This document shows positions 1 to 64,000 of a stretch of DNA of 64,000 nucleotides, piece after piece. How positions within the stretch are numbered: the stretch's first letter is position 1; each line of letters opens with the position of its first letter. This DNA comes from an uncultured Alphaproteobacteria bacterium (GTDB lineage: Bacteria > Pseudomonadota > Alphaproteobacteria > Rhizobiales > Ancalomicrobiaceae): positions 1 to 64,000 of the forward strand of contig CALMFH010000064.1 of assembly GCA_937864925.1 (NCBI GenBank), given 5' to 3'. The translations under genes were made by a program, and so were the position numbers. The notes beneath the pieces are model-generated. The model searched no databases. It had not been told where the DNA came from and worked only from the letters and a program-made list of their open reading frames with translations.

Positions 1-153
1 GGCGGGCTTCCCGCCGGCGCTGGGCGCGGCGATCACCGTCGGCGCGCCCGGCTTCGGCGCCTGCTGAGCCTAAGCCGCGACCGGCGCGAGCACCAGGACC
101 GCGGCCGCGGCGACGCCGGCGAGGACGCGGCGGGAGAAGAAGTAAGCGGTCAT
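1..153 (-). pseudogene. Exported protein N-terminus interrupted by an in-frame TAG (possible lolA)
   Basis: An ATG at 153-151 has a good ribosome site (GAGGA, 7 bases upstream) and opens a clear signal peptide starting MTAYFFSRRVLAG and ending APVAA. Codon 28 is TAG (bases 72-70). The same frame then continues as AQQAPKPGAPTVIAAP to the window edge, exactly what should follow a signal-peptidase site. In related genomes the gene downstream of ftsK is usually lolA, the periplasmic lipoprotein carrier, whose mature N-terminus is often Ala/Pro/Gln-rich; that identity is inferred from position only. The TAG is one transition from CAG. It could be a real nonsense mutation, a sequencing error or a suppressed codon. 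No good internal restart is visible. Confidence 0.5.
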
Positions 154-265
154 CGTCGGATCCTCGCTGGAGTCTTCGTCGTGGAAGGGTCGACGATTCG
201 CCGGCCCTCCCTGTCTGTTCGGCGGGTGCTACCCCACCATCGTGGCGGAACGGCGATGCCGGCGG

Positions 266-2911
266 TCACTCGCCCTCGCCCACCAGGATCTCGCGTTTGC
301 CGGCATGGTTGGCCGGCCCGACCAGCCCCTCGCGCTCCATCCGCTCGATCAGCGAGGCGGCGCGGTTGTAGCCGATCTGCAGGCGGCGCTGGATGTAGGA
401 GGTCGAGGCCTTGCGATCGCGTAGCACCAGCGCCACCGCCTTGTCGTAGAGATCGGCCGATTCCTCCAGCCCCCCCATCTCGTCGCCGGGAACCGCCTCG
501 TCCTCTTCCGCCGTGATCGCCTCGAGATACTGGGGCGCCCCCTGCTTCTTCAGGTGCGCCACGATCTTCTCCACCTCCTCGTCGGAGATGAAGGGCCCGT
601 GGACACGCTGGATGCGGCCGCCCCCGGCCATGAACAGCATGTCGCCCTGACCGAGCAGTTGCTCGGCCCCCTGTTCGCCGAGGATGGTGCGACTGTCGAT
701 CTTGGAGGTGACCTGGAAGGAGATGCGGGTCGGGAAGTTGGCCTTGATCGTACCTGTGATGACGTCGACCGACGGTCGCTGCGTCGCCATGACGATGTGG
801 ATGCCGGCGGCGCGCGCCATCTGGGCGAGACGTTGGATCGCTCCTTCGATCTCCTTGCCGGCCACCATCATCAGATCTGCCATCTCGTCGACCACGACGA
901 CGATGAAGGGCAGCGGCTCGAGCGCCAGCTCCTCCTGCTCGAAGATCGGCTCGCCGGTGGTGCGGTGGAAGCCGGTCTGTACCTCGCGGGTCAACACCTC
1001 GCCGCGGGCGTTGGCTTCGGCGACGCGGGCGTTGAAGCCGTCGATGTTGCGCACCCCGAGCTTGGACATCTTGCGATAGCGGTCCTCCATCTCGCGCACC
1101 GTCCACTTCAGCGCCACCACCGCCTTCTTCGGGTCGGTGACGACGGGGGTGAGCAGGTGCGGGATGTTGTCGTAGACCGACAGCTCCAGCATCTTCGGGT
1201 CGATCATGATCAGCCGGCACTGCTGTGGCGTCAGCCGGTAGAGCAGCGACACCACCATGGTGTTGATCGCCACCGACTTGCCCGATCCGGTGGTGCCGGC
1301 GACGAGCAGATGCGGCATCCGGGCGAGATCGGCGATGACCGATTCGCCGCCGATGGTCTTGCCCAGGCAGAAAGCGAGCTTGGCCTTGGTGTGCTCGAAG
1401 TCGCGGCTGGAGAGCAACTCGCGCAGATAGACCGTCTCGCGTCGCTGGTTGGGCAGTTCGATGCCGATGACGTTGCGCCCCGGTACCACTGCCACACGCG
1501 CCGAAACCGCGCTCATCGAACGGGCGATGTCGTCGGCCAGCCCGATGACGCGGGAGGACTTCACCCCCGGCGCCGGCTCGAGCTCGTAGAGCGTCACCAC
1601 CGGCCCGGGTCGAACATGGTTGATCTCGCCCTTGATGCCGAAGTCGTCGAGCACGCCTTCGAGCGTGCCGGCGTTGCCCTCGAGGATGTCCTCGGAGAGA
1701 TCGCGGTCCGGCCCCATCCGCTTCGGTTCGGCGAGCAGCGACAACGGTGGAAACTGCCAGCCGCGCGCCGTCTCGACCACGTCGTCGCGCATTCCGACGT
1801 CACGTGCGCCCGGTTTGCCGGGTGTCGGCGGTTTGGCTGCCGGCGTCACCGCGATGCGACGGTCGCCGGCGAGATGAGCCGCCGGACCGCGCGACGACAC
1901 CTGCGGCGCCGCAACCCGCGGCGCCGGAGCCGGCGCGGACGGAGGTGGTGCCGCGAAATCGGCCTCGAACGGCGGCTCGTCGTCCTCCCGGTGCGGGTCC
2001 GGCTGCGGCGCCGGCGGCGGGGCGACCCGGGGCGCGGCCGGACGAGGCGCCGGCGCGAAACCCGGCTCCACCCGTTGGCCGGCCGAACGTGTCCTGAGAC
2101 CGACGCTCGGGCGCGGCGGCTCGTCGACCGCATCGTCGCGATCGGCACCACGCCGGCGCAGCCGATCGAGGAGTCGGCCGAGCGAGAAGCCGTGGCGACG
2201 GGTGTCGAGCATGGAGGAGCGCAGCCCGACGAGCCGCAGCAGGTTGGCGCGCGCCACCATGAAGGCATGGTGGAGATGGGCGAGCGGCATGAAGCCGCCG
2301 CGATCGTCGTCCCAGGTCTCGTCGTCGTCCGCCACTTCGGTCGGATCGGGGCCGACCCAGGTGAGCGCTCGCGCATCGGCATAGACCGCGATGCCGCCGA
2401 AGCCGGCGATCAGGGCGAAACGGACGATCTCGCCCTCGCCGAAGAGCCGTTCGGGCAGGCGGATCAGCATGTCGCCGATCACTCCGCCGAGCCCGACCGG
2501 TAGCGGCCAGCCGGTGGCGAGCGGCAACGCCGCGAATGCGCCGGCGCCGGCGAGCGTGGCGATGGCCCACCACACGGCGAAGCGACGATCGAAGCTGCTC
2601 TCCTGCCCGGAGAGCAGGCGCCAACCGATCACCAGGAACGGCGGCAGCATCGTCGCCGAAGCGAGTCCGAAGAGCTGCATCATGAGGTCGGCGATCGAAG
2701 CCCCGAAGAAACCGAGCGCGTTGTGGGCGGGCGCCCGCGTCGCGTTGGACAGGCTGGGATCGGCCGCCGACCAGGTGGCGAGCGCCGCCGCCACCGCAGC
2801 GAGCCCGGCGATGATGGCGAGCCCGGCCGCACCGCGCAGGTTCCGGGCGAGCAACCGCCGCATGTCCTGAGCGGGAGCCGAACGGGAGGTCACCGAACGT
2901 GCCGAACGCAT
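266..2911 (-). CDS. ftsK: DNA translocase FtsK
   Basis: Septal DNA pump that clears and aligns chromosome termini during division. The 881 residues show four membrane segments (about 27-50, 66-98, 110-135 and 160-180), a Pro/Ala/Arg-rich linker (about 230-400), then the alpha/beta motor with Walker A GTTGSGKS at about 539 and Walker [11 protein letters not shown] at about 672. The C-terminal winged-helix gamma domain (about 815-880) reads KOPS-type sequences. Residues [11 protein letters not shown] are typical of the family. It lies 28 bp downstream of the aminotransferase gene on the same strand, so the two are probably one transcript. The motor is intact and of usual length. Identification is secure. 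Confidence 0.97.
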
Positions 2912-2939
2912 GAGGGAGCGTCCCTTTTCTGTTTCGGTC

Positions 2940-4169
2940 TCAGCCGAGGGTTTCGACGATGCGGCCGAGCGCTTCTTCCGTCAGCGCCGGTGATTCGACC
3001 ATGGCGACCCTGAGATAGGCCCCGCCGGGATCGTGTCCGTCGGTGGACGGCCCGCAGAGATAGGCGCCGGGCACGGTGCGCACCCCCGCCTCCCGCCACA
3101 GCCGTACCGCCACCGCCACACCACCGCCGAACGCCGACACGTCGAGCCACAGGAAGAAGCCGCCGGGCGGCGTGGCGTAGCCGTAGCGCGCGCCGAGGAT
3201 GCGCGTCGCCAGATCGAACTTGGCGTCGTAGAGCCGGCGGTTCTCGATCACATGGGCCTCGTCGCCGAAGGCCGCCACCGCCACCGCTTGCACCGGTCCC
3301 GGCACCTGAGGCGCCGCCATGTTGCGGAACCCCACCCAGGTCCGCAGGAACTCCGGGTCGCCGGCGGCGAAGCCGCAGCGCAGCCCCGGCAGGTTCGATC
3401 GCTTCGACAGCGAATTGAAGGTCACCACACGGGCGAGCCCGGCGCCGAGATCGTGCGCCGCCGCGAGCACGCCGACCGGCGCGGCGTCACCGCGGTAGAT
3501 CTCCGAGTAGCACTCGTCGGCGAACAGCATGAAGTCGTACGCCCGTGCGATCTCGATCACCCGCCGCCAGGCGGCCCGGCTCGCCACCGCGCCCTGCGGA
3601 TTGGCGGGTGAGGCGTAGTAGAGCGCCACCGCCCGTGCCAGAAGGTCGGCGGGAAGCGCATCGAGATCGGGCAGGAAACCGGTTTCTCGGCCGGCGTCGA
3701 TCAGCACCGGCTCGCAACCCGCCGCCACCGCGCCGGCGGCATAGGCCTGGTAGAACGGATTGGGCAGCAGAATCACCGGGCGCATCGTCGCCTTGGTCGA
3801 CCGCCGCTTCGCCTCCAACGCGGCGAAGAACAGGCCCTCGCGCGAACCGTTGAGCGGCAGTACGCCGTGTTCCGGGTCGACCGCCCCGGTGAGCCCGTGG
3901 CGCCGATCGAGCCAACCCGCCACCGCTCGGCGGAAGCCGTCGCTGCCCTTGATCGCCGGATAGCGGCCGAACCCTTCGATCTCGCGGGCGAGTACCGGTC
4001 CGACGAAGCCGGGGACCGGATGGCGCGGCTCACCGACCGTCAGATTGATCGGCGCGCGTCCCGGGTCGATCGGCGCCAACAGGTCGGCGAGCCGTTGGAA
4101 CGGTGACACGAAGGCCGTCGGCGCCGCCTCGGCGGCCGGGTTCGGAGAAGGGTTGGACGATACGGTCAT
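2940..4169 (-). CDS. PLP-dependent class I/II aminotransferase
   Basis: Cytoplasmic fold-type I aminotransferase of 409 residues. The N-terminal [12 protein letters not shown] stretch, the cofactor-binding SPANPQGAV loop, the [11 protein letters not shown] block and the lysine motif [17 protein letters not shown] (Schiff-base Lys in SLSK) are all present. The closest named type I would suggest is the DapC-like N-succinyl-diaminopimelate aminotransferase of lysine and peptidoglycan synthesis, but substrate cannot be read from sequence, so no symbol is given. It precedes ftsK by 28 bp. A CtrA-type site lies about 47 bp upstream of the ATG. Confidence 0.88.
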
Positions 4170-4215
4170 GGCACTCGGGTCGCGGGTTGTCGGTCCCGAG
4201 CCTAGAGGGCGACGG

Positions 4216-4231
4216 TTAAGGCCCTGTTAAC
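4216..4231. promoter_or_regulatory. CtrA-type binding site TTAA-N7-TTAA
   Basis: Reads TTAA GGCCCTG TTAAC, a perfect match to the full CtrA consensus TTAA-N7-TTAA(C). It lies 47 bp upstream of the aminotransferase ATG, where a response regulator could act on the aminotransferase-ftsK transcript. It is the only perfect full site I noticed in the intergenic regions. Binding itself is inferred. Confidence 0.55.
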
Positions 4232-4279
4232 CAAGCGACGCTGCTGCCCTCTCGATCACCCGCTCGCCCGCCGTCGCCG

Positions 4280-4314
4280 AAAAGAAGACCCCGAACGGCG
4301 GACCGTCCGGGGTC
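4280..4314 (-). terminator. Rho-independent terminator after amtB
   Basis: On the minus strand a 12-bp stem (GACCCCGGACGG paired with CCGTTCGGGGTC, one mismatch) is followed by a T-rich run, TTCTTTT. It lies just past the amtB stop. A second GC-rich stem without a T-run, about 4336-4361, sits closer to the stop codon. Confidence 0.75.
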
Positions 4315-4371
4315 GTGAAGTCAGGGAGGATGCGGAAGGGGCCGGCGATGAACCGTCGGCCCCGATTCGTG

Positions 4372-5940
4372 TCAGTTGTAGGCGCGCTCGCCGTGGGTCG
4401 AGATGTCGAGACCCTCGCGCTCGGCCTGCTCGCTGACGCGGACACCGAAGATCGCCTTGATGATGATCAGCGCGACGAGCGAGACGACGCCCGAGACCAC
4501 CACCGAGGTGCAGACCGCCCACAGCTGAGCGACGACCTGGTCGCCGAGGACGTAGGGCACCATCGTCGTCGTCGCGTCGACTGCGGCGTAGTTGGTGACG
4601 CCGACGCCACCGAGAGCCGGGTTGACGAAGACGCCGGTCAGGAGGGCACCGACGATACCGCCGACACCGTGCACGCCGAAGACGTCCAAGCTGTCGTCGT
4701 ACTTGAACAGGCCCTTGAGCCAGGTGACGGCCCAGAAGCAGATCACACCGGCGGCGATGCCGATGGCGATGGCACCCATCGGGCCGGCGAAGCCCGAGGC
4801 CGGGGTGACGGCGACGAGACCGGCGACCGCACCGGAGACACCACCCAGCGCCGAGGCATGACCGCGAGCCAGCCACTCCACGAAGGTCCAGGCCAGAGCC
4901 GCAGCGGCGGTGGCGACGATCGTGTTGAGGAAGGCGAGGCCGGTCAGGCCGTTGGCCTCGAGGTTGGAGCCGGCGTTGAAGCCGAACCAGCCGACCCACA
5001 GCAGGCAGGCGCCGATGACGGTGAGCGGCAGGTTGTGCGGCGCCATGTTGTCCTTGCCGAGGCCGACGCGCGGCCCGAGGACGATCGCGGCGACGAGGCC
5101 CGCGATACCGGCGTTGATGTGCACCACGGTGCCGCCGGCGAAGTCGAGCGCGCTCTTGGCCCACAGGAAACCGCCGGTCGCGGTGACCGCGGCGCCGAAC
5201 TCGTCGAGCACGGTCTGGATCTTGGCCTTGTCCTCACCCGCCGCGGCGAGCGCTTCGAGGAACTTCTTGGCCGATTCCTCACCGATCGCCGCCTTGAGGG
5301 TGTCGAGGTTGGCGGCCGACAGGGTGAAGGCGTCGGGGCCGGCCCAGAACCACACCATGTGGGCGATCGGCAGGTAGGAGAAGGTGAACCAGATGGCCAG
5401 GAACAACAGCACCGCACCGAACTTCATGCGCTCGGCGAAGGCGCCGACGATGAGGGCCGGGGTGATGGCGGCGAAGGTCAGCTGGAAGATGACGTAGACG
5501 ATCTCCGGAATGACCACGCCCTTGGAGAAGGTCGCGGCGTTGGCGAAGGTCATGCCGGCGGTGCCGTCGGGGGTCAGGACACCCTTCAGGAACAGCTTGT
5601 CGAAGCCGCCGATGAAGGGGTTCAGCCCTTCCGAGGCATTGGCGGTGAAGGCCAGCGAATAGCCGTAGACCACCCACAGGATGGCGATCAGCGAGAAACC
5701 GGCGAACACCTGCATCAGCACCGACAGCACGTTCTTGGAGCGGACGAGACCGCCGTAGAACAGCGCCAGACCGGGGATGGTCATGAGGATGACGAGGGCG
5801 GTGGACACGAGCATCCACGAGGTGTCGCCCTTGTTGGGCTCCGGACCGGCGGCGAAAGCCGACGCGGCGGTGAGGGCATAGAGGCCCGCCGCCAAGGAGG
5901 CGGTACGAGCGCCTCGAAGGATGGAGAGATCGAACTTCAT
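4372..5940 (-). CDS. amtB: Ammonium transporter AmtB with enlarged periplasmic loop
   Basis: Inner-membrane ammonium channel of the Amt/Rh family. The 522 residues begin with a signal peptide ending ASAFA at 30. The family blocks ALFYGGLVRSKN (about 59), DFAGGTVVHINAG (first pore His about 274), GWFGFNAGS and VFGVHGVGGIVG (second pore His about 425) are all present, so the twin-His pore is intact. The protein is longer than the usual 400-470 because about 55 residues (about 201-258), rich in Ala, Glu and Lys, are inserted between TM4 and TM5, a loop that faces the periplasm in AmtB. It lies 24 bp after glnK, the usual pair; GlnK blocks Amt channels when nitrogen is plentiful. Confidence 0.96.
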   Translation of the reverse strand: MKFDLSILRGARTASLAAGLYALTAASAFAAGPEPNKGDTSWMLVSTALVILMTIPGLALFYGGLVRSKNVLSVLMQVFAGFSLIAILWVVYGYSLAFTANASEGLNPFIGGFDKLFLKGVLTPDGTAGMTFANAATFSKGVVIPEIVYVIFQLTFAAITPALIVGAFAERMKFGAVLLFLAIWFTFSYLPIAHMVWFWAGPDAFTLSAANLDTLKAAIGEESAKKFLEALAAAGEDKAKIQTVLDEFGAAVTATGGFLWAKSALDFAGGTVVHINAGIAGLVAAIVLGPRVGLGKDNMAPHNLPLTVIGACLLWVGWFGFNAGSNLEANGLTGLAFLNTIVATAAAALAWTFVEWLARGHASALGGVSGAVAGLVAVTPASGFAGPMGAIAIGIAAGVICFWAVTWLKGLFKYDDSLDVFGVHGVGGIVGALLTGVFVNPALGGVGVTNYAAVDATTTMVPYVLGDQVVAQLWAVCTSVVVSGVVSLVALIIIKAIFGVRVSEQAEREGLDISTHGERAYN

Positions 5941-5964
5941 GTCTTGGTCACTCCCGCGAGGAAC

Positions 5965-6522
<558 letters not shown>

Positions 6523-6691
6523 TCACGATTCGTCCCCCACGCCGCGATTCGGCCCCGATTCCTGCCCCGATTTTAGGCAGACGCGCGATCCGGCGGCGAC
6601 GCGCCGGCGCGCCGCTCGGCGACCGGAAGCGCCGACCGGCGGCCGAATCGCTCCGGCTTCTTACGAGAGGACCGGCGGCAGGTTGTCGCGG

Positions 6692-7555
6692 TCAGGCCTT
6701 CGAGCGCGCCCGTCGAATCAGGCCTTCCTGGGCGGTCGAGACCACCAGCCGGCCGTCCGGGGTGTAGAGCGAGCCACGGCAGAAGCCGCGCCCGCCGCCG
6801 GTGTAGGGGCTGTCCTGGGCGTAGAGCAGCCACTCGTCGACCCGGAACGGGGCGTGGAACCACATGGCGTGGTCGAGGCTGGCGAGCTGCAGCTCCTTGT
6901 CGAACACGGAGCGACCGTGGGCGAAGAGAGCGGTGTCGAGCAGCGTGAAATCGGAGGTGTAGGCGAGCACCGCCGCGTGTACCGCCGGATCATCGGGCAG
7001 CGGCCCGGAGGAGCGCACCCACACCTGCTGGTTCGGCTCGCCCCGATGTCGGCTGAGATAATGGGCGAAATCGACCGGACGCATCTCGATCGGCCGTTCA
7101 CGTTCCCAGTAGTGGCGGACGTTGGGCGGCGCCTTTTCCAGGAATTTCTCCTTGAGCTCCGCCTCCCCCGGCAGCCCGTCCGGCGACACGGTCTCCGGCA
7201 TCGGCATCTGGTGTTCGAAGCCGTCCTCGCGACGGTGGAAGGAAGCCTCCATCGAGAAGATCGCGGCGCCGTGCTGGATGCCGCGAACCCGCCGCGTGGT
7301 GAAGGAACCGCCATCGCGAATCCGATCGACCTCGTAGATGATCGGCACCGACGGATCGCCCGGCCGCATGAAGTAGCCGTGCAGCGAATGTACCGGCCGA
7401 TCCGTCACCGTACGTGTCGCCGCCACCAGCGCCTGGGCGATCACCTGCCCGCCGAAAACCCGCTGCCAGCCGGCCTGAGGACTGCGACCGCGGAAGAGAT
7501 CGACTTCGAGTCTCTCGAGATCGAGGATCTGCAACAACTGGGCGACGGCCGACAT
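6692..7555 (-). CDS. tesB: Acyl-CoA thioesterase II
   Basis: Hydrolyses medium- and long-chain acyl-CoA to free acid and CoA in the cytoplasm. At 287 residues it is the normal double-hotdog length. The N-terminal FRGRSPQAGWQRVFGGQV and the C-terminal SLDHAMWFHAPFR and TAQEGLIR blocks match TesB, including the catalytic Asp (in SLDHAMW) and Gln (in TAQEG). It is divergent from the UbiH-family gene. Its 3' end adjoins the glnK upstream region. Confidence 0.93.
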   Translation of the reverse strand: MSAVAQLLQILDLERLEVDLFRGRSPQAGWQRVFGGQVIAQALVAATRTVTDRPVHSLHGYFMRPGDPSVPIIYEVDRIRDGGSFTTRRVRGIQHGAAIFSMEASFHRREDGFEHQMPMPETVSPDGLPGEAELKEKFLEKAPPNVRHYWERERPIEMRPVDFAHYLSRHRGEPNQQVWVRSSGPLPDDPAVHAAVLAYTSDFTLLDTALFAHGRSVFDKELQLASLDHAMWFHAPFRVDEWLLYAQDSPYTGGGRGFCRGSLYTPDGRLVVSTAQEGLIRRARSKA

Positions 7556-7734
7556 GGGCGAGTCCCGAAATCAGGTGGACGAATAGGGAAGATCCCTGCC
7601 GCAACCTGCGCCGACCGGGACGGCGCCGTCAAGCCGGACGGCGCAGCGCTCGGTGGCCTTCGCCGCCGACCCGGTCTATGAGTGGAACGATCGGTCACGC
7701 CGCCGCGGACCGCCGAAGCGAGGGATCGAGGCTC

Positions 7735-8967
7735 ATGTCGCGTCAGTTCGATGTCGTCGTCGCCGGTGGCGGCCATGTCGGCGCTTCCCTCGCACTCGCT
7801 CTGAAGCAGGCCGATCCGCGCGTATCGGTCTCCGTGGTCGATCCGACCCCGTCGGTGGCCGGCCCCGATGCCCGTGCCTCGGCGATCGCCGCAGCGGCGC
7901 GCCGAATGCTCGAACGACTCGGCGTCTGGGGCACGATCGCCCCCCACGCCCAGCCGATCGTCGACATGATCGTCACCGATTCGCGCCTCGACGACGCGGT
8001 CCGGCCGGTGTTCCTCACCTTCGACGGGGCCCTGTCGACCGGCGAGCCCTTCGCCCACATGGTGCCGAATTCGGTGATGGTCGATGCCCTCCTGGCCGCC
8101 GCCCGTGACCTCGGTGTCGCGGTGCTGATGCCCGAGCGAGTCGTCGGTTTCGACGTCGGCGACACCCGCGTCGACATCCGTCTCGGCTCCGGCGAGACCC
8201 TCGCCGCCGGCCTCCTCGTCGCCGCCGACGGGGTACGCTCGAAATTGCGCGACCTCGCCGGCATCGGCGTGGTGCGCTGGGACTACGGCCAGTCCGGCAT
8301 CGTCACCACCGTCGCTCACGAACGCCCGCACGGCGGCCGCGCCGAGGAGCATTTCCTGCCCTCCGGCCCCTTCGCCATCCTGCCGCTCATCGACGATGCG
8401 GCGGGCCGCCATCGCTCCTCCTTGGTGTGGAGCGAGAAGACCGCCACCGCCGACCGTCTGGTGCAGGGTGACGACTTCACCTTCGGCCTCGAACTCGAGC
8501 GCCGCTTCGGTCGTCATCTCGGCGGGCTCGAACCGCTGGCACGGCCGAAGGCCTTCCCGCTCGGTCTGACGCTCGCCCGAGACTTCGTCCGCCCGCGCTT
8601 CGCTCTGGTCGGCGACGCGGCCCACGGCATCCACCCGATCGCCGGCCAGGGCCTCAACATGGGCTTCCGCGACGTCGCCGCCCTCGCCGAGGTGATCGTC
8701 GAAGCCCGTCGCATCGGTCTCGATCCGGGTCGCATCGACGTGCTCGAACGTTACCAGCGCTGGCGCCGGTTCGACGCGGTCGAGATGGGCATCGTCACCG
8801 ACGTGCTCAACCGCCTCTTTTCCAACGACCTCGGCCCGCTGCGGGCGCTGCGCGACTTCGGCCTCGGCGTCGTCGACCGCCTCGCCGGCCTCAAGGCGCG
8901 CTTCATCGGCGAAGCCGCCGGGATCGGTGGTTCGATCCCGCGCCTGCTGCGCGGCGAAGCGATCTGA
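7735..8967 (+). CDS. UbiH/COQ6-family FAD-dependent hydroxylase
   Basis: Class A flavoprotein monooxygenase of 410 residues, the type that hydroxylates the ubiquinone ring. The FAD-binding VVAGGGHVGASLALAL is at the N-terminus, the mid-protein DG motif reads AADGVRSKLR, and GDAAHGIHPIAGQGLNMGFRDV binds the FAD ribityl/pyrophosphate. Which ring carbon it acts on (UbiH, UbiF, UbiI or a broad UbiL/UbiM type) cannot be read from sequence. The ATG at 7735 is chosen because the Rossmann motif starts seven residues later; the open frame further upstream is not protein-like. Confidence 0.92.
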   Translation: MSRQFDVVVAGGGHVGASLALALKQADPRVSVSVVDPTPSVAGPDARASAIAAAARRMLERLGVWGTIAPHAQPIVDMIVTDSRLDDAVRPVFLTFDGALSTGEPFAHMVPNSVMVDALLAAARDLGVAVLMPERVVGFDVGDTRVDIRLGSGETLAAGLLVAADGVRSKLRDLAGIGVVRWDYGQSGIVTTVAHERPHGGRAEEHFLPSGPFAILPLIDDAAGRHRSSLVWSEKTATADRLVQGDDFTFGLELERRFGRHLGGLEPLARPKAFPLGLTLARDFVRPRFALVGDAAHGIHPIAGQGLNMGFRDVAALAEVIVEARRIGLDPGRIDVLERYQRWRRFDAVEMGIVTDVLNRLFSNDLGPLRALRDFGLGVVDRLAGLKARFIGEAAGIGGSIPRLLRGEAI

Positions 8968-9128
8968 CGCCGACCGCCGCCGCAAACCTGGCTGAACGGC
9001 CGATTAACGTCGATCTCAGCGACGGTTCACGGCGGACCCTGCACCATCGCGTCATCGAATACGGGGACGAAGGCGCTGCCGCCCGTCACCTCGATCCGAC
9101 GTTCCGCCTCGAGAGGAGGGTGTACCCC

Positions 9129-9548
9129 ATGTGGAAGAAGACGCTCCTTGCCCTCGCCACCGTCGCCGCGCTCGCCGGCTTCGGGACGATCGCCGACACC
9201 GCACCCGCCGCCGCGCAGGGCATGCACCGGCCGCTGCCGCCGCGGATGCACGCCGCGGCGCCGCGCTTCGCCCCGATGCACGCCGGCCCCCGCCAACTCG
9301 CCCCGCGCCACATCGCCCCGCGGTACGCCGGGATGCCCGGCCCGCGGCCGGCGTTCCGTCACGGCCCGCCGCATCGCCGGCATTGGCGCGGCGAGGGTTG
9401 GTACACCCCCGGCCTCCTCGTCTACCCGCCGGGCATCTACGCCTACGACGACGGCTACACCACCTGCCGGATCGTGCGGAAGCGTGTCCGCATCGAAACC
9501 GACTACGGATGGCGCTGGGGTTGGCGGAAGGTGCGCCGGTGCGTCTGA
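9129..9548 (+). CDS. Small exported His/Met/Pro-rich protein
   Basis: A 139-residue protein with a clear signal peptide, MWKKTLLALATVAALAGFG to about TAPAAAQG (residue 29). The mature part to about residue 88 is built of Pro, His, Arg and Met, with repeats of the form APRH/APRF/AGPR and many HxxM or MH pairs. A short structured tail follows (GWYTPGLLVYPPGIYAYDDG) with two Cys in TTCRIV and RRCV. AGGAGG ends 9 bases before the ATG, which decides this start over an upstream GTG. No known family recognised. The His/Met content would suit periplasmic metal binding, but that is inference. Confidence 0.72.
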   Translation: MWKKTLLALATVAALAGFGTIADTAPAAAQGMHRPLPPRMHAAAPRFAPMHAGPRQLAPRHIAPRYAGMPGPRPAFRHGPPHRRHWRGEGWYTPGLLVYPPGIYAYDDGYTTCRIVRKRVRIETDYGWRWGWRKVRRCV

Positions 9549-9554
9549 TACCGA

Positions 9555-9591
9555 GTTCACGGAGTTTCGACCCGTTCGAAACTTCGTGAAC
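9555..9591. repeat. Inverted repeat 1 of a related pair (16-bp arms)
   Basis: Arms GTTCACGGAGTTTCGA and TCGAAACTTCGTGAAC surround a 5-base loop; the only imperfection is one G:T pair. It begins 7 bases after the stop of the His/Met-rich gene, so it may help end its transcript, though no T-run follows. Confidence 0.85.
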
Positions 9592-9632
9592 GAAGGCGAG
9601 CCCGAACGGACGTCGGCCGGTCGGGCCGTAAC

Positions 9633-9668
9633 GCTCATGAAATTCGGACGAGTCCGAATTTCATGAGC
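9633..9668. repeat. Inverted repeat 2: 36-bp perfect palindrome
   Basis: Arms GCTCATGAAATTCGGAC and GTCCGAATTTCATGAGC pair perfectly over 17 bp around a 2-base centre. The arm resembles that of the neighbouring repeat (TCGAAACTTCGTGAAC versus CCGAATTTCATGAGC, about 12 shared positions with one gap), so the two look like diverged copies of one element. They lie between convergent genes. Confidence 0.9.
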
Positions 9669-9715
9669 CCAGAATGATACCGCGGTGCCGGTGTCGTCGA
9701 CGACCGGAAGACACG

Positions 9716-9746
9716 ACGGCCGCCCGATGGGCGGCCGTTCGCTTTC
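9716..9746 (+). terminator. GC-rich hairpin between convergent genes
   Basis: A perfect 10-bp stem, ACGGCCGCCC with GGGCGGCCGT, has a 3-base loop and is followed by TCGCTTTC. The T-run is weak. It probably ends transcription from the plus strand and could also serve the converging ccmG transcript. Confidence 0.55.
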
Positions 9747-9794
9747 GGAGCTTCGGTCCTCGGGTCCGACGGAACCGACCGGAGGTTCACCCGA

Positions 9795-10421
9795 TCACGA
9801 TGCCGGAACGCGACGCATCGCCTTGTCGATCTCCGGTGACAGCACCTCGCGCAGCGACGTCTCCGACAGCGGCCCGACGAATTTGTAGGTGATGGTGCCG
9901 GTGGCGTCGACGACGAAGGTCTCCGGCACACCGTAGACGCCCCAGTCGATCCCGACCCGCCCCTTCTCGTCGGCGCCGATCGCCTTGTAGGGGTTGCCGA
10001 GTGCGGCGAGGAAGCGGCGGGCGTTCTCCGGCTGGTCCTTGTAGTTGAGCCCGACGAGGCGAACCCGCGGATCCTTCTCGAGCAGCCCGAGCACCGGATG
10101 CTCCTGGCGGCAGGGAACGCACCACGACGCCCAGACGTTGACCACCGTGACCTTGCCCGGCGTCCGCAACTCGGCCGCGGCGAACCCCGGCACCGGCTGG
10201 CCGTCTCGGGCGATGCCGTCGAGCGGCGGCAAGGCGAAGTCGGGAACCGGTTTGCCGACCAACGCCGAGGGCAGCTTACGCGGATCGTGACCGCTCTCCA
10301 GCTGATAGAGGAAGAGCCCGGCGAGCGCGGCGAAGAAGATCGCCGGCAGGGCGACCAGCAGTCGCCGGCCGCCGGGCCGCGCCACGGCTTCGCCGTCGAG
10401 GTCGGTCGGCGTGTCGTTCAT
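9795..10421 (-). CDS. ccmG: Thiol:disulfide interchange protein CcmG/DsbE
   Basis: Membrane-anchored periplasmic thioredoxin of cytochrome c maturation; it keeps the apocytochrome CxxCH thiols reduced. The 208 residues hold one N-terminal membrane segment (about 17-37) and a thioredoxin fold with VNVWASWCVPCRQEHP (active CxxC) and the family cis-Pro loop YGVPETFVVD. The ATG at 10421 overlaps the ccmD stop (ATGA), so translation is coupled. Last gene of the ccmA-B-C-D-G series here. Confidence 0.95.
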   Translation of the reverse strand: MNDTPTDLDGEAVARPGGRRLLVALPAIFFAALAGLFLYQLESGHDPRKLPSALVGKPVPDFALPPLDGIARDGQPVPGFAAAELRTPGKVTVVNVWASWCVPCRQEHPVLGLLEKDPRVRLVGLNYKDQPENARRFLAALGNPYKAIGADEKGRVGIDWGVYGVPETFVVDATGTITYKFVGPLSETSLREVLSPEIDKAMRRVPAS

Positions 10422-10597
10422 GCCCTGTCTCCCTCCGAGGTGGCGGCCGAGCGCCGGCGCACGCCACGGGCTTCGAGTTCGGCGAGCTGGCGACGCTGGC
10501 TGCGACCGTCGACGACGATCCACACGAACAGCACGACGACGACCAGGATGGCGATGCCGTAGGCGGCGAGGATGAAGCCGGCGTGGGTTCCGAACAT
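10418..10597 (-). CDS. ccmD: Heme exporter protein CcmD
   Basis: A 59-residue single-span protein (segment about 7-29) with a charged tail RSQRRQLAELEARGVRRRS, the pattern and size of CcmD. CcmD stabilises CcmC and is needed to release holo-CcmE from the CcmABCD complex. It starts 2 bp after ccmC and overlaps ccmG by 4 bp. Confidence 0.88.
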   Translation of the reverse strand: MFGTHAGFILAAYGIAILVVVVLFVWIVVDGRSQRRQLAELEARGVRRRSAATSEGDRA

Positions 10598-10599
10598 GG

Positions 10600-11331
10600 T
10601 CACTCCGCTCCCGCCGCTTCGATCATCCGCATGGCGCGGATGCGACGTCTGAGGATCTCGTTGCGCATCGCCATCAGATGGAGGACCAGGAACAACAGGG
10701 TGAAGGCCGTCGCCATGATCAGCAGCGGAACCAGCATCGACGCGGCGATGGTCGATCCGCCCATCCGGAACACAGACGAGGGCTGATGCAGGGTGTTCCA
10801 CCAGTCGACCGAGAATTTGATGATCGGAATGTTGACCACCCCGACCAGCGTCAGGATGGCGCTCGCCTTGGCGGCGCGGGCCGGATCCTCGATCGTCTCC
10901 TGCAGCGCGATCAGTCCGAGATACATGATGAACAGCACGAGCACCGATGTGAGGCGGGCGTCCCACACCCACCAGGTGCCCCACATCGGCTTGCCCCACA
11001 GCGAGCCGGTGGCCAGTGCCAGGAAGGTGAAGGCCGCCCCGATCGGCGCCGCGCATTTGGCCGAGACGTCGGCGAGCGGATGGCGCCATACCAGCGTGCC
11101 GAAGGCCGACCCCGCCATGGTCACGTAACAGAACATCGACAGCCACGCGAAAGGCACGTGGATGTACATGATCTTCACCGTCTCGCCCTGCTGGTAGTCG
11201 GCCGGAGCGACGAAGACCACCAGATAGAGCCCGACGGCGAAGGTGAGCGCCGTCACCACCGCGAGCCACGGCAACACCGTCGCCGTCAGACCGAGGAAGC
11301 GGGTGGGATTGGCATAGTCGATCAGACGCAT
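10600..11331 (-). CDS. ccmC: Heme ABC transporter permease CcmC
   Basis: Inner-membrane heme-handling protein that loads heme onto the chaperone CcmE. The 243 residues hold six predicted membrane segments and the tryptophan-rich periplasmic signature WGKPMWGTWWVWDARLTS. Histidines in YIHVPFAW and WNTLHQP are the expected heme ligands. The start MRLIDYANPTRFL at 11331 fits the family better than upstream in-frame codons. It is separated from ccmB by 180 bp. Confidence 0.96.
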   Translation of the reverse strand: MRLIDYANPTRFLGLTATVLPWLAVVTALTFAVGLYLVVFVAPADYQQGETVKIMYIHVPFAWLSMFCYVTMAGSAFGTLVWRHPLADVSAKCAAPIGAAFTFLALATGSLWGKPMWGTWWVWDARLTSVLVLFIMYLGLIALQETIEDPARAAKASAILTLVGVVNIPIIKFSVDWWNTLHQPSSVFRMGGSTIAASMLVPLLIMATAFTLLFLVLHLMAMRNEILRRRIRAMRMIEAAGAE

Positions 11332-11511
11332 CGTCTCGTCCCGTGGCGACCGTTCCCGGTCACGATGCGGTCGGACGGCCCCTCGCCCCCCGTTCCCGCG
11401 CTCCGCGCCGGCCGGACCCGTTCTAGAGCCCGAGCGCCGCGGCATCAATGAGATCTCTTCGCCGCACGCGCCTTGCGCCGGATCAAGTCGACGTGACCAC
11501 CGCCTCCGCCG

Positions 11512-12180
11512 TCAATCGCCGGCATGACGCAACGCCGCCGCACCGGCGATCGGCCCGAGCACCATCGAGAACAGGCCGAGCGCCGCGAGGATCGAGAACG
11601 GCGTGGCGAAGGGAACCGGCTCCTGCACCGCCGCCGTCGCCGCCGACACCCCGAAGATCATCACCGGCACGGTGAGCGGCAGCACCAGAATGGCGAGCAG
11701 CAAGCCGCCACGCCTGAGACTGACGGTGAGCGCCGCGCCGATCGCCCCGACGAAGGTGAGTGCCGGCGTACCGACGAGGAGGGTCAACGTCGTCGCGCCG
11801 ATCGCCACCGGCTCCATGTTCATGAACACCGCCAACATCGGCGAGGCGATCACCAACGGCAACCCGGTCGCCGTCCAATGGGCGAGGCACTTGATCAGAA
11901 CCACCAGTTCGAGCGGCGCCTCGCCCATCAGAACGAGATCGAGACCGCCGTCGTCGCGATCCGCCTGGAACAACCGATCGAGCGACAGCAGCGTCGCCAG
12001 CAGAGCGCCGATCCACAGGATCGCCGGGCCGATGCGCGCGAGAAGGTTCAGGTCCGGTCCGACGCCGAAGGGCACGACCGTCACCACGATCAGAAAGAAC
12101 AGCGCCCCCATCAGGGCGCCGCCACCCACCCGTGTGGCGAGCTTCATCTCGCGGACGAACAGAGCCGAGAGAGCGCTCAT
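11512..12180 (-). CDS. ccmB: Heme exporter permease CcmB
   Basis: Membrane subunit of the CcmAB ABC complex, which uses ATP to release holo-CcmE from CcmCD. The 222 residues show six hydrophobic segments and the family blocks GALFFLIVVTVVPFGVGPD and LSLDRLFQADRDDGGLDLVL. It starts inside the ccmA stop (ATGA overlap). The 180-bp gap to ccmC holds no gene that I can support. Confidence 0.95.
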   Translation of the reverse strand: MSALSALFVREMKLATRVGGGALMGALFFLIVVTVVPFGVGPDLNLLARIGPAILWIGALLATLLSLDRLFQADRDDGGLDLVLMGEAPLELVVLIKCLAHWTATGLPLVIASPMLAVFMNMEPVAIGATTLTLLVGTPALTFVGAIGAALTVSLRRGGLLLAILVLPLTVPVMIFGVSAATAAVQEPVPFATPFSILAALGLFSMVLGPIAGAAALRHAGD

Positions 12181-12809
12181 GCCGCCTCCACCACGCTCGG
12201 ACCGAGCCTGAGACTGTCCATCCGCGCGAACGGCAGCGCCAGATGGGTCGCCGCCACCACCAGTCCGCCGCCGTCGAGATGATCGCCGACGACTTCGAGC
12301 AGACGCGCCTCCGATGCGGCGTCGAGCGCCGAGGTCGGCTCGTCGAGCAGCCAGATCGGCCGTTTCGTCACCAGGAGACGGGCGAAGGCGAGGCGCCGGC
12401 GCTGACCGGCCGAGAGATAGGCCGCCGGCAACGAGGCGAGACGGGCGAGACCGACCCGGGCGAGCGCCTCGAAGACCGTCGCGTCGGCGCTGCCGGTGAA
12501 GGCCCGCCAGAAGCCGAGGTTCTCTTCGACCGAGAGCTGCGGTTTGAGCGCGTCCATGTGACCGAAATAGTGGCACTGTTGCGGGATCGTCAGCTCCGGG
12601 TCGCCGCCGTCGAGGCCGAGATCGCCGGCGACCGGCCGGAGCAGGCCGGCGATCAGGCGTAGGAGGGTCGATTTGCCGGCGCCGTTCGCCCCGGTCACCA
12701 CCAGCGCGCTGCCCGCTGCCGCCTCGAACGAGAGATCCGAGAGAACTCGCCGGCCGCCGCGATCGAGCGTCAGGGATCGGCCGAAGAGGCGCTTCACGCT
12801 GGTCGACAT
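12177..12809 (-). CDS. ccmA: Heme exporter ATPase CcmA
   Basis: ATP-binding subunit of the CcmAB complex, 210 residues, the usual size. Walker A is TGANGAGKSTLLR, the signature LSAGQRRRLAFARLL, and Walker B WLLDEPTSALD. The start at MSTSVKRLF is chosen; five codons more are open upstream. First gene of the ccm unit, with a perfect hairpin in its leader. ccmE, ccmF and ccmH are not in this window. Confidence 0.95.
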   Translation of the reverse strand: MSTSVKRLFGRSLTLDRGGRRVLSDLSFEAAAGSALVVTGANGAGKSTLLRLIAGLLRPVAGDLGLDGGDPELTIPQQCHYFGHMDALKPQLSVEENLGFWRAFTGSADATVFEALARVGLARLASLPAAYLSAGQRRRLAFARLLVTKRPIWLLDEPTSALDAASEARLLEVVGDHLDGGGLVVAATHLALPFARMDSLRLGPSVVEAA

Positions 12810-12831
12810 GCTTCCGCACCACACTCCGACG

Positions 12832-12855
12832 ACATCGGCGGCCCACCGCCGATGT
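12832..12855. other. Perfect hairpin in the ccmA leader
   Basis: ACATCGGCGG and CCGCCGATGT form a 10-bp stem around a 4-base loop, 22 bases before the ccmA ATG. Read on the plus strand it is followed by TCTTCT, so it might be the terminator of a lost plus-strand gene; read on the minus strand it sits in the ccmA 5' leader. The rest of the roughly 300-bp gap up to 13111 shows no gene. Confidence 0.6.
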
Positions 12856-13111
12856 TCTTCTGCCCGCTCTTACAGGAAGTCGTCCCGGGGGGAAACCGCC
12901 GTCGCGGCGAGGGGTGACCGGTCGATCGGCCATCCCGCTCCGTCACCTCGTCATCCCCGGCTGAAATTTCGAAACGCTCGCGGCCTTCACCCCGAAGTGA
13001 CTGGTTCGCGAGCCGAACCCGGGACTATTCTCCCGCCGCGGCACACGTCGTGTCGTCCACGCCGGATCGCGACCGGTGTGCCGCGGGTCCCATCGAACGA
13101 GGTCAGACCAG

Positions 13112-13879
13112 GTGTCGACCGGACGAGGCGTCCTTTCCATCGTCGCAGGCGTCGTCTTCTGCGGGGCCCTCGCAGGAAACACCGCGATCGCCGATGATCG
13201 GCGTCCGCGCGCCGTGATCGAGCTGTTCACCAGCCAGGGCTGCGGCAAGTGCCCGCCCGCCGACGCGCTTCTCGGCCGTCTCTCCGCCGACCCGAGCCTC
13301 GTCACCCTCACCTATGCCGTCGACTACTGGGACTATCTCGGCTGGAAGGACACCGCGGCACGTCCCGAATTCACTCAGCGCCAACGCGCCTATGCCGAGG
13401 CACGGGGTGATCGCGCCGTCTACACGCCGCAGATGGTGATCGACGGCCGCGCCCACGCGGTCGGCAGCGATCGCGACGCCATCGACCGCACCGTCGCCTC
13501 GCTCGCCGAGAAGAAGTCCGAACCGGTGGTCGATGTCGACGTCGAGACGACCCGCGATGCGCTCGTCGTCCGCGTCGCCGACGGCCCGGCGACGTCCGAA
13601 CCGACCCGCGCCACCGTCTGGCTGGTCCGCTACGACCGTCGCCGCACCGTCCCCATCGGTCGCGGCGAGAACTCCGGCAAGACCGTCACCTACACCCATC
13701 TGGTCAAGGCGTTGCAACCGATCGGCATGTGGAAGGGCAAGGCGCTGCGCATCGAGCTGCCGCGCCAGGACGGCGCCCACGAATCGGAAGAGGGTTGTGT
13801 CGTCCTGCTCCAGGCGGAGACCGAACACGGACCCGGCGCCATCCTCGGCGCTCGTCGGGTCGAACGCCCCGCGTCCTGA
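13112..13879 (+). CDS. DUF1223 family exported thioredoxin-like protein
   Basis: A 255-residue protein with an N-terminal signal peptide (about residues 7-28, ending NTAIAD). The DUF1223 hallmark follows: VIELFTSQGCGKCPPADALL with a CxxC pair, then YAVDYWDYLGWKD and VYTPQMVIDGR. The family has a thioredoxin-like fold; its reaction is not established. A GTG start at 13112 is preferred because it puts the signal peptide at the N-terminus, but a GTG at 13076 is possible. In alphaproteobacteria it commonly lies near the ccm genes, as here. Confidence 0.87.
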   Translation: MSTGRGVLSIVAGVVFCGALAGNTAIADDRRPRAVIELFTSQGCGKCPPADALLGRLSADPSLVTLTYAVDYWDYLGWKDTAARPEFTQRQRAYAEARGDRAVYTPQMVIDGRAHAVGSDRDAIDRTVASLAEKKSEPVVDVDVETTRDALVVRVADGPATSEPTRATVWLVRYDRRRTVPIGRGENSGKTVTYTHLVKALQPIGMWKGKALRIELPRQDGAHESEEGCVVLLQAETEHGPGAILGARRVERPAS

Positions 13880-13884
13880 ACCGC

Positions 13885-14268
13885 TCAGACCTCGACCAGT
13901 TTCGGCTTCTTCTCCAGCACCGCGACGACGCGGGCGAGATCGGCGCCGCGTTTGAGGATGCGCCCGCCCTGGTCGATCACCACATAGGCGCCCTGACGCG
14001 CCGCGAGTTTCGGGATCTTCTCGATCCGGTAGAGCGGCGCCTCGGAGGTGCGGCGGAACACCGAGAACACCGCCCGATCGGCGAGATGATCGATGGCGTA
14101 GTCGCGCGACTCGCCGCTCGCCACCATTCGCCCGTAGATCTTCAGGATCTCGAAGAGCTCCCGCCGGTCGAAGGTGACGTCTCGGTCCACCTGCGGCCGG
14201 CCCAGTCGGATCACCGACGGTTCGACGTCGTCGCCCCCCGGCACGCCGCCGCCCATGCCTTCGCTCAA
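13885..14268 (-). CDS. DUF2794 domain protein
   Basis: A 127-residue cytoplasmic protein of unknown function, typical of alphaproteobacteria. It contains VTFDRRELFEILKIYGRMVASGESRDYAIDHL (quoted in part: FDRRELFEILKIYGRMV) and the tail AVLEKKPKLVEV, recognisable DUF2794 sequence. A TTG start at 14268 is chosen because GGGAGG lies 6 bases upstream; the ATG four codons later (14256) has the same site at 18 bases. It converges on the DUF1223 gene with only 5 bp between stop codons. Confidence 0.85.
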   Translation of the reverse strand: MSEGMGGGVPGGDDVEPSVIRLGRPQVDRDVTFDRRELFEILKIYGRMVASGESRDYAIDHLADRAVFSVFRRTSEAPLYRIEKIPKLAARQGAYVVIDQGGRILKRGADLARVVAVLEKKPKLVEV

Positions 14269-14441
14269 AGCTCGCCTCCCGAACCGCGTCGTCGAACCGT
14301 CATGATCCGATGGAGCGCCGACGCTGGCAAGCGGGGATCGGCAGACCGTTCGCGCCTCCGGCTCGGTTGCCGGGCATCGTCCACTCCGCCAAGATCGGCG
14401 ACGTCGCGCGGCGTCCACACCGGACCCGATGTCACGCCGAG

Positions 14442-15005
14442 GTGTCCCCCTTGACGACCCACCGCTCCACCGGTCCGACACCCGCTCCCCGCCTCCTCCG
14501 CGTCCGCCGGCGCCCCGGCACGGAGCCGCATCTCGGTCTCCTCGGCGTCGCCGGGTTGACCGTGCCCTGCGCCCTCGGCCGCTCCGGCCTCACCCGCTTC
14601 AAACGCGAGGGCGACGGCGCCACCCCGGTCGGCCGCTTCGCCCTGCTCGCCGGACATTGGCGTTCCGATCGCGCCCTACCCCCCGGCGGTCCTCTCACCC
14701 TGACTCCGATCCGCGCCGACGACGGCTGGTGCGACGATCCCACCGACGGCCGCTACAACCGACCGGTCCGCCTGCCCTTCGCCGGCTCGCACGAGACGAT
14801 GCGCCGCGCCGACCATCTCTACGACGTGGTGATCGTCCTCGACGCCAATGTCCGCCGCCGGGCGATCGGTCGCGGCAGCGCCATCTTCTTCCATCTCGCC
14901 CGCGAGCGCCTGGAGCCGACAGCCGGCTGCGTCGCGCTTCGCCCCGGCGACATGCGCCGGGTCCTGGCGCGCCTCGGGCGCCACCCGATGATGGTGATCG
15001 GTTGA
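14442..15005 (+). CDS. L,D-transpeptidase family (YkuD) protein
   Basis: About 187 residues. The YkuD catalytic signature is present as FFHLARERLEPTAGCVALRPGDM, given in part: the His of FFHLA and the nucleophile Cys of TAGCVAL, with Thr in place of the more common Ser. The N-terminal half (GRSGLTRFKREGDGATPVGRF) matches the substrate-side strands of the family. These enzymes cross-link or modify peptidoglycan through 3-3 links. No signal peptide is obvious. The start is uncertain: GTG 14442, a TTG at 14451 behind GAGGTG, or ATG 14310. Confidence 0.82.
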   Translation: MSPLTTHRSTGPTPAPRLLRVRRRPGTEPHLGLLGVAGLTVPCALGRSGLTRFKREGDGATPVGRFALLAGHWRSDRALPPGGPLTLTPIRADDGWCDDPTDGRYNRPVRLPFAGSHETMRRADHLYDVVIVLDANVRRRAIGRGSAIFFHLARERLEPTAGCVALRPGDMRRVLARLGRHPMMVIG

Positions 15006-15247
15006 ACGACCAGCGTCGCGCGAATCGACGCACCGAACGATCACGATCGGAGTGAATCGAACCGCTCTCGAATCGAAGAATCGCGCCAAGGCCCCCGAGA
15101 GTCCCGTGGGCGGGCGTTCGCATCGACCGCACCATACCCTCGGATCACCCTGAAAACGGCCGCTCACGAGTCTCTGAGAGGGTCATTCATTTCGTAGTCG
15201 AAATCATTTCGAAGCTGTATCGGTACCCGCGACTCGTTTCGCGAGAG
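15006..15247. other. Intergenic region dense in GANTC sites
   Basis: No gene seen in these 242 bp between convergent genes. Nine GANTC pentamers (the CcrM methylation target) lie at 15022, 15054, 15070, 15078, 15099, 15168, 15231, 15245 and 15252 (the last two just inside the yggS 3' end), where about one would be expected at this GC content. Two short stems also lie at the yggS side: ATTTCG-TAGT-CGAAAT (15189-15204) and GACTC/GAGTC (15231-15249). Confidence 0.7.
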
Positions 15248-15922
15248 TCACGATTCGATTTTCGGTCGCGTTCCGAAAATGGCACTGCCGACCCGAACAT
15301 GGGTGGCACCGAGATCGACCGCCGTCTCGAAGTCGGACGACATGCCCATCGACAGTCCGTTCACCCCTGCGTCCTTCGCCAGCTTCGCCAGCAGGGCGAA
15401 ATGCGGGCCGGGCGCGTCCTCCGCCGGCGGGATGCACATCAGCCCCTCGATCGTCAGGCCATGCAGCTCGCGGCAGCGGGCGACGAAGGCCCCCGCCTCC
15501 CGCGGATCGACGCCGGCCTTCTGGAGCTCCGCCCCGGTGTTGACCTGGACGAACAGCCGCGGCCGCCGCCCCTGCTTCGCCATCTCCACGGCGAGGGCCG
15601 CGGCGATCTTGTCGCGGTCGACCGTGTGGATCACGTCGAAGAGTTCCACCGCTTCGCCGGCCTTGTTCGATTGCAGCGGCCCGATCAGGTGGAGCTCGAG
15701 CCCCCCGGTCTCGGCACGCAGCGTCGGCCACTTCGCCTTCGCCTCCTGCACCCGGTTCTCGCCGAACACCCGCTGCCCCGCCGCGATCACCGGCCGGATC
15801 TCCTCGACCGAGAAGGTCTTCGACACCGCCACCAGCGTGACCGATCCCGCCGCCCTGCCGGCGATGCGTTCGGCGCGGGTGATGCGGTTCAGAATCTCGG
15901 CGAGTTGGTCGGCGGCGCTCAT
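15248..15922 (-). CDS. yggS: YggS family pyridoxal phosphate homeostasis protein
   Basis: PLP-binding protein without known catalysis that keeps free vitamin B6 vitamers in balance. The 224 residues show the alanine-racemase-like barrel blocks [16 protein letters not shown] (PLP lysine in VSK), [35 protein letters not shown] and the C-terminal [13 protein letters not shown] with RVGSAIFG, all standard for the family. Divergent from leuS with 231 bp between; that gap shows only a weak promoter-like TTGACC at about 16036. Confidence 0.95.
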
Positions 15923-16153
15923 CGATCGCAGGTCCTCGGTGCGGGGGAACGTGGCCGGCTTACCACGAAGCGGCGCCGATCCGCCACGCACCGTGTCGCG
16001 CGGCGCCGGATCGCCGCAGGAATCAGGGGGAAACCATTGACCCACCGGCCGCTTTCTGGTGAAGGTCGGCCCCGACCAGAGACGACGCACCGCCGCGCTT
16101 TCCCGACCTCGCGCGGTGGCCGGCGTGACCCGACCCGACGGACGACGAGATCC

Positions 16154-18772
16154 ATGGCTTCCGAGCGCTACAATCCCCGCGAATCCGAACCGAAATGGCA
16201 GAAGACCTGGGCCGAGAAGGAGGTCTTCGCCACCGCCAACGACGATCCGCGGCCGAAGTACTACGTGCTCGAGATGTTCCCCTATCCGTCGGGGCGCATC
16301 CACATGGGCCACGTGCGCAACTACACCATGGGCGACGTCGTCGCCCGCTACAAGCGCGCCAAAGGCTTCTCGGTGCTCCACCCGATGGGTTGGGACGCCT
16401 TCGGTCTGCCGGCCGAGAACGCCGCCATGCAGATGAAGGTGCATCCGGCCAAGTGGACCTACGAGAACATCGCCACCATGCGCAACCAGTTGAAGGCCAT
16501 GGGCCTTTCCCTCGACTGGAAGCGTGAGGTCGCCACCTGCGCCCCCGACTACTACCGCCACCAACAGAAGATGTTCGTCGACTTCTTCCAAGCCGGTCTC
16601 GCCTATCGCCGCGCCTCCAAGGTCAACTGGGACCCGGTCGACATGACCGTGCTCGCCAACGAGCAGGTGATCGACGGCCGCGGTTGGCGCTCCGGCGCGG
16701 TGGTCGAGCAGAAGGAACTGGTGCAGTGGTTCCTGAAGATCACCGAATATTCCGACGACCTGCTCTCCGCCCTCGACCGCCTCGATCGCTGGCCCGACAA
16801 GGTGCGGCTGATGCAGCGCAACTGGATCGGTAAGTCGACCGGTCTCGAGGTCCGCTTCGAGCTCGCCGCTCCCGGCCCGACCGGGGAGACGACTCTGGAG
16901 ATCTTCACCACCCGCCCCGACACGCTGTTCGGCGCCTCGTTCCTCGCCATGTCGCCGGATCACCCACTGGCCAGGGCACTGGGCGAGCGCGACCCCGATC
17001 TCGCCGCCTTCCAGGACAAATGCCGCCGCATGGGCACCTCGGTCGCCGTGCTCGAGACCGCCGAGAAGGAAGGTTACGACACCGGTTTCCGGGTGAAGCA
17101 CCCCTTCATCGCCGGCAAGTCGCTGCCGCTGTGGGTGGCGAACTTCATCCTCATGGACTACGGCACCGGCGCCATCTTCGGCTGCCCCGCCCACGACCAA
17201 CGCGACCTCGACTTCGCACGCAAGTACGGGCTCGAGGTCACCCCCGTGGTGCTGCCGCGCGGCGCCGATCCGAAGACCAACGCGGTCGCGGACATCGCTT
17301 TCGACGGTGACGGCACCCTCTACAACTCCGACTTCCTCGACGGTCTCGAGGTCGATGCCGCCTTCGAACTCACCGCCGACAAGCTCGAGGCGCGCATCCT
17401 CGACGGTGCGCCGATGGGCCGTCGCCGGGTGAACTTCCGTCTGCGCGACTGGCTGATCTCGCGCCAGCGCTACTGGGGCTGCCCGATCCCGATGATCCAC
17501 TGCGACGACTGCGGCACCGTGCCCGTCCCCGTCGCCGATCTTCCGGTGCTGCTGCCCGACGACGCCTCCTTCGACCGGCCGGGCAACCCACTCGACCACC
17601 ATCCGACCTGGAAACACGTCGCCTGCCCGAAGTGCGGCGAGCCCGCCCGGCGCGAAACCGACACCATGGACACCTTCGTCGATTCGTCCTGGTACTTCAC
17701 CCGCTTCACCGACCCGTGGAACGAAGCGGCGCCGACCACCCCGGACGTGGCGAAGCGCTGGCTGCCGGTCGACCAGTACATCGGCGGCATCGAGCACGCG
17801 ATCCTGCACCTGCTCTATTCGCGCTTCTTCACCCGCGCCATGAAGGCGACCGGCCACGTCGACCTCGATGAGCCCTTCGCCGGCCTGTTCACGCAAGGAA
17901 TGGTCGTCCACGAGACCTACAAGGGGCCGGATGGCAAATGGGTGTCGCCGGTCGAGATCGTCGTCGACGAGATCGACGGCAAGCGCGCCGCCCGCATGAA
18001 GGACGGCTCCGGCCCGGTGGAGATCGGCTCGATCGAGAAGATGTCGAAGTCGAAGAAGAACACCGTCGACCCCGACGAGATCCTGGCGACCTGGGGCGCC
18101 GATACCGCCCGTTGGTTCATGCTTTCCGACAGTCCGCCGGACCGTGACGTCATCTGGACCGAGGCCGGCGTCGAAGGCGCCCACCGCTTCGTCCAGCGCG
18201 TCTGGCGCCTGATCGGCGACGGTCTGCCGGCGACCGCCGGCAAGGCGACCGGAGAACGCTCCGCCGCCGCCCTGGCGCTGGCCAAGGCCACCCACAAGAC
18301 CCTCGCCGCGGTCGAGGACGACATCGAGAAGCTCGGTTTCAATCGCGCCGTCGCCCGCCTCTACGAATTCGCCAACGTCATCGGTCGTGTCGTCGCCACC
18401 GTCGAGGCGGTCGCCGCCGATCCGACGCTGGCGGCCGCCCTCGACGAGGCGCTCGACACCCTCGTTCGCCTGATCGCGCCGATGATGCCGCATCTCGCCG
18501 AGGAATGCTGGGCCGCGCTCGGCCGCGACGGTCTGGTCTCGGAGGCCGCCTGGCCGGTCGCCGACATGGCGCTGGTCGTCGACGACACGGTCACCCTGCC
18601 GATCCAGATCAACGGCAAGAAGCGCGCGGAGTTGACGATAGCCCGGTCGGCGGGCGAGGCTGAGGTCCGCGAAGCGGTGCTCGCTCTCGACGCGGTCAAG
18701 GCCGCGCTCGGCGGCAAGGACCCGAAGAAGGTCATCGTCGTACCCTCGAGGATCGTCAATGTCGTCGCCTGA
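16154..18772 (+). CDS. leuS: Leucyl-tRNA synthetase
   Basis: Charges tRNA-Leu with leucine. 872 residues, full family length. HIGH is present as GRIHMGH (about 47-53), the editing domain as [15 protein letters not shown], and KMSKS at about 629-633. The C-terminal anticodon-binding and LeuRS-specific parts are intact ([26 protein letters not shown]). The lptE start lies inside its last 14 bp. leuS-lptE-holA is a common gene order in alphaproteobacteria. Confidence 0.98.
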
Positions 18773-19298
18773 TCGGTTCGCTCGCCCCCGCCGCCTCGCC
18801 CTCGGCGCCGTTCTCGCTCTCGCCGTGGCCGGCCTCGCCGGCTGCAGCGAAGCGCCGCGCCCGCTCTACGGTCGGGCGACCGCCACCGTCCCGGCGATGC
18901 GATCGATCGACGTCGCCGCGGTCCAGGGCCGCGTCGGCCAACAGGTGCGCAACGAGCTGGTCTTCGGCCTACACGGCGGCGCCGGCGATCCCGAGGGCAA
19001 GCCGGTCTACCGGCTCGAACTGACGGTGACCTCGATCGACAACGCCGTCGGCGTCGAGCGCTACCGCAACCTTCCGGCCGCCTACGTCGAGCGCATCACC
19101 GCCACCTACGCGCTGATCGACATCGCCTCCGGCACCACCGTCACCTCCGGCACCAGCTTCGGCCAGGCGGCTTACGACTATTCGCCGCAGCGCTACGCCA
19201 ACGTCCGCGCCAAGCGCGACGCCGAGAATCGGGTCGCCACCACGGTCGCCGGCGACATCCGCACCAAGCTCGCGGTGTTCTTCGCCACACGCGGCTGA
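18759..19298 (+). CDS. lptE: LPS assembly lipoprotein LptE
   Basis: Outer-membrane lipoprotein that plugs and supports the LptD barrel for lipopolysaccharide insertion. The 179 residues start with a signal and lipobox, AVAGLAGC (Cys about 28), followed by RPLYGRATA and alternating strands such as [21 protein letters not shown] (part shown), typical of LptE. Sequence identity in this family is low, so position between leuS and holA is important support. Overlaps leuS by 14 bp. Confidence 0.88.
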
Positions 19299-19363
19299 GG
19301 CGGGGAGATTCCGACGACGACCGCCGGCCGGATATCCGATCGCACACGTTTCGAAGGCGAATC

Positions 19364-20401
19364 ATGGTCGCGTTGAAACCGTCGGAGATCGAGCCCTTCG
19401 TCCGCCGTCCTTCGGATCGCGCGGCCGTCGTCCTCGTCTACGGTCCCGACGACGGTCTGGTCGCCGAGCGCGCCGGCGCCATCGTCCGCACCGCCGCCGG
19501 CAAGGCCGACGACCCGTTCTCGCTGGTCCGCCTCGACGGTGCCGAGATCGTCTCCGACCCCGCCCGTCTGGTCGACGAAGCGACCACCGTCTCGCTCTTC
19601 GGCTCGCGCCGGGTGGTCTGGGTGCGCGATTGCGGCGCCCGCACCATCCTTCCCGCCGTCCAACCTCTGCTCGACCGGCCGGACACGGGTTCCCTGGTGG
19701 TGATCGAAGCCGGCGATCTCAAGAAGGGCACCGGGCTGCGCAAGAAGGTCGAGGAGCACCCGACCGCCGTCGCCATCCCCTGCTATCCCGACACCGCCCA
19801 GGACCTCGCCCGACTCATCGATCAGGAGCTGAAGGAGGCGAAACTCGCTATCGACCGCGACGCCCGCGAAGCGCTCGAAGCGCATCTCGGCGCCGACCGC
19901 CTCGCCTCACGCGGTGAATTGCGCAAGCTCTGCCTCTATGTTCACGGCCGGGAGCGCATCACCCTGGCCGATGTCGCCGCGATCGTCGGTGACGCCTCCG
20001 CCTTCGCCATGGACGAACTCATCGACGCGGTGGCCGGTGGCGATCTCGCGGAGGCCGACGCCACCCTCGGCAAGCTCGAAGCTTCCGGGACCCCGGCGCC
20101 GGTCGCCGGCACCATGCTCATTCGCCATTTCCAGCTGCTGGAACGGGCTCGGGCCGAGATCGGACCCGGCCGCAGCGCCTCCGACGTGGTCGAGCGCCTG
20201 CAGCCGCCGGTCTTCTTCCGCCGCCGCCCGGTTCTCGTCCGCCAGCTCGGTCTGTGGTCGAAAGATCGGCTCGCCCGTGCCCTCGATCTCCTCGACGACA
20301 CCATGCGCGAGAGCCGCGCCAAGCCGCACCTCGCCGGCGCCATCGTTTCGGAAACGATTCTGAAACTCGCTCGCGCCGCATCGGTCGCGGCACGCCGTTG
20401 A
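19364..20401 (+). CDS. holA: DNA polymerase III delta subunit
   Basis: Clamp-loader subunit that opens the sliding clamp. The 345 residues show the AAA-like N-terminal half (VVLVYGPDDGLVAERAGAI), the central VDEATTVSLFGSRRVVWVRD, and the C-terminal collar (MLIRHFQLLERARAEI, PPVFFRRRPVLVRQL). The family lacks a working P-loop, as here. Ends convergent with parB; a minus-strand terminator lies between them. Confidence 0.94.
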   Translation: MVALKPSEIEPFVRRPSDRAAVVLVYGPDDGLVAERAGAIVRTAAGKADDPFSLVRLDGAEIVSDPARLVDEATTVSLFGSRRVVWVRDCGARTILPAVQPLLDRPDTGSLVVIEAGDLKKGTGLRKKVEEHPTAVAIPCYPDTAQDLARLIDQELKEAKLAIDRDAREALEAHLGADRLASRGELRKLCLYVHGRERITLADVAAIVGDASAFAMDELIDAVAGGDLAEADATLGKLEASGTPAPVAGTMLIRHFQLLERARAEIGPGRSASDVVERLQPPVFFRRRPVLVRQLGLWSKDRLARALDLLDDTMRESRAKPHLAGAIVSETILKLARAASVAARR

Positions 20402-20460
20402 CGAGTCGCGCCGGCGGGGGCTCCGTGGCGTCCGTCGCCTAGCGTCCCGACCTCGGAACG

Positions 20461-20489
20461 AAAAAGGCGGACCCTCTCGGACCCGCCTT
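20461..20489 (-). terminator. Rho-independent terminator of parAB
   Basis: On the minus strand AAGGCGG and CCGCCTT form a stem followed by TTTTT, 28 bp past the parB stop. A clear intrinsic terminator. Confidence 0.85.
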
Positions 20490-20516
20490 CCCGAATGTCA
20501 CCCGAGACCGTGCCGA

Positions 20517-21386
20517 TCAGGCGCGTTGCAGGCGCCGGCACACTTCGTCGAGCTGCTCCAACGAGCGATAACGCACCCGGACCTCACCGGAACCGTCCGC
20601 CTTGTGATCGATGACCACGGCCAAGCCGAGCGCGTCGGAAAGTGCCTTTTCGAGCGCCGCCGTATCGGCGTCCTTGTCCTTCTTCGGCCGACCGGGCTTC
20701 GGCACATCCGCCGGTCGCGGCGTCTGGGCGAGCGCTTCGGCCTGGCGCACCGACAGGCCTTCGTCGACGATCCTGGTCGCCAACGCCTCCGGATTCGCCG
20801 CCGCGAGCACCGCACGGGCGTGGCCGGCGGTGATCCGGCCGGAGCGCAGATGCGCCTTGACCGGCTCCGACACCTTGAGTAGGCGCAGGGTGTTGGCGAC
20901 GTGGCTGCGGCTCTTGCCGATGATCTCGCCGAGATCCTGCTGGGTGTAACCGAATTCCGCGATCAGCTGTTCGTAACCGAAGGCCTCTTCCAGTGGGTTG
21001 AGATCGGTGCGCTGGACGTTCTCGATGATCGCCAGCTCCAGCGCCTCCTTGTCGGAGACGTCCTGCACGATCACCGGGATCTCGTGCTGACCGGCGCGCT
21101 GCGACGCCCGCCACCGCCGCTCACCGGCGATGATCTCGTAGTGGTTGGCCAGGCCCTTCGCCGGCCGTACCAGGATCGGCTGGACCACGCCCTTCTCGCG
21201 GATCGACTTCGCCAACTCGCCGAGATCGGCATCGTCGAAGGCGCGCCGTGGATTGCGCGGATTGGGGTGGATCATCTCGATCGGCACCCGCTTCGATCCC
21301 GAGCGCTCCGCCGCCGCGATCTCCGGCTCGGCCATGTCGCCGAGCAGCGCCGCCAATCCGCGTCCGAGCCGTCTGCGTTCTTCCAC
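20517..21386 (-). CDS. parB: Chromosome partitioning protein ParB
   Basis: CTP-dependent clamp that loads at parS and spreads along the origin region. The 289 residues begin with a GTG codon. The CTP-binding patch GERRWRASQRAG (about 100-111), the HTH that reads parS (YTQQDLGEIIGKSRSHVANTL, part shown) and a C-terminal dimerisation tail (EVRVRYRSLEQLDEVCRRLQ) follow in order. The parB gene lies 98 bp after parA. Five parS-like sites lie 1-12 kb away. Confidence 0.97.
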   Translation of the reverse strand: MEERRRLGRGLAALLGDMAEPEIAAAERSGSKRVPIEMIHPNPRNPRRAFDDADLGELAKSIREKGVVQPILVRPAKGLANHYEIIAGERRWRASQRAGQHEIPVIVQDVSDKEALELAIIENVQRTDLNPLEEAFGYEQLIAEFGYTQQDLGEIIGKSRSHVANTLRLLKVSEPVKAHLRSGRITAGHARAVLAAANPEALATRIVDEGLSVRQAEALAQTPRPADVPKPGRPKKDKDADTAALEKALSDALGLAVVIDHKADGSGEVRVRYRSLEQLDEVCRRLQRA

Positions 21387-21484
21387 TGTCGCCTCCCGAG
21401 GCCTGCGAGCCGCCGCCGACCCGCCCTGTATCTCTCACGCCCGGACACGTCCGGGCAGACGTCACCGATCGTCCCGAACCCGTC

Positions 21485-22312
21485 TCACGCTGCCACTTCG
21501 GCTCGGATCCGCCGCTCGCGCTGGATGATCTCCGAAGCGAGGCGGAGATAGGCCTGGCTGCCGGCCGACTTCAGGTCGTAGAGCAGCGCCGGCTTGCCGT
21601 GCGACGGCGCTTCCGAGATGCGGACATTGCGCGGAATGATCGTGTCGTAGACCGCCGCGCCCATGTGCTGGCGCACGTCCGCCACCACCTGACCGGAGAG
21701 GTTGTTGCGCGCGTCGTACATGGTCAGCACGATGCCGTGGATGGTCAGCTCCGGATTGAGCGCCCCCTTGACCTGCTCGACCGTCGAAAGCAGCTGCGAC
21801 AGGCCCTCCAGCGCGAAGAATTCGCACTGCAACGGCACCAACACCGAATGCGAGGCGGTCATCGCGTTGATGGTCAGGAGATTCAGCGACGGCGGGCAAT
21901 CGACCAGGACATAGGTGAACCGCGGCCCGTCGTCCTGCGCCGTCTCGATGTAGTCGGCGATCGCCTTGCGCAGCCGGTAGGCGCGATCGGCGGTCGATGC
22001 GATCTCCAGCTCGACCCCGAGCAGGTCGAGGGTCGACGGCGCCACCCACAGCCGCGGTACCGCCGTCTCGATCAACACCTCTTCGAGCGTGTTGTCGCCG
22101 ACCAGAACATCGTAGGTCGAGCGCTTGCGCGACCGCCGATCGATGCCGAGGCCGGTCGAGGCGTTGCCCTGCGGGTCGAGATCGACGATCAGCACCTCCT
22201 CGCCGATCGCGGCGAGCGCCGTACCGAGGTTGATCGCGGTCGTGGTCTTGCCGACGCCACCCTTCTGGTTGGCGAGGGCGAGAACGCGGGGCGACTTGGA
22301 GAGCTTGGCCAT
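21485..22312 (-). CDS. parA: Chromosome partitioning ATPase ParA
   Basis: Deviant-Walker ATPase that moves ParB-parS complexes over the nucleoid. The 275 residues carry KGGVGKTTTAINLG (about 17-30), VDLDPQGNASTGLG and VLVDCPPSLNLLT. The ATG at 22312 is chosen because GGAG lies 8 bases upstream; an in-frame ATG at 22339 would overlap the rsmG stop by 14 bp. parA follows rsmG directly, the classic origin-side order. Confidence 0.97.
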   Translation of the reverse strand: MAKLSKSPRVLALANQKGGVGKTTTAINLGTALAAIGEEVLIVDLDPQGNASTGLGIDRRSRKRSTYDVLVGDNTLEEVLIETAVPRLWVAPSTLDLLGVELEIASTADRAYRLRKAIADYIETAQDDGPRFTYVLVDCPPSLNLLTINAMTASHSVLVPLQCEFFALEGLSQLLSTVEQVKGALNPELTIHGIVLTMYDARNNLSGQVVADVRQHMGAAVYDTIIPRNVRISEAPSHGKPALLYDLKSAGSQAYLRLASEIIQRERRIRAEVAA

Positions 22313-22325
22313 GAACGGCGCTCCA

Positions 22326-22988
22326 TCAGGGCTTTTCACGTGAAACGATCTTGCGGATCTCGACCAACCGGCCCGTCGGATCCGTCTTGCTCTGATGTTC
22401 TATCAGATCCAGAGCCCAAGATAGAGTAGCTTCCTTCAGTTCAGCCCCAAAATCTTGTCCTTTGTGGAAAACTGCGACCGCCCCGCGAGCCACCAACGGG
22501 GCCGCCCAGGCGCACAGTCGATCGAGGCCGGCAAGGGCTCGCGCCGACACCGCATCGACCGGTTCGATGAAGCCACCGACGAAATCCTCGATCCGCCGAT
22601 CGTGCACGATCGCCGGCGCGCCGGTCTCCCGCGCCACCGTCCGCAGGAACGCCGCCTTCCCTTTGTTGCTCTCGACCAGATGAACCGCTGCCCCCGGCGT
22701 CTCGGCGAGAAGAATCGCCGTCACCAACCCGGGAAAACCGGCGCCGGACCCGAGATCGACCCATCGCCGAGCCTGCGGCAGCAGGGCCCGTGCCTGCGCC
22801 GAATCGGCGACATGCCGACTCCAGATCCGCGAGAGGGTGGTGGGCGCCACCAGATTTTGGCTCTTCTGCCATTTCGCCACCAGAGCGACATGGATCTCGA
22901 GCCGCTCCCGCGTTTCACGTGAAACCGCGACGATGCCGTCGAGCGCCTCCGGCCCGTCGTCGATGGTCGGCACACTCGTTCTTCTCAT
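22326..22988 (-). CDS. rsmG: 16S rRNA (guanine-N7) methyltransferase RsmG
   Basis: Methylates G527 of 16S rRNA using SAM; formerly gidB. The 220 residues show the SAM site WVDLGSGAGFPGLVTAI (about 90-106), HLVESNKGKAAFLRTV and AVSARALAGLDRLC. Two parS-like sites lie inside the coding sequence and are translated as VSRETRE (near residue 22-28) and VSREKP at the very C-terminus. It ends 13 bp before the parA start. Confidence 0.96.
   Translation of the reverse strand: MRRTSVPTIDDGPEALDGIVAVSRETRERLEIHVALVAKWQKSQNLVAPTTLSRIWSRHVADSAQARALLPQARRWVDLGSGAGFPGLVTAILLAETPGAAVHLVESNKGKAAFLRTVARETGAPAIVHDRRIEDFVGGFIEPVDAVSARALAGLDRLCAWAAPLVARGAVAVFHKGQDFGAELKEATLSWALDLIEHQSKTDPTGRLVEIRKIVSREKP
22332..22347. 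promoter_or_regulatory. parS-like ParB site 1
   Basis: CTTTTCACGTGAAACG, 13 of 16 bases matching TGTTTCACGTGAAACA with the core TTTCACGTGAAA intact. Lies in the last codons of rsmG, 20 bp from the parA start. Confidence 0.75.
22911..22926. promoter_or_regulatory. parS-like ParB site 2
   Basis: CGTTTCACGTGAAACC, 14 of 16 matching; only the end bases differ. Inside the rsmG 5' coding region. Confidence 0.85.
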
Positions 22989-23015
22989 CGTACCGCTCCC
23001 GAATCGACGATCCCG

Positions 23016-24971
23016 TCACCCCTGTCCCACGCCACCGCTCATCCTACCCGACGACCCACCTCTCGGCGCTTCCGTCGCGGCAAAATCCACACCGTCGGCT
23101 CCACCGTCGCTCTCCGCCCGCCGCCCCTTGCGCACGTGGGCGAGCAACAGCGTCAACGCCGCAGGTGTCATTCCGTCTATGCGTCCCGCCTGCCCCAGGG
23201 TCCTCGGACCCACGGCGAGAAGTTTCTGGCGAATCTCGTTCGACAATCCGGGGATCTCGGCGAAATCGAGATCCGGTGGCAGCCGCACCGCCTCTTCACG
23301 TCGCAACTCCCCGATGTCCGCCTCCTGCCGTCGCAGGTAGACGGCATAGCGCGCGTCGATTTCGATCTGCTCCCCGACGTCGGCTCTGAGCCGACCGAGT
23401 TCCGGCCACACGCCCCGAAGTCGCTCCAGCGACACCTCCGGATAGGCCAGAAGATCGAAGGCCGACCGGCGCACCCCGTCCCGATTGACCGCGATCCCGT
23501 GTCGCTCGGCCTCCGACGGCGTCAACGACAACGACCGCACCAGCGCCTCGCCATCGGCGATCGCCGCAGCTTTCGCCGCGAAGACGGCACACCGCCGCGG
23601 TCCGACCAACCCGAGATCCGTCCCGATCGGGGTCAACCGCCGATCGGCATTGTCGGCGCGCAGACTGAGACGGTATTCCGACCGCGACGTGAACATCCGA
23701 TAAGGTTCGGTGATCCCTCGGGTGACCAGATCGTCGATCATCACCCCGAGATAACCGTCACCGCGATCGAACACGTGCAGCGTCGTTCCGGAGGCGAATC
23801 GAGCCGCATTGAGGCCCGCGACGAGCCCCTGCGCCGCCGCTTCCTCGTAACCCGTCGTCCCGTTGATCTGCCCCGCGAGGAAAAGCCCCTCCACCCTCTT
23901 CACCGCCAGGCTCGGATCGAGTTCGCGCGGATCGACATGATCGTATTCGATCGCGTAGCCCGGTCGGAACAGCTCCACTCGCTCGAGCCCGGGTATCGAC
24001 CGCAGCATCGCCACCTGTGCGTCCTCGGGGAGCGACGTCGACAGGCCGTTGGGATAGACTGTCGGGTCGTCCAACCCTTCCGGCTCCAGGAAGATCTGAT
24101 GGCCTTCCCGGTCACCGAAGCGGACGATCTTGTCCTCGATCGACGGGCAATAGCGTGGGCCGCGGCTGTCGATGTGTCCGCCGTACATGGCCGAACGGGA
24201 GAGATTGGCGCGGATGATCCGGTGCGTCTCGTCGGTGGTCCGGGTGATCCCGCAGGCGATCTGCGGATTGACGATGCGCTCGGTCAGCGTCGAGAAGGGT
24301 ACGGGATCGGGATCGGCCTCCTGTCGCTCCACCGAAGTCCAATCGATCGTCCGGCCGTCGAGCCGAGCCGGCGTACCGGTCTTCAATCGTCCGAGCCGTA
24401 GACCGAGCCCCGCGAGGCTGTCCGACAACCCCCTCGCCGCGCGGTCGCCGACGCGCCCGCCCGAGGTCTTCTTCTCACCGATGTGCATCAGTCCGTTGAG
24501 GAAGGTGCCGGTGGCGATCACCACGGCGCGACAGCCGATCTCGCTCCCGTCGCCGCAGGTGACACCGATGATTCGCCGCCCCTGCCACCTCAGGCTCGTG
24601 ACCTCCGCTTCGATCACTGCGAGGTTCTCGGTCGCCGCAATCTCCTGCTGCATCGCCTGGGCATAGAGCTTTCGATCCGCCTGCGTCCGCGGTCCCCGAA
24701 CGGCAGGGCCCTTGCGTCGATTGAGCATCCGGAACTGGATCCCGCCGGCGTCGGCGATCCGTCCCATCAACCCGTCGAGCGCGTCGACCTCCCGCACGAG
24801 ATGGCCCTTGCCGAGCCCGCCGATCGCCGGATTGCAAGACATCACGCCGATCGTCTCGAAGCGATGGGTGACGAGGACCGTGCGCGCTCCGAGACGCGCC
24901 GCCGCCGCCGCCGCTTCGCAGCCGGCGTGACCGCCCCCGATCACCACCACGTCGTTGCGTCTGCCGTCCAC
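23016..24971 (-). CDS. mnmG: tRNA uridine 5-carboxymethylaminomethyl modification enzyme MnmG
   Basis: FAD enzyme that works with MnmE to modify U34 of several tRNAs; formerly gidA. The 651 residues begin with the Rossmann motif [14 protein letters not shown], followed by the family blocks [22 protein letters not shown], part shown ([13 protein letters not shown]), [16 protein letters not shown], and [21 protein letters not shown]. The C-terminal helical domain that contacts MnmE is present. 27 bp upstream of rsmG on the same strand. Confidence 0.97.
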
Positions 24972-25097
24972 ATCACCCTCGCTTCCCGATCGCCGATCGG
25001 CCCTTCATCCGCCGTCAAGTCCGTCGCATCCCGATCGCCCGCACGACGCGACCCACCCGCGGCGCGGAACATCCGAATCGTACCGGAGTCGAATCGG

Positions 25098-25113
25098 TGT
25101 TTCACGTGAAACA
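25098..25113. promoter_or_regulatory. parS site 3 (perfect)
   Basis: TGTTTCACGTGAAACA, a perfect 16-bp match to the consensus. It lies in the 172-bp mnmG-mnmE gap; its right half is also part of the hairpin that follows mnmE. Confidence 0.95.
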
Positions 25114-25145
25114 GATTCGATCCGCTTACGAATCGAATCTGTTTC
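25108..25145 (-). terminator. Hairpin after mnmE overlapping parS
   Basis: GAAACAGATTCGAT and ATCGAATCTGTTTC pair perfectly over 14 bp around a 10-base loop. The arms include part of the mnmE stop codon at one end and half of the perfect parS at the other. On the minus strand the stem ends in CTGTTTC, a weak T-run, so it can act as a terminator. Confidence 0.7.
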
Positions 25146-26475
25146 ATTTTCCGATGCAGAATTCCCCGAAGATCACGTCGAGCAACTCCTCCACTCCGAT
25201 CTCCCCGGTGATCCGCCCCAATGCGTCACCGGCACGTCGAAGGTCTTCCGATCTCATCTCAGCGGCCTTTCCCGGTTCGTCCACCGCCCGATCGAGCTCC
25301 TTCAGAGCGGTATCGAGATGGCTGCGATGCCGATCGCGGCTCGGCACCCCGACCGCTCCACCGCCACACATCCGTTCCGCCGCTTCCGTCAATTCTCTCG
25401 TCAGAGCCTCGAGTCCATCGCCCGTCGTCGTCGATATCGCCATCACTTTCGTTGCGGATTCGAATCGTCTTTCCGAAACCTCCGGACCGAGATCCACCTT
25501 CGTCTTGACGATCCAGACCTCCGGATCCCACAAGCCGCCGGCGATGACATCGCCACCCTCGACGTCGGGCGCCTCGAGCCACAACACCAGATCGGCGTCC
25601 CGCCCACGTGCCAGGGCGCGGCGCATACCTTCCGCCTCGACCCGCCCGGCGGAACCCCGCAGGCCGGCCGTGTCCACCACCGTCACCGCCCATCCACCGA
25701 GATCGAGATGGACTTCGATCAGGTCACGAGTCGTCCCCGCTTCTTCCGTGACGATGGCGACGTCTCGGCGCGCCAATGCGTTCAGCAGACTGGATTTGCC
25801 CGCATTGGGCGCACCGAGCAGAACCACTTGGAGACCGTTGCGCACCCGTTCGCCCCGATCGCCGTCCGCCATATGAGCCCGCAACTCCCGCCTGAGCTCG
25901 TCCGCCTCGTACCATGCCTCCTCCGCCACCGAGCCCGGCACGTCCTCCTCGTCGGCGAAATCGAAGTCCGCCTCGATCAGCGCTCGAATTCGAACCAGCC
26001 GCGCTCGCCACGCACCGTACCGTCGACGGAGCGCCCCTTCCGCCTGACTCATCGCCTGCCGCCGTTGTCCTTCCGTTTCCGCGACGAGAAGATCCGCCAG
26101 ACCTTCCACTTCCGTGAGGTCGAGCCGCCCGGAGAGAAAAGCCCTCCGGGTGAATTCTCCGGATTCCGCCGGCCGTAGTCCCTCGAAACCTCCGAGCTCC
26201 CGGTGGAGCGCTGCGATCACCGCCCGACTGCCGTGCACCTGAAGCTCCGCCATGTCCTCCCCGGTGAAGCTCGCCGGTCCCGGAAACCACGCCACCAGGC
26301 CTCGATCGATGGCGATACCGTTGCGATCGCGAATCGACCGCAACGCGAGGTTCCTGGGCGGCGGCAGACTGCCCGTCATCGTTTCGAGAACGAATCGGCA
26401 GGCCGGGCCGCTGAGCCGGATCACCGCGACGCCGCTCGGCAGGTTCCCACTCGACAGGGCATAGATCGTCTCCAT
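25144..26475 (-). CDS. mnmE: tRNA modification GTPase MnmE
   Basis: GTPase partner of MnmG in U34 modification; formerly trmE. The 443 residues hold the N-terminal folate-binding domain ([20 protein letters not shown]), a helical domain interrupted by the G domain with [22 protein letters not shown] and KTKVDLG, and the C-terminal catalytic FCIGK (the last residues of the family CxGK motif). The ATG at 26475 is preferred; a TTG start five codons upstream is possible. Confidence 0.96.
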
Positions 26476-26552
26476 CCATCCTCCACCCAAACTCTCGTCA
26501 CGCCGTATCGTCGCTCTATCTTCTCCCCCGGTCCCCTCCCCGGAGTAACCTC

Positions 26553-28571
26553 GTGCCCCTACCCGCCGCCAATCTTCTCTCCGGCTCGTCGAGCCCCTAT
26601 CTGCTGCAGCACGCCGCGAACCCGGTGCACTGGCGCCCCTGGGGACCCGAAGCTCTCGCCGAAGCCGCCGCGACCGGCAAGCCGATCCTGCTCTCGGTCG
26701 GTTATGCCGCTTGCCACTGGTGCCACGTCATGGCCCACGAGTCCTTCGAGGACCCCGAAGCCGCCGAGGTGATGAACCGGTTGTTCGTGAACATCAAGGT
26801 CGATCGCGAAGAACGACCCGACATCGACCAGATCTACATGGCCGCCCTCCATGGCCTCGGCGAACCCGGCGGCTGGCCGCTCACCATGTTCCTCGACCCG
26901 GCCGGTCGGCCGTTCTGGGGCGGCACCTATTTCCCCCGCCGCGCCCGCTGGGGCAAGCCGGGCTTCGTCGATCTCATTCGCGAGATCGCCCGAATCCACG
27001 CCGAAGAGCCCGACAAGGTCGCCCACAACGCCGCCGCGCTGCGCGATCACCTCGCGGATCGGATACCGACCACTCCCCGCGATCTCGGGACGGCATTCCT
27101 CGATGCCGCCGCCGATCGTCTCCTCGGCCTCTTCGATTCCATCGAGGGCGGCACCCGGGGCGCCCCGAAATTCCCGCAGACCCAACTCCTCGAAGCCTGG
27201 TGGCGCGCCGGGCACCGCCGCGCCGGCGCCCCCGCCTTCCATGCCGTGCTGCACACCCTCGAACGCATGAGCCTCGGCGGCATCTGGGACCACCTCGGCG
27301 GCGGTTACGCCCGCTATTCGGTCGATGACCGCTGGCTCGTCCCCCACTTCGAGAAGATGCTCTACGACAACGCCCAGCTCCTCGACCTGCTCGGTCGCGC
27401 CTGGACGATGACCGGGAAACGATTGTTCCGCGACCGAATCGAGGAAACGGTCGGCTGGCTCTCCCGCGAGATGCGCCGACCGGAGGGTGGTTTCGCCTCC
27501 GCGATCGATGCTGACAGCGAGCACGAGGAAGGGAAGTTCTACGTCTGGAGCGCCGCCGAAATCCACGAGGTCCTCGGCTCCGCCGCGGCCGAATTCGCCG
27601 CCGCCTACGATGTCCACCCCGGTGGCAATTGGGAAGGTAAGACCATCCTCACCCGCTCCCTCACTCCCGACCACGGCGATCCCGAGCGCGAAACCCGCCT
27701 CGCCGAAGGCCGCCGACGGCTCTTCGCTCGGCGCGCCGCACGTGTGCGGCCGATGACCGACGACAAGGTTCTCGCCGACTGGAACGGTGGCGCCATCACC
27801 GGGCTCACGCTCGTTGCCCGCCGTCTCGATCGCCCCGACTGGCTCGACCTCGCCCGCGATGCCTATCGCTTCGTTTCCGAATCGATGGGCCGCGGCGATC
27901 GCCTCGCCCATTCCTGGCGCGACGGCGCCATGGTCTTTCCCGGCCTGTCGAGCGACCTGGCTCAGATGGCCCGCGCCGCACTCACCCTGCACGAGACCAC
28001 CCGCGACCCCGGTTACCTCGCCGATGCCGAACGCTGGCTCGCCGCCCTCGACCGCCACCACGCGGATCCCGCCGGCGGCTGGTTCCTCACCGCGGACGAC
28101 GCCGAAGCGTTGATCGTACGCCCGGCTTCGTCGAAGGACGACGCCACCCCCAACCCGAATGCCGTGGCGATCGACGCCCTCCTGCGCCTCGCCGTCCTGA
28201 GCGGCGACGAGAACCACCGCTCACGCGCCGAGGTCGAACTTCGTGCCTTCGCCGAGGTGATGACCGAGGATCTGTTCGCGACCGCCTCGCTCGCTTCCGC
28301 CCTGGACCTCGCCCTCGGTCTCGTCGAGGTCGTACTGGTCGCCCCTTCGGGGACCGACCCCGTTCCGCTCCGCCGCGTCGTCTTCGAAGCGACCGATCCG
28401 CGGATCGTCCTGTTCGAAACCGAATCGACCGGAACGCTTCCCGCGACCCATCCTGCCCACGGTAAGATCGCCATCGACGGCCGGCCGACCGTCTGGATCT
28501 GCCGCCGGGGTGCCTGCGGTCTGCCGATCGGCGACCCCGCGACGTTGCACCGTCTGCTCGAACCGGCCTAG
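26553..28571 (+). CDS. DUF255 thioredoxin-domain protein (YyaL/SPATA20 family)
   Basis: A 672-residue cytoplasmic protein with an N-terminal thioredoxin-like domain, [18 protein letters not shown] and [20 protein letters not shown] (CxxC), [13 protein letters not shown], joined to a C-terminal six-hairpin, glycosidase-like barrel ([35 protein letters not shown]). The family is widespread from bacteria to mammals and its reaction is not settled. GTG start with GGAG 8 bases upstream. It stands alone on the plus strand between minus-strand mnmE and rho. Confidence 0.93.
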
Positions 28572-28697
28572 ACGACCACGTCCCTGCGTCGGCGTACCGT
28601 CGACCGCCCGTGGTCCGCCGATTTCTCCGGTCTCGTCGGTCGATCACCCTCGCCACCGAAACGGACCGCATCCGATTCGATCTCGGATCTGCGCCGA

Positions 28698-28713
28698 TGA
28701 TTCACGTGAAACA
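28698..28713. promoter_or_regulatory. parS-like ParB site 4
   Basis: TGATTCACGTGAAACA, 15 of 16 matching. It abuts the hairpin that follows rho, with no base between, and overlaps a GANTC site at 28699. Confidence 0.9.
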
Positions 28714-28751
28714 GCGAAAGGGCGCCGCGGTCTCCCCCGGCACCCTTTCGC
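28714..28751 (-). terminator. Hairpin after rho, abutting parS
   Basis: GCGAAAGGGCGCC and GGCACCCTTTCGC pair over 13 bp with one mismatch, 12-base loop. On the minus strand it is followed at once by TGTTTCACG, the parS half-site, which provides the only T-rich tail. Confidence 0.65.
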
Positions 28752-28778
28752 ATCCGATTCGATACCCGCCCGATTCGA

Positions 28779-30044
<1,266 letters not shown>

Positions 30045-30263
30045 CGGTCGATATCTTTCGGGGAGTGTGCGTCGCGCCGCCGAACTCGACCGAGCCGACG
30101 ACGGGTCTTGGACGGGGAGCGAGACACCGCACGGGATAACGAAGGACCGCGCGATGATCGGAAGGGGAGGGCAGACGTCGCGAGCGGCCGTATCGGCCGG
30201 ACCTCGGACCGTGTCGATCGCCGGACGCGACGACGACGGTGTCTGCTTCGGTAGGACGCAACG

Positions 30264-30292
30264 AACCTAGTCTGCTTCGCTTCGTCCCACAA
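30264..30292 (-). promoter_or_regulatory. Putative promoter of rho
   Basis: On the minus strand TTGTGG and TAGGTT are separated by 17 bp, a sigma-70-type arrangement in the alphaproteobacterial style. It would give a leader of about 210 bases. The rest of the 314-bp rho-hemJ gap holds nothing else recognised. Confidence 0.45.
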
Positions 30293-30358
30293 GCCCCCGG
30301 CGGAGCGACAGCGAGCTTCACCGTCGATTGGGCCGAAATCGTGACCGAAGCCGAGCGA

Positions 30359-30889
30359 TCAGAACGGCCGCACGATCACCATGGCGACGATGACCAGCAT
30401 CAGAAGCGTCGGCACCTCGTTCATGAAGCGCCAGAACCGGTGTTCCCGGCGACCTTCGTCACGGGCGAAATCGGCGACCGCCTTGGCGAAATAGCCGTGA
30501 ACCGCCGAGAGCGCGACGACACAGACGAGTTTCACCTGGAACCAGTGATCGGCGAACAGCGAAAACCGCCAGGCGATCCACAGTCCCGCCACCCACGACA
30601 CCACCATCGCCGGGTTGACGATGTAGCGCAGCAGCTTGTGCTCCATCACCTTGAACGTCTCGGACGCTTCCGATCCGATCGCCACCCCGCAGTGATAGAC
30701 GAAGAGTCGCGGCAGATAGAGCATGCCGGCCATCCACGAGATGATCGCCACCACGTGCAGGGTCTTCATCCAGAGATGAGCCCCGTCGCCGAGGCCGATC
30801 ATCGCGAGGCCGAGGAGCCCGGCGGTCACGCCGAGAAAGACCCCCGCCCGCTTGGTCCGTCGCACGACCTCGTCCCGCGTCGCCGCCAT
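30359..30889 (-). CDS. hemJ: Protoporphyrinogen IX oxidase HemJ
   Basis: Membrane enzyme that oxidises protoporphyrinogen IX in heme synthesis, the usual form in alphaproteobacteria. The 176 residues hold four membrane helices with the conserved WMKTLHVVAIISWMAGMLYLPRLFVYH (part: KTLHVVAIISWMAGMLYLPR), whose first His binds heme, and the C-terminal FRFMNEVPT-like WRFMNEVPTLLM. It lies 10 bp after hemE. ATG at 30889 fits the family start. Confidence 0.94.
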   Translation of the reverse strand: MAATRDEVVRRTKRAGVFLGVTAGLLGLAMIGLGDGAHLWMKTLHVVAIISWMAGMLYLPRLFVYHCGVAIGSEASETFKVMEHKLLRYIVNPAMVVSWVAGLWIAWRFSLFADHWFQVKLVCVVALSAVHGYFAKAVADFARDEGRREHRFWRFMNEVPTLLMLVIVAMVIVRPF

Positions 30890-30899
30890 CTCGCCCCTC

Positions 30900-31958
30900 T
30901 CAGCGCTTCGCCGCCCGCACCCGCTCGACCAACCGCGCCACGTTGGCGGGATCCGCATCCGGGGTGATGCCGTGACCGAGATTGAAGATCAACCGCCCGC
31001 TGCCGAGCCCCTCCAGCACCCGGTCGACCCCCTCGTCGAGCGCCCGCCCGCCGATCACCACCCGCATCGGATCGAGATTGCCCTGCACCGCTGCGATCGG
31101 TTGGATCCGCTCACGCACGAAACCCGCCGGCATCGTCCAGTCGACCCCGACCGCATCGACCCCGGTCTCCCGAATGTAGCGCTCCAGCGACGCCTGCGCC
31201 CCCTTCGGAAAACCGATGATCCGTGCACCCGAGTGGATCGCCCGCACCCCTTCGACGATTCGCTTCGTCGGCCGGATCACCCAACGTTCGAACTCGGCCT
31301 CGTCGAGCACCCCGGCCCAGGTATCGAAGATCTGCACCGCATCGGCACCACGCCGGATCTGTTCCGCGAGATAGCGGATCGAGGCGTCGACGAGCACGTC
31401 GATCAGTTGCGCGAAGCCTTTCGGATCGGTCAACGCCGCCCGCCGCGCCGGCGCCTGGTCCGGCGTGCCGCGACCGGCGATCATGTAGGTCGCGACCGTC
31501 CACGGTGCCCCGCAGAAGCCGAGAAAGGTGGTCTCGGACGGAAGTGTCGACCGGATCCGTTCGACCGCCTCGTAGACCGGCGCCAGCCGCCCGTCGATCG
31601 CCTGCGGATCGAGATCGCCGACCCGTGCCAGATCGAGCGGTTCGAGCACCGGCCCTTCACCTTCCTGGAACGCCACCTTGCGACCCAGCGCATCGGGGAT
31701 CACCAGAATGTCGGAGAACAGGATCGCCGCGTCGAAGCCGTAGCGCCGGATGGGCTGCAAGGTCACTTCGGTCGCCAGTTTCGGCGTGTAACAGAGATCG
31801 AGGAAGCCACCGGCCTCGGCTCGGGTCGCTCGATACTCCGGCAGATAGCGTCCGGCTTGTCGCATCACCCAGATCGGTGGCGGAAAGAGGGTCTCGCCCG
31901 CCAGCACCCGGAGCACCTTCCGCTCCGTCGCGGATCCTTCGGTCGCCGGCGTCGTCAC
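30900..31958 (-). CDS. hemE: Uroporphyrinogen decarboxylase
   Basis: Converts uroporphyrinogen III to coproporphyrinogen III. 352 residues, full length. Signatures [17 protein letters not shown], the catalytic-Asp region [26 protein letters not shown] and [16 protein letters not shown] are present. A GTG start at 31958 is chosen because AAGAGGGG lies 5-6 bases upstream. hemE followed by hemJ forms an operon that points away from the candidate origin. Confidence 0.97.
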
Positions 31959-32046
31959 GCACACCCCCCTCTTAAAACCATTCTTCGAATGAAGATCTGT
32001 TGAGACTCTTGGACCGTGGATTACCGGGATCCGCGACGAACCACAA

Positions 32047-32062
32047 TGACTCACGTGAAACA
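32047..32062. promoter_or_regulatory. parS-like ParB site 5, inside candidate oriC
   Basis: TGACTCACGTGAAACA, 14 of 16 matching. A GANTC site (32048-32052) overlaps its left half. Confidence 0.8.
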
Positions 32063-32116
32063 CACCTCCACGGGCAGCCTGTGGACGACCGACATCCGCC
32101 TCGTTCCGGTCCACCG

Positions 32117-32156
32117 CGTCAACCTTTCGTCAACCTTCGTTACCAAAGGGTTGACG
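32117..32156. repeat. Helically phased GTCAACC repeats in candidate oriC
   Basis: CGTCAACCTT occurs at 32117 and again at 32128, an 11-bp step; a weaker half (TTACC) follows at 32141, and an inverted copy, AAGGGTTGACG, ends at 32156. Read as TCAA-N7-TCAA this resembles a CtrA site with one base changed in each half. Confidence 0.75.
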
Positions 32157-32362
32157 CCGATCGCGACAGTACCGCCGCTGTGGATCGTCGGTCGATCGCC
32201 GACCCCGGGTCGTACGTTCGTTCACGCCCTCGGAAAAACGCTCTTCGTCGAACTTCGTCCTTCGGCCCTGTTGATCGTTTTGCACGAAGGGGAGAGAGTT
32301 GCCGGGCCGAAGCCGATCGACGCGGTTCGTCCACCGCGCGCCCTCGGCCTGGGGACAGACCT

Positions 32363-33184
32363 GTGACCACACAGTCCAACTTCTTCCATCTCCATCTGAT
32401 TTCCGATTCGACCGGCGAAACGCTGACCACCGTGGCGCGTGCCGCCGCGGCCCAGTACGAGGCGATCGAGCCGATCGAACACGTCCACCCGCTGGTTCGC
32501 ACCGATCGCCATCTCGACCGTGCCCTGGTCGAGATCGAACAGTTTCCCGGCATCGTCCTCTATACGGTGGTCAACCGCGATCTCGCCGATCGGCTCGAAC
32601 GGTTCTGCCGTGATCAGGGTCTGCCCTGCGTCTCGGTGCTGGCGCCGGTGCTCGACATCTTCCGCTCGTTCCTCAACGTCGCCCAGACACACCGCGCCGG
32701 TGCCCAGCACACCCTCGATGCCGACTACTTCAAGCGCATCGATGCGATGAACTTCACCCTCGCCCATGACGACGGCCAGCTGCCACACGATCTCGACGAC
32801 GCCGACGTCGTCGTCCTCGGCGTGTCGCGCACTTCCAAGACCCCGACCTCGATCTATCTCGCCGGACGCGGCATCAAGGTCGCCAACATCCCGATCGTCC
32901 CGGGCATCGACCCGCCACCGGCGCTCAAGACCGTGTCGAAGCCGCTGGTCGTCGGGCTCATCGCCAGCCCCGATCGTATCGCCCAGATCCGCGAGAACCG
33001 CGTCATCGCCATGGGCTCGAAGAGCTTCGACACCACCTATGTCGATCGCCCGTCGATCGCCATCGAACTGACCGTGATGCGCCGACTCTGTGCCGACCAC
33101 GACTGGCCGGTGATCGACGTCACCCGCCGGTCGATCGAAGAAACCGCCGCCGCGATCATCGCCCTGCTGCGCGCCCGTCGCTGA
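32363..33184 (+). CDS. ppsR: Pyruvate,phosphate dikinase / PEP synthase regulatory protein (DUF299)
   Basis: Bifunctional ADP-dependent kinase and Pi-dependent phosphorylase that switches PPDK or PEP synthase off and on. The 273 residues start FFHLHLISDSTGET and carry the P-loop VLGVSRTSKTPTSIYLA (about 152) plus the C-terminal block VIDVTRRSIEETAA. GTG start at 32363. First gene of a plus-strand run with maf, aroE and coaE. Which dikinase it controls cannot be told from the window. Confidence 0.94.
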   Translation: MTTQSNFFHLHLISDSTGETLTTVARAAAAQYEAIEPIEHVHPLVRTDRHLDRALVEIEQFPGIVLYTVVNRDLADRLERFCRDQGLPCVSVLAPVLDIFRSFLNVAQTHRAGAQHTLDADYFKRIDAMNFTLAHDDGQLPHDLDDADVVVLGVSRTSKTPTSIYLAGRGIKVANIPIVPGIDPPPALKTVSKPLVVGLIASPDRIAQIRENRVIAMGSKSFDTTYVDRPSIAIELTVMRRLCADHDWPVIDVTRRSIEETAAAIIALLRARR

Positions 33185-33205
33185 CCTCCCCACTTCCGGA
33201 GCCGC

Positions 33206-33802
33206 ATGTCCCGCCTCGTCCTCGCCTCGAAGAGTCCGTCGCGCGCCGCCCTGCTCGCCGGCGCCGGTCTCGATTTCGCCACCGAACCGTCCGGCGTCGA
33301 CGAACGTGCCGTCGAAGAACCGCTGCTCGCCACGAAGGCCGGCCCCGCCGCCATCGCCCTCCACCTCGCCGAGGCCAAAGCCCTCGACGTCGCCGCCCGT
33401 CGTTCCGGCGATCTGATCCTCGGCGCCGACCAGACCCTCGGCCTCGGCGCCGAACGCTTCGTCAAACCGAATTCGATCGCCGAAGCCCGTGAGCAACTCG
33501 TCCATCTGCGCGGTCGATCGCACCAGCTGCATTCGGCCTTGGTGCTCGCCCGCGACGGCGTGGTCCTGTGGCGTCACGTCTCCGCCGCCACTCTGACCAT
33601 GCGGACGTTCTCCGAGGCGTTCCTCGACCGCTATCTCGCCACCGTCGCCGACGAGGTGACGACCACCGTCGGCTGCTACCGTCTCGAAGGTCCGGGGATC
33701 CAGCTGTTCGAGACCATCGACGGCGACTATTTCACCATCCTCGGCCTGCCGCTGCTGCCGCTGCTCGCCGAACTGCGGACCCGAGGGATCCTCGAACCAT
33801 GA
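33206..33802 (+). CDS. maf: Maf family nucleotide pyrophosphatase
   Basis: Hydrolyses non-canonical or modified nucleoside triphosphates to monophosphates. 198 residues with [18 protein letters not shown] at the N-terminus, LILGADQTL (catalytic Asp) and [21 protein letters not shown] near the end (part: [14 protein letters not shown]). Whether it prefers dTTP/UTP or m7GTP is not clear, since KxxxxxN-type subfamily residues are ambiguous here. It overlaps aroE by 4 bp. Confidence 0.92.
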
Positions 33803-34641
33803 TCATTTCGCCCACCGGCGGCCCGCGCGCCTTCGTCGTCGGCTGGCCGATCGCGCAGTCGCGCTCGCCCCTGATCCACGGCCACTGGCTGAAGGTCCAC
33901 GGCCTCGCCGGCTCCTACGAACGCCTCGCCGTGCCGCCGGAGGAGATCGAGACCTTCCTTTCGCGTCTACCGACCTCCGGCTTCGTCGGCGGCAACGTCA
34001 CCGTGCCGCACAAGGAGGCGGCCTTCCGGATCGCCTCCGAAAAGGACGAGGTGGCCGTCGCCATGGGTGCGGTGAACACCCTGTGGATCGACGGTGGACG
34101 AATCTGCGCCACCAACACCGATGCCCACGGCTTCATCGCCAATCTCGACGATCGTGCATCCGGCTGGGACGCGAACCCCGGCGTCGCCGTCGTCCTGGGG
34201 GCGGGTGGCGCCGCTCGTGCCGTGGTCTGGGGACTGATTCGCCGCGGCTTCACCGTCCGTGTCGTCAACCGCACCCTCGCCCGCGCCGAGGAGCTCGCCG
34301 CCCGCTTCGCCGCCGGCACCACCGCACACGGCTTCGCCGATCTCCCGGGCCTTCTCGCCGACGCCTCGGTACTGGTCAACACCACCTCTCTCGGCATGTC
34401 CGGCAAGGGCGATCTCGACATCGACCTCTCGCCGCTCCGGTCCGACGTCCTGGTCACCGACATCGTCTACGTGCCGCTGGTGACGCCGCTGCTCGCCGCG
34501 GCCGAGGCACGTGGGCTGAGGACCGTCGACGGTCTCGGCATGTTGCTGCATCAGGCGGTCGGCGGCTTCGAACGGTGGTTCGGCGTCCGTCCGACCGTCA
34601 CCGACGCGTTGCGCGCCCTCGTCCTCGCCGACATCGGGTGA
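33799..34641 (+). CDS. aroE: Shikimate dehydrogenase
   Basis: Reduces 3-dehydroshikimate with NADPH in aromatic amino acid synthesis. 280 residues. The shikimate site shows [25 protein letters not shown] (catalytic Lys) and NTDAHGF; the NADPH fold has [15 protein letters not shown] and [22 protein letters not shown] lies near the end. The ATG overlaps the maf stop. Confidence 0.96.
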
Positions 34642-34645
34642 TGCC

Positions 34646-35236
34646 ATGATCCGTCTCGGCCTCACCGGATCGATCGGCATGGGCAAGTCGACCACCGCCG
34701 CATTCTTCCGCGGCCTCGGCATCCCGATCCACGACGCCGACGCCACCGTTCATGCCCTCTATTCCGGCCCGGCAGTGGCACCGATCGAGGCTGCTTTCCC
34801 CGGCACCACCAGAGACGGCGTCGTCGATCGCCCGAACCTCGCCGCCCGCGTCCTCGGCGATCCGGCGGCGGTGACCCGGCTCGAGGCGATCGTCCATCCG
34901 CTGGTACGCGATGCCGAGACCGCCTTCCTGGAGCGCGCCCGCGCCGAGGCCCGCCGCGTCGTCGTCCTCGACATTCCGCTGCTGTTCGAGACCGGTGCCG
35001 ACCGAAGGGTCGACGCCGTCGTCACCGTCACCGCCCCGCCCGAGGTCCAGCGCGCTCGCGTCCTGGCCCGCCCCGGCATGACCGCCGTGAAGCTCGACCA
35101 CATCCTCGCCCGTCAGACGCCCGATGCCGACAAACGCCGCCGCTCGCATTTCCTGGTCGACACCTCCCGCGGTCCCGAGCCGGCGCGCCGCCAGGTCGCC
35201 GACATCCTACGGGCGGTGGTGGCGATGAACCGTTGA
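34646..35236 (+). CDS. coaE: Dephospho-CoA kinase
   Basis: Last step of coenzyme A synthesis. 196 residues, with the P-loop [27 protein letters not shown], and [11 protein letters not shown], all as in CoaE. It starts 4 bp after aroE, so is translated from the same transcript. Confidence 0.96.
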
Positions 35237-35349
35237 GAATCGGCGGTCCGTCTCACGCGCCGCTTGAAACCGCCGCGCCGTCCTGATTCTCTGCGCGGAA
35301 CACCCGAGCCGATCGCTTTCCGCTCGATCCCCGAACACGGACCGGACCC

Positions 35350-36060
35350 TTGCGCGAGATCGTCTTCGACACCGAGACCACCGGCTTCGATCCCCGCACC
35401 GGCGATCGCGTGGTCGAGATCGGCTGTGTCGAGCTGGTCAACCACATCGTCACCGGCCACACCTTCCACGCCCACATCAACCCCGAACGGGCGATGCCAC
35501 GCGCCGCCTTCGAGGTTCACGGCCTTTCCGACGATTTCCTCGCCGACAAGCCGAAGTTCGCCGAGATCGTCGACGATTTCCTCGCCTTCGTCGGCGACGC
35601 CCGCCTCGTCGCCCACAACGCCGAATTCGACTTCAAGTTCATCAACGCCGAACTCGGCCGCCTCGGCCGGCCGGCGATCGGCCTCGATCGCATGGTCGAC
35701 ACCCTGGCTCTGGCCAAGCGCAAGCATCCCGCCGGCCCCAATTCGCTCGACGCGCTGTGTCTGCGCTACGGCATCGACAATTCCCGCCGTGAATTCCACG
35801 GCGCGTTGCTCGACAGCGAACTCCTCGCCGAAGTCTACGTCGAGCTGATCGGCGGCCGTCAGGCGGCGCTCAGCCTGACCGCCGCCGAGGACCGCCGCAC
35901 CTCCGGCACCGTCGGTGGGTCGGCCCGCACCACCACCGCCCGCGCCCGTCCCCTTCCCCTCGCGCCCCGTCTCAGCGAGGCCGAGCGAACCGCTCACGAT
36001 GCCTTCGTCGCCAAGATGGGCGAGGCGGCGCTGTGGCGTCGCTATGCCGAAGACGGCTGA
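35350..36060 (+). CDS. dnaQ: DNA polymerase III epsilon subunit (proofreading exonuclease)
   Basis: 3'-5' exonuclease of the replicase. 236 residues. DEDDh residues are visible: FDTETTGFD at the N-terminus (Exo I), LVAHNAEFDFKFIN (Exo II) and HGALLDSELLAEVY (Exo III). The Thr/Arg-rich linker and C-terminal tail that bind the polymerase follow. It begins with TTG at 35350: the DTETTG motif starts only six residues later and no ATG or GTG is suitably placed. The rare start may limit expression. Confidence 0.95.
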   Translation: MREIVFDTETTGFDPRTGDRVVEIGCVELVNHIVTGHTFHAHINPERAMPRAAFEVHGLSDDFLADKPKFAEIVDDFLAFVGDARLVAHNAEFDFKFINAELGRLGRPAIGLDRMVDTLALAKRKHPAGPNSLDALCLRYGIDNSRREFHGALLDSELLAEVYVELIGGRQAALSLTAAEDRRTSGTVGGSARTTTARARPLPLAPRLSEAERTAHDAFVAKMGEAALWRRYAEDG

Positions 36061-36083
36061 CGCACCCGACCTCCGAAACGGCA

Positions 36084-36126
36084 GAGGCCCCGGAGCCGCC
36101 CGAGTGGAGCGGCGCCGAGGCCTCGG
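36084..36126. terminator. Bidirectional hairpin between dnaQ and secB
   Basis: Between the convergent stops, GAGGCCCCGGAGCCGC and GCGGCGCCGAGGCCTC pair over 16 bp with two mismatches. There is no T-run on either side, so intrinsic termination is uncertain. Confidence 0.5.
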
Positions 36127-36149
36127 AAACGACGTCGTCTCGCCGCCGA

Positions 36150-36638
36150 TCAGTTGACCGACTGCGATCCGGCCTGCGCCGCGACCGCCGCGGCGTTCTG
36201 CTGGTAGAGCGCGACGAAGTCGATCGGGTCGAGCATCAGCGGCGGGAAGCCACCGTTGCGGGTCGAATCCGCCAGGATCTGCCGGGCGAAGGGGAAGAGT
36301 AGCCGCGGGCATTCGATCAGCACGAAGGGATGGAGATGCTCCTCCGGCACGTTCTGGATGCGGAAGAGGCCCGAATAGACCAGTTCGACGTTGAACAGGA
36401 CCGTCTCACCGACCGTCGCCTTGGCCTCGAGCCGGAGGTCGACGTCGAACTCGGCCTGCGACAGCGGAGTCGCACCGACGTTGACGTTGATCGCGATCTG
36501 CGGCTGGGTCTGCTGCGGAGCGAGCGACGCCGGCGCATTGGGGTTCTCGAAGGAGAAATCCTTCACGTACTGGCCGAGAACGTTGAGGGCGGGGCCGGCG
36601 TTCGGATCGATCGCCGGCGCATCGTTTTCGTTGGTCAT
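36150..36638 (-). CDS. secB: Protein-export chaperone SecB
   Basis: Tetrameric cytoplasmic chaperone that keeps preproteins unfolded and hands them to SecA. 162 residues with [48 protein letters not shown] and [17 protein letters not shown], all characteristic. Divergent from the Tim44 gene. The likely promoter on the minus strand is TTGTGC-N17-TAGCGA at 36689-36717. Confidence 0.97.
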
Positions 36639-36688
36639 CGGAAGGTCTCCGTTTCACGCCCTGACGGGCGGTGGCTTCGGTTGCACGC

Positions 36689-36717
36689 TCGCTAACAGGG
36701 AATCCGGCGTCGCACAA
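36689..36717 (-). promoter_or_regulatory. Putative promoter of secB
   Basis: TTGTGC and TAGCGA with a 17-bp spacer, about 50 bp upstream of the secB ATG, in the 235-bp gap between divergent secB and the Tim44 gene. Confidence 0.4.
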
Positions 36718-36873
36718 GCAGGGACGCCTTCGGAAACCGACGGACCCTCGCAGTCGGCGCTCGGAGTTGCTAAATAGACGAGAGCAACGATCCGGCGCGC
36801 TGCCGGAGCCGGCGTCATCGCCGCGAACCCGGCCTCCGGATCGCGGGGTGTCGCCCTTACGGGACCGGAAGGC

Positions 36874-37593
36874 ATGAGCCTCGACTTCTTCACCATCGTC
36901 TTCTTCGCCATCGCCGTGATGGTCTTCGTCCGCCTCTACGGAGTGCTCGGGCAGAAGACCGGGTCCGAACGACCACCCTTCCGACCGGCCGATCCCCGCG
37001 AAGGCGCCGACGACGGCTCCGCCGGCAACGACAACGTCATCCAGTTGCCGCGCAACCCCGATGCGGTCACCCGCGACCTACCGCGTCCACCGGTGTCGAC
37101 ACCGGCCCCGGAGCAGGCACCCGACACTCCGCCGGAGACCTCGCTCGCCGCCGCCTTGCGCGCCATCATGGCCACCGAGCGCGGCTTCGACGTCGCCCGT
37201 TTCGTCGACGGCGCAAAGGTCGCCTACGAGATGATCGTCACCGCCTATGCCGCCGGTGATCGTCGCACTCTGAAGAACCTCCTGTCGAAGGAGGTGTTCG
37301 AGAGCTTCACCGGCGGTATCGACGATCGCGAGAAGCGCGGCGAGAAGGTCGAGTTCACCTTCGTCGGCATCGACAAGGCGGATCTCGCCGAAGCTTCGGT
37401 GAAGTCCGGCAAGGCCGAGATCACCGTACGTTTCGCCGCCAAGGTCATCCAGGTCACCCGGACCGCCGACGGCGGGATCGTCGAGGGCGATCCGGCGCGC
37501 CTCACCGATCTGATCGACGTCTGGACCTTCGCACGCGACCTCGGCGCCTCCGACCCCAACTGGCGTCTGGTCGACACCCGCGCCGTCGACTGA
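36874..37593 (+). CDS. Tim44/TimA family membrane-associated protein
   Basis: A 239-residue protein with one N-terminal membrane segment (about 5-24), a Pro/Asp-rich linker (about 30-92), and a C-terminal Tim44-like domain (FVDGAKVAYEMIVTAYAAGD, LKNLLSKEVFESF, WTFARDLGASDPNWRLVDTR). Alphaproteobacterial homologs (TimA) are the bacterial relatives of the mitochondrial import motor subunit; their job in bacteria is not well defined. It precedes mltA by 45 bp and is usually found beside secB. Confidence 0.9.
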   Translation: MSLDFFTIVFFAIAVMVFVRLYGVLGQKTGSERPPFRPADPREGADDGSAGNDNVIQLPRNPDAVTRDLPRPPVSTPAPEQAPDTPPETSLAAALRAIMATERGFDVARFVDGAKVAYEMIVTAYAAGDRRTLKNLLSKEVFESFTGGIDDREKRGEKVEFTFVGIDKADLAEASVKSGKAEITVRFAAKVIQVTRTADGGIVEGDPARLTDLIDVWTFARDLGASDPNWRLVDTRAVD

Positions 37594-37638
37594 TCGCCCC
37601 CGGCGGGGCGTCCGCGCTCCCGCGCCGAGACCCCGCCG

Positions 37639-38751
37639 ATGTCCGAGCCCGCCGCTGATCTCGTGTCCTGCGACTTCGCCGACCTGCCCGGCTGGGCCGA
37701 GGCCGGGCAGGTCGGCGCACTCGCGGCATTGCGCCGACAGGCGCGCCTCTGGACGGTGGCGGCGCCGAAGACCCGCGCTCTCGGCATCGATGGCGTCACG
37801 CTGGCCGCGGCCGGCCGCGCCGCCTTCGGGCTCGACGGTGACGACCCGGTGACGGCCCGGCGTTTCTTCGAGACCCACTTCCGCCCCGTCCGCATCGTCC
37901 CGCCTACCGCTACGCCGTTCCTGACCGGCTATTTCGAACCGGAACTCGTCGGATCGCGCCGACGAAACGCGCGCTTCGCCGTGCCCCTCCTCGCTCGCCC
38001 GGCCGACCTCGTCGACGTCGACGAGACGAACCGTCCGTCCGGTCTCGATCCGGCCCACGCCTTCGCCCGGCGCACACCGTCGGGCGATCTCGTGCCCTAT
38101 TTCGATCGCGGTGAGATCGAGGACGGAGCGCTCGCCGGACGGAATCTCGAACTGGTCTTTCTCGAAGATCCGGTCGACGCCTTCTTCGTCCATGTCCAGG
38201 GCTCGGCCCGCATCCGCCTCGCCGAGGGCGGGGTGATGCGGCTCGCCTATGCCGCCAAGGCCGGCCATCCCTACACCTCGATCGCCAAGGTGCTGATCGC
38301 CCGTGGCGAGGCGACGCCCGAGACCATGACCGCCGACGTGCTCGCCGCCCGCCTCAGGGCCGATCGGCAGGCGGCGACGGCGCTGATGCGGCTCAATCGC
38401 TCCTATGTCTTCTTCGCCGAACAGCCGGATCTCGACCCCGCTCTCGGCGCCGTCGCCGCCGCGAAGGTACAGCTGACCCCGTTCGTCTCGCTCGCCGTCG
38501 ACCGCACCCTCCACACCTTCGGCACGCCGATCTTCCTCGATGCCGATCTGCCGCTCGGGCCCGAGGGCGACCTCGTTCCCTTCCGCCGTCTGATGATCGC
38601 CCAGGACACCGGTTCGGCCATCGTCGGAGCGGCGCGCGGTGATGTCTTCGTCGGCCTCGGCGAGGCGGCCGGCCGCCTCGCCGGCCGCATTCGGCACACG
38701 CCGCGCGCTTTCGTCGCACTGGTGCCGCGAAACGGGGAGGGGCGCCCGTGA
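37639..38751 (+). CDS. mltA: Membrane-bound lytic murein transglycosylase A
   Basis: Cleaves peptidoglycan glycan strands to anhydro-muropeptides. 370 residues. The blocks FLTGYFEPELVGSR, DRGEIEDG, VHVQGSARIRL, YAAKAGHPYTSIAK and the catalytic Asp region LMIAQDTGSAIVGAARGDVF match MltA with its 3D domain. No signal peptide or lipobox is visible, and the ATG at 37639 is the first possible start after an in-frame stop, so export must be by another route or the N-terminus differs. smr overlaps its end by 4 bp. Confidence 0.94.
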   Translation: MSEPAADLVSCDFADLPGWAEAGQVGALAALRRQARLWTVAAPKTRALGIDGVTLAAAGRAAFGLDGDDPVTARRFFETHFRPVRIVPPTATPFLTGYFEPELVGSRRRNARFAVPLLARPADLVDVDETNRPSGLDPAHAFARRTPSGDLVPYFDRGEIEDGALAGRNLELVFLEDPVDAFFVHVQGSARIRLAEGGVMRLAYAAKAGHPYTSIAKVLIARGEATPETMTADVLAARLRADRQAATALMRLNRSYVFFAEQPDLDPALGAVAAAKVQLTPFVSLAVDRTLHTFGTPIFLDADLPLGPEGDLVPFRRLMIAQDTGSAIVGAARGDVFVGLGEAAGRLAGRIRHTPRAFVALVPRNGEGRP

Positions 38752-39473
38752 GCTCGAGCCTCGGCCGCCGCCGCCGCGCCCTGCGTGACGAGGAACGTCG
38801 CCTGTGGGAGCAGGTCGCCGAGACGGTGACCCCGCTCGATCGCGGCGTCCGCCGTCTTCCCGATGCGGCCTCCGGCCCGGCCTCTGTCGCCGCCGAACCG
38901 GATTCGCCTCCGGCATCGCCCGTCGCCGCGCCACCGCCCGTCGAGATCGTCGCGGCGCCGATCGCGCCGGCACCGAAGTCATCCGCGCATGTCCCGTCGA
39001 AACGAGCGCTCGCCGGCTGGGTCCGCGCCGCCGCCGCCCGATCCGGCGGCGATGCCGTCGATGCGGTGATGGTGCCGCGTCCGCCGGCCCTCGCCCCGAT
39101 CGACGACCGCACCCGCCGCCGCCTGGTGCGTGGCGCCATGGCGATCGACGAACGCCTCGATCTTCATGGCCTGACCCAGGAAGCCGCGCACGCGGCGCTG
39201 CGCCGCTTCCTGGTGACGGCGCGCGATCGTGGTGCTCGCATCGTCCTGGTGATCACCGGCAAGGGTCGGCCGGGAGCGGCCTTCGAGGTGCACGAGCGCG
39301 GCGTCCTGCGCCGCTCGGTACCGCATTGGCTCGGCGATCCCGGCCTGCGCGACGTCGTCGTCGGCTTCGAGGAGGCGCACACCGCCCATGGCGGCGCCGG
39401 CGCGATCTATGTCAGACTGCGGCGTCGCCGTGATCGCGGCGACGACGGCCATCGGGGGGAGGGGACGCGATGA
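38748..39473 (+). CDS. Smr domain protein
   Basis: 241 residues. A disordered Pro/Ala/Ser-rich first half is followed by a C-terminal Smr (small MutS-related) domain: ERLDLHGLTQEAAHAALRRFL and IVLVITGKGRPGA, with VVVGFEEAHTAHGGAGAIYV. Smr domains nick or bind nucleic acids; the physiological target here is unknown. It starts inside the mltA stop and overlaps the HTH gene by 4 bp. Confidence 0.9.
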   Translation: MSSSLGRRRRALRDEERRLWEQVAETVTPLDRGVRRLPDAASGPASVAAEPDSPPASPVAAPPPVEIVAAPIAPAPKSSAHVPSKRALAGWVRAAAARSGGDAVDAVMVPRPPALAPIDDRTRRRLVRGAMAIDERLDLHGLTQEAAHAALRRFLVTARDRGARIVLVITGKGRPGAAFEVHERGVLRRSVPHWLGDPGLRDVVVGFEEAHTAHGGAGAIYVRLRRRRDRGDDGHRGEGTR

Positions 39474-39841
39474 CGCCCTTCGGCGCCAAACTCCGCCAGT
39501 TGCGGCGTGAGCGGAACCTGACCCTGAAACAGATGTCGACCGCCCTCGGCGTCTCGCCCGCCTATCTCTCGGCGCTCGAGCACGGCAAGCGCGGCCTGCC
39601 GACCTGGTACATGGTCCACCGCATCATCGCCTACTTCAACGTCATCTGGGACGAGGCGGAGGAACTGCAGCGCCTCGCCGAGGTCTCCGATCCGCGCGTC
39701 GTCGTCGACACCGCCGGGCTCGAACCGGAGGCGACCGAACTCGCCAATCTCCTGTCACAACGCATCCGCGGCCTGTCGAAGGCCTCGCTCGCCGACCTCA
39801 CCCACCGCCTGCGCGTCGCCGCGGCGAAGGACGGGGTGTGA
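39470..39841 (+). CDS. XRE-family helix-turn-helix regulator
   Basis: A 123-residue protein with an N-terminal Cro/CI-type HTH, LRQLRRERNLTLKQMSTAL then GVSPAYLSALEHGKRG (about 8-42), and a helical C-terminal part ending HRLRVAAAKDGV. Targets unknown. It ends the dnaQ-proximal conserved chain; in many relatives gyrB comes next, but here a different conserved block starts. Confidence 0.9.
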   Translation: MTPFGAKLRQLRRERNLTLKQMSTALGVSPAYLSALEHGKRGLPTWYMVHRIIAYFNVIWDEAEELQRLAEVSDPRVVVDTAGLEPEATELANLLSQRIRGLSKASLADLTHRLRVAAAKDGV

Positions 39842-39877
39842 GCGCGCGAACCTGTCTCCGCGCCGGTCGGCCGCGCC

Positions 39878-41083
39878 TCATGTCCCGGCGGCGAACTGTT
39901 TCGGCGCCGGCGAGATCGGCCGCGCCGAACCGGTACCGATCTCGAAGACGGCGAGACCGCGTTCGCAGGTGCCGTCGGTCTTGAAGCGGAAGAGGCCGGT
40001 CACCCCGAGGAAGCCGTTGCGCGACAGGAGCACGTCGTCGCGGAAGGGTCGCGCCCCGGCGTTGCGCACCAGACCGGCGGCGAGGAACACCGCTTCGTAA
40101 CCGAGCACGGCGAGCGGGCCCGGATCGGCGTTGGCGAAGCTCTGGCGATAGCGCGAGCGGAATCCGTCGATCCCGGCCGGATCGGCGCCGGGGAACCAGC
40201 CGCCGGTGAGGGCCGGCGAGGCGAAGGCGGCCGGATCGTTCCACCGGCCGGAGCCGAGGACCTTGACCCGGGTGCGGTCGAGACCGGCCGAGGTCATCGC
40301 CTGCACCACCTGCGCCGCGTTGGCGGCCGCGTCGGGGACGAAGACCGAATCGATCTGCGCCCCGAGCTTGGCGATCGCCGCTGCTTTGGTCTGCATGTCG
40401 ACCGGATCGCCCTTGTAGCGCTCAACCGCCATGGCGCGCACCCCGGCCTTGGCCGTCTGCTCGCGGAACGCCGCCTCGACGACGAGGCCATAGGCGTCGT
40501 CCGGGACGATCGCCGCCATCGACCGGCGATTCTGTGCCGCGGCGTAGCCGACGATGCGTTCGACGTCGGTCGCCGGCAGGAAGCCGATGAGATAGACGCC
40601 GCGGGTCGCCACCGAGGCGTCGGTGGTGAAGGTGACGACCGGCACCGCCGCTTGGCGCGCCGGACCGGCGGCACCGCGTGCCGCCACCGCGTTGAGCGGG
40701 CCGATGATCAACTGCGCCCCTTCGGCGATCGCCTGGGAAGCAGCCGCCTGACCGCCCTCGGTGGTGCCCTGGTCGTCCTTGACCAGGATCTGCACATCGG
40801 CGCCGGGGAAGTCCTTGAGCGCCAGTTCGGCCGCGTTGCGCAGCTGGGTGGCGATGGTCGCCGACTGCCCGCCCGCCGACTTCGGTAGCACGAGCGCCAC
40901 CTTGACCGAGCCGGTTCCGATCACGTCGCCGCTCGGCGTCTGGGCCGGCCCGGTGTCGACCAGGCCTCCGGCGAAGGATCCCCCGGTGGAGGTCGAGTTG
41001 CAGCCGGCGAGGAACAACGTCGCACCCATGGCGCCGAGGAGAGAGCGGCGGTCGGTGCCGAACGGGGGAAGGTCGCGGGTCAA
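39878..41083 (-). CDS. Penicillin-binding protein activator / LPPC-type lipoprotein
   Basis: A 401-residue lipoprotein with signal and lipobox ATLFLAGC (Cys about 28). The mature part is a periplasmic type I binding-protein fold (VALVLPKSAGGQSATIATQLRNAAELAL, part: VALVLPKSAGGQSA), with VAYKxxx-like YAAQNRRSMAAIVPDDAYG and LGSGRWNDPA. It resembles the LpoA/YraM class, which in gammaproteobacteria activates PBP1A. Function here is by analogy. Divergent from rsmI, with which it is usually neighboured. Confidence 0.85.
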   Translation of the reverse strand: MTRDLPPFGTDRRSLLGAMGATLFLAGCNSTSTGGSFAGGLVDTGPAQTPSGDVIGTGSVKVALVLPKSAGGQSATIATQLRNAAELALKDFPGADVQILVKDDQGTTEGGQAAASQAIAEGAQLIIGPLNAVAARGAAGPARQAAVPVVTFTTDASVATRGVYLIGFLPATDVERIVGYAAAQNRRSMAAIVPDDAYGLVVEAAFREQTAKAGVRAMAVERYKGDPVDMQTKAAAIAKLGAQIDSVFVPDAAANAAQVVQAMTSAGLDRTRVKVLGSGRWNDPAAFASPALTGGWFPGADPAGIDGFRSRYRQSFANADPGPLAVLGYEAVFLAAGLVRNAGARPFRDDVLLSRNGFLGVTGLFRFKTDGTCERGLAVFEIGTGSARPISPAPKQFAAGT

Positions 41084-41249
41084 GGGGAGGTCACCTTCTC
41101 GTAGGCCGAATTCCGGCGCGAGGTCCGGCCATGATCTTGGCCTCGCGCGGCTTTCCTGTCAAAACCGGTCGGGGACGGCCGCGACGGCGAGGCGCCGTCC
41201 CGTCGGGCCCGACGCGGGGGCTCGCCCGTCGATTCTCTCGGAAGGACCC

Positions 41250-42203
41250 ATGACGACACGAGACCGCCCCGCCGCGCCGCCCGAGAACCACGCCGGTGAA
41301 ACATCGACCCGCAGTTTCAGGGTGAATGCGGCGGAATTTCCGGCGCCGCGTCTCGTTCCCGGCCTCCACGTGGTCGCGACCCCGATCGGCCATCTCGGCG
41401 ATGTGACGCTACGAGCCCTCGAGACGCTCGCCGCCGCCGATCTGATCGCCTGCGAGGACACCCGCGTCACCCGTGTTCTCACCGATCGCTATGCCGTCCG
41501 CGCACCGCTCCTCTCCTACAACGACCACAACGCCGCCGAGCGCCGTCCACGTCTCCTGGAAATGCTGGCGGAGGGCCGGGCGGTGGTGCTGGTCTCGGAC
41601 GCCGGCACCCCCCTCGTCTCCGATCCCGGCTACAGACTGGTCGGCGAAGCGCTCGCCGCCGGCCATCGGGTGATCCCCGTCCCCGGCGCCTCGGCCATGC
41701 TCGCCGCCCTCGTCGCCTCGGGTCTACCCTCCGACGCCTTCCTCTTCGCCGGTTTCCTCGCCCCGAAGAGCGAAGCGCGGCGACATCGCATCGAGGAACT
41801 CGCCCGCGTACCGGCGACCCTGATCTTCTACGAGAGCCCGCATCGCCTCGCCGACTGCCTCGCCGACCTCGCTGCCGTGCTCGGCGACGCGCGGGCAGGC
41901 GTCGTCGCCCGCGAACTCACCAAACATTTCGAGGAGGTGGTGCGCGCGCCGCTCGGCGACCTCGCCCGGACCTTCGCCGCCCGCACGGTCAAGGGCGAGA
42001 TCGTCGTCCTCGTCGGTCCACCGGCCGAGGAGGTGACCGCGGCGACCGATGTCGATGCCATGTTGCGCGCCGCGCTCCGGCGCCAGCCGCCGGGTAGAGC
42101 CGTCGCCGAGGTGGCGCGGTTGACCGGTGCCGACCGCAAGGCGCTCTACGAACGTGCCCTGGCGCTGAAGGCCGAGATCACTTCGGACGGAGAGGGCCGG
42201 TGA
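41250..42203 (+). CDS. rsmI: 16S rRNA (cytidine-2'-O)-methyltransferase RsmI
   Basis: Methylates the ribose of C1402 in 16S rRNA. 317 residues with LHVVATPIGHLGDVTLRAL, IACEDTRVTRVL, LVSDAGTPLVSDPGYRL, IPVPGASAMLAALVASG and FYESPHRL, all standard for the tetrapyrrole-methylase fold. The first 35 residues are extra. ATG at 41250 with GGAAGG 4 bases upstream; yraN overlaps its stop. Confidence 0.96.
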   Translation: MTTRDRPAAPPENHAGETSTRSFRVNAAEFPAPRLVPGLHVVATPIGHLGDVTLRALETLAAADLIACEDTRVTRVLTDRYAVRAPLLSYNDHNAAERRPRLLEMLAEGRAVVLVSDAGTPLVSDPGYRLVGEALAAGHRVIPVPGASAMLAALVASGLPSDAFLFAGFLAPKSEARRHRIEELARVPATLIFYESPHRLADCLADLAAVLGDARAGVVARELTKHFEEVVRAPLGDLARTFAARTVKGEIVVLVGPPAEEVTAATDVDAMLRAALRRQPPGRAVAEVARLTGADRKALYERALALKAEITSDGEGR

Positions 42204-42607
42204 CCCGGGAACGCGGCCGAGACGAACGCCGCCGGGCCGAAAGCCTCGGTCTCACCGCCGAAACCCGCGCCGCCTGGGTCCTGCGCCTGAAACTCCATGT
42301 CGTCCTCGCTCACCGCTTCCGCTGTTCCTCCGGTGAGATCGATCTCGTCGCCCGCCGCGGCCGCACCCTGGTGTTCGTCGAGGTCAAGGCGCGCGACACT
42401 TTGGAGGCGGCGATCGAAGCGGTGACCCCGCGCGCCCGGGCCCGCATCCTCGCCGCGGCGGACATCTTCGTCGCCCGCCACCCCGCTCTGGCCGACTTCG
42501 ACCGTCGCTTCGACATCGTCGCGGTGGTGCCCGGCCGCTGGCCGCGCCATCTCGTCGATGCCTTCCGTGCCGACGATGGCGATCTACCGATCGTGAAGCA
42601 GCGATGA
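42200..42607 (+). CDS. yraN: UPF0102 family protein YraN
   Basis: A 135-residue member of the UPF0102 group with a predicted restriction-endonuclease-like core: [23 protein letters not shown] carries the E-x-D...E-x-K residues (GEIDLV and FVEVKAR). No function is proven. GTG start overlapping rsmI; the stop overlaps the reading frame before gshB. rsmI-yraN-gshB is a conserved order. Confidence 0.92.
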
Positions 42608-42678
42608 CCGGCCCGGCGTTGTCGCTCGCCCGCCCGCGCGCTAGAACGGACGGGCTCGTCACCGGAGGCCGCCCGCGC

Positions 42679-43626
42679 ATGTCGTTGAACATCGCCGTCC
42701 AGATGGACCACATCGCCTCGATCCGCATCGCCGGCGATTCGACCTTCGCCCTGCTGCTCGAAGCCCAGGCGCGCGGCCACCGCCTGCGCCACTACACCCC
42801 CGACCGACTGGCGCTGCGCGACGGTCGTGTCTTCGCCGCGGTCGAGGCCCTCGCGGTGAGAGACGTGGCCGGCGACCATTTCACCCTCGGCGCCGCCGAG
42901 CGCGTCGATCTCGCCTCCTTCGACGTCATCCTGCTGCGCCAGGATCCGCCCTTCGATCTCCACTACGTCACCACCACCCACCTGCTCGAGCGCATCCACC
43001 CGAAGACCCTGGTGGTCAACGATCCGGGCAGTGTCCGCGACGCGCCGGAGAAGATCTTCGTCACCGAATTCCCCGATCTGATGCCGCCGACCCTGATCTC
43101 GCGCGACCCGGACGAGATCCGCGCCTTCCGCGCCGAACACCGCGACATCGTCATGAAGCCGCTCTATGGCCACGGCGGTGCGGCGGTCTTCCGGGTACGA
43201 CCCGAAGACGAGAACTTCGGCTCGTTGATGGACATGTTCTCGTCCACCTGGCGCGAACCCTGGGTGATCCAGCGCTACCTGCCGGCGGTGCGCGACGGCG
43301 ACAAGCGCATCATCCTGGTCGACGGCGAGTTCGCCGGCGCGGTCAACCGCGTCCCGGCCGCCGACGACCTGCGCTCCAACATGGTGCGCGGCGGTCAGGC
43401 GGCGGCGACCGAGCTCTCTCCGCGCGAGCGCGAGATCTGCGAACGCATCGGCCCCGCCCTGCGCGATCGCGGCCTGATTCTCGTCGGCATCGACGTCATC
43501 GGCGACTTCCTCACCGAGATCAACGTCACCTCGCCGACCGGAATCCGTGCCATCCGTCGCCTCGGCGGGCCGGACATCGCGGCGCGCGTCTGGGACGTGA
43601 TCGAGGCCCGCGTCGGCCGGCGCTGA
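42679..43626 (+). CDS. gshB: Glutathione synthetase
   Basis: Joins gamma-glutamylcysteine and glycine with ATP. 315 residues. N-terminal [21 protein letters not shown] (part: [16 protein letters not shown]), ATP-grasp blocks [53 protein letters not shown] and [15 protein letters not shown] are all present. ATG at 42679 with GGAGG 10 bases upstream is preferred over the ATG at 42604, whose extra 25 residues look non-coding. Confidence 0.96.
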
Positions 43627-43646
43627 CAGCCGAGGAGGCGACCTCG

Positions 43647-44591
43647 ATGACGACGCGACCCGGTCTCCGCCTCGTCGGCGCGACACTGGCGCTCCTCGCC
43701 GCCGCCGGCGGCGCCGAGGCCGCCGGCCGCCGCTTCGCCGTCGTCGTCCCGGTCGGCGGCAACCCCTTCTACGACGCCGTCGGCGACGGCTGCCGCGCCC
43801 GCGCCGCAGCGCTCGCCGAGACGACGTGCGTCCTCCTCGGCCCCGGCGGCGAGGAGAAACGGTCGCAGGGCGAGATCCTGCGCGATCTCGTCGCCGAGAA
43901 GATCGACGGCATCGCCGTCTCGCCCGCCCGCCTCGACGAGGTGACGCCGGTTCTCGCCGCTGCCGCTGCCGCCGGCATCCCGGTCGTCGCCTTCGATGCC
44001 GATGTGCCGCAGGCGTTGCGCCGCGCCTTCGTCGGCACCGACGCCCGCGACTTCGGCCGCGCCCTCGGCGCGTCGTTGCGGCGTTGGAAGCCCGCCGGCG
44101 GGCGTTACGCCGTCGTCACCGGCGACGCCACCGTCACCGCGCTCTCCGATCGTGTCGCCGGCGTCCGCGATGCTCTCGGCCCGAGTTGGACCGAGGTCGC
44201 CGGCTCGCCGGCGATCACCACCGGCGAGGTTCGCTCCGCCGCCGGCCTCGTCGACCGCCTGCTCCTCGACCACGCCGATCTCGACGCGGTGATCTCGGTC
44301 GGCGCCTGGCCGATGCTCGCCGAGGACACCTGGCGTGACCTCGCGATGCGTCACAAGGACCGCTTCGACCGCGCCCGGGTGGTGATCGTCGTCGCCGACG
44401 CCCTGCCGATCCAACGACGCCTGGTGCGCGACGGCCTCGGCCACGTCCTGGTCGGCCAACGCCCGGCCGACATGGGCGCCCGCCTCGCCGAGGTACTCGA
44501 TGCGCTCGCCAGCGGCCGGCGCGCTCCCGACATCGTCTACGTCGGCTTCGAGGTCCTCACCCGCCGCGACCTCGTCGCCCGGCCGGAGTGA
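43647..44591 (+). CDS. Orphan periplasmic sugar-type binding protein
   Basis: 314 residues with a signal peptide ending GGAEAAG (about 25) and a type I periplasmic binding fold of the RbsB class: FAVVVPVGGNPFYDAVGDGCR, DGIAVSPARLDEVTPVLAAA, PVVAFDADVP, VGTDARDFGRALG and a C-terminal GQRPADMGARLAEVLDAL. No permease or ATPase gene lies beside it, so it may serve a remote transporter or a receptor. GAGGAGG lies upstream. Ligand unknown. Confidence 0.88.
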   Translation: MTTRPGLRLVGATLALLAAAGGAEAAGRRFAVVVPVGGNPFYDAVGDGCRARAAALAETTCVLLGPGGEEKRSQGEILRDLVAEKIDGIAVSPARLDEVTPVLAAAAAAGIPVVAFDADVPQALRRAFVGTDARDFGRALGASLRRWKPAGGRYAVVTGDATVTALSDRVAGVRDALGPSWTEVAGSPAITTGEVRSAAGLVDRLLLDHADLDAVISVGAWPMLAEDTWRDLAMRHKDRFDRARVVIVVADALPIQRRLVRDGLGHVLVGQRPADMGARLAEVLDALASGRRAPDIVYVGFEVLTRRDLVARPE

Positions 44592-44658
44592 GCCGACGAA
44601 GCCGATCCGCCTTCGTTCTCGTGTCACAACCGTACACAACCGAAGCGCCGCGCCAGAG

Positions 44659-44687
44659 TTGCAATTGTTCCGGGAATGTTCTATGAA
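44659..44687 (+). promoter_or_regulatory. Predicted SOS promoter of comM
   Basis: TTGCAA and TATGAA with a 17-bp spacer, ending 47 bp before the ATG. The LexA site lies between and over these elements. Confidence 0.65.
44667..44681. promoter_or_regulatory. LexA (SOS) box, GTTC-N7-GTTC
   Basis: GTTCCGGGAATGTTC fits the alphaproteobacterial LexA direct repeat exactly. An overlapping dyad GTTC-TAT-GAAC (44678-44688) adds an inverted half. It occupies the spacer of the comM promoter, where binding would block RNA polymerase. Confidence 0.72.
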
Positions 44688-44734
44688 CATGAAAGGGACG
44701 ATACGGCGAGGCACGTGTCGGGGCGAGGCGGATC

Positions 44735-46267
44735 ATGGTCGCACGGGTCACCACGGTGGCATTCCAGGGGATCGAGGCGGTGCCGGTCGACGTGCAGGTG
44801 CAGATCACCTCCGGCAATCCCTACTTCGCCCTCGTCGGCCTGCCCGACAAGACGGTCGGCGAGAGCCGCGAGCGCATCCGCGCCGCCCTGCACGCCTCCG
44901 GCCTGGCCCTGCCGCAGCGCCGCATCACCGTCAATCTCGCCCCGGCCGATCTGCCCAAGGAGGGCAGCCACTACGATCTGCCGATCGCGTTGGCCATTCT
45001 CGCCGCGATCGGCGCCATGCCCGGCGACCAGCTGATGGACTGGGTGGCACTCGGCGAACTGTCGCTCGACGGCACCATCGCCCCCGTCGCCGGGGTGCTG
45101 CCCGCCGCGATCGGCGCCTCGGCGATGGACAAGGGCCTGATCTGCCCGGCCGAGTCCGGGTCCGAGGCCGCCTGGGCCAGCCCCGATCTCGCCATCGTCG
45201 CCGGGCGCAGCCTCGTCCAGCTCGCCAATCACTTCAAGGGCACCCAGGTGATCTCGCGGCCGGAGCCGAAGATCCGTGAAGCCACGGCGGCGCTCCCCGA
45301 TCTCGCCGACGTCAAGGGTCAGGAGACCGCCAAACGCGCCCTCGAGATCGCCGCTGCCGGTGGCCACAATCTCCTGATGGTCGGCCCGCCCGGCTCCGGC
45401 AAGTCGATGTTGGCGAGCCGCCTGCCGTCGATCCTGCCGCCGCTCGCCCCCCGCGAGCTGCTCGAAGTGTCGATGATCGCCTCGATCGCCGGTGAACTCG
45501 CCGACGGCCGCCTCTCCGACCGCCGGCCCTTCCGTGCCCCCCACCACTCCGCCTCGATGGCGGCGCTGGTCGGCGGCGGTCTGCGCGCCCGTCCCGGCGA
45601 AGTGTCGCTCGCCCACAACGGCGTGCTCTTCCTCGACGAATTGCCCGAGTTCAATCCGCAGGTGCTCGACAGTCTGCGCCAGCCGCTCGAGTCCGGCGAG
45701 GTGGTCATCGCCCGCGCCAATCACCGGGTGAGCTATCTCGCTCGCATCCAGCTCGTCGCCGCGATGAATCCCTGCCGCTGTGGCCATGCCGGGGATCCCG
45801 GATACACCTGCCGACGTGGGTCGCGCTGCGCCGCCGACTATCAGGAACGCATCTCCGGTCCGTTGCTCGACCGTATCGACCTGCGTGTCGAGGTCGCCGC
45901 CGTCACCGCCGCCGATCTCGTCCTACCGCCGCCGTCGGAAGGCTCACGTGACGTCGCCGCGCGCGTCGCCGCCGCGCGTGCCCGTCAGAGCGCCCGCTTC
46001 GCCGGTCTCGGCCTCGACCGGGTCCGCACCAACGCCGACATGTCGGCTTCGCTGGTCGACGAGATCGTCCGCCCCGATCGCGCCGGTGCGGCGCTGCTGA
46101 GCGATGCCGCCGACAAACTACGTCTCTCCGCCCGCGCCTATCATCGCGTCCTCAAGGTGGCGCGCACCCTCGCCGACCTCGACGGTACCGACCATGTCGG
46201 CCGCATCCACCTCGCCGAGGCGCTGAGCTATCGCAGCTGCGGCAACCGCCTGGCGATGGCGGCGTGA
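44735..46267 (+). CDS. comM: YifB/ComM family AAA+ ATPase (Mg-chelatase-like)
   Basis: Hexameric helicase-like ATPase; ComM promotes branch migration during natural transformation, and its role in other bacteria is open. 510 residues: N-terminal Lon-like domain (VDVQVQITSGNPYFALVGLPD), Walker A MVGPPGSGKSMLASRLP, RPFRAPHHSASMAALVGGG, sensor AMNPCRCGHAG with a zinc-type Cys cluster (CRCGH, YTCRRGSRC), and RAYHRVLKVARTLADL. It follows a LexA-box promoter, so expression in DNA damage is likely. Confidence 0.95.
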   Translation: MVARVTTVAFQGIEAVPVDVQVQITSGNPYFALVGLPDKTVGESRERIRAALHASGLALPQRRITVNLAPADLPKEGSHYDLPIALAILAAIGAMPGDQLMDWVALGELSLDGTIAPVAGVLPAAIGASAMDKGLICPAESGSEAAWASPDLAIVAGRSLVQLANHFKGTQVISRPEPKIREATAALPDLADVKGQETAKRALEIAAAGGHNLLMVGPPGSGKSMLASRLPSILPPLAPRELLEVSMIASIAGELADGRLSDRRPFRAPHHSASMAALVGGGLRARPGEVSLAHNGVLFLDELPEFNPQVLDSLRQPLESGEVVIARANHRVSYLARIQLVAAMNPCRCGHAGDPGYTCRRGSRCAADYQERISGPLLDRIDLRVEVAAVTAADLVLPPPSEGSRDVAARVAAARARQSARFAGLGLDRVRTNADMSASLVDEIVRPDRAGAALLSDAADKLRLSARAYHRVLKVARTLADLDGTDHVGRIHLAEALSYRSCGNRLAMAA

Positions 46268-46268
46268 C

Positions 46269-46295
46269 GCCATCGATCCTTCGAAAGGATCGATG
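46269..46295 (+). terminator. Perfect hairpin after comM
   Basis: CCATCGATCCTT and AAGGATCGATGG, a 12-bp perfect stem with a 3-base loop, 1 bp past the comM stop. No T-run follows. The rest of the 370-bp gap to the histidine kinase is open in one frame but not protein-like. Confidence 0.6.
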
Positions 46296-46637
46296 GTGGG
46301 CCATACACGGATTTCTCGTGCCTCCGATGTCGATGAGACATTCGCGGGTCCGCGCCGCTCGGACGCGTCGGCGTCCCCGAGCGGCGGCCCGAGGTGGCGC
46401 CTTCCGTCACCGGCGGGCAGTGCCGCGGCGCCCGGACAGGGTCGAGTGGGTACCACTCGACCGGAACACCCGGCGGCGGTCCGCCGGTCGGTGGGACCGT
46501 CGTCCGATCGCCGGCCCGTCAAGCCTTTCGCAACTCCGATCGCCTATCGTCGGCATCACGGCGGGTCGAGCTCGACTCGTCTGCGGCGCCGCCTTCGCCC
46601 CTCCGGGCCGAGACGCGGGTGCCGATCGGGAGCGGGT

Positions 46638-48617
46638 ATGCGCGGCGACACGACCGATCGTCCGACCGACGATCGTCGCGACGGACGGGACCGTGGTTCG
46701 GCCGGATCCGATCGATCCGGCCGGGGCGGCGAAGTCGCGTCCGCGTCGCCGAACACCGTCGCGATCGAGGCGCCCGCGCCGCCGAGCGTCGACACCGACA
46801 CCCCCGCCCCGGCGCAGGGCGAGCGACCGCCGTCAAGCCGCCGCCCGGCGGGTCCGCCGACCCGCGGCGACGCCCTGCTCCTCGGCTTCGCGGTTCTCGC
46901 CGCCGCGGCCATGGCCTCCGGCGCTCCTCATGGCGCCACCCTCGCCCTCGCCCTGACCCTCGCCATCGTCGTCCTCGCCGTCCTGCGCTTCCTTCCCGCC
47001 GCCGAATCGATCGAAGAGGCGGAAGGCGCGGTCGATGTCGAGGCGGTCCTCGCCGCCCGCGACCGTGCCGAGGCCGAGAGCGCTGCCAGATCACGCCTTC
47101 TCGCCACCGCCGGTCACGAGATCCGTACCCCCCTCCACGGCATCGTCGGCATGGCCGACCTCCTCGCCGACACCGCGCTTTCCGCCGAGCAGGCCGCCTA
47201 TGTCCGGGCGGTACGCACTTCCGGCACCGCCCTCCTCGGTCTCGTCGACGACGTCCTCGATCTCGCTCGCTTCGAAGCCGGGCGTCTGGCGGTCGCTCCC
47301 GAGCCGATCGATCTGGCCGCCCTGGTCGAGGACGTGGTCGAACTGATGGCTCCGCGCGCCCATGGCAAGGGGTTGGAACTCGCGTCGATCGTCGCCCCTG
47401 GCCTACCCGTCCGGGTCGAGGCCGATCCGATCCTCCTGCGACAGGTGCTGATCAATCTCGCCGGCAATGCGGTGAAATACACCGAGCGCGGCGGTGTCGC
47501 CGTCGAGGTCGAGCCCGCCGCCGGTCCCGAGAGTGCCGGCCGCATCGCCTTCCGCGTCCGCGACACCGGCATCGGGATCGCGGCGCAGGATGCCGAACGC
47601 ATCTTCGCCGAGTTCGAGCGCGCCACGCCCGGCGAGGCCGGCCGCGGTGGCGGTACCGGTCTCGGTCTGGCCATCGCCCGATCGATCGTCCGCCGCATGG
47701 GCGGAGACCTGCGCCTCGACAGTCGGCCGCGTCAGGGCTCGGTGTTCTGCTTCGATCTCTACCTGCGCCCCGTCGAGGCCAAGGCGCCGCCGGTCGCCCC
47801 GCTCGCCGGTCGGCGCATCGCCGTGGTGTCCGACGGCGTGGTCGAACCGCCGTTGCTGGTCCGCCGCCTCCATGCCCTCGGCGCCGAGACCGTGCAGGTC
47901 GGCGATCCGGCCGCGCTCGATCCCACCGAGCGCTTCGACGTCGTGCTGATCGACGGCGACGATCGTGCCGCCGACCGCCTCGCGGCGCTGCGTGCCATCG
48001 CGCGACACCCGGCTCCGGCGGTGGTGCTGGTCACCCCGACCGACCGCGCTCGCCTCGCCGAATGGCGCCGCGCCGGCTTCGCCGGTCATCTGGTCAAGCC
48101 GGTGCGGGCCGCATCGCTGGCGCGAGTGGTCGCCGCTGTCGGCTCCGGCGAAGGCCTCGACGAACCCGCCCCCTCCGGCATCGTCGCCCGCATCTCGTCC
48201 GGCGGGGGCCTCGATCTGCTGCTCGCCGACGACAATGAGATCAATGCCCTCCTCGGCCGGGCCCTGTTGGAGAACCTCGGCCATCGCGTCACCGTCGTCG
48301 CCGACGGTGCTGCCGCGGTGGCGGCGGTCACCGAGGCGCGCGATCGTGGCCGGCCCTTCGCCGGGGTGTTGATGGATCTCCACATGCCCGGCATGGACGG
48401 GTTCGCGGCCATCGGTGCGCTGCGTCGAGCCGAGATCGGCGACGACCACCGGGTCGGCATCGTCGCGCTCACCGCCGACGGCACCGCCGCCGCGGCGATG
48501 CGGGCACGCGCCGCCGGTGCCGATGCCGTGCTGATCAAACCGATCGAGCGGGACCGCCTCGCCGGCGTCCTCGCCGGTTTCGCCGCGCCGGCCGACCGCG
48601 CCACCGGCGCCCGATAG
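46638..48617 (+). CDS. Membrane hybrid histidine kinase with two receiver domains
   Basis: 659 residues. A disordered N-terminus (1-75) leads to two membrane spans (about 79-96 and 100-119), a short coiled linker, the HisKA site LATAGHEIRTPLHGIVGM (His about 160), and an HATPase with LINLAGNAVKYT, RDTGIGI and GTGLGLAIA. A divergent receiver (about 405-520: IAVVSDG, VLIDGDD, HLVKPV) precedes a canonical one (about 535-650: LLADDNEINA, MDLHMPGMDG, LIKPIE). There is no periplasmic sensor domain, so the signal is likely membrane-based or cytoplasmic. ATG at 46638 has GGGAG upstream. Confidence 0.9.
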   Translation: MRGDTTDRPTDDRRDGRDRGSAGSDRSGRGGEVASASPNTVAIEAPAPPSVDTDTPAPAQGERPPSSRRPAGPPTRGDALLLGFAVLAAAAMASGAPHGATLALALTLAIVVLAVLRFLPAAESIEEAEGAVDVEAVLAARDRAEAESAARSRLLATAGHEIRTPLHGIVGMADLLADTALSAEQAAYVRAVRTSGTALLGLVDDVLDLARFEAGRLAVAPEPIDLAALVEDVVELMAPRAHGKGLELASIVAPGLPVRVEADPILLRQVLINLAGNAVKYTERGGVAVEVEPAAGPESAGRIAFRVRDTGIGIAAQDAERIFAEFERATPGEAGRGGGTGLGLAIARSIVRRMGGDLRLDSRPRQGSVFCFDLYLRPVEAKAPPVAPLAGRRIAVVSDGVVEPPLLVRRLHALGAETVQVGDPAALDPTERFDVVLIDGDDRAADRLAALRAIARHPAPAVVLVTPTDRARLAEWRRAGFAGHLVKPVRAASLARVVAAVGSGEGLDEPAPSGIVARISSGGGLDLLLADDNEINALLGRALLENLGHRVTVVADGAAAVAAVTEARDRGRPFAGVLMDLHMPGMDGFAAIGALRRAEIGDDHRVGIVALTADGTAAAAMRARAAGADAVLIKPIERDRLAGVLAGFAAPADRATGAR

Positions 48618-48835
48618 GAGAGCCATCGATCCGTTCGGCTCCCGAAGGATCCAACCGACCCGCCACGGTGGCGACGATTCCGCGGCGGCGTCATGCTATC
48701 GTCATCGCTCCGTCACCGCGCCGTCGCCCGGCCATGTCCGATATCGGGTCGGTCCGACGACACGGATTCCCGCGGCCTCGCGTCGACGACGGGTCGGTCG
48801 TCCCGGACACCGGTTCTTCGACGACGAGGTCCCCG

Positions 48836-49792
48836 ATGCCCGCTCCCGCGCCGCTTTCGCCCCGCCGCCTTCTCGGCCGTTTCGTCCCGCCGCGCCATCT
48901 GCCCGCCGGCCGCCTCGACGTCCTGCCGGGCATCGGCCTGCCGGCGCCGGTCGGCCGTCTGGTCGGTGTGCCGCGCGAGGCGAGTCTCGGCCGCATCGGC
49001 TCGCTCGAGGTGCGCCTCGCCCGGACCGTCGGCGAGGTGAAGCGAGCGCAGGAGTTGCGCTACCGGGTGTTCTACGAGGAGATGTCGGCGATCGCCGACG
49101 CTCGGGCGATCATGACCCGGCGCGATTCCGACGCCTACGATGCGATCTGCGACCACATCCTGGTCATCGATCACGCGGTGCTCGAGCCCAAGCCCTTCGG
49201 CAAGGGTCGGCCGAAGATCGTCGGCACCTATCGGGTCCTGCGCCAATCGGTGGCGGAACGCCACGACGGCTTCTATTCGGCCGGCGAATACGATCTGACA
49301 CCACTCCTCGATCGTCATCGCGGCCTCGAGTTTCTCGAGCTCGGCCGCTCCTGCGTCCTGCCCGCCTGGCGCGGCAAACGTACGGTGGAGCTGTTGTGGC
49401 AGGGCGTGTGGGCCTATGTGCTGCATCACCGCATCGATGCGATGATCGGCTGCGCCAGCCTCGAGGGCACCGACCCGCGCCGTCTCGCTCTGCCGCTGTC
49501 CTTCCTGCATCACAACTGTGCCGCCTCGCCCGAGTGGAGCGTCCGGGCGCTCGCCGATCGCTACGCCGCGATGGACCGGATCGCGCCCGAGGCGATCGAT
49601 CCGCGCGCCGCGCTGCAGGCGCTGCCGCCGCTGATCAAGGGCTATCTGCGGATCGGCGCCAAGGTCGGCGACGGGGCGGTGGTCGATCATCAGTTCGGCA
49701 CGACGGACGTCTTCATCGTCATGCCGGTCGCCGGTATCTCACCGCGCTACGTCGCCTTCTATGGTGCCGACGCCGGCCGCCGGGCGAGCTGA
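48836..49792 (+). CDS. olsB: OlsB-type GNAT N-acyltransferase
   Basis: 318 residues. The hemolysin-like/OlsB acyltransferase core is clear: LEVRLARTVGEVKRAQELRYRVFYEEM (part: VKRAQELRYRVFYEEM), GTYRVLRQS, FYSAGEYDL, LELGRSCVLPAWRGKRTVELLW, IGCASLEGTDP and GYLRIGAKVGDGAVVDHQFGTTDVFIV (part: IGAKVGDGAVVD). OlsB transfers a 3-hydroxyacyl group from acyl-ACP to ornithine, making lyso-ornithine lipid. GAGG lies 6 bases before the chosen ATG; an ATG at 48734 would add 34 residues. olsA is not in the window. Confidence 0.85.
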   Translation: MPAPAPLSPRRLLGRFVPPRHLPAGRLDVLPGIGLPAPVGRLVGVPREASLGRIGSLEVRLARTVGEVKRAQELRYRVFYEEMSAIADARAIMTRRDSDAYDAICDHILVIDHAVLEPKPFGKGRPKIVGTYRVLRQSVAERHDGFYSAGEYDLTPLLDRHRGLEFLELGRSCVLPAWRGKRTVELLWQGVWAYVLHHRIDAMIGCASLEGTDPRRLALPLSFLHHNCAASPEWSVRALADRYAAMDRIAPEAIDPRAALQALPPLIKGYLRIGAKVGDGAVVDHQFGTTDVFIVMPVAGISPRYVAFYGADAGRRAS

Positions 49793-49919
49793 AGCGGCGC
49801 GATCGGGAGCGTGAGGATAGACCGGGCGCGGTGTGGTGCTCCGCGAGACCGGTCGCGATCGGGCCCACGGCCGCCGGGGTATCCCGCTGCGCGCGGCGAC
49901 ATCCTACGGTACGCGCCGA

Positions 49920-50543
49920 TCACTGCAGCTTCGCCGTCAGCACCTTGAAGCTCGCCCAGCCGAAGGCGACGGCGAAGAGCCCGTCGAGCCAGCGTCGCAC
50001 TGCCAGGAAAGCGGTGGCGGCGCGCCGATGCGAGAAGATCAGCGCGTAGCCGTGGAAGATGGTGAAGCTCTGCAGGCTGACCAGCGCCACCACCAGCGCC
50101 AGCTGCGACGGTCCGGCATCGGCGGGGACGGCGAGGGCATAGAGCGAACCGATGAACAGGATCGCCTTCGGGTTGGTGATGTGCAGGGCATAGCCCTGGA
50201 GAAGCGTCGCGAGCGGCGATCCGGCGCCGAGGGAACGGACCGTCGCGGCACCCGGCCGGAACGCCGCCCGTGCCGAGCGGAACGCCAGCCAGGCGAGATA
50301 GCCGGCACCGAGGAGGCGGATCACCTCGAAGATCCAGGCATTGGCGAGCATCACCGCGCCGAGACCGAGAGCGGCGGCGATCGACCAGGTGAGCGAGCCG
50401 CAGGTGATGCCCGAGGCGAGCGCCAGACCCTTCGTCCGGCCCTGTTCCAGCGACGTCCCGACGATGGCGAGCGTCGCCGGTCCCGGACTGGCGGCGGCGA
50501 CGAAGGCGGCACCCAGAATGAGCGGCAGATCGAGATGAGACAT
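49920..50543 (-). CDS. LysE family amino acid exporter
   Basis: 207 residues with six predicted membrane segments. The N-terminal family block AAFVAAASPGPATLAIVGTSLEQGR (part: SPGPATLAIVGTSLEQGR) and the central YALHITNPKAILFIGSL are typical of LysE/RhtB exporters, which expel amino acids such as lysine, homoserine or threonine. The substrate is not known. It lies 67 bp downstream of mutS on the same strand. Confidence 0.9.
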   Translation of the reverse strand: MSHLDLPLILGAAFVAAASPGPATLAIVGTSLEQGRTKGLALASGITCGSLTWSIAAALGLGAVMLANAWIFEVIRLLGAGYLAWLAFRSARAAFRPGAATVRSLGAGSPLATLLQGYALHITNPKAILFIGSLYALAVPADAGPSQLALVVALVSLQSFTIFHGYALIFSHRRAATAFLAVRRWLDGLFAVAFGWASFKVLTAKLQ

Positions 50544-50610
50544 CGAGGGACCCTCCGAAACGTGGGTCGATCGTAGCGGGCGGTGGATCGTGCGGCCAGC
50601 CGGCCACCGG

Positions 50611-53352
50611 TCACTCCTTCTCGATCTCCGTCGCCCGCGCCTTCAACCGATAGAGCGCCTCGAGCGCCTCGCGCGGGCTCATGTCGTCGGGGGTGAGCGC
50701 CGCGATCTCGCTCGCGAGCCGGTCGAAACGGTCGTCGTCGGCCGGCTCCGGCGGAGCAGGGGCCTTGGCGGCGAGCGCCGAGAACAGCGGCAGCTCGTCG
50801 ACGAAGGTGTCGCGTCGGCCGCGGCGGTCCTGCTCCTCGAGCTGCTTCAGCACCTGCCGCGCCCGCTCGATGACCCGCGGTGGCAACCCGGCGAGCCGCG
50901 CCACCTGGATGCCGTAGGAGCGATCTGCGGCCCCGGCGACGATCTCGTGCAGGAACACCACCTCGCCCTTCCACTCGCGCACCGCCGAGGTGACGTTGGC
51001 GAGGCGCGGCAGTCGCTCGGCGAGCGCGGTGAGCTCGTGGTAGTGGGTGGCGAAGAGGGCGCGGCAGCGGTTGACGGCATTCAAGTGCTCGATCGTCGCC
51101 CAGGCGATGGAGAGGCCGTCGAAGGTGGCGGTGCCGCGGCCGATCTCGTCGAGGATGACCAGCGCCCGCGGCCCGGCCTGATTGAGGATGGCGGCGGTCT
51201 CCACCATCTCCACCATGAAGGTCGAGCGGCCCCGCGCCAGATCGTCCGCCGCCCCGACGCGGCTGAACAGCCGGTCGACCAGTCCGATGGTCGCCTCGCG
51301 CGCCGGCACGAAGGCGCCGATCTGCGCCATCAGCACGATCAGGGCGTTCTGGCGCAGATAGGTCGACTTGCCGCCCATGTTGGGGCCGGTGACGATGGTG
51401 AGCCGCCCGTCACCCTCACTCGCCCTGGGACCGAGATCGCAGTCGTTGGCGACGAAGGGTTCACCGGTCGTCTCGCGCAGCGCCTGCTCGACCACCGGAT
51501 GACGTCCGCCGACGATACGGAAGGCGAGGCCTTCCTCGATCTTCGGCCGGATGTGGCCTTCCTGGTCGGCGAGTTCGGCGAGACCGGCGGTGACGTCGAG
51601 GACGGCGAGTGCCTCGGCCGCGGCGCGGATCTCGCCGTCGCGACCGAGCGCCGCGTTGGCCAGCATGTCGAAGATCTCGGCCTCCAGCGCCAGCGCCCGC
51701 TCGCCCGCCGAAGCGATCTTCGCCTCGAGATCGGAGAGCTCGACGGTGGTGAAGCGCACCGCGTTGGCGAGCGTCTGGCGATGGATGAAACGCTCGGCGA
51801 GCGGCGGGGCGAACAATTTCTCCGCATGTGCCGGGGTGGTGTCGACGAAGAAGCCGAGCACGTTGTTGTGGCGAATCTTCAGCGACTTGATGCCGGTCTC
51901 GAGCACGTAGTCGGCTTCCAGCCGGGCGATGGTGCGGCGGCTGTCGGCGGAGAGCTCGCGCGCCTCGTCGAGCGGCAGCGACCAGCCGGGGCGGACGAAG
52001 CCGCCGTCGCGTCGGCCGAGCGGCAAGTCGTCGACCAGCGCCGCGGCGACGAGATCGAAGAGATCCATCGGCGCGTTCGCCAGCGCCTCCGCCGCGCGGT
52101 CGAGCTCCACCGGCAGGATGCCGACCGCGCCGAGGACCGCGCCGAGGTCGCGCGCCGCCACGAGCCCGGCGCGGATCGCTCCGAGATCCCGCGGCCCACC
52201 GCGCCCGAGCCCGAGCCGGCCGAGCGGCCGCAGCATGTCGGGAGCGGCGCTCAACGCCTCGCGCAGCCGCCGCCTGAGCATCGGATCGTCGAGGAGATGG
52301 CCGACGGCGTCGAGCCGCGCCTCGATCACCCGCGCCTCGGTCGACGGCCCCGCCAGGCGCTCGGCGAGGAGTCGCTGCCCGCCCGCCGTCACGGTGCGGT
52401 CGATCGCATGGAGAAGCGAGCCGCGCCGCTCGCCGGAGAGCGTGCGCGAGATCTCGAGATTGGCACGGGTGCCGGCGTCGACCGACATCAGCGCCGCGCC
52501 CGCGCCGAGACCGCCTTGGCGCCGCGGCGGTTCGAGCGGCGCCCGCGCCCCTTTCTGGGTGCGCTCGACATAGGCGACGACACCGGAGATCGCCGCGAGT
52601 TCCAGCCGCGAGAAACGACCGAAGGCGTCGGTGGTGGCGACGGCGAAGGCGGCGGCGATGCGGGCCTCGGCGGTGGCGACGTCGAACAGGGACGCGGCGA
52701 CCGGCGTCACCGCGATGCGCTCGGAGCGCAGGATCGGCTTCAGTTCGGGGTCGTCGAAGAGCCGGTCGGGCACGACGATCTCGCGTGGCTCGATCCGGGC
52801 GATCTCGGCGGCGAGCCGGCTCGCATCGGTCTCGGCGACGCGGAAGGCACCGGACGAGATGTCGACCCAGGCGAGACCGAAACGGCTCGCCTCGCCCTCG
52901 CCGCCTTTCGCCCGGGTCAGGCCGAGCAGCCAGTTGGCACGGCCGGCATCGAGCAGAGCGTCTTCGGTGATGGTGCCCGGCGTGACCAGGCGGACGACAT
53001 CGCGCTTCACCACCGACTTCGAGCCGCGCTTCCTCGCCTCCGCCGGGTCCTCCAGCTGCTCGCATACCGCGACGCGGAAGCCGAGCGCGATGAGCCGCTG
53101 CAGATACTCGTCGGCGCGGCCGATCGGCACGCCGCACATCGGGATGTCCTCGCCGAGATGCTTGCCGCGCTTGGTCAGCACGATGCCGAGCGCCCGGCTC
53201 GCCTCCTCCGCGTCGCGGAAGAACAGCTCGTAGAAGTCGCCCATGCGGTAGAACAAGAGGCAGTCGGGATTGGCCGCCTTGATCTCGATGTACTGCTCCA
53301 TGACGGGCGTCGGGCGCAGGTCGGAGGCGTCGCGGGCCGTCGGATCGGACAT
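50611..53352 (-). CDS. mutS: DNA mismatch repair protein MutS
   Basis: Recognises mismatches and short loops and recruits MutL. 913 residues. The mismatch-reading FYE lies in MGDFYELF (about 37-44), the clamp and lever domains follow, and the ATPase has [35 protein letters not shown] and ATHYHEL. A C-terminal tail carries the dimer/tetramer helix. Divergent from maeB. Confidence 0.97.
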
Positions 53353-53532
53353 GGGGGGCCTCGAAACGGGCGAGGTGAGAGGCTCGGACCCTACCAGATC
53401 GAAGCCGGCGTGCGCGAGACGCAGGATTTCGCCGGAGCCGGCTTTCCACGACGAAGCGACGCCGGATCGGTGGAATACCGCCTCGAGACCAAGGAAGCAT
53501 GAGATTCCGTCGATCGGACGGCTCGACCCGCC

Positions 53533-53561
53533 TTGAGCGCGGCTCGCCTCGCGACTATGGT
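53533..53561 (+). promoter_or_regulatory. Putative promoter of maeB
   Basis: TTGAGC and TATGGT with a 17-bp spacer, about 125 bp upstream of the maeB ATG. It lies in the 334-bp gap between divergent mutS and maeB, which shows no other feature. Confidence 0.35.
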
Positions 53562-53686
53562 CCTCTCCCCTTCGCCGAGACGTGGTTTCGAGGAGATCCG
53601 TGGCGCGGATACCGCCGCCGCGCTTCCCGCCGCCGTCTCGCCGAGGGAAAGTGACCCGCGCCTCGCCCGCGGCCCTGGAGAGACAG

Positions 53687-55969
<2,283 letters not shown>

Positions 55970-56344
55970 GCGTAGCCGAAGTGGACGAGCATCCGTCCGG
56001 CCGGTTCGCCCGGAGCCGGACGCCGGCCGTCGTGACGAACACGGTGAAGGCCGAATTCGGCCGCCGGCGCCGCGCGGGCACCGGCCGGGATCGGCAGAGC
56101 GATCACCGCCGCGCCGAGGAAGCCCGGTGATCGAGACCTGCGGAGGCGAAGTGCCGCATGGCGCGCGCCGTCACCGGTCGGGTCGCGGATCGACGAGACC
56201 CGACACCATCGTGTTGATGACACGGTGTGATCGACCCCGGCCGAGCGACCGACCGACGGCCGCCGGATTGATGCCCGTCAATGCCCTCGGGGCCCCGGGA
56301 TGCGACGAAGGCGGGAGGACCGAACCGGAGTTCGACGCCCCCGG
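55970..56344. other. Intergenic region with no supported gene
   Basis: 375 bp between maeB and the DUF2946-like gene. A 54-codon frame starts in the maeB stop (ATG 55966, stop 56130) and an antisense frame spans 55951-56223; neither resembles a known family. GC-rich stems follow maeB (CCGGCCGG-type, about 55997-56028), but no clear terminator. Confidence 0.4.
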
Positions 56345-56776
56345 ATGTGCCGTGCACGAAGCTCACTGACGACGCGCTTGCGCCGCTGCCGGCCGATGAG
56401 TTGGCTGGCCGTCGTCATCCTGCTTTTTCAGGTGGCGCTGTCGGCCGACCATCTCGGGGCGACGGCCGCACGTACCTTCGCGCCGGCGATCGACGACGTC
56501 GCGCTCGGTATCCTGTCGCTCTGCCATGGTGACGGCAGCGTCGAGGTTCTCGCCGGTTCCGACACCCCGACTCCGCGTGCCCCCGCGACGCCCTGCATCT
56601 TGTGTTCGGTCGCGACACTCGCCGCCGCCGGCATCGTCTCGGCCCCGCTGGACCTCGTCCCGCCATCGCTCCGACCCCTGGTCGATCTGCCGATCGCCGT
56701 CGCCGAAGCGCCGGTGGTGCGCTCGCCGTTGCGCTACGGCACCGAACGCGGCCCACCCGTCGTCCAACTCGTCTGA
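56345..56776 (+). CDS. DUF2946-like small membrane/exported protein
   Basis: About 143 residues: an Arg-rich start, one hydrophobic segment (SWLAVVILLFQVALSA, about 18-33), then SLCHGDG, a CxxC pair in PCILCSVAT, and a tail ending YGTERGPPVV. The order CHxDG ... CxLC ... RGPP is how I recognise DUF2946 proteins, many of which lie next to copper- or metal-related genes; this is from memory of the family. Start uncertain: ATG 56345 keeps the positive N-terminus, ATG 56396 begins at MSWLAVV. First gene before the NosL pair. Confidence 0.65.
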   Translation: MCRARSSLTTRLRRCRPMSWLAVVILLFQVALSADHLGATAARTFAPAIDDVALGILSLCHGDGSVEVLAGSDTPTPRAPATPCILCSVATLAAAGIVSAPLDLVPPSLRPLVDLPIAVAEAPVVRSPLRYGTERGPPVVQLV

Positions 56777-56848
56777 CCTTCGACCGTTCGTGTGCGCCGA
56801 CCTCGGCCGCGCCGAACCCGATCTCATTCGACCGATGGACGAACTCCC

Positions 56849-57484
56849 ATGACCGATTTTTCGATCGACCGCCGCCGTCTCGTGGCCGGTGCAGCCCTCG
56901 CCACACTCTTCGCCGCCGCTCCGGCCGGTGCCCAGGACAAGCCGGTGACGCCCTGGGCGTGGACCGACGCCAACGGCTTGGTCAAAGACCTGCCCAAGGA
57001 CCCGAACCCGACCACCGACGACGTCAAGAAGTTCCCGCGCTGTCGCTACTGCGGCATGGTCCGGGCGCAGTTCTCCCACACCCGCCACCTGATCCACTAC
57101 GAAGACGACGCGGTCGACGCCACCTGCTCGCTGCACTGCGCGGCGATCGGCCTGTCGCTCAACATGGACAAGGGGCCGAAGGCGATCTGGACCGGCGATG
57201 CCGGCGCCGATGGCGAAGTGAAGCCGCTCGTCCTCGTCGACAAGGCCTTCTACGTCGTCGATCCGTCGAAGCCCGGGACCATGACCCGGGTGTCGAACGC
57301 GGCCTACGCCGACAAGGCCAAGGCCGAGGCTGCCGCAAGGGCCGAGCCCTCGGCCAAGGCCGGCGCCGAGGTGGTCGGCTTCGATGCGGCGCTGCGCAAG
57401 GCCTATCTGGTGATGGCCGACGACACGATCATGCTGCGCACCCGTCGCGGCGAGATGCGCAAGAAGGCGGCCACGCCGCAGTGA
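56849..57484 (+). CDS. NosL-type protein 1 with Tat-like signal
   Basis: 211 residues. The signal MTDFSIDRRRLVAGAALA has a twin-Arg motif and ends about APAGAQ (29), suggesting folded export. The mature part has RCRYCGM (Cys65, Cys68, Met70), a His run SHTRHLIHY (His77, 80, 83) and ATCSLHC (Cys93, Cys97), then a longer NosL-like body. NosL is a Cu(I)-binding accessory of nitrous oxide reductase, normally a lipoprotein; this one has no lipobox and no nosZ is present. It probably carries copper or another soft metal in the periplasm. Confidence 0.82.
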   Translation: MTDFSIDRRRLVAGAALATLFAAAPAGAQDKPVTPWAWTDANGLVKDLPKDPNPTTDDVKKFPRCRYCGMVRAQFSHTRHLIHYEDDAVDATCSLHCAAIGLSLNMDKGPKAIWTGDAGADGEVKPLVLVDKAFYVVDPSKPGTMTRVSNAAYADKAKAEAAARAEPSAKAGAEVVGFDAALRKAYLVMADDTIMLRTRRGEMRKKAATPQ

Positions 57485-57582
57485 TGCTCGCCGTCGTCGA
57501 CGGCGCGGATCGTCCCCCGCGCCGTCGCCCCCCGCGTCCGGTCCCCCATGCCGGACGCGGCCTTTCCGCATCGGATCACGTC

Positions 57583-58113
57583 ATGACCAGATCGTTCGCA
57601 CCGCACCGTCGCGCCGTTCTCCTCGGCCTCTCGGCCTTCGCCTGCGTCGGTGTCGAGGCCGCCGCCGAGACGCCCGATCGGGCCGAGGCGGTCGACCTGC
57701 CGAAACCGGGCGAGCGCGACGTCTGCCCGGTGTGCGGCATGTTCGTCGCCAAGTACCCCTATTGGATCGCCACGCTGCGCTTTCGCGACGGCCGGGTCGA
57801 GCATTTCGACGGCGCCAAGGACCTGTGGAAGTACCTGCTCGACCTGCCGCGCTGGGCGCGCGGTCGCAAGGCCGAAGAGATCGAAGCGATCGGCGTCACC
57901 GCCTACTACGAGGGCGAGCGGATCGCAGCGAAGCCGGCCTGGTACGTGATCGGCTCCGACGTCTACGGGCCGATGGGCCACGAGTTGGTGCCGCATGCGA
58001 GCGAGGCCGACGCCAAGGAGTTTCTCGCCGACCACAAGGGCCGTCGCATCCTGCGCGCCGACACGATCACCCTGCCTCTGCTCCAGGGGCTCGACGAGGG
58101 GCGCTTCGAATGA
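57583..58113 (+). CDS. NosL-type protein 2
   Basis: 176 residues with an exported N-terminus (MTRSFAPHRRAVLLGLSAFACVG, part; cleavage about 28) and the NosL signature DVCPVCGMFVAKYPYWIATL (Cys48, Cys51, Met53), FRDGRVEHFDGAKDLWKYL and VYGPMGHELVPHASEADA, whose Met and His residues match NosL copper ligands. An in-frame ATG at 57484 would put 33 unlikely residues before the signal. It overlaps the next gene by 4 bp. Confidence 0.88.
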   Translation: MTRSFAPHRRAVLLGLSAFACVGVEAAAETPDRAEAVDLPKPGERDVCPVCGMFVAKYPYWIATLRFRDGRVEHFDGAKDLWKYLLDLPRWARGRKAEEIEAIGVTAYYEGERIAAKPAWYVIGSDVYGPMGHELVPHASEADAKEFLADHKGRRILRADTITLPLLQGLDEGRFE

Positions 58114-58448
58114 CCGCGCGCGCCCCTTCCGGCCGACTGCGCGGCTCGACCGTGACCGCGATCGTCTTCGGTGGTCTGCTCCTTCTGGCGGCGGGTCTTG
58201 GGGCGGTCTCGCTGATCGGCGCCGACACCGCCGGCCGCCGCGACCGCGCCGCGGCGTTGGTGGCGGAGCTGGCGCTCTCCGACCTCGCCCTCTTCACCGA
58301 GGCCCGCTACACCCGCAACCCCGCGCTCGCCGATCTCCACACCCCCTTCCAGGACGGACCGGCGAGCCTCGAGCATTTCCCGACCGCTTCGCTGATCGTC
58401 GCGCCGCGCGGCCTGCCCGCCGGTCGCCTCGAAGCCCGCGAGGAGTGA
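58110..58448 (+). CDS. Single-span 112-residue protein of the NosL-ABC cluster
   Basis: One membrane segment (about 15-36), then a periplasmic or cytoplasmic tail with DLALFTEARYTRNPALADLH, part of a motif-like stretch, and PFQDGPASLEHFPTAS. I do not recognise a named family, but the regular spacing of charged and aromatic residues looks conserved rather than random. Its ATG overlaps the NosL 2 stop and the FtsX-type permease starts 4 bp after it, so it is very likely a subunit or partner of that transporter. Confidence 0.75.
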   Translation: MTARAPSGRLRGSTVTAIVFGGLLLLAAGLGAVSLIGADTAGRRDRAAALVAELALSDLALFTEARYTRNPALADLHTPFQDGPASLEHFPTASLIVAPRGLPAGRLEAREE

Positions 58449-58452
58449 GATC

Positions 58453-59598
58453 ATGCGCGCCACCTTCGAACGTCGCCGCCATCTGCTCGACTTCGCCGTC
58501 CGTTCGCTCGCTCGCCGTCCGACCAAGAACCTCGGCCTCGTCGCCGTCTACGCCCTCGTCGTCTTCGTGGTCGGCTCGGTGATGCTCTACGGCGCAGCGA
58601 TCCGGCGCGAGGCGGCGGCGATGCTGGCGAGCGGCCCGGAGCTGACCGCCCAGGCGATGACCATGGGCCGCCACGAGATGAGCCGCAGCGCCGACGTCGC
58701 TGCCCTGAAGGGCCTTCGCGGTGCCCGCCGGATCGAGCCGCGGCTGTGGGGCTACCTCTGGGACAGCGCCGGTGCCGCGAACTATACGGTGATGGTGCCG
58801 ACCGCGTCCGACACCGCGCACGCCCTTGCCAAGGGCGAGGCGATCGTCGGCGAGGGCGTGGCGCGGGCGCGGAAGCTCGCACCGGGCAAGATGCTGTTTC
58901 TGGTCTCGCCGTCGGGCAAGTTCCTGAAGACCAGGGTCAAGGCGATCCTGTCGGCCGAATCGGCGCTCGTCTCCTCCGATCTGGTGCTGGTCGAGGAGGG
59001 CGACTTCCGCGCCTTCTTCGAGCTGCCGGCGGACGCCTGGACCGACATCGCGATCACCGTGACCAATCCGCGCGAAGTGACGACCGTCGCCGAGAAGGCG
59101 GGGCTGAAACTCCCCGGTCATCGCTTCGTCAGCCGCGCCGACATGAGCCGCTCGGCGGAGGCGCTGTTTTCGTGGCGCGAGGGGTTGACGCTGGCGCTGC
59201 TCGCCGGGGCGCTCCTCGCCTTCGCCATCCTCGCCTTCGACAAGGCTTCCGGCCTCTCGGCCGAGGAGAAGCGCGAGATCGGCATCCTCAAGGCGATCGG
59301 CTGGGAGAGCCGCGACGTCATCGCGGTGAAGCTCGCCGAGGGCGGTTTGATCTCGGGTCTCGCCTTCCTCCTCGGAGTGATCGGCGCCTGGACCCACGTG
59401 TTCTTCTTCTCCGCCGGCCTGTTCGAGCCGGTGTTGAAGGGTTGGGCGACGCTCTATCCGCGCTTTCCGCTCGCCCCGACGCTCGACGCGCTGGAGATGG
59501 CGACGCTCGCCATGCTCACCGTCCTTCCCTACATGGCGGCGATCCTGGTGCCGGTGTGGCGCACGGCGTCCGCCGATCCCGACGCGGTGATGAGGTGA
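58453..59598 (+). CDS. FtsX/MacB-type ABC transporter permease (first set)
   Basis: 381 residues with one N-terminal span (about 28-48), a periplasmic domain (about 50-225), and three C-terminal spans (about 236-258, 290-318, 352-374). The cytoplasmic loop KREIGILKAIGWESRDVIAVK is the FtsX-fold signature that meets the ATPase. Such mechanotransmission proteins drive work in the periplasm without moving a solute through the membrane. The ATPase follows 4 bp later. Confidence 0.9.
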   Translation: MRATFERRRHLLDFAVRSLARRPTKNLGLVAVYALVVFVVGSVMLYGAAIRREAAAMLASGPELTAQAMTMGRHEMSRSADVAALKGLRGARRIEPRLWGYLWDSAGAANYTVMVPTASDTAHALAKGEAIVGEGVARARKLAPGKMLFLVSPSGKFLKTRVKAILSAESALVSSDLVLVEEGDFRAFFELPADAWTDIAITVTNPREVTTVAEKAGLKLPGHRFVSRADMSRSAEALFSWREGLTLALLAGALLAFAILAFDKASGLSAEEKREIGILKAIGWESRDVIAVKLAEGGLISGLAFLLGVIGAWTHVFFFSAGLFEPVLKGWATLYPRFPLAPTLDALEMATLAMLTVLPYMAAILVPVWRTASADPDAVMR

Positions 59599-59602
59599 GG
59601 CC

Positions 59603-60283
59603 ATGATCACGCTCGAAGGCGTCACCAAGGTGTTCGATCAGGGTCGTCACAACCAGGTGACGGCGGTCGGCGGCGTCGATCTCGTGATCGCCGACGGCCG
59701 CCTCACCGTGCTGCGCGGGCCCTCCGGCTCGGGCAAGACGACGCTGCTCACCCTGATCGGCTGTCTCGCCCGGCCGACCACCGGACGCATCCGCATCGAC
59801 GGCGAGATGGTCTCCGGCCTGCCCGAGCGCTTCCTCACCGAGGTCCGGCGACGGACCTTCGGCTTCGTCTTCCAGAAGTTCAACCTGATCCGCGGCCTGT
59901 CGGCGCTCGACAACGTCGTCCTGCCGGCCCTGCCGCTCGGCGTCGCCCATCGCCCGCTGGTCGAGCGCGCCTTCGCTCTCCTCGACCACTTCGGCCTCGC
60001 CGATCGGGCGGAGCTCGCGGTCGAGAACCTCTCCGGTGGCGAGGCCCAGCGCGTCGCCATCGCCCGGGCGCTGATCAACGACCCCGCCGTGATCGTCGCC
60101 GACGAGCCGACCGCCAGCCTCGACGGCGCGCGGGTCGGCCAGTTCCTCGCCATCGCCGAGGAGTTGAGACGGTCCGGCAAGACGGTGCTGATCACCAGCC
60201 ACGACCCGCGCATCACCGAGGCCGCGATCGTCGACCGGCTGGTGACCATGGCCGACGGGCGGATCGTCGAGGCGGCGCCATGA
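59603..60283 (+). CDS. LolD/MacB-type ABC ATPase (first set)
   Basis: 226 residues: Walker A LRGPSGSGKTTLLTLIGC, Q-loop VFQKFNLI, signature LSGGEAQRVAIARAL, Walker B VIVADEPTASLD and the switch His in ITSHDPRIT. The type always pairs with FtsX-fold permeases, here the gene just upstream. Its stop overlaps the start of the polytopic protein (ATGA). Confidence 0.94.
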   Translation: MITLEGVTKVFDQGRHNQVTAVGGVDLVIADGRLTVLRGPSGSGKTTLLTLIGCLARPTTGRIRIDGEMVSGLPERFLTEVRRRTFGFVFQKFNLIRGLSALDNVVLPALPLGVAHRPLVERAFALLDHFGLADRAELAVENLSGGEAQRVAIARALINDPAVIVADEPTASLDGARVGQFLAIAEELRRSGKTVLITSHDPRITEAAIVDRLVTMADGRIVEAAP

Positions 60284-61275
60284 TCTTCCACCCGCCGATC
60301 CTCGCCCTGATCGCCGCCTCGCTGATCTCCTCGCTGGTGCTCGCCGGCGCCGGCCTCTTCGCCGTGCGCCTGTTGCGTCACTGGGATCCGGCGAGCGGCG
60401 CCGAGCGGCAGATCGAGCTCGAGCGCATCACCACCCTGGTCTCCACCGTCGTCGCCTTCGTGCTGGTGGTCGAGGCGGCGAGCCTCGTTCTCTTCGCCTT
60501 CAACGCCGACCGCATGGCGCCGCTCTTCGTCGGGGCGATGTGTGCGGTCGGATCGCTGAACGCCAGCGTCTGGGGATTTCCGACGCTGTGGGCCAAGATC
60601 GTCGTCTTCTTCGCCGCCTTCGTCTGGCTCGCCGTCGACCGCGTCGACGGGCGCACCCGCGACTGGGCCCTGATCCGGCCGAAATATGCCGGCCTCCTCG
60701 TCCTGGCGCCGCTGGTCTTCGCCGAGGGCGCGCTCGAACTCGCCTATTTCCTCGACCTGAAGGCCGACACCATCACCTCGTGCTGCGGCAAGCTCTTCGG
60801 CGAGGACAAGCCGAACCTCGGCGGCGATCTCGCGGCGCTCGATCCCTTCCAGGCGATGGGACTGCTCGCCGGCGGGCTCGCTCTGGCGATCGGCCTCGGT
60901 GTCGTGGCGGCGCGCGGACGGCTGCTCGCGGCGCTGCACGGCGTCGTGTCGCTCGCCGTCTTCGGTCTGGCGCTGGCGGCGATCGTCTCGGCGATCGCAC
61001 CCTACGTCTACGAACAGCCGCACCATCATTGCCCGTTCTGCATTCTCAAACGCGAATACGGCCACGTCGGTTTCGCGCTCTATGTGCCGCTCTTCGTCGC
61101 GACCGGCGCGGGCCTCGCCTCGGCTCTGTTGGTGCCGTTCGAGGGGCGGATCGACGGTGCCGTGGCGACGGCGGCGCGACGCGGGCTGACCCGAACGGCG
61201 GTCGTCGGCCATCTCCTCTTCGCCGTCGTGGCCGTGGTGCTGGTGATGCGGTCCGGCCTGACGCTCACCCCGTGA
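60280..61275 (+). CDS. Polytopic membrane protein with CC and HHHCPFC motifs
   Basis: 331 residues with eight or nine hydrophobic segments. Cysteines sit at 88, 168-169 (TSCCGKLFGED, in a loop) and 251 and 254 in the motif PHHHCPFCILKREYGHVG (about 247-264), just ahead of a membrane helix. The histidines plus CxxC would bind metal or heme or form a redox pair. I do not recognise a named family. Translation is coupled to the ATPase by a 4-bp overlap, so it probably belongs to that transporter. Its 3' end overlaps the convergent ATPase by 11 bp. Confidence 0.8.
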   Translation: MIFHPPILALIAASLISSLVLAGAGLFAVRLLRHWDPASGAERQIELERITTLVSTVVAFVLVVEAASLVLFAFNADRMAPLFVGAMCAVGSLNASVWGFPTLWAKIVVFFAAFVWLAVDRVDGRTRDWALIRPKYAGLLVLAPLVFAEGALELAYFLDLKADTITSCCGKLFGEDKPNLGGDLAALDPFQAMGLLAGGLALAIGLGVVAARGRLLAALHGVVSLAVFGLALAAIVSAIAPYVYEQPHHHCPFCILKREYGHVGFALYVPLFVATGAGLASALLVPFEGRIDGAVATAARRGLTRTAVVGHLLFAVVAVVLVMRSGLTLTP

Positions 61276-61990
61276 GGTCGCCTGGGCGAGAGGCCATGTC
61301 CTCGATCCGCCCGTCGCGCAGATGGAACAGGCGGTCGAAGCGGCCGAGGATCTTCTCGTCGTGGGTGACGACGACCACGGTCGCCGACTGCTCCACCGCC
61401 ACCTTGCGCAACAGGTCCATGACGATGCCGGCACGCTCGCCGTCGAGCGCCGCCGTCGGTTCGTCGGCGAGGATGATGCGCGGCCGGTTGGCCAGTGCCC
61501 GAGCGATGGCGACGCGCTGCGCCTCGCCGCCGGAGAGCGACGACGGCTTGGCCGCCTTGCGATGGCCGACTTCGAGATAGTCGAGGAGTTCGTGCGCCCG
61601 AGCGAAGGCGTCCGTCGTCGCGGCCCCGGCCATGTCGAGGACGAGGGCGACGTTCTCGCTCACGTCGAGGAACGGCAGGAGGTTGTGGAACTGGAAGATG
61701 AAGCCGACCTTCTCGAGCCGCAGGCGCCTCAGATCCGGGCGCAGCCACTTGCCCTCCCACACCGTCTCGCCGTCGAGACGCAGGGTGCCGGCCGACGGCT
61801 CGACGATGCAGCCGATCAGATTGAGGAGCGTCGTCTTGCCCGAGCCGGAGGGGCCGAGCAGGCCGACCACCTCGCCGGGCCACAGATCGAGATCGACCGT
61901 CCTCAACGCGTCGACGCGGGTCTCGCCCTCGCCGTAGTGTTTGGCGAGGCCGCGACATTCGACCAGGGGACGGGGGTTGTCGCCGGTCAT
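61265..61990 (-). CDS. LolD/MacB-type ABC ATPase (second set)
   Basis: 241 residues: Walker A LLGPSGSGKTTLLNLIGC, Q-loop IFQFHNLLPFL, signature LSGGEAQRVAIARAL, Walker B IILADEPTAALD, switch His in VVTHDEKIL. Similar to but distinct from the first-set ATPase. It lies 1 bp after the FtsX-type permease on the same strand and converges on the polytopic protein gene. Confidence 0.94.
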   Translation of the reverse strand: MTGDNPRPLVECRGLAKHYGEGETRVDALRTVDLDLWPGEVVGLLGPSGSGKTTLLNLIGCIVEPSAGTLRLDGETVWEGKWLRPDLRRLRLEKVGFIFQFHNLLPFLDVSENVALVLDMAGAATTDAFARAHELLDYLEVGHRKAAKPSSLSGGEAQRVAIARALANRPRIILADEPTAALDGERAGIVMDLLRKVAVEQSATVVVVTHDEKILGRFDRLFHLRDGRIEDMASRPGDLTG

Positions 61991-61991
61991 T

Positions 61992-63128
61992 TCAGCCTCC
62001 CAGCGCCGTCGCCGGATCGACGCGCAGCGCCAGCCGCACGCCGAGCCCGCTCGCCACCAGACAGACGACGATCACCACCAGCCCGAGCGAGGCGGCATCC
62101 TCCGGCAGCATCACCACGCGGCGCGGGAAGAAGTCCTTGGCCGAGGCGATCAGGCTCGCCCCGACCGAGAAGCCGATCAGACCCAACGCCAACGCCTGCT
62201 GCACGATGAGACCGACGATACGGCCATCGGGCGCGCCGATCAGCTTCAGCGTGGCGATCTCGCGGATCTTGTCCATGGTCATGGTGTAGATGATCAGGGC
62301 GATGATCACCGTGGAGACGGTGAGGAGCACCGTGGTGAAGAGGCCGATCTGCTGGCGTGCCTTCTCGACCACCGAGCGGGTGAGGATGGTCTCCTGGTCG
62401 TCCTGGGTCATGGCGGCGAGATGCTTCCAGCGTTTCGCCGCCTCGACCACCGCCTCGACCGAAGCGCCCGGAGCGACGCGCGCCACCACGGCGTTGATCG
62501 TGTCGGGGGCACCGGCCGCCACCGGCCCGCGCGCCGCCTCGCGCCGCGCCGGGGCCGGTGACAGGCGGAACTGCAGCACCTGACTGTCTCTGAGCGCCAT
62601 CCACACCACCGGATCGCCGCCGGAGGAGACGGCGCCGCGCGTCGTTCCGACCACGGTGAAGACATCGCCGCCGAGGGGGATGCGCTCGCCGACGACGAGA
62701 CCGGTCTTGACGTCGGCGACGATCTCGAACCGGCTGCGGGCGAGGCCACGCCCCTCGGCGATCGCCGGCGGACCACCGAGCCGGCCGGGCTCGTATCCGA
62801 CGACCTGCAGGCGGAGCTTGCGGTCGCGATGGGTCGCCTCCAGCGACTGGAAGGTCATCGAACCGGTTTCGGTGACGCCGGCGAGGCGGGCGATCGATTC
62901 GCGCGTGTCGCCGGGAATGCGCGATCCCTCCGCGAAGGGGCCGCGGGTGCCGGTCTCCACCACCCAGACCTCGGCGGCCGGCGCCCGGACGAGGCCGAGC
63001 GCATCGGCGACGAGGCCGCGATAGATGCCGATCATCGACAGCACCACGCCGAGCAACAGCCCGAGGCCGACGGCGGTCAGCAGGAAGCGGCCGAGATGGT
63101 GGCGGATGTCGCGCAGCGCCAGGTTCAC
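61992..63128 (-). CDS. FtsX/DevC-type ABC transporter permease (second set)
   Basis: 378 residues with an N-terminal span (about 16-38), a periplasmic domain (about 45-265), and three C-terminal spans (about 268-290, 312-330, 350-372). The loop MDKIREIATLKLIGAPDGRIVG is the ATPase-coupling signature. GTG start overlapping the stop of the fusion protein (GTGA). With the ATPase and HlyD-type protein it forms a MacAB/DevBCA-like exporter; no TolC gene is present here. Confidence 0.92.
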   Translation of the reverse strand: MNLALRDIRHHLGRFLLTAVGLGLLLGVVLSMIGIYRGLVADALGLVRAPAAEVWVVETGTRGPFAEGSRIPGDTRESIARLAGVTETGSMTFQSLEATHRDRKLRLQVVGYEPGRLGGPPAIAEGRGLARSRFEIVADVKTGLVVGERIPLGGDVFTVVGTTRGAVSSGGDPVVWMALRDSQVLQFRLSPAPARREAARGPVAAGAPDTINAVVARVAPGASVEAVVEAAKRWKHLAAMTQDDQETILTRSVVEKARQQIGLFTTVLLTVSTVIIALIIYTMTMDKIREIATLKLIGAPDGRIVGLIVQQALALGLIGFSVGASLIASAKDFFPRRVVMLPEDAASLGLVVIVVCLVASGLGVRLALRVDPATALGG

Positions 63129-64000
63129 GGGTTGGCCTCCGGGCCGGCGAGGCGGACGGCGCGACCGTCACGGAAGCTGCCGGTATCCTTCGTGACGACG
63201 ATCCGGGTACCGTCGGGAAGTCCGCCGATCACTTCGATCCTGCCGTCAAGCAGGCGCGCGCCGAGCCGCAGACGGGCCTCCTTCAGCCGGCCGCCGGCGA
63301 CCACCCACCCGACCGCCTCGGCCGGTCCGACCATGCGCAGGGCGGTCTCGGGCACCAACAGAGCCCGCGCCAGGCGGCCGGTCGTCACGATCACCTCGGC
63401 CTGTTCGCCGAGGTGGAATTCGGCCGGGCAGTCGTCGCAGGCGACGAAGACGCGGCGCTCTTCGCCGACCCGGTCGTTCTCGAGGCCGACGCGGTCGACC
63501 CGCCCGACGAAGGTGCGATCGGGCCGGGAGCGCAGCCGCACCTCGGCCGGATGGCCGACGGCGAGAGCGCCGACGCGGGCTTCGTCGACGAAGGCCTGGA
63601 TCCACACCGAGACCGGATCGACCAGGGTGAACAGCGCTTCGCCGGGGTTCATCACCGCGCCGAGTTCGCGGTGGCGGGCGATCACCACGCCGTCGAAGGG
63701 CGCACGCAGGCGGTGACGTTCGTGGAGCACGCCGTCGAGCGCCGCCTGGGCACGCGCCGCGGTGAGCGCCACCCGCGCTGCCTCGACGTCGCGCTCGGCG
63801 ACGGCGGCATCGGCCTCGGCGACGCGGGCGTCGAGTTCGGCCTGCTCGGCCGCTTCGATCGACACGGTCTGACGCTCGACCAGCGAGCGCCGGCGATCGT
63901 CGACCCGCCGCTTCTGCTGGGCGACGACCCGAGCGCGGGCGGCGAGGGCCTCGGACCTCGACAGTGCCGCCTCCGCGGCGACGACCCCGGCCTGCGATTT
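63125..64000 (-). CDS. HlyD-type membrane fusion protein, cut by window end
   Basis: The C-terminal 291 residues of an RND/MacA/DevB-type periplasmic adaptor. The visible part starts in a coiled-coil hairpin (AALSRSEALAARARVV, QQKRRVDDRRRSLVERQ, AELDARVAEADAAVAER), then the lipoyl half LRAPFDGVVIARHRELGAVMNPGEAL, part, and the beta-barrel (VWIQAFVDEARVGALAVGHPAEVRL, part). A CxxC-like pair appears in VFVACDDCPAEFHLGE, which is unusual for these adaptors. The start lies beyond the window. Confidence 0.9.
   Translation of the reverse strand, partial: KSQAGVVAAEAALSRSEALAARARVVAQQKRRVDDRRRSLVERQTVSIEAAEQAELDARVAEADAAVAERDVEAARVALTAARAQAALDGVLHERHRLRAPFDGVVIARHRELGAVMNPGEALFTLVDPVSVWIQAFVDEARVGALAVGHPAEVRLRSRPDRTFVGRVDRVGLENDRVGEERRVFVACDDCPAEFHLGEQAEVIVTTGRLARALLVPETALRMVGPAEAVGWVVAGGRLKEARLRLGARLLDGRIEVIGGLPDGTRIVVTKDTGSFRDGRAVRLAGPEANP

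Follow-up and report, generated by a model that had tools for sequence, protein, structure and literature searches.

The DNA analyzed here, referred to as the window, is a stretch of 64,000 nt from one contig of a draft genome of 4.15 Mb in 290 contigs. Within it, an intergenic gap of 404 bp lies exactly between the starts of hemE and ppsR. The original prediction placed these two genes beside the gap and had them point outward, and both parts were borne out: Pfam matches make the identities of the encoded proteins firm as sequence assignments, and the two genes diverge from the gap on opposite strands. To the left, Pfam matches also identified rho, parA, and parB. On the same side are genes we take to be mnmE, mnmG, and rsmG, and to the right genes we take to be maf, aroE, coaE, and dnaQ, all named from their translations together with the usual gene order of the family. 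A 672-aa gene on the plus strand (26553-28571) stands between mnmE and rho, opposite in direction to its neighbors, and judged from its sequence looks like a thioredoxin-domain protein; the rest of the origin-proximal cluster around it is standard. The closest relatives of PpsR came from an alphaproteobacterial MAG (96%), a Siculibacillus MAG (94%), Pinisolibacter aquiterrae (86%), and Siculibacillus lacustris (82%), and the host is therefore a Hyphomicrobiales bacterium.

Any 7-of-9 match (2 mismatches) to TTATCCACA was scored as a DnaA-like box. The three boxes predicted for the gap were all recovered, each on the minus strand (32015-32023, 32080-32088, and 32179-32187), and none of them was a perfect DnaA box. 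The window as a whole held an ordinary number of such boxes, 41 vs 34 expected. Within the window, the gap was the only 404-bp stretch with three. Under a Markov model of the gap, 0.45 boxes would be expected, and the probability of at least three is 0.01. The gap is also richer in AT than its surroundings (60.4% GC vs 69.3% GC for the window), and its 42-mer at 31969-32010, which is 64% AT, falls in the top 0.01% of all 42-mers of the window. The motif GATCTGTT, which had been assigned to an AT-richer patch, does lie in this segment.

Conservation was judged from an alignment of 14 family gaps, and motifs were counted over 15 family gaps. The alignment revealed sharp conserved blocks amid drifting sequence, including GTGGATTACCGGGATC (a DnaA box on the minus strand), CCACAATGACTCACGTGAAAC, CTGTGGA, CTGTTGATCG, TTCGTCCACCG, and CTGGGGACA (Table 1). 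The boxes at 32015 and 32179 are kept through the family, and the box at 32080 is genus-specific. The block CTGTTGATCG is among the best conserved in the gap and matches no DnaA, CtrA, or IHF consensus that we tried. The CtrA site TTAA-N7-TTAA was not found in the gap, even with the loose TTWW form, and strict sites were present in 7 of the 15 family gaps; the IHF site WATCAN5WTR was likewise not found in the gap and occurred once in the family. A hairpin at 32116-32157 was discarded as hardly stabler than shuffles (z -1.3).

Table 1. Features in and around the hemE-ppsR gap (window coordinates)
Feature	Coordinates	Strand	Basis or remark
parB	20517..21386	-	chromosomal type; nearest relative of solved structure is Caulobacter ParB 6t1f
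parA	21485..22339	-	Pfam match
parS-like site CGTTTCACGTGAAACC	22911..22926	+	motif scan
perfect palindromic parS TGTTTCACGTGAAACA	25098..25113	+	motif scan
second composite site TGATTCACGTGAAACA	28698..28713	+	past 3' end of rho; carries GANTC
hemE (uroporphyrinogen decarboxylase), left flank	30900..31958	-	GTG start at 31958; URO-D PF01208, E 1e-110
intergenic gap, predicted chromosomal origin (oriC)	31959..32362	.	flanks, DnaA-like boxes, AT patch, family conservation
AT-rich patch, candidate DNA-unwinding element	31968..32010	.	contains GATCTGTT 31994-32001 and GANTC 32004-32008
conserved DnaA-box block	32015..32031	-	TAATCCACG on minus, GTGGATTACCGGGATC on plus; GTGGATTA in 13/14 aligned family gaps
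degenerate DnaA box CGAACCACA	32037..32045	+	CGATCCACA in several relatives; two bases ahead of the composite site's GANTC
composite site TGACTCACGTGAAACA	32047..32062	+	2 mismatches to parS; ParB half-site CACGTGAAAC plus GANTC 32048-32052
DnaA-like box TCGTCCACA	32080..32088	-	common only to genus
degenerate CtrA-type site TCAA-N7-TCAA	32119..32133	+	aligned place of TTAA-N7-TTAA in relatives
DnaA-like box CGATCCACA	32179..32187	-	most of the family has a CTGTGGA core; TGTG in 14/14 aligned
conserved block CTGTTGATCG	32268..32277	+	CTGTTGA in 14/14 aligned family gaps
conserved TTCGTCCACCG, DnaA-box-like	32326..32336	+	family alignment
conserved CTGGGGACA	32349..32357	+	DnaA-box-like TGTCCCCAG on minus, or ppsR leader
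ppsR (COG1806, DUF299; Kinase-PPPase), right flank	32363..33184	+	GTG start at 32363; PF03618, E 2e-89

The whole draft genome contained four parS-like sites with up to 2 mismatches, and all of them lay within 9.2 kb near the gap; with up to 3 mismatches allowed, the window held five such sites vs 0.05 expected. The element inside the gap fits, with 2 mismatches, the near-palindrome TGTTTCACGTGAAACA of chromosomal parS close to the origin and parAB. About 7 kb to the hemE side of the gap, a canonical site is found in genome G000 and a GATTC form in G004 and G010. Among chromosomal ParB proteins the encoded one is unremarkable, and it shares its recognition helix, GKSRSHVANT, with Caulobacter ParB; at the equivalent of Caulobacter A184 it has Lys, and the members read have Lys or Arg. 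A parS inside the gap as a general alphaproteobacterial feature was ruled out, such a site being absent from most other gaps examined.

Origins of the hemE-COG1806 type are recognized by a divergent intergenic location, a DnaA-box cluster, raised AT content, and a skew minimum (PMC1914354). The description of hemE and ppsR as the classical alphaproteobacterial origin flank agrees with that published criterion, and, in a comparison confined to the window, the box cluster exceeds other intergenic regions, as the criterion demands. The gene dnaA is on a different contig. We then turned to relatives for the skew. In G007, a genome of the same family (5.00 Mb), the sampled cumulative skew minimum fell at ~4.15 Mb, ~20 kb from the gap (4.172 Mb), whereas dnaA (3.629 Mb) lies 0.54 Mb away. 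In G120, from another family (3.42 Mb), the skew flips exactly at the gap, which lies at 336 kb with the minimum at 335 kb; dnaA, at 696 kb, is 0.36 Mb distant. A skew minimum next to dnaA, named with the original prediction as the result that would speak against it, was found in neither of these genomes, whose minima lay at or near the orthologous gap. Two further genomes were set aside as clean tests, their skew being weak or scrambled: G009, with an estimated minimum at 4.67 Mb and the gap at 3.11 Mb (1.6 Mb apart), and G078, with a broad minimum.

No local flip of skew was found at the gap in the window itself, where it is negative on both sides, as it is in G010 and G012. Plus-strand genes near the gap strongly favor C in the third codon position, a bias that accounts in part for this negative skew. 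From 32363 to 64000 most plus-strand genes have this bias (GC3 skew to -0.5), masking replication skew, and the window's skew was consequently ruled out as a clean test of the origin. Skew is therefore supportive in G007 and G120, and the genome under study itself gives no clear call. It is very unlikely that the gap is a mere divergent promoter for hemE and ppsR and the origin lies elsewhere, either some tens of kilobases off in the direction of ppsR or close to dnaA: the skew of the window's contig stays negative until ~48 kb and turns only there, and a local sign change lies ~50 kb to the ppsR side in G007, yet local skew is biased by the third-position C-richness of plus-strand genes, the window has no other cluster of DnaA boxes, parS sites are concentrated around the gap, and the flip in G120 and the global minimum in G007 lie at or within ~20 kb of the gap with dnaA distant in both.

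Gene order, the conserved boxes, the AT patch, the confinement of parS, parAB ~10 kb off, and the skew of relatives together support the reading of the gap as oriC, and it is very probably the predicted DnaA-dependent replication origin of this Hyphomicrobiales chromosome. DnaA would bind the conserved boxes and then melt the AT-rich patch, from which replication would proceed bidirectionally. An oriC at this place is ordinary and expected for an alphaproteobacterium. The gap resembles Cori of Caulobacter crescentus in its flanking genes, DnaA-type boxes, AT-rich patch, and GANTC sites (PMC1914354, PMC3973325). It differs from Cori in having neither a strict CtrA site nor an IHF consensus and in having a parS-like site inside; with the strict CtrA and IHF sites missing, we did not file it as a CtrA/IHF-regulated Cori.

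The unexpected part of the locus, as read from its sequence, is what appears to be a centromere-like site fused with a cell-cycle methylation site, recurring across one order. The original prediction listed a parS-like site and two GANTC sites in the gap. All are present (GANTC at 32004 and 32048), but they are not all separate features: the second GANTC (GACTC, 32048-32052) lies inside the parS-like site, and the two therefore form one element. This in-gap composite, GACTCACGTGAAACA, has one canonical ParB half-site, and its partner half, GACTCAC, has been turned into a GANTC. The window holds 124 GANTC sites vs 411 expected from dinucleotide shuffles, a deficit of more than 3-fold of the kind typically seen when a genome with CcrM avoids the motif, and a CcrM homologue, a methyltransferase-like ORF with the diagnostic RAMA domain, is encoded on contig C217. 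The GANTC of the composite, in a genome with a CcrM homologue, is thus a predicted CcrM target.

Within the family, GANTC together with CACGTGAAAC was present in 12 of the 15 gaps; two family members, G007 and G005, lack the in-gap composite, and G004 has lost the ParB half. A second composite is situated 3.3 kb from the in-gap one, among the clustered parS sites. Family half-sites near the origin that deviate at core positions 2-3 are nearly all GATTC or GACTC, with a few GTCTC, and among those listed none had C or G at core position 2.

We then compared the composite pattern GA(C/T)TCACGTGAAAC with the control pattern G(C/G)(C/T)TCACGTGAAAC, for which chance gives a ratio of 1 to 2, in a phylum sample of 299 genomes (38 Hyphomicrobiales and 261 others). 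The Hyphomicrobiales genomes contained 55 composites vs 5 controls. The remaining genomes contained 8 vs 17, the ratio expected by chance. The p-value for the enrichment, 4e-21, takes no account of kinship and should not be read literally; neither sites nor genomes are independent. In a second Hyphomicrobiales family, GATTC sites were several-fold commoner than canonical ones. Across the loci examined, T2>A was the most frequent half-site substitution (37 cases). No doubly converted site was found in those loci, vs ~5 expected if the halves change independently. These counts establish, as a pattern of sequence, a one-sided fusion of GANTC with parS and its enrichment in Hyphomicrobiales.

The composite also occurs within the gap of Chelatococcus (L076, gap position 429) and Pseudochelatococcus (L044, gap position 413), reversed and at another position, and there it is probably an independent gain. 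In other Hyphomicrobiales families, composites come in pairs or triplets ~35-38 bp apart (L219:6816 and 6854; G601:C3:17815-17897), a spacing that suggests arrays.

For a one-sided, order-specific change that creates GANTC in a genome otherwise avoiding it, the simplest functional account is selection for a methylation site touching ParB. On this account CcrM, by methylating the GANTC half, would tune the loading of ParB, and the segregation machinery would read the full or hemi-methylated state of the just-replicated origin. We put forward this effect of methylation on ParB tentatively. Hyphomicrobiales may, with the same reserve, possess a class of methylation-controlled centromere at which ParB would load differently on hemi-methylated sister origins than on fully methylated ones. 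This would tie segregation to the CcrM cycle and, via the oriC copy beside a DnaA-box-like sequence, initiation as well. Most other alphaproteobacterial orders have CcrM (PMC3973325, PMC11514494); since these orders show no excess of composites, CcrM is not sufficient for their appearance.

The main rival, to which we give not quite an even chance, also takes the gap as oriC and holds that the ParB of this order tolerates A at core position 2, GANTC being a by-product. Such tolerance also predicts that the N of GANTC would nearly always be T or C, as it is, and the GTCTC half-sites indicate that position 3 is a pyrimidine irrespective of GANTC. The Lys at the A184 equivalent fits as well, since in Noc a Lys at that place contacts the backbone at base 2 (PMC7383237). 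Against this, any residue at 184 retained parS binding in a random selection, and ~28% of ParB proteins have Lys or Arg there (PMC7383237). C or G at position 2 is almost never seen near the origin, though GC-rich genomes favor them, and both the lack of doubly converted sites in the loci examined and the avoidance of GANTC elsewhere in the window weigh on the same side. That Lys184 by itself brought about the composite is a weak explanation: G078, which has this residue, carries three perfect parS and only one composite nearby. It is improbable that the gap element is instead the site of another regulator needing GANTC beside CACGTG; its asymmetry, its retention in most family gaps, and its abutting a DnaA-box-like sequence would suit such a regulator, but composites alternate with perfect parS at about equal distance in sister genomes and cluster around parAB.

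Returning to the proposed methylation-sensitive ParB site, the element shares with chromosomal parS of ParABS systems the CACGTG core, one canonical half, and clustering by the origin and parAB; it differs in that one half, and never both in the loci examined, is GANTC. Joint occurrence of parS and GANTC has likewise been noted on repABC replicons of Alphaproteobacteria, where GANTC clusters of a megaplasmid lie ~500 bp from parS (PMC9040568), whereas here GANTC is inside a chromosomal parS. The proposal has in common with Dam/SeqA of E. coli and V. cholerae (PMC2865523) the notion that a protein binding a replicated origin is controlled by how that origin is methylated. In those systems GATC and SeqA act on initiation; the counterparts here are GANTC, CcrM, and, by proposal, ParB. 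GANTC methylation at the Caulobacter parS locus has served as an assay control (PMC5172544). In the open-licence literature we found neither the composite string in print nor a description of GANTC inside parS, nor a sequence-level link between CcrM and ParABS, and a prior description is possible.

If functional, the composite would be a direct sequence-level link from the CcrM methylation clock to ParABS segregation in Hyphomicrobiales, an order that includes the rhizobia and agrobacteria, and it makes testable in common laboratory strains whether a centromere reads the methylation state of its DNA.
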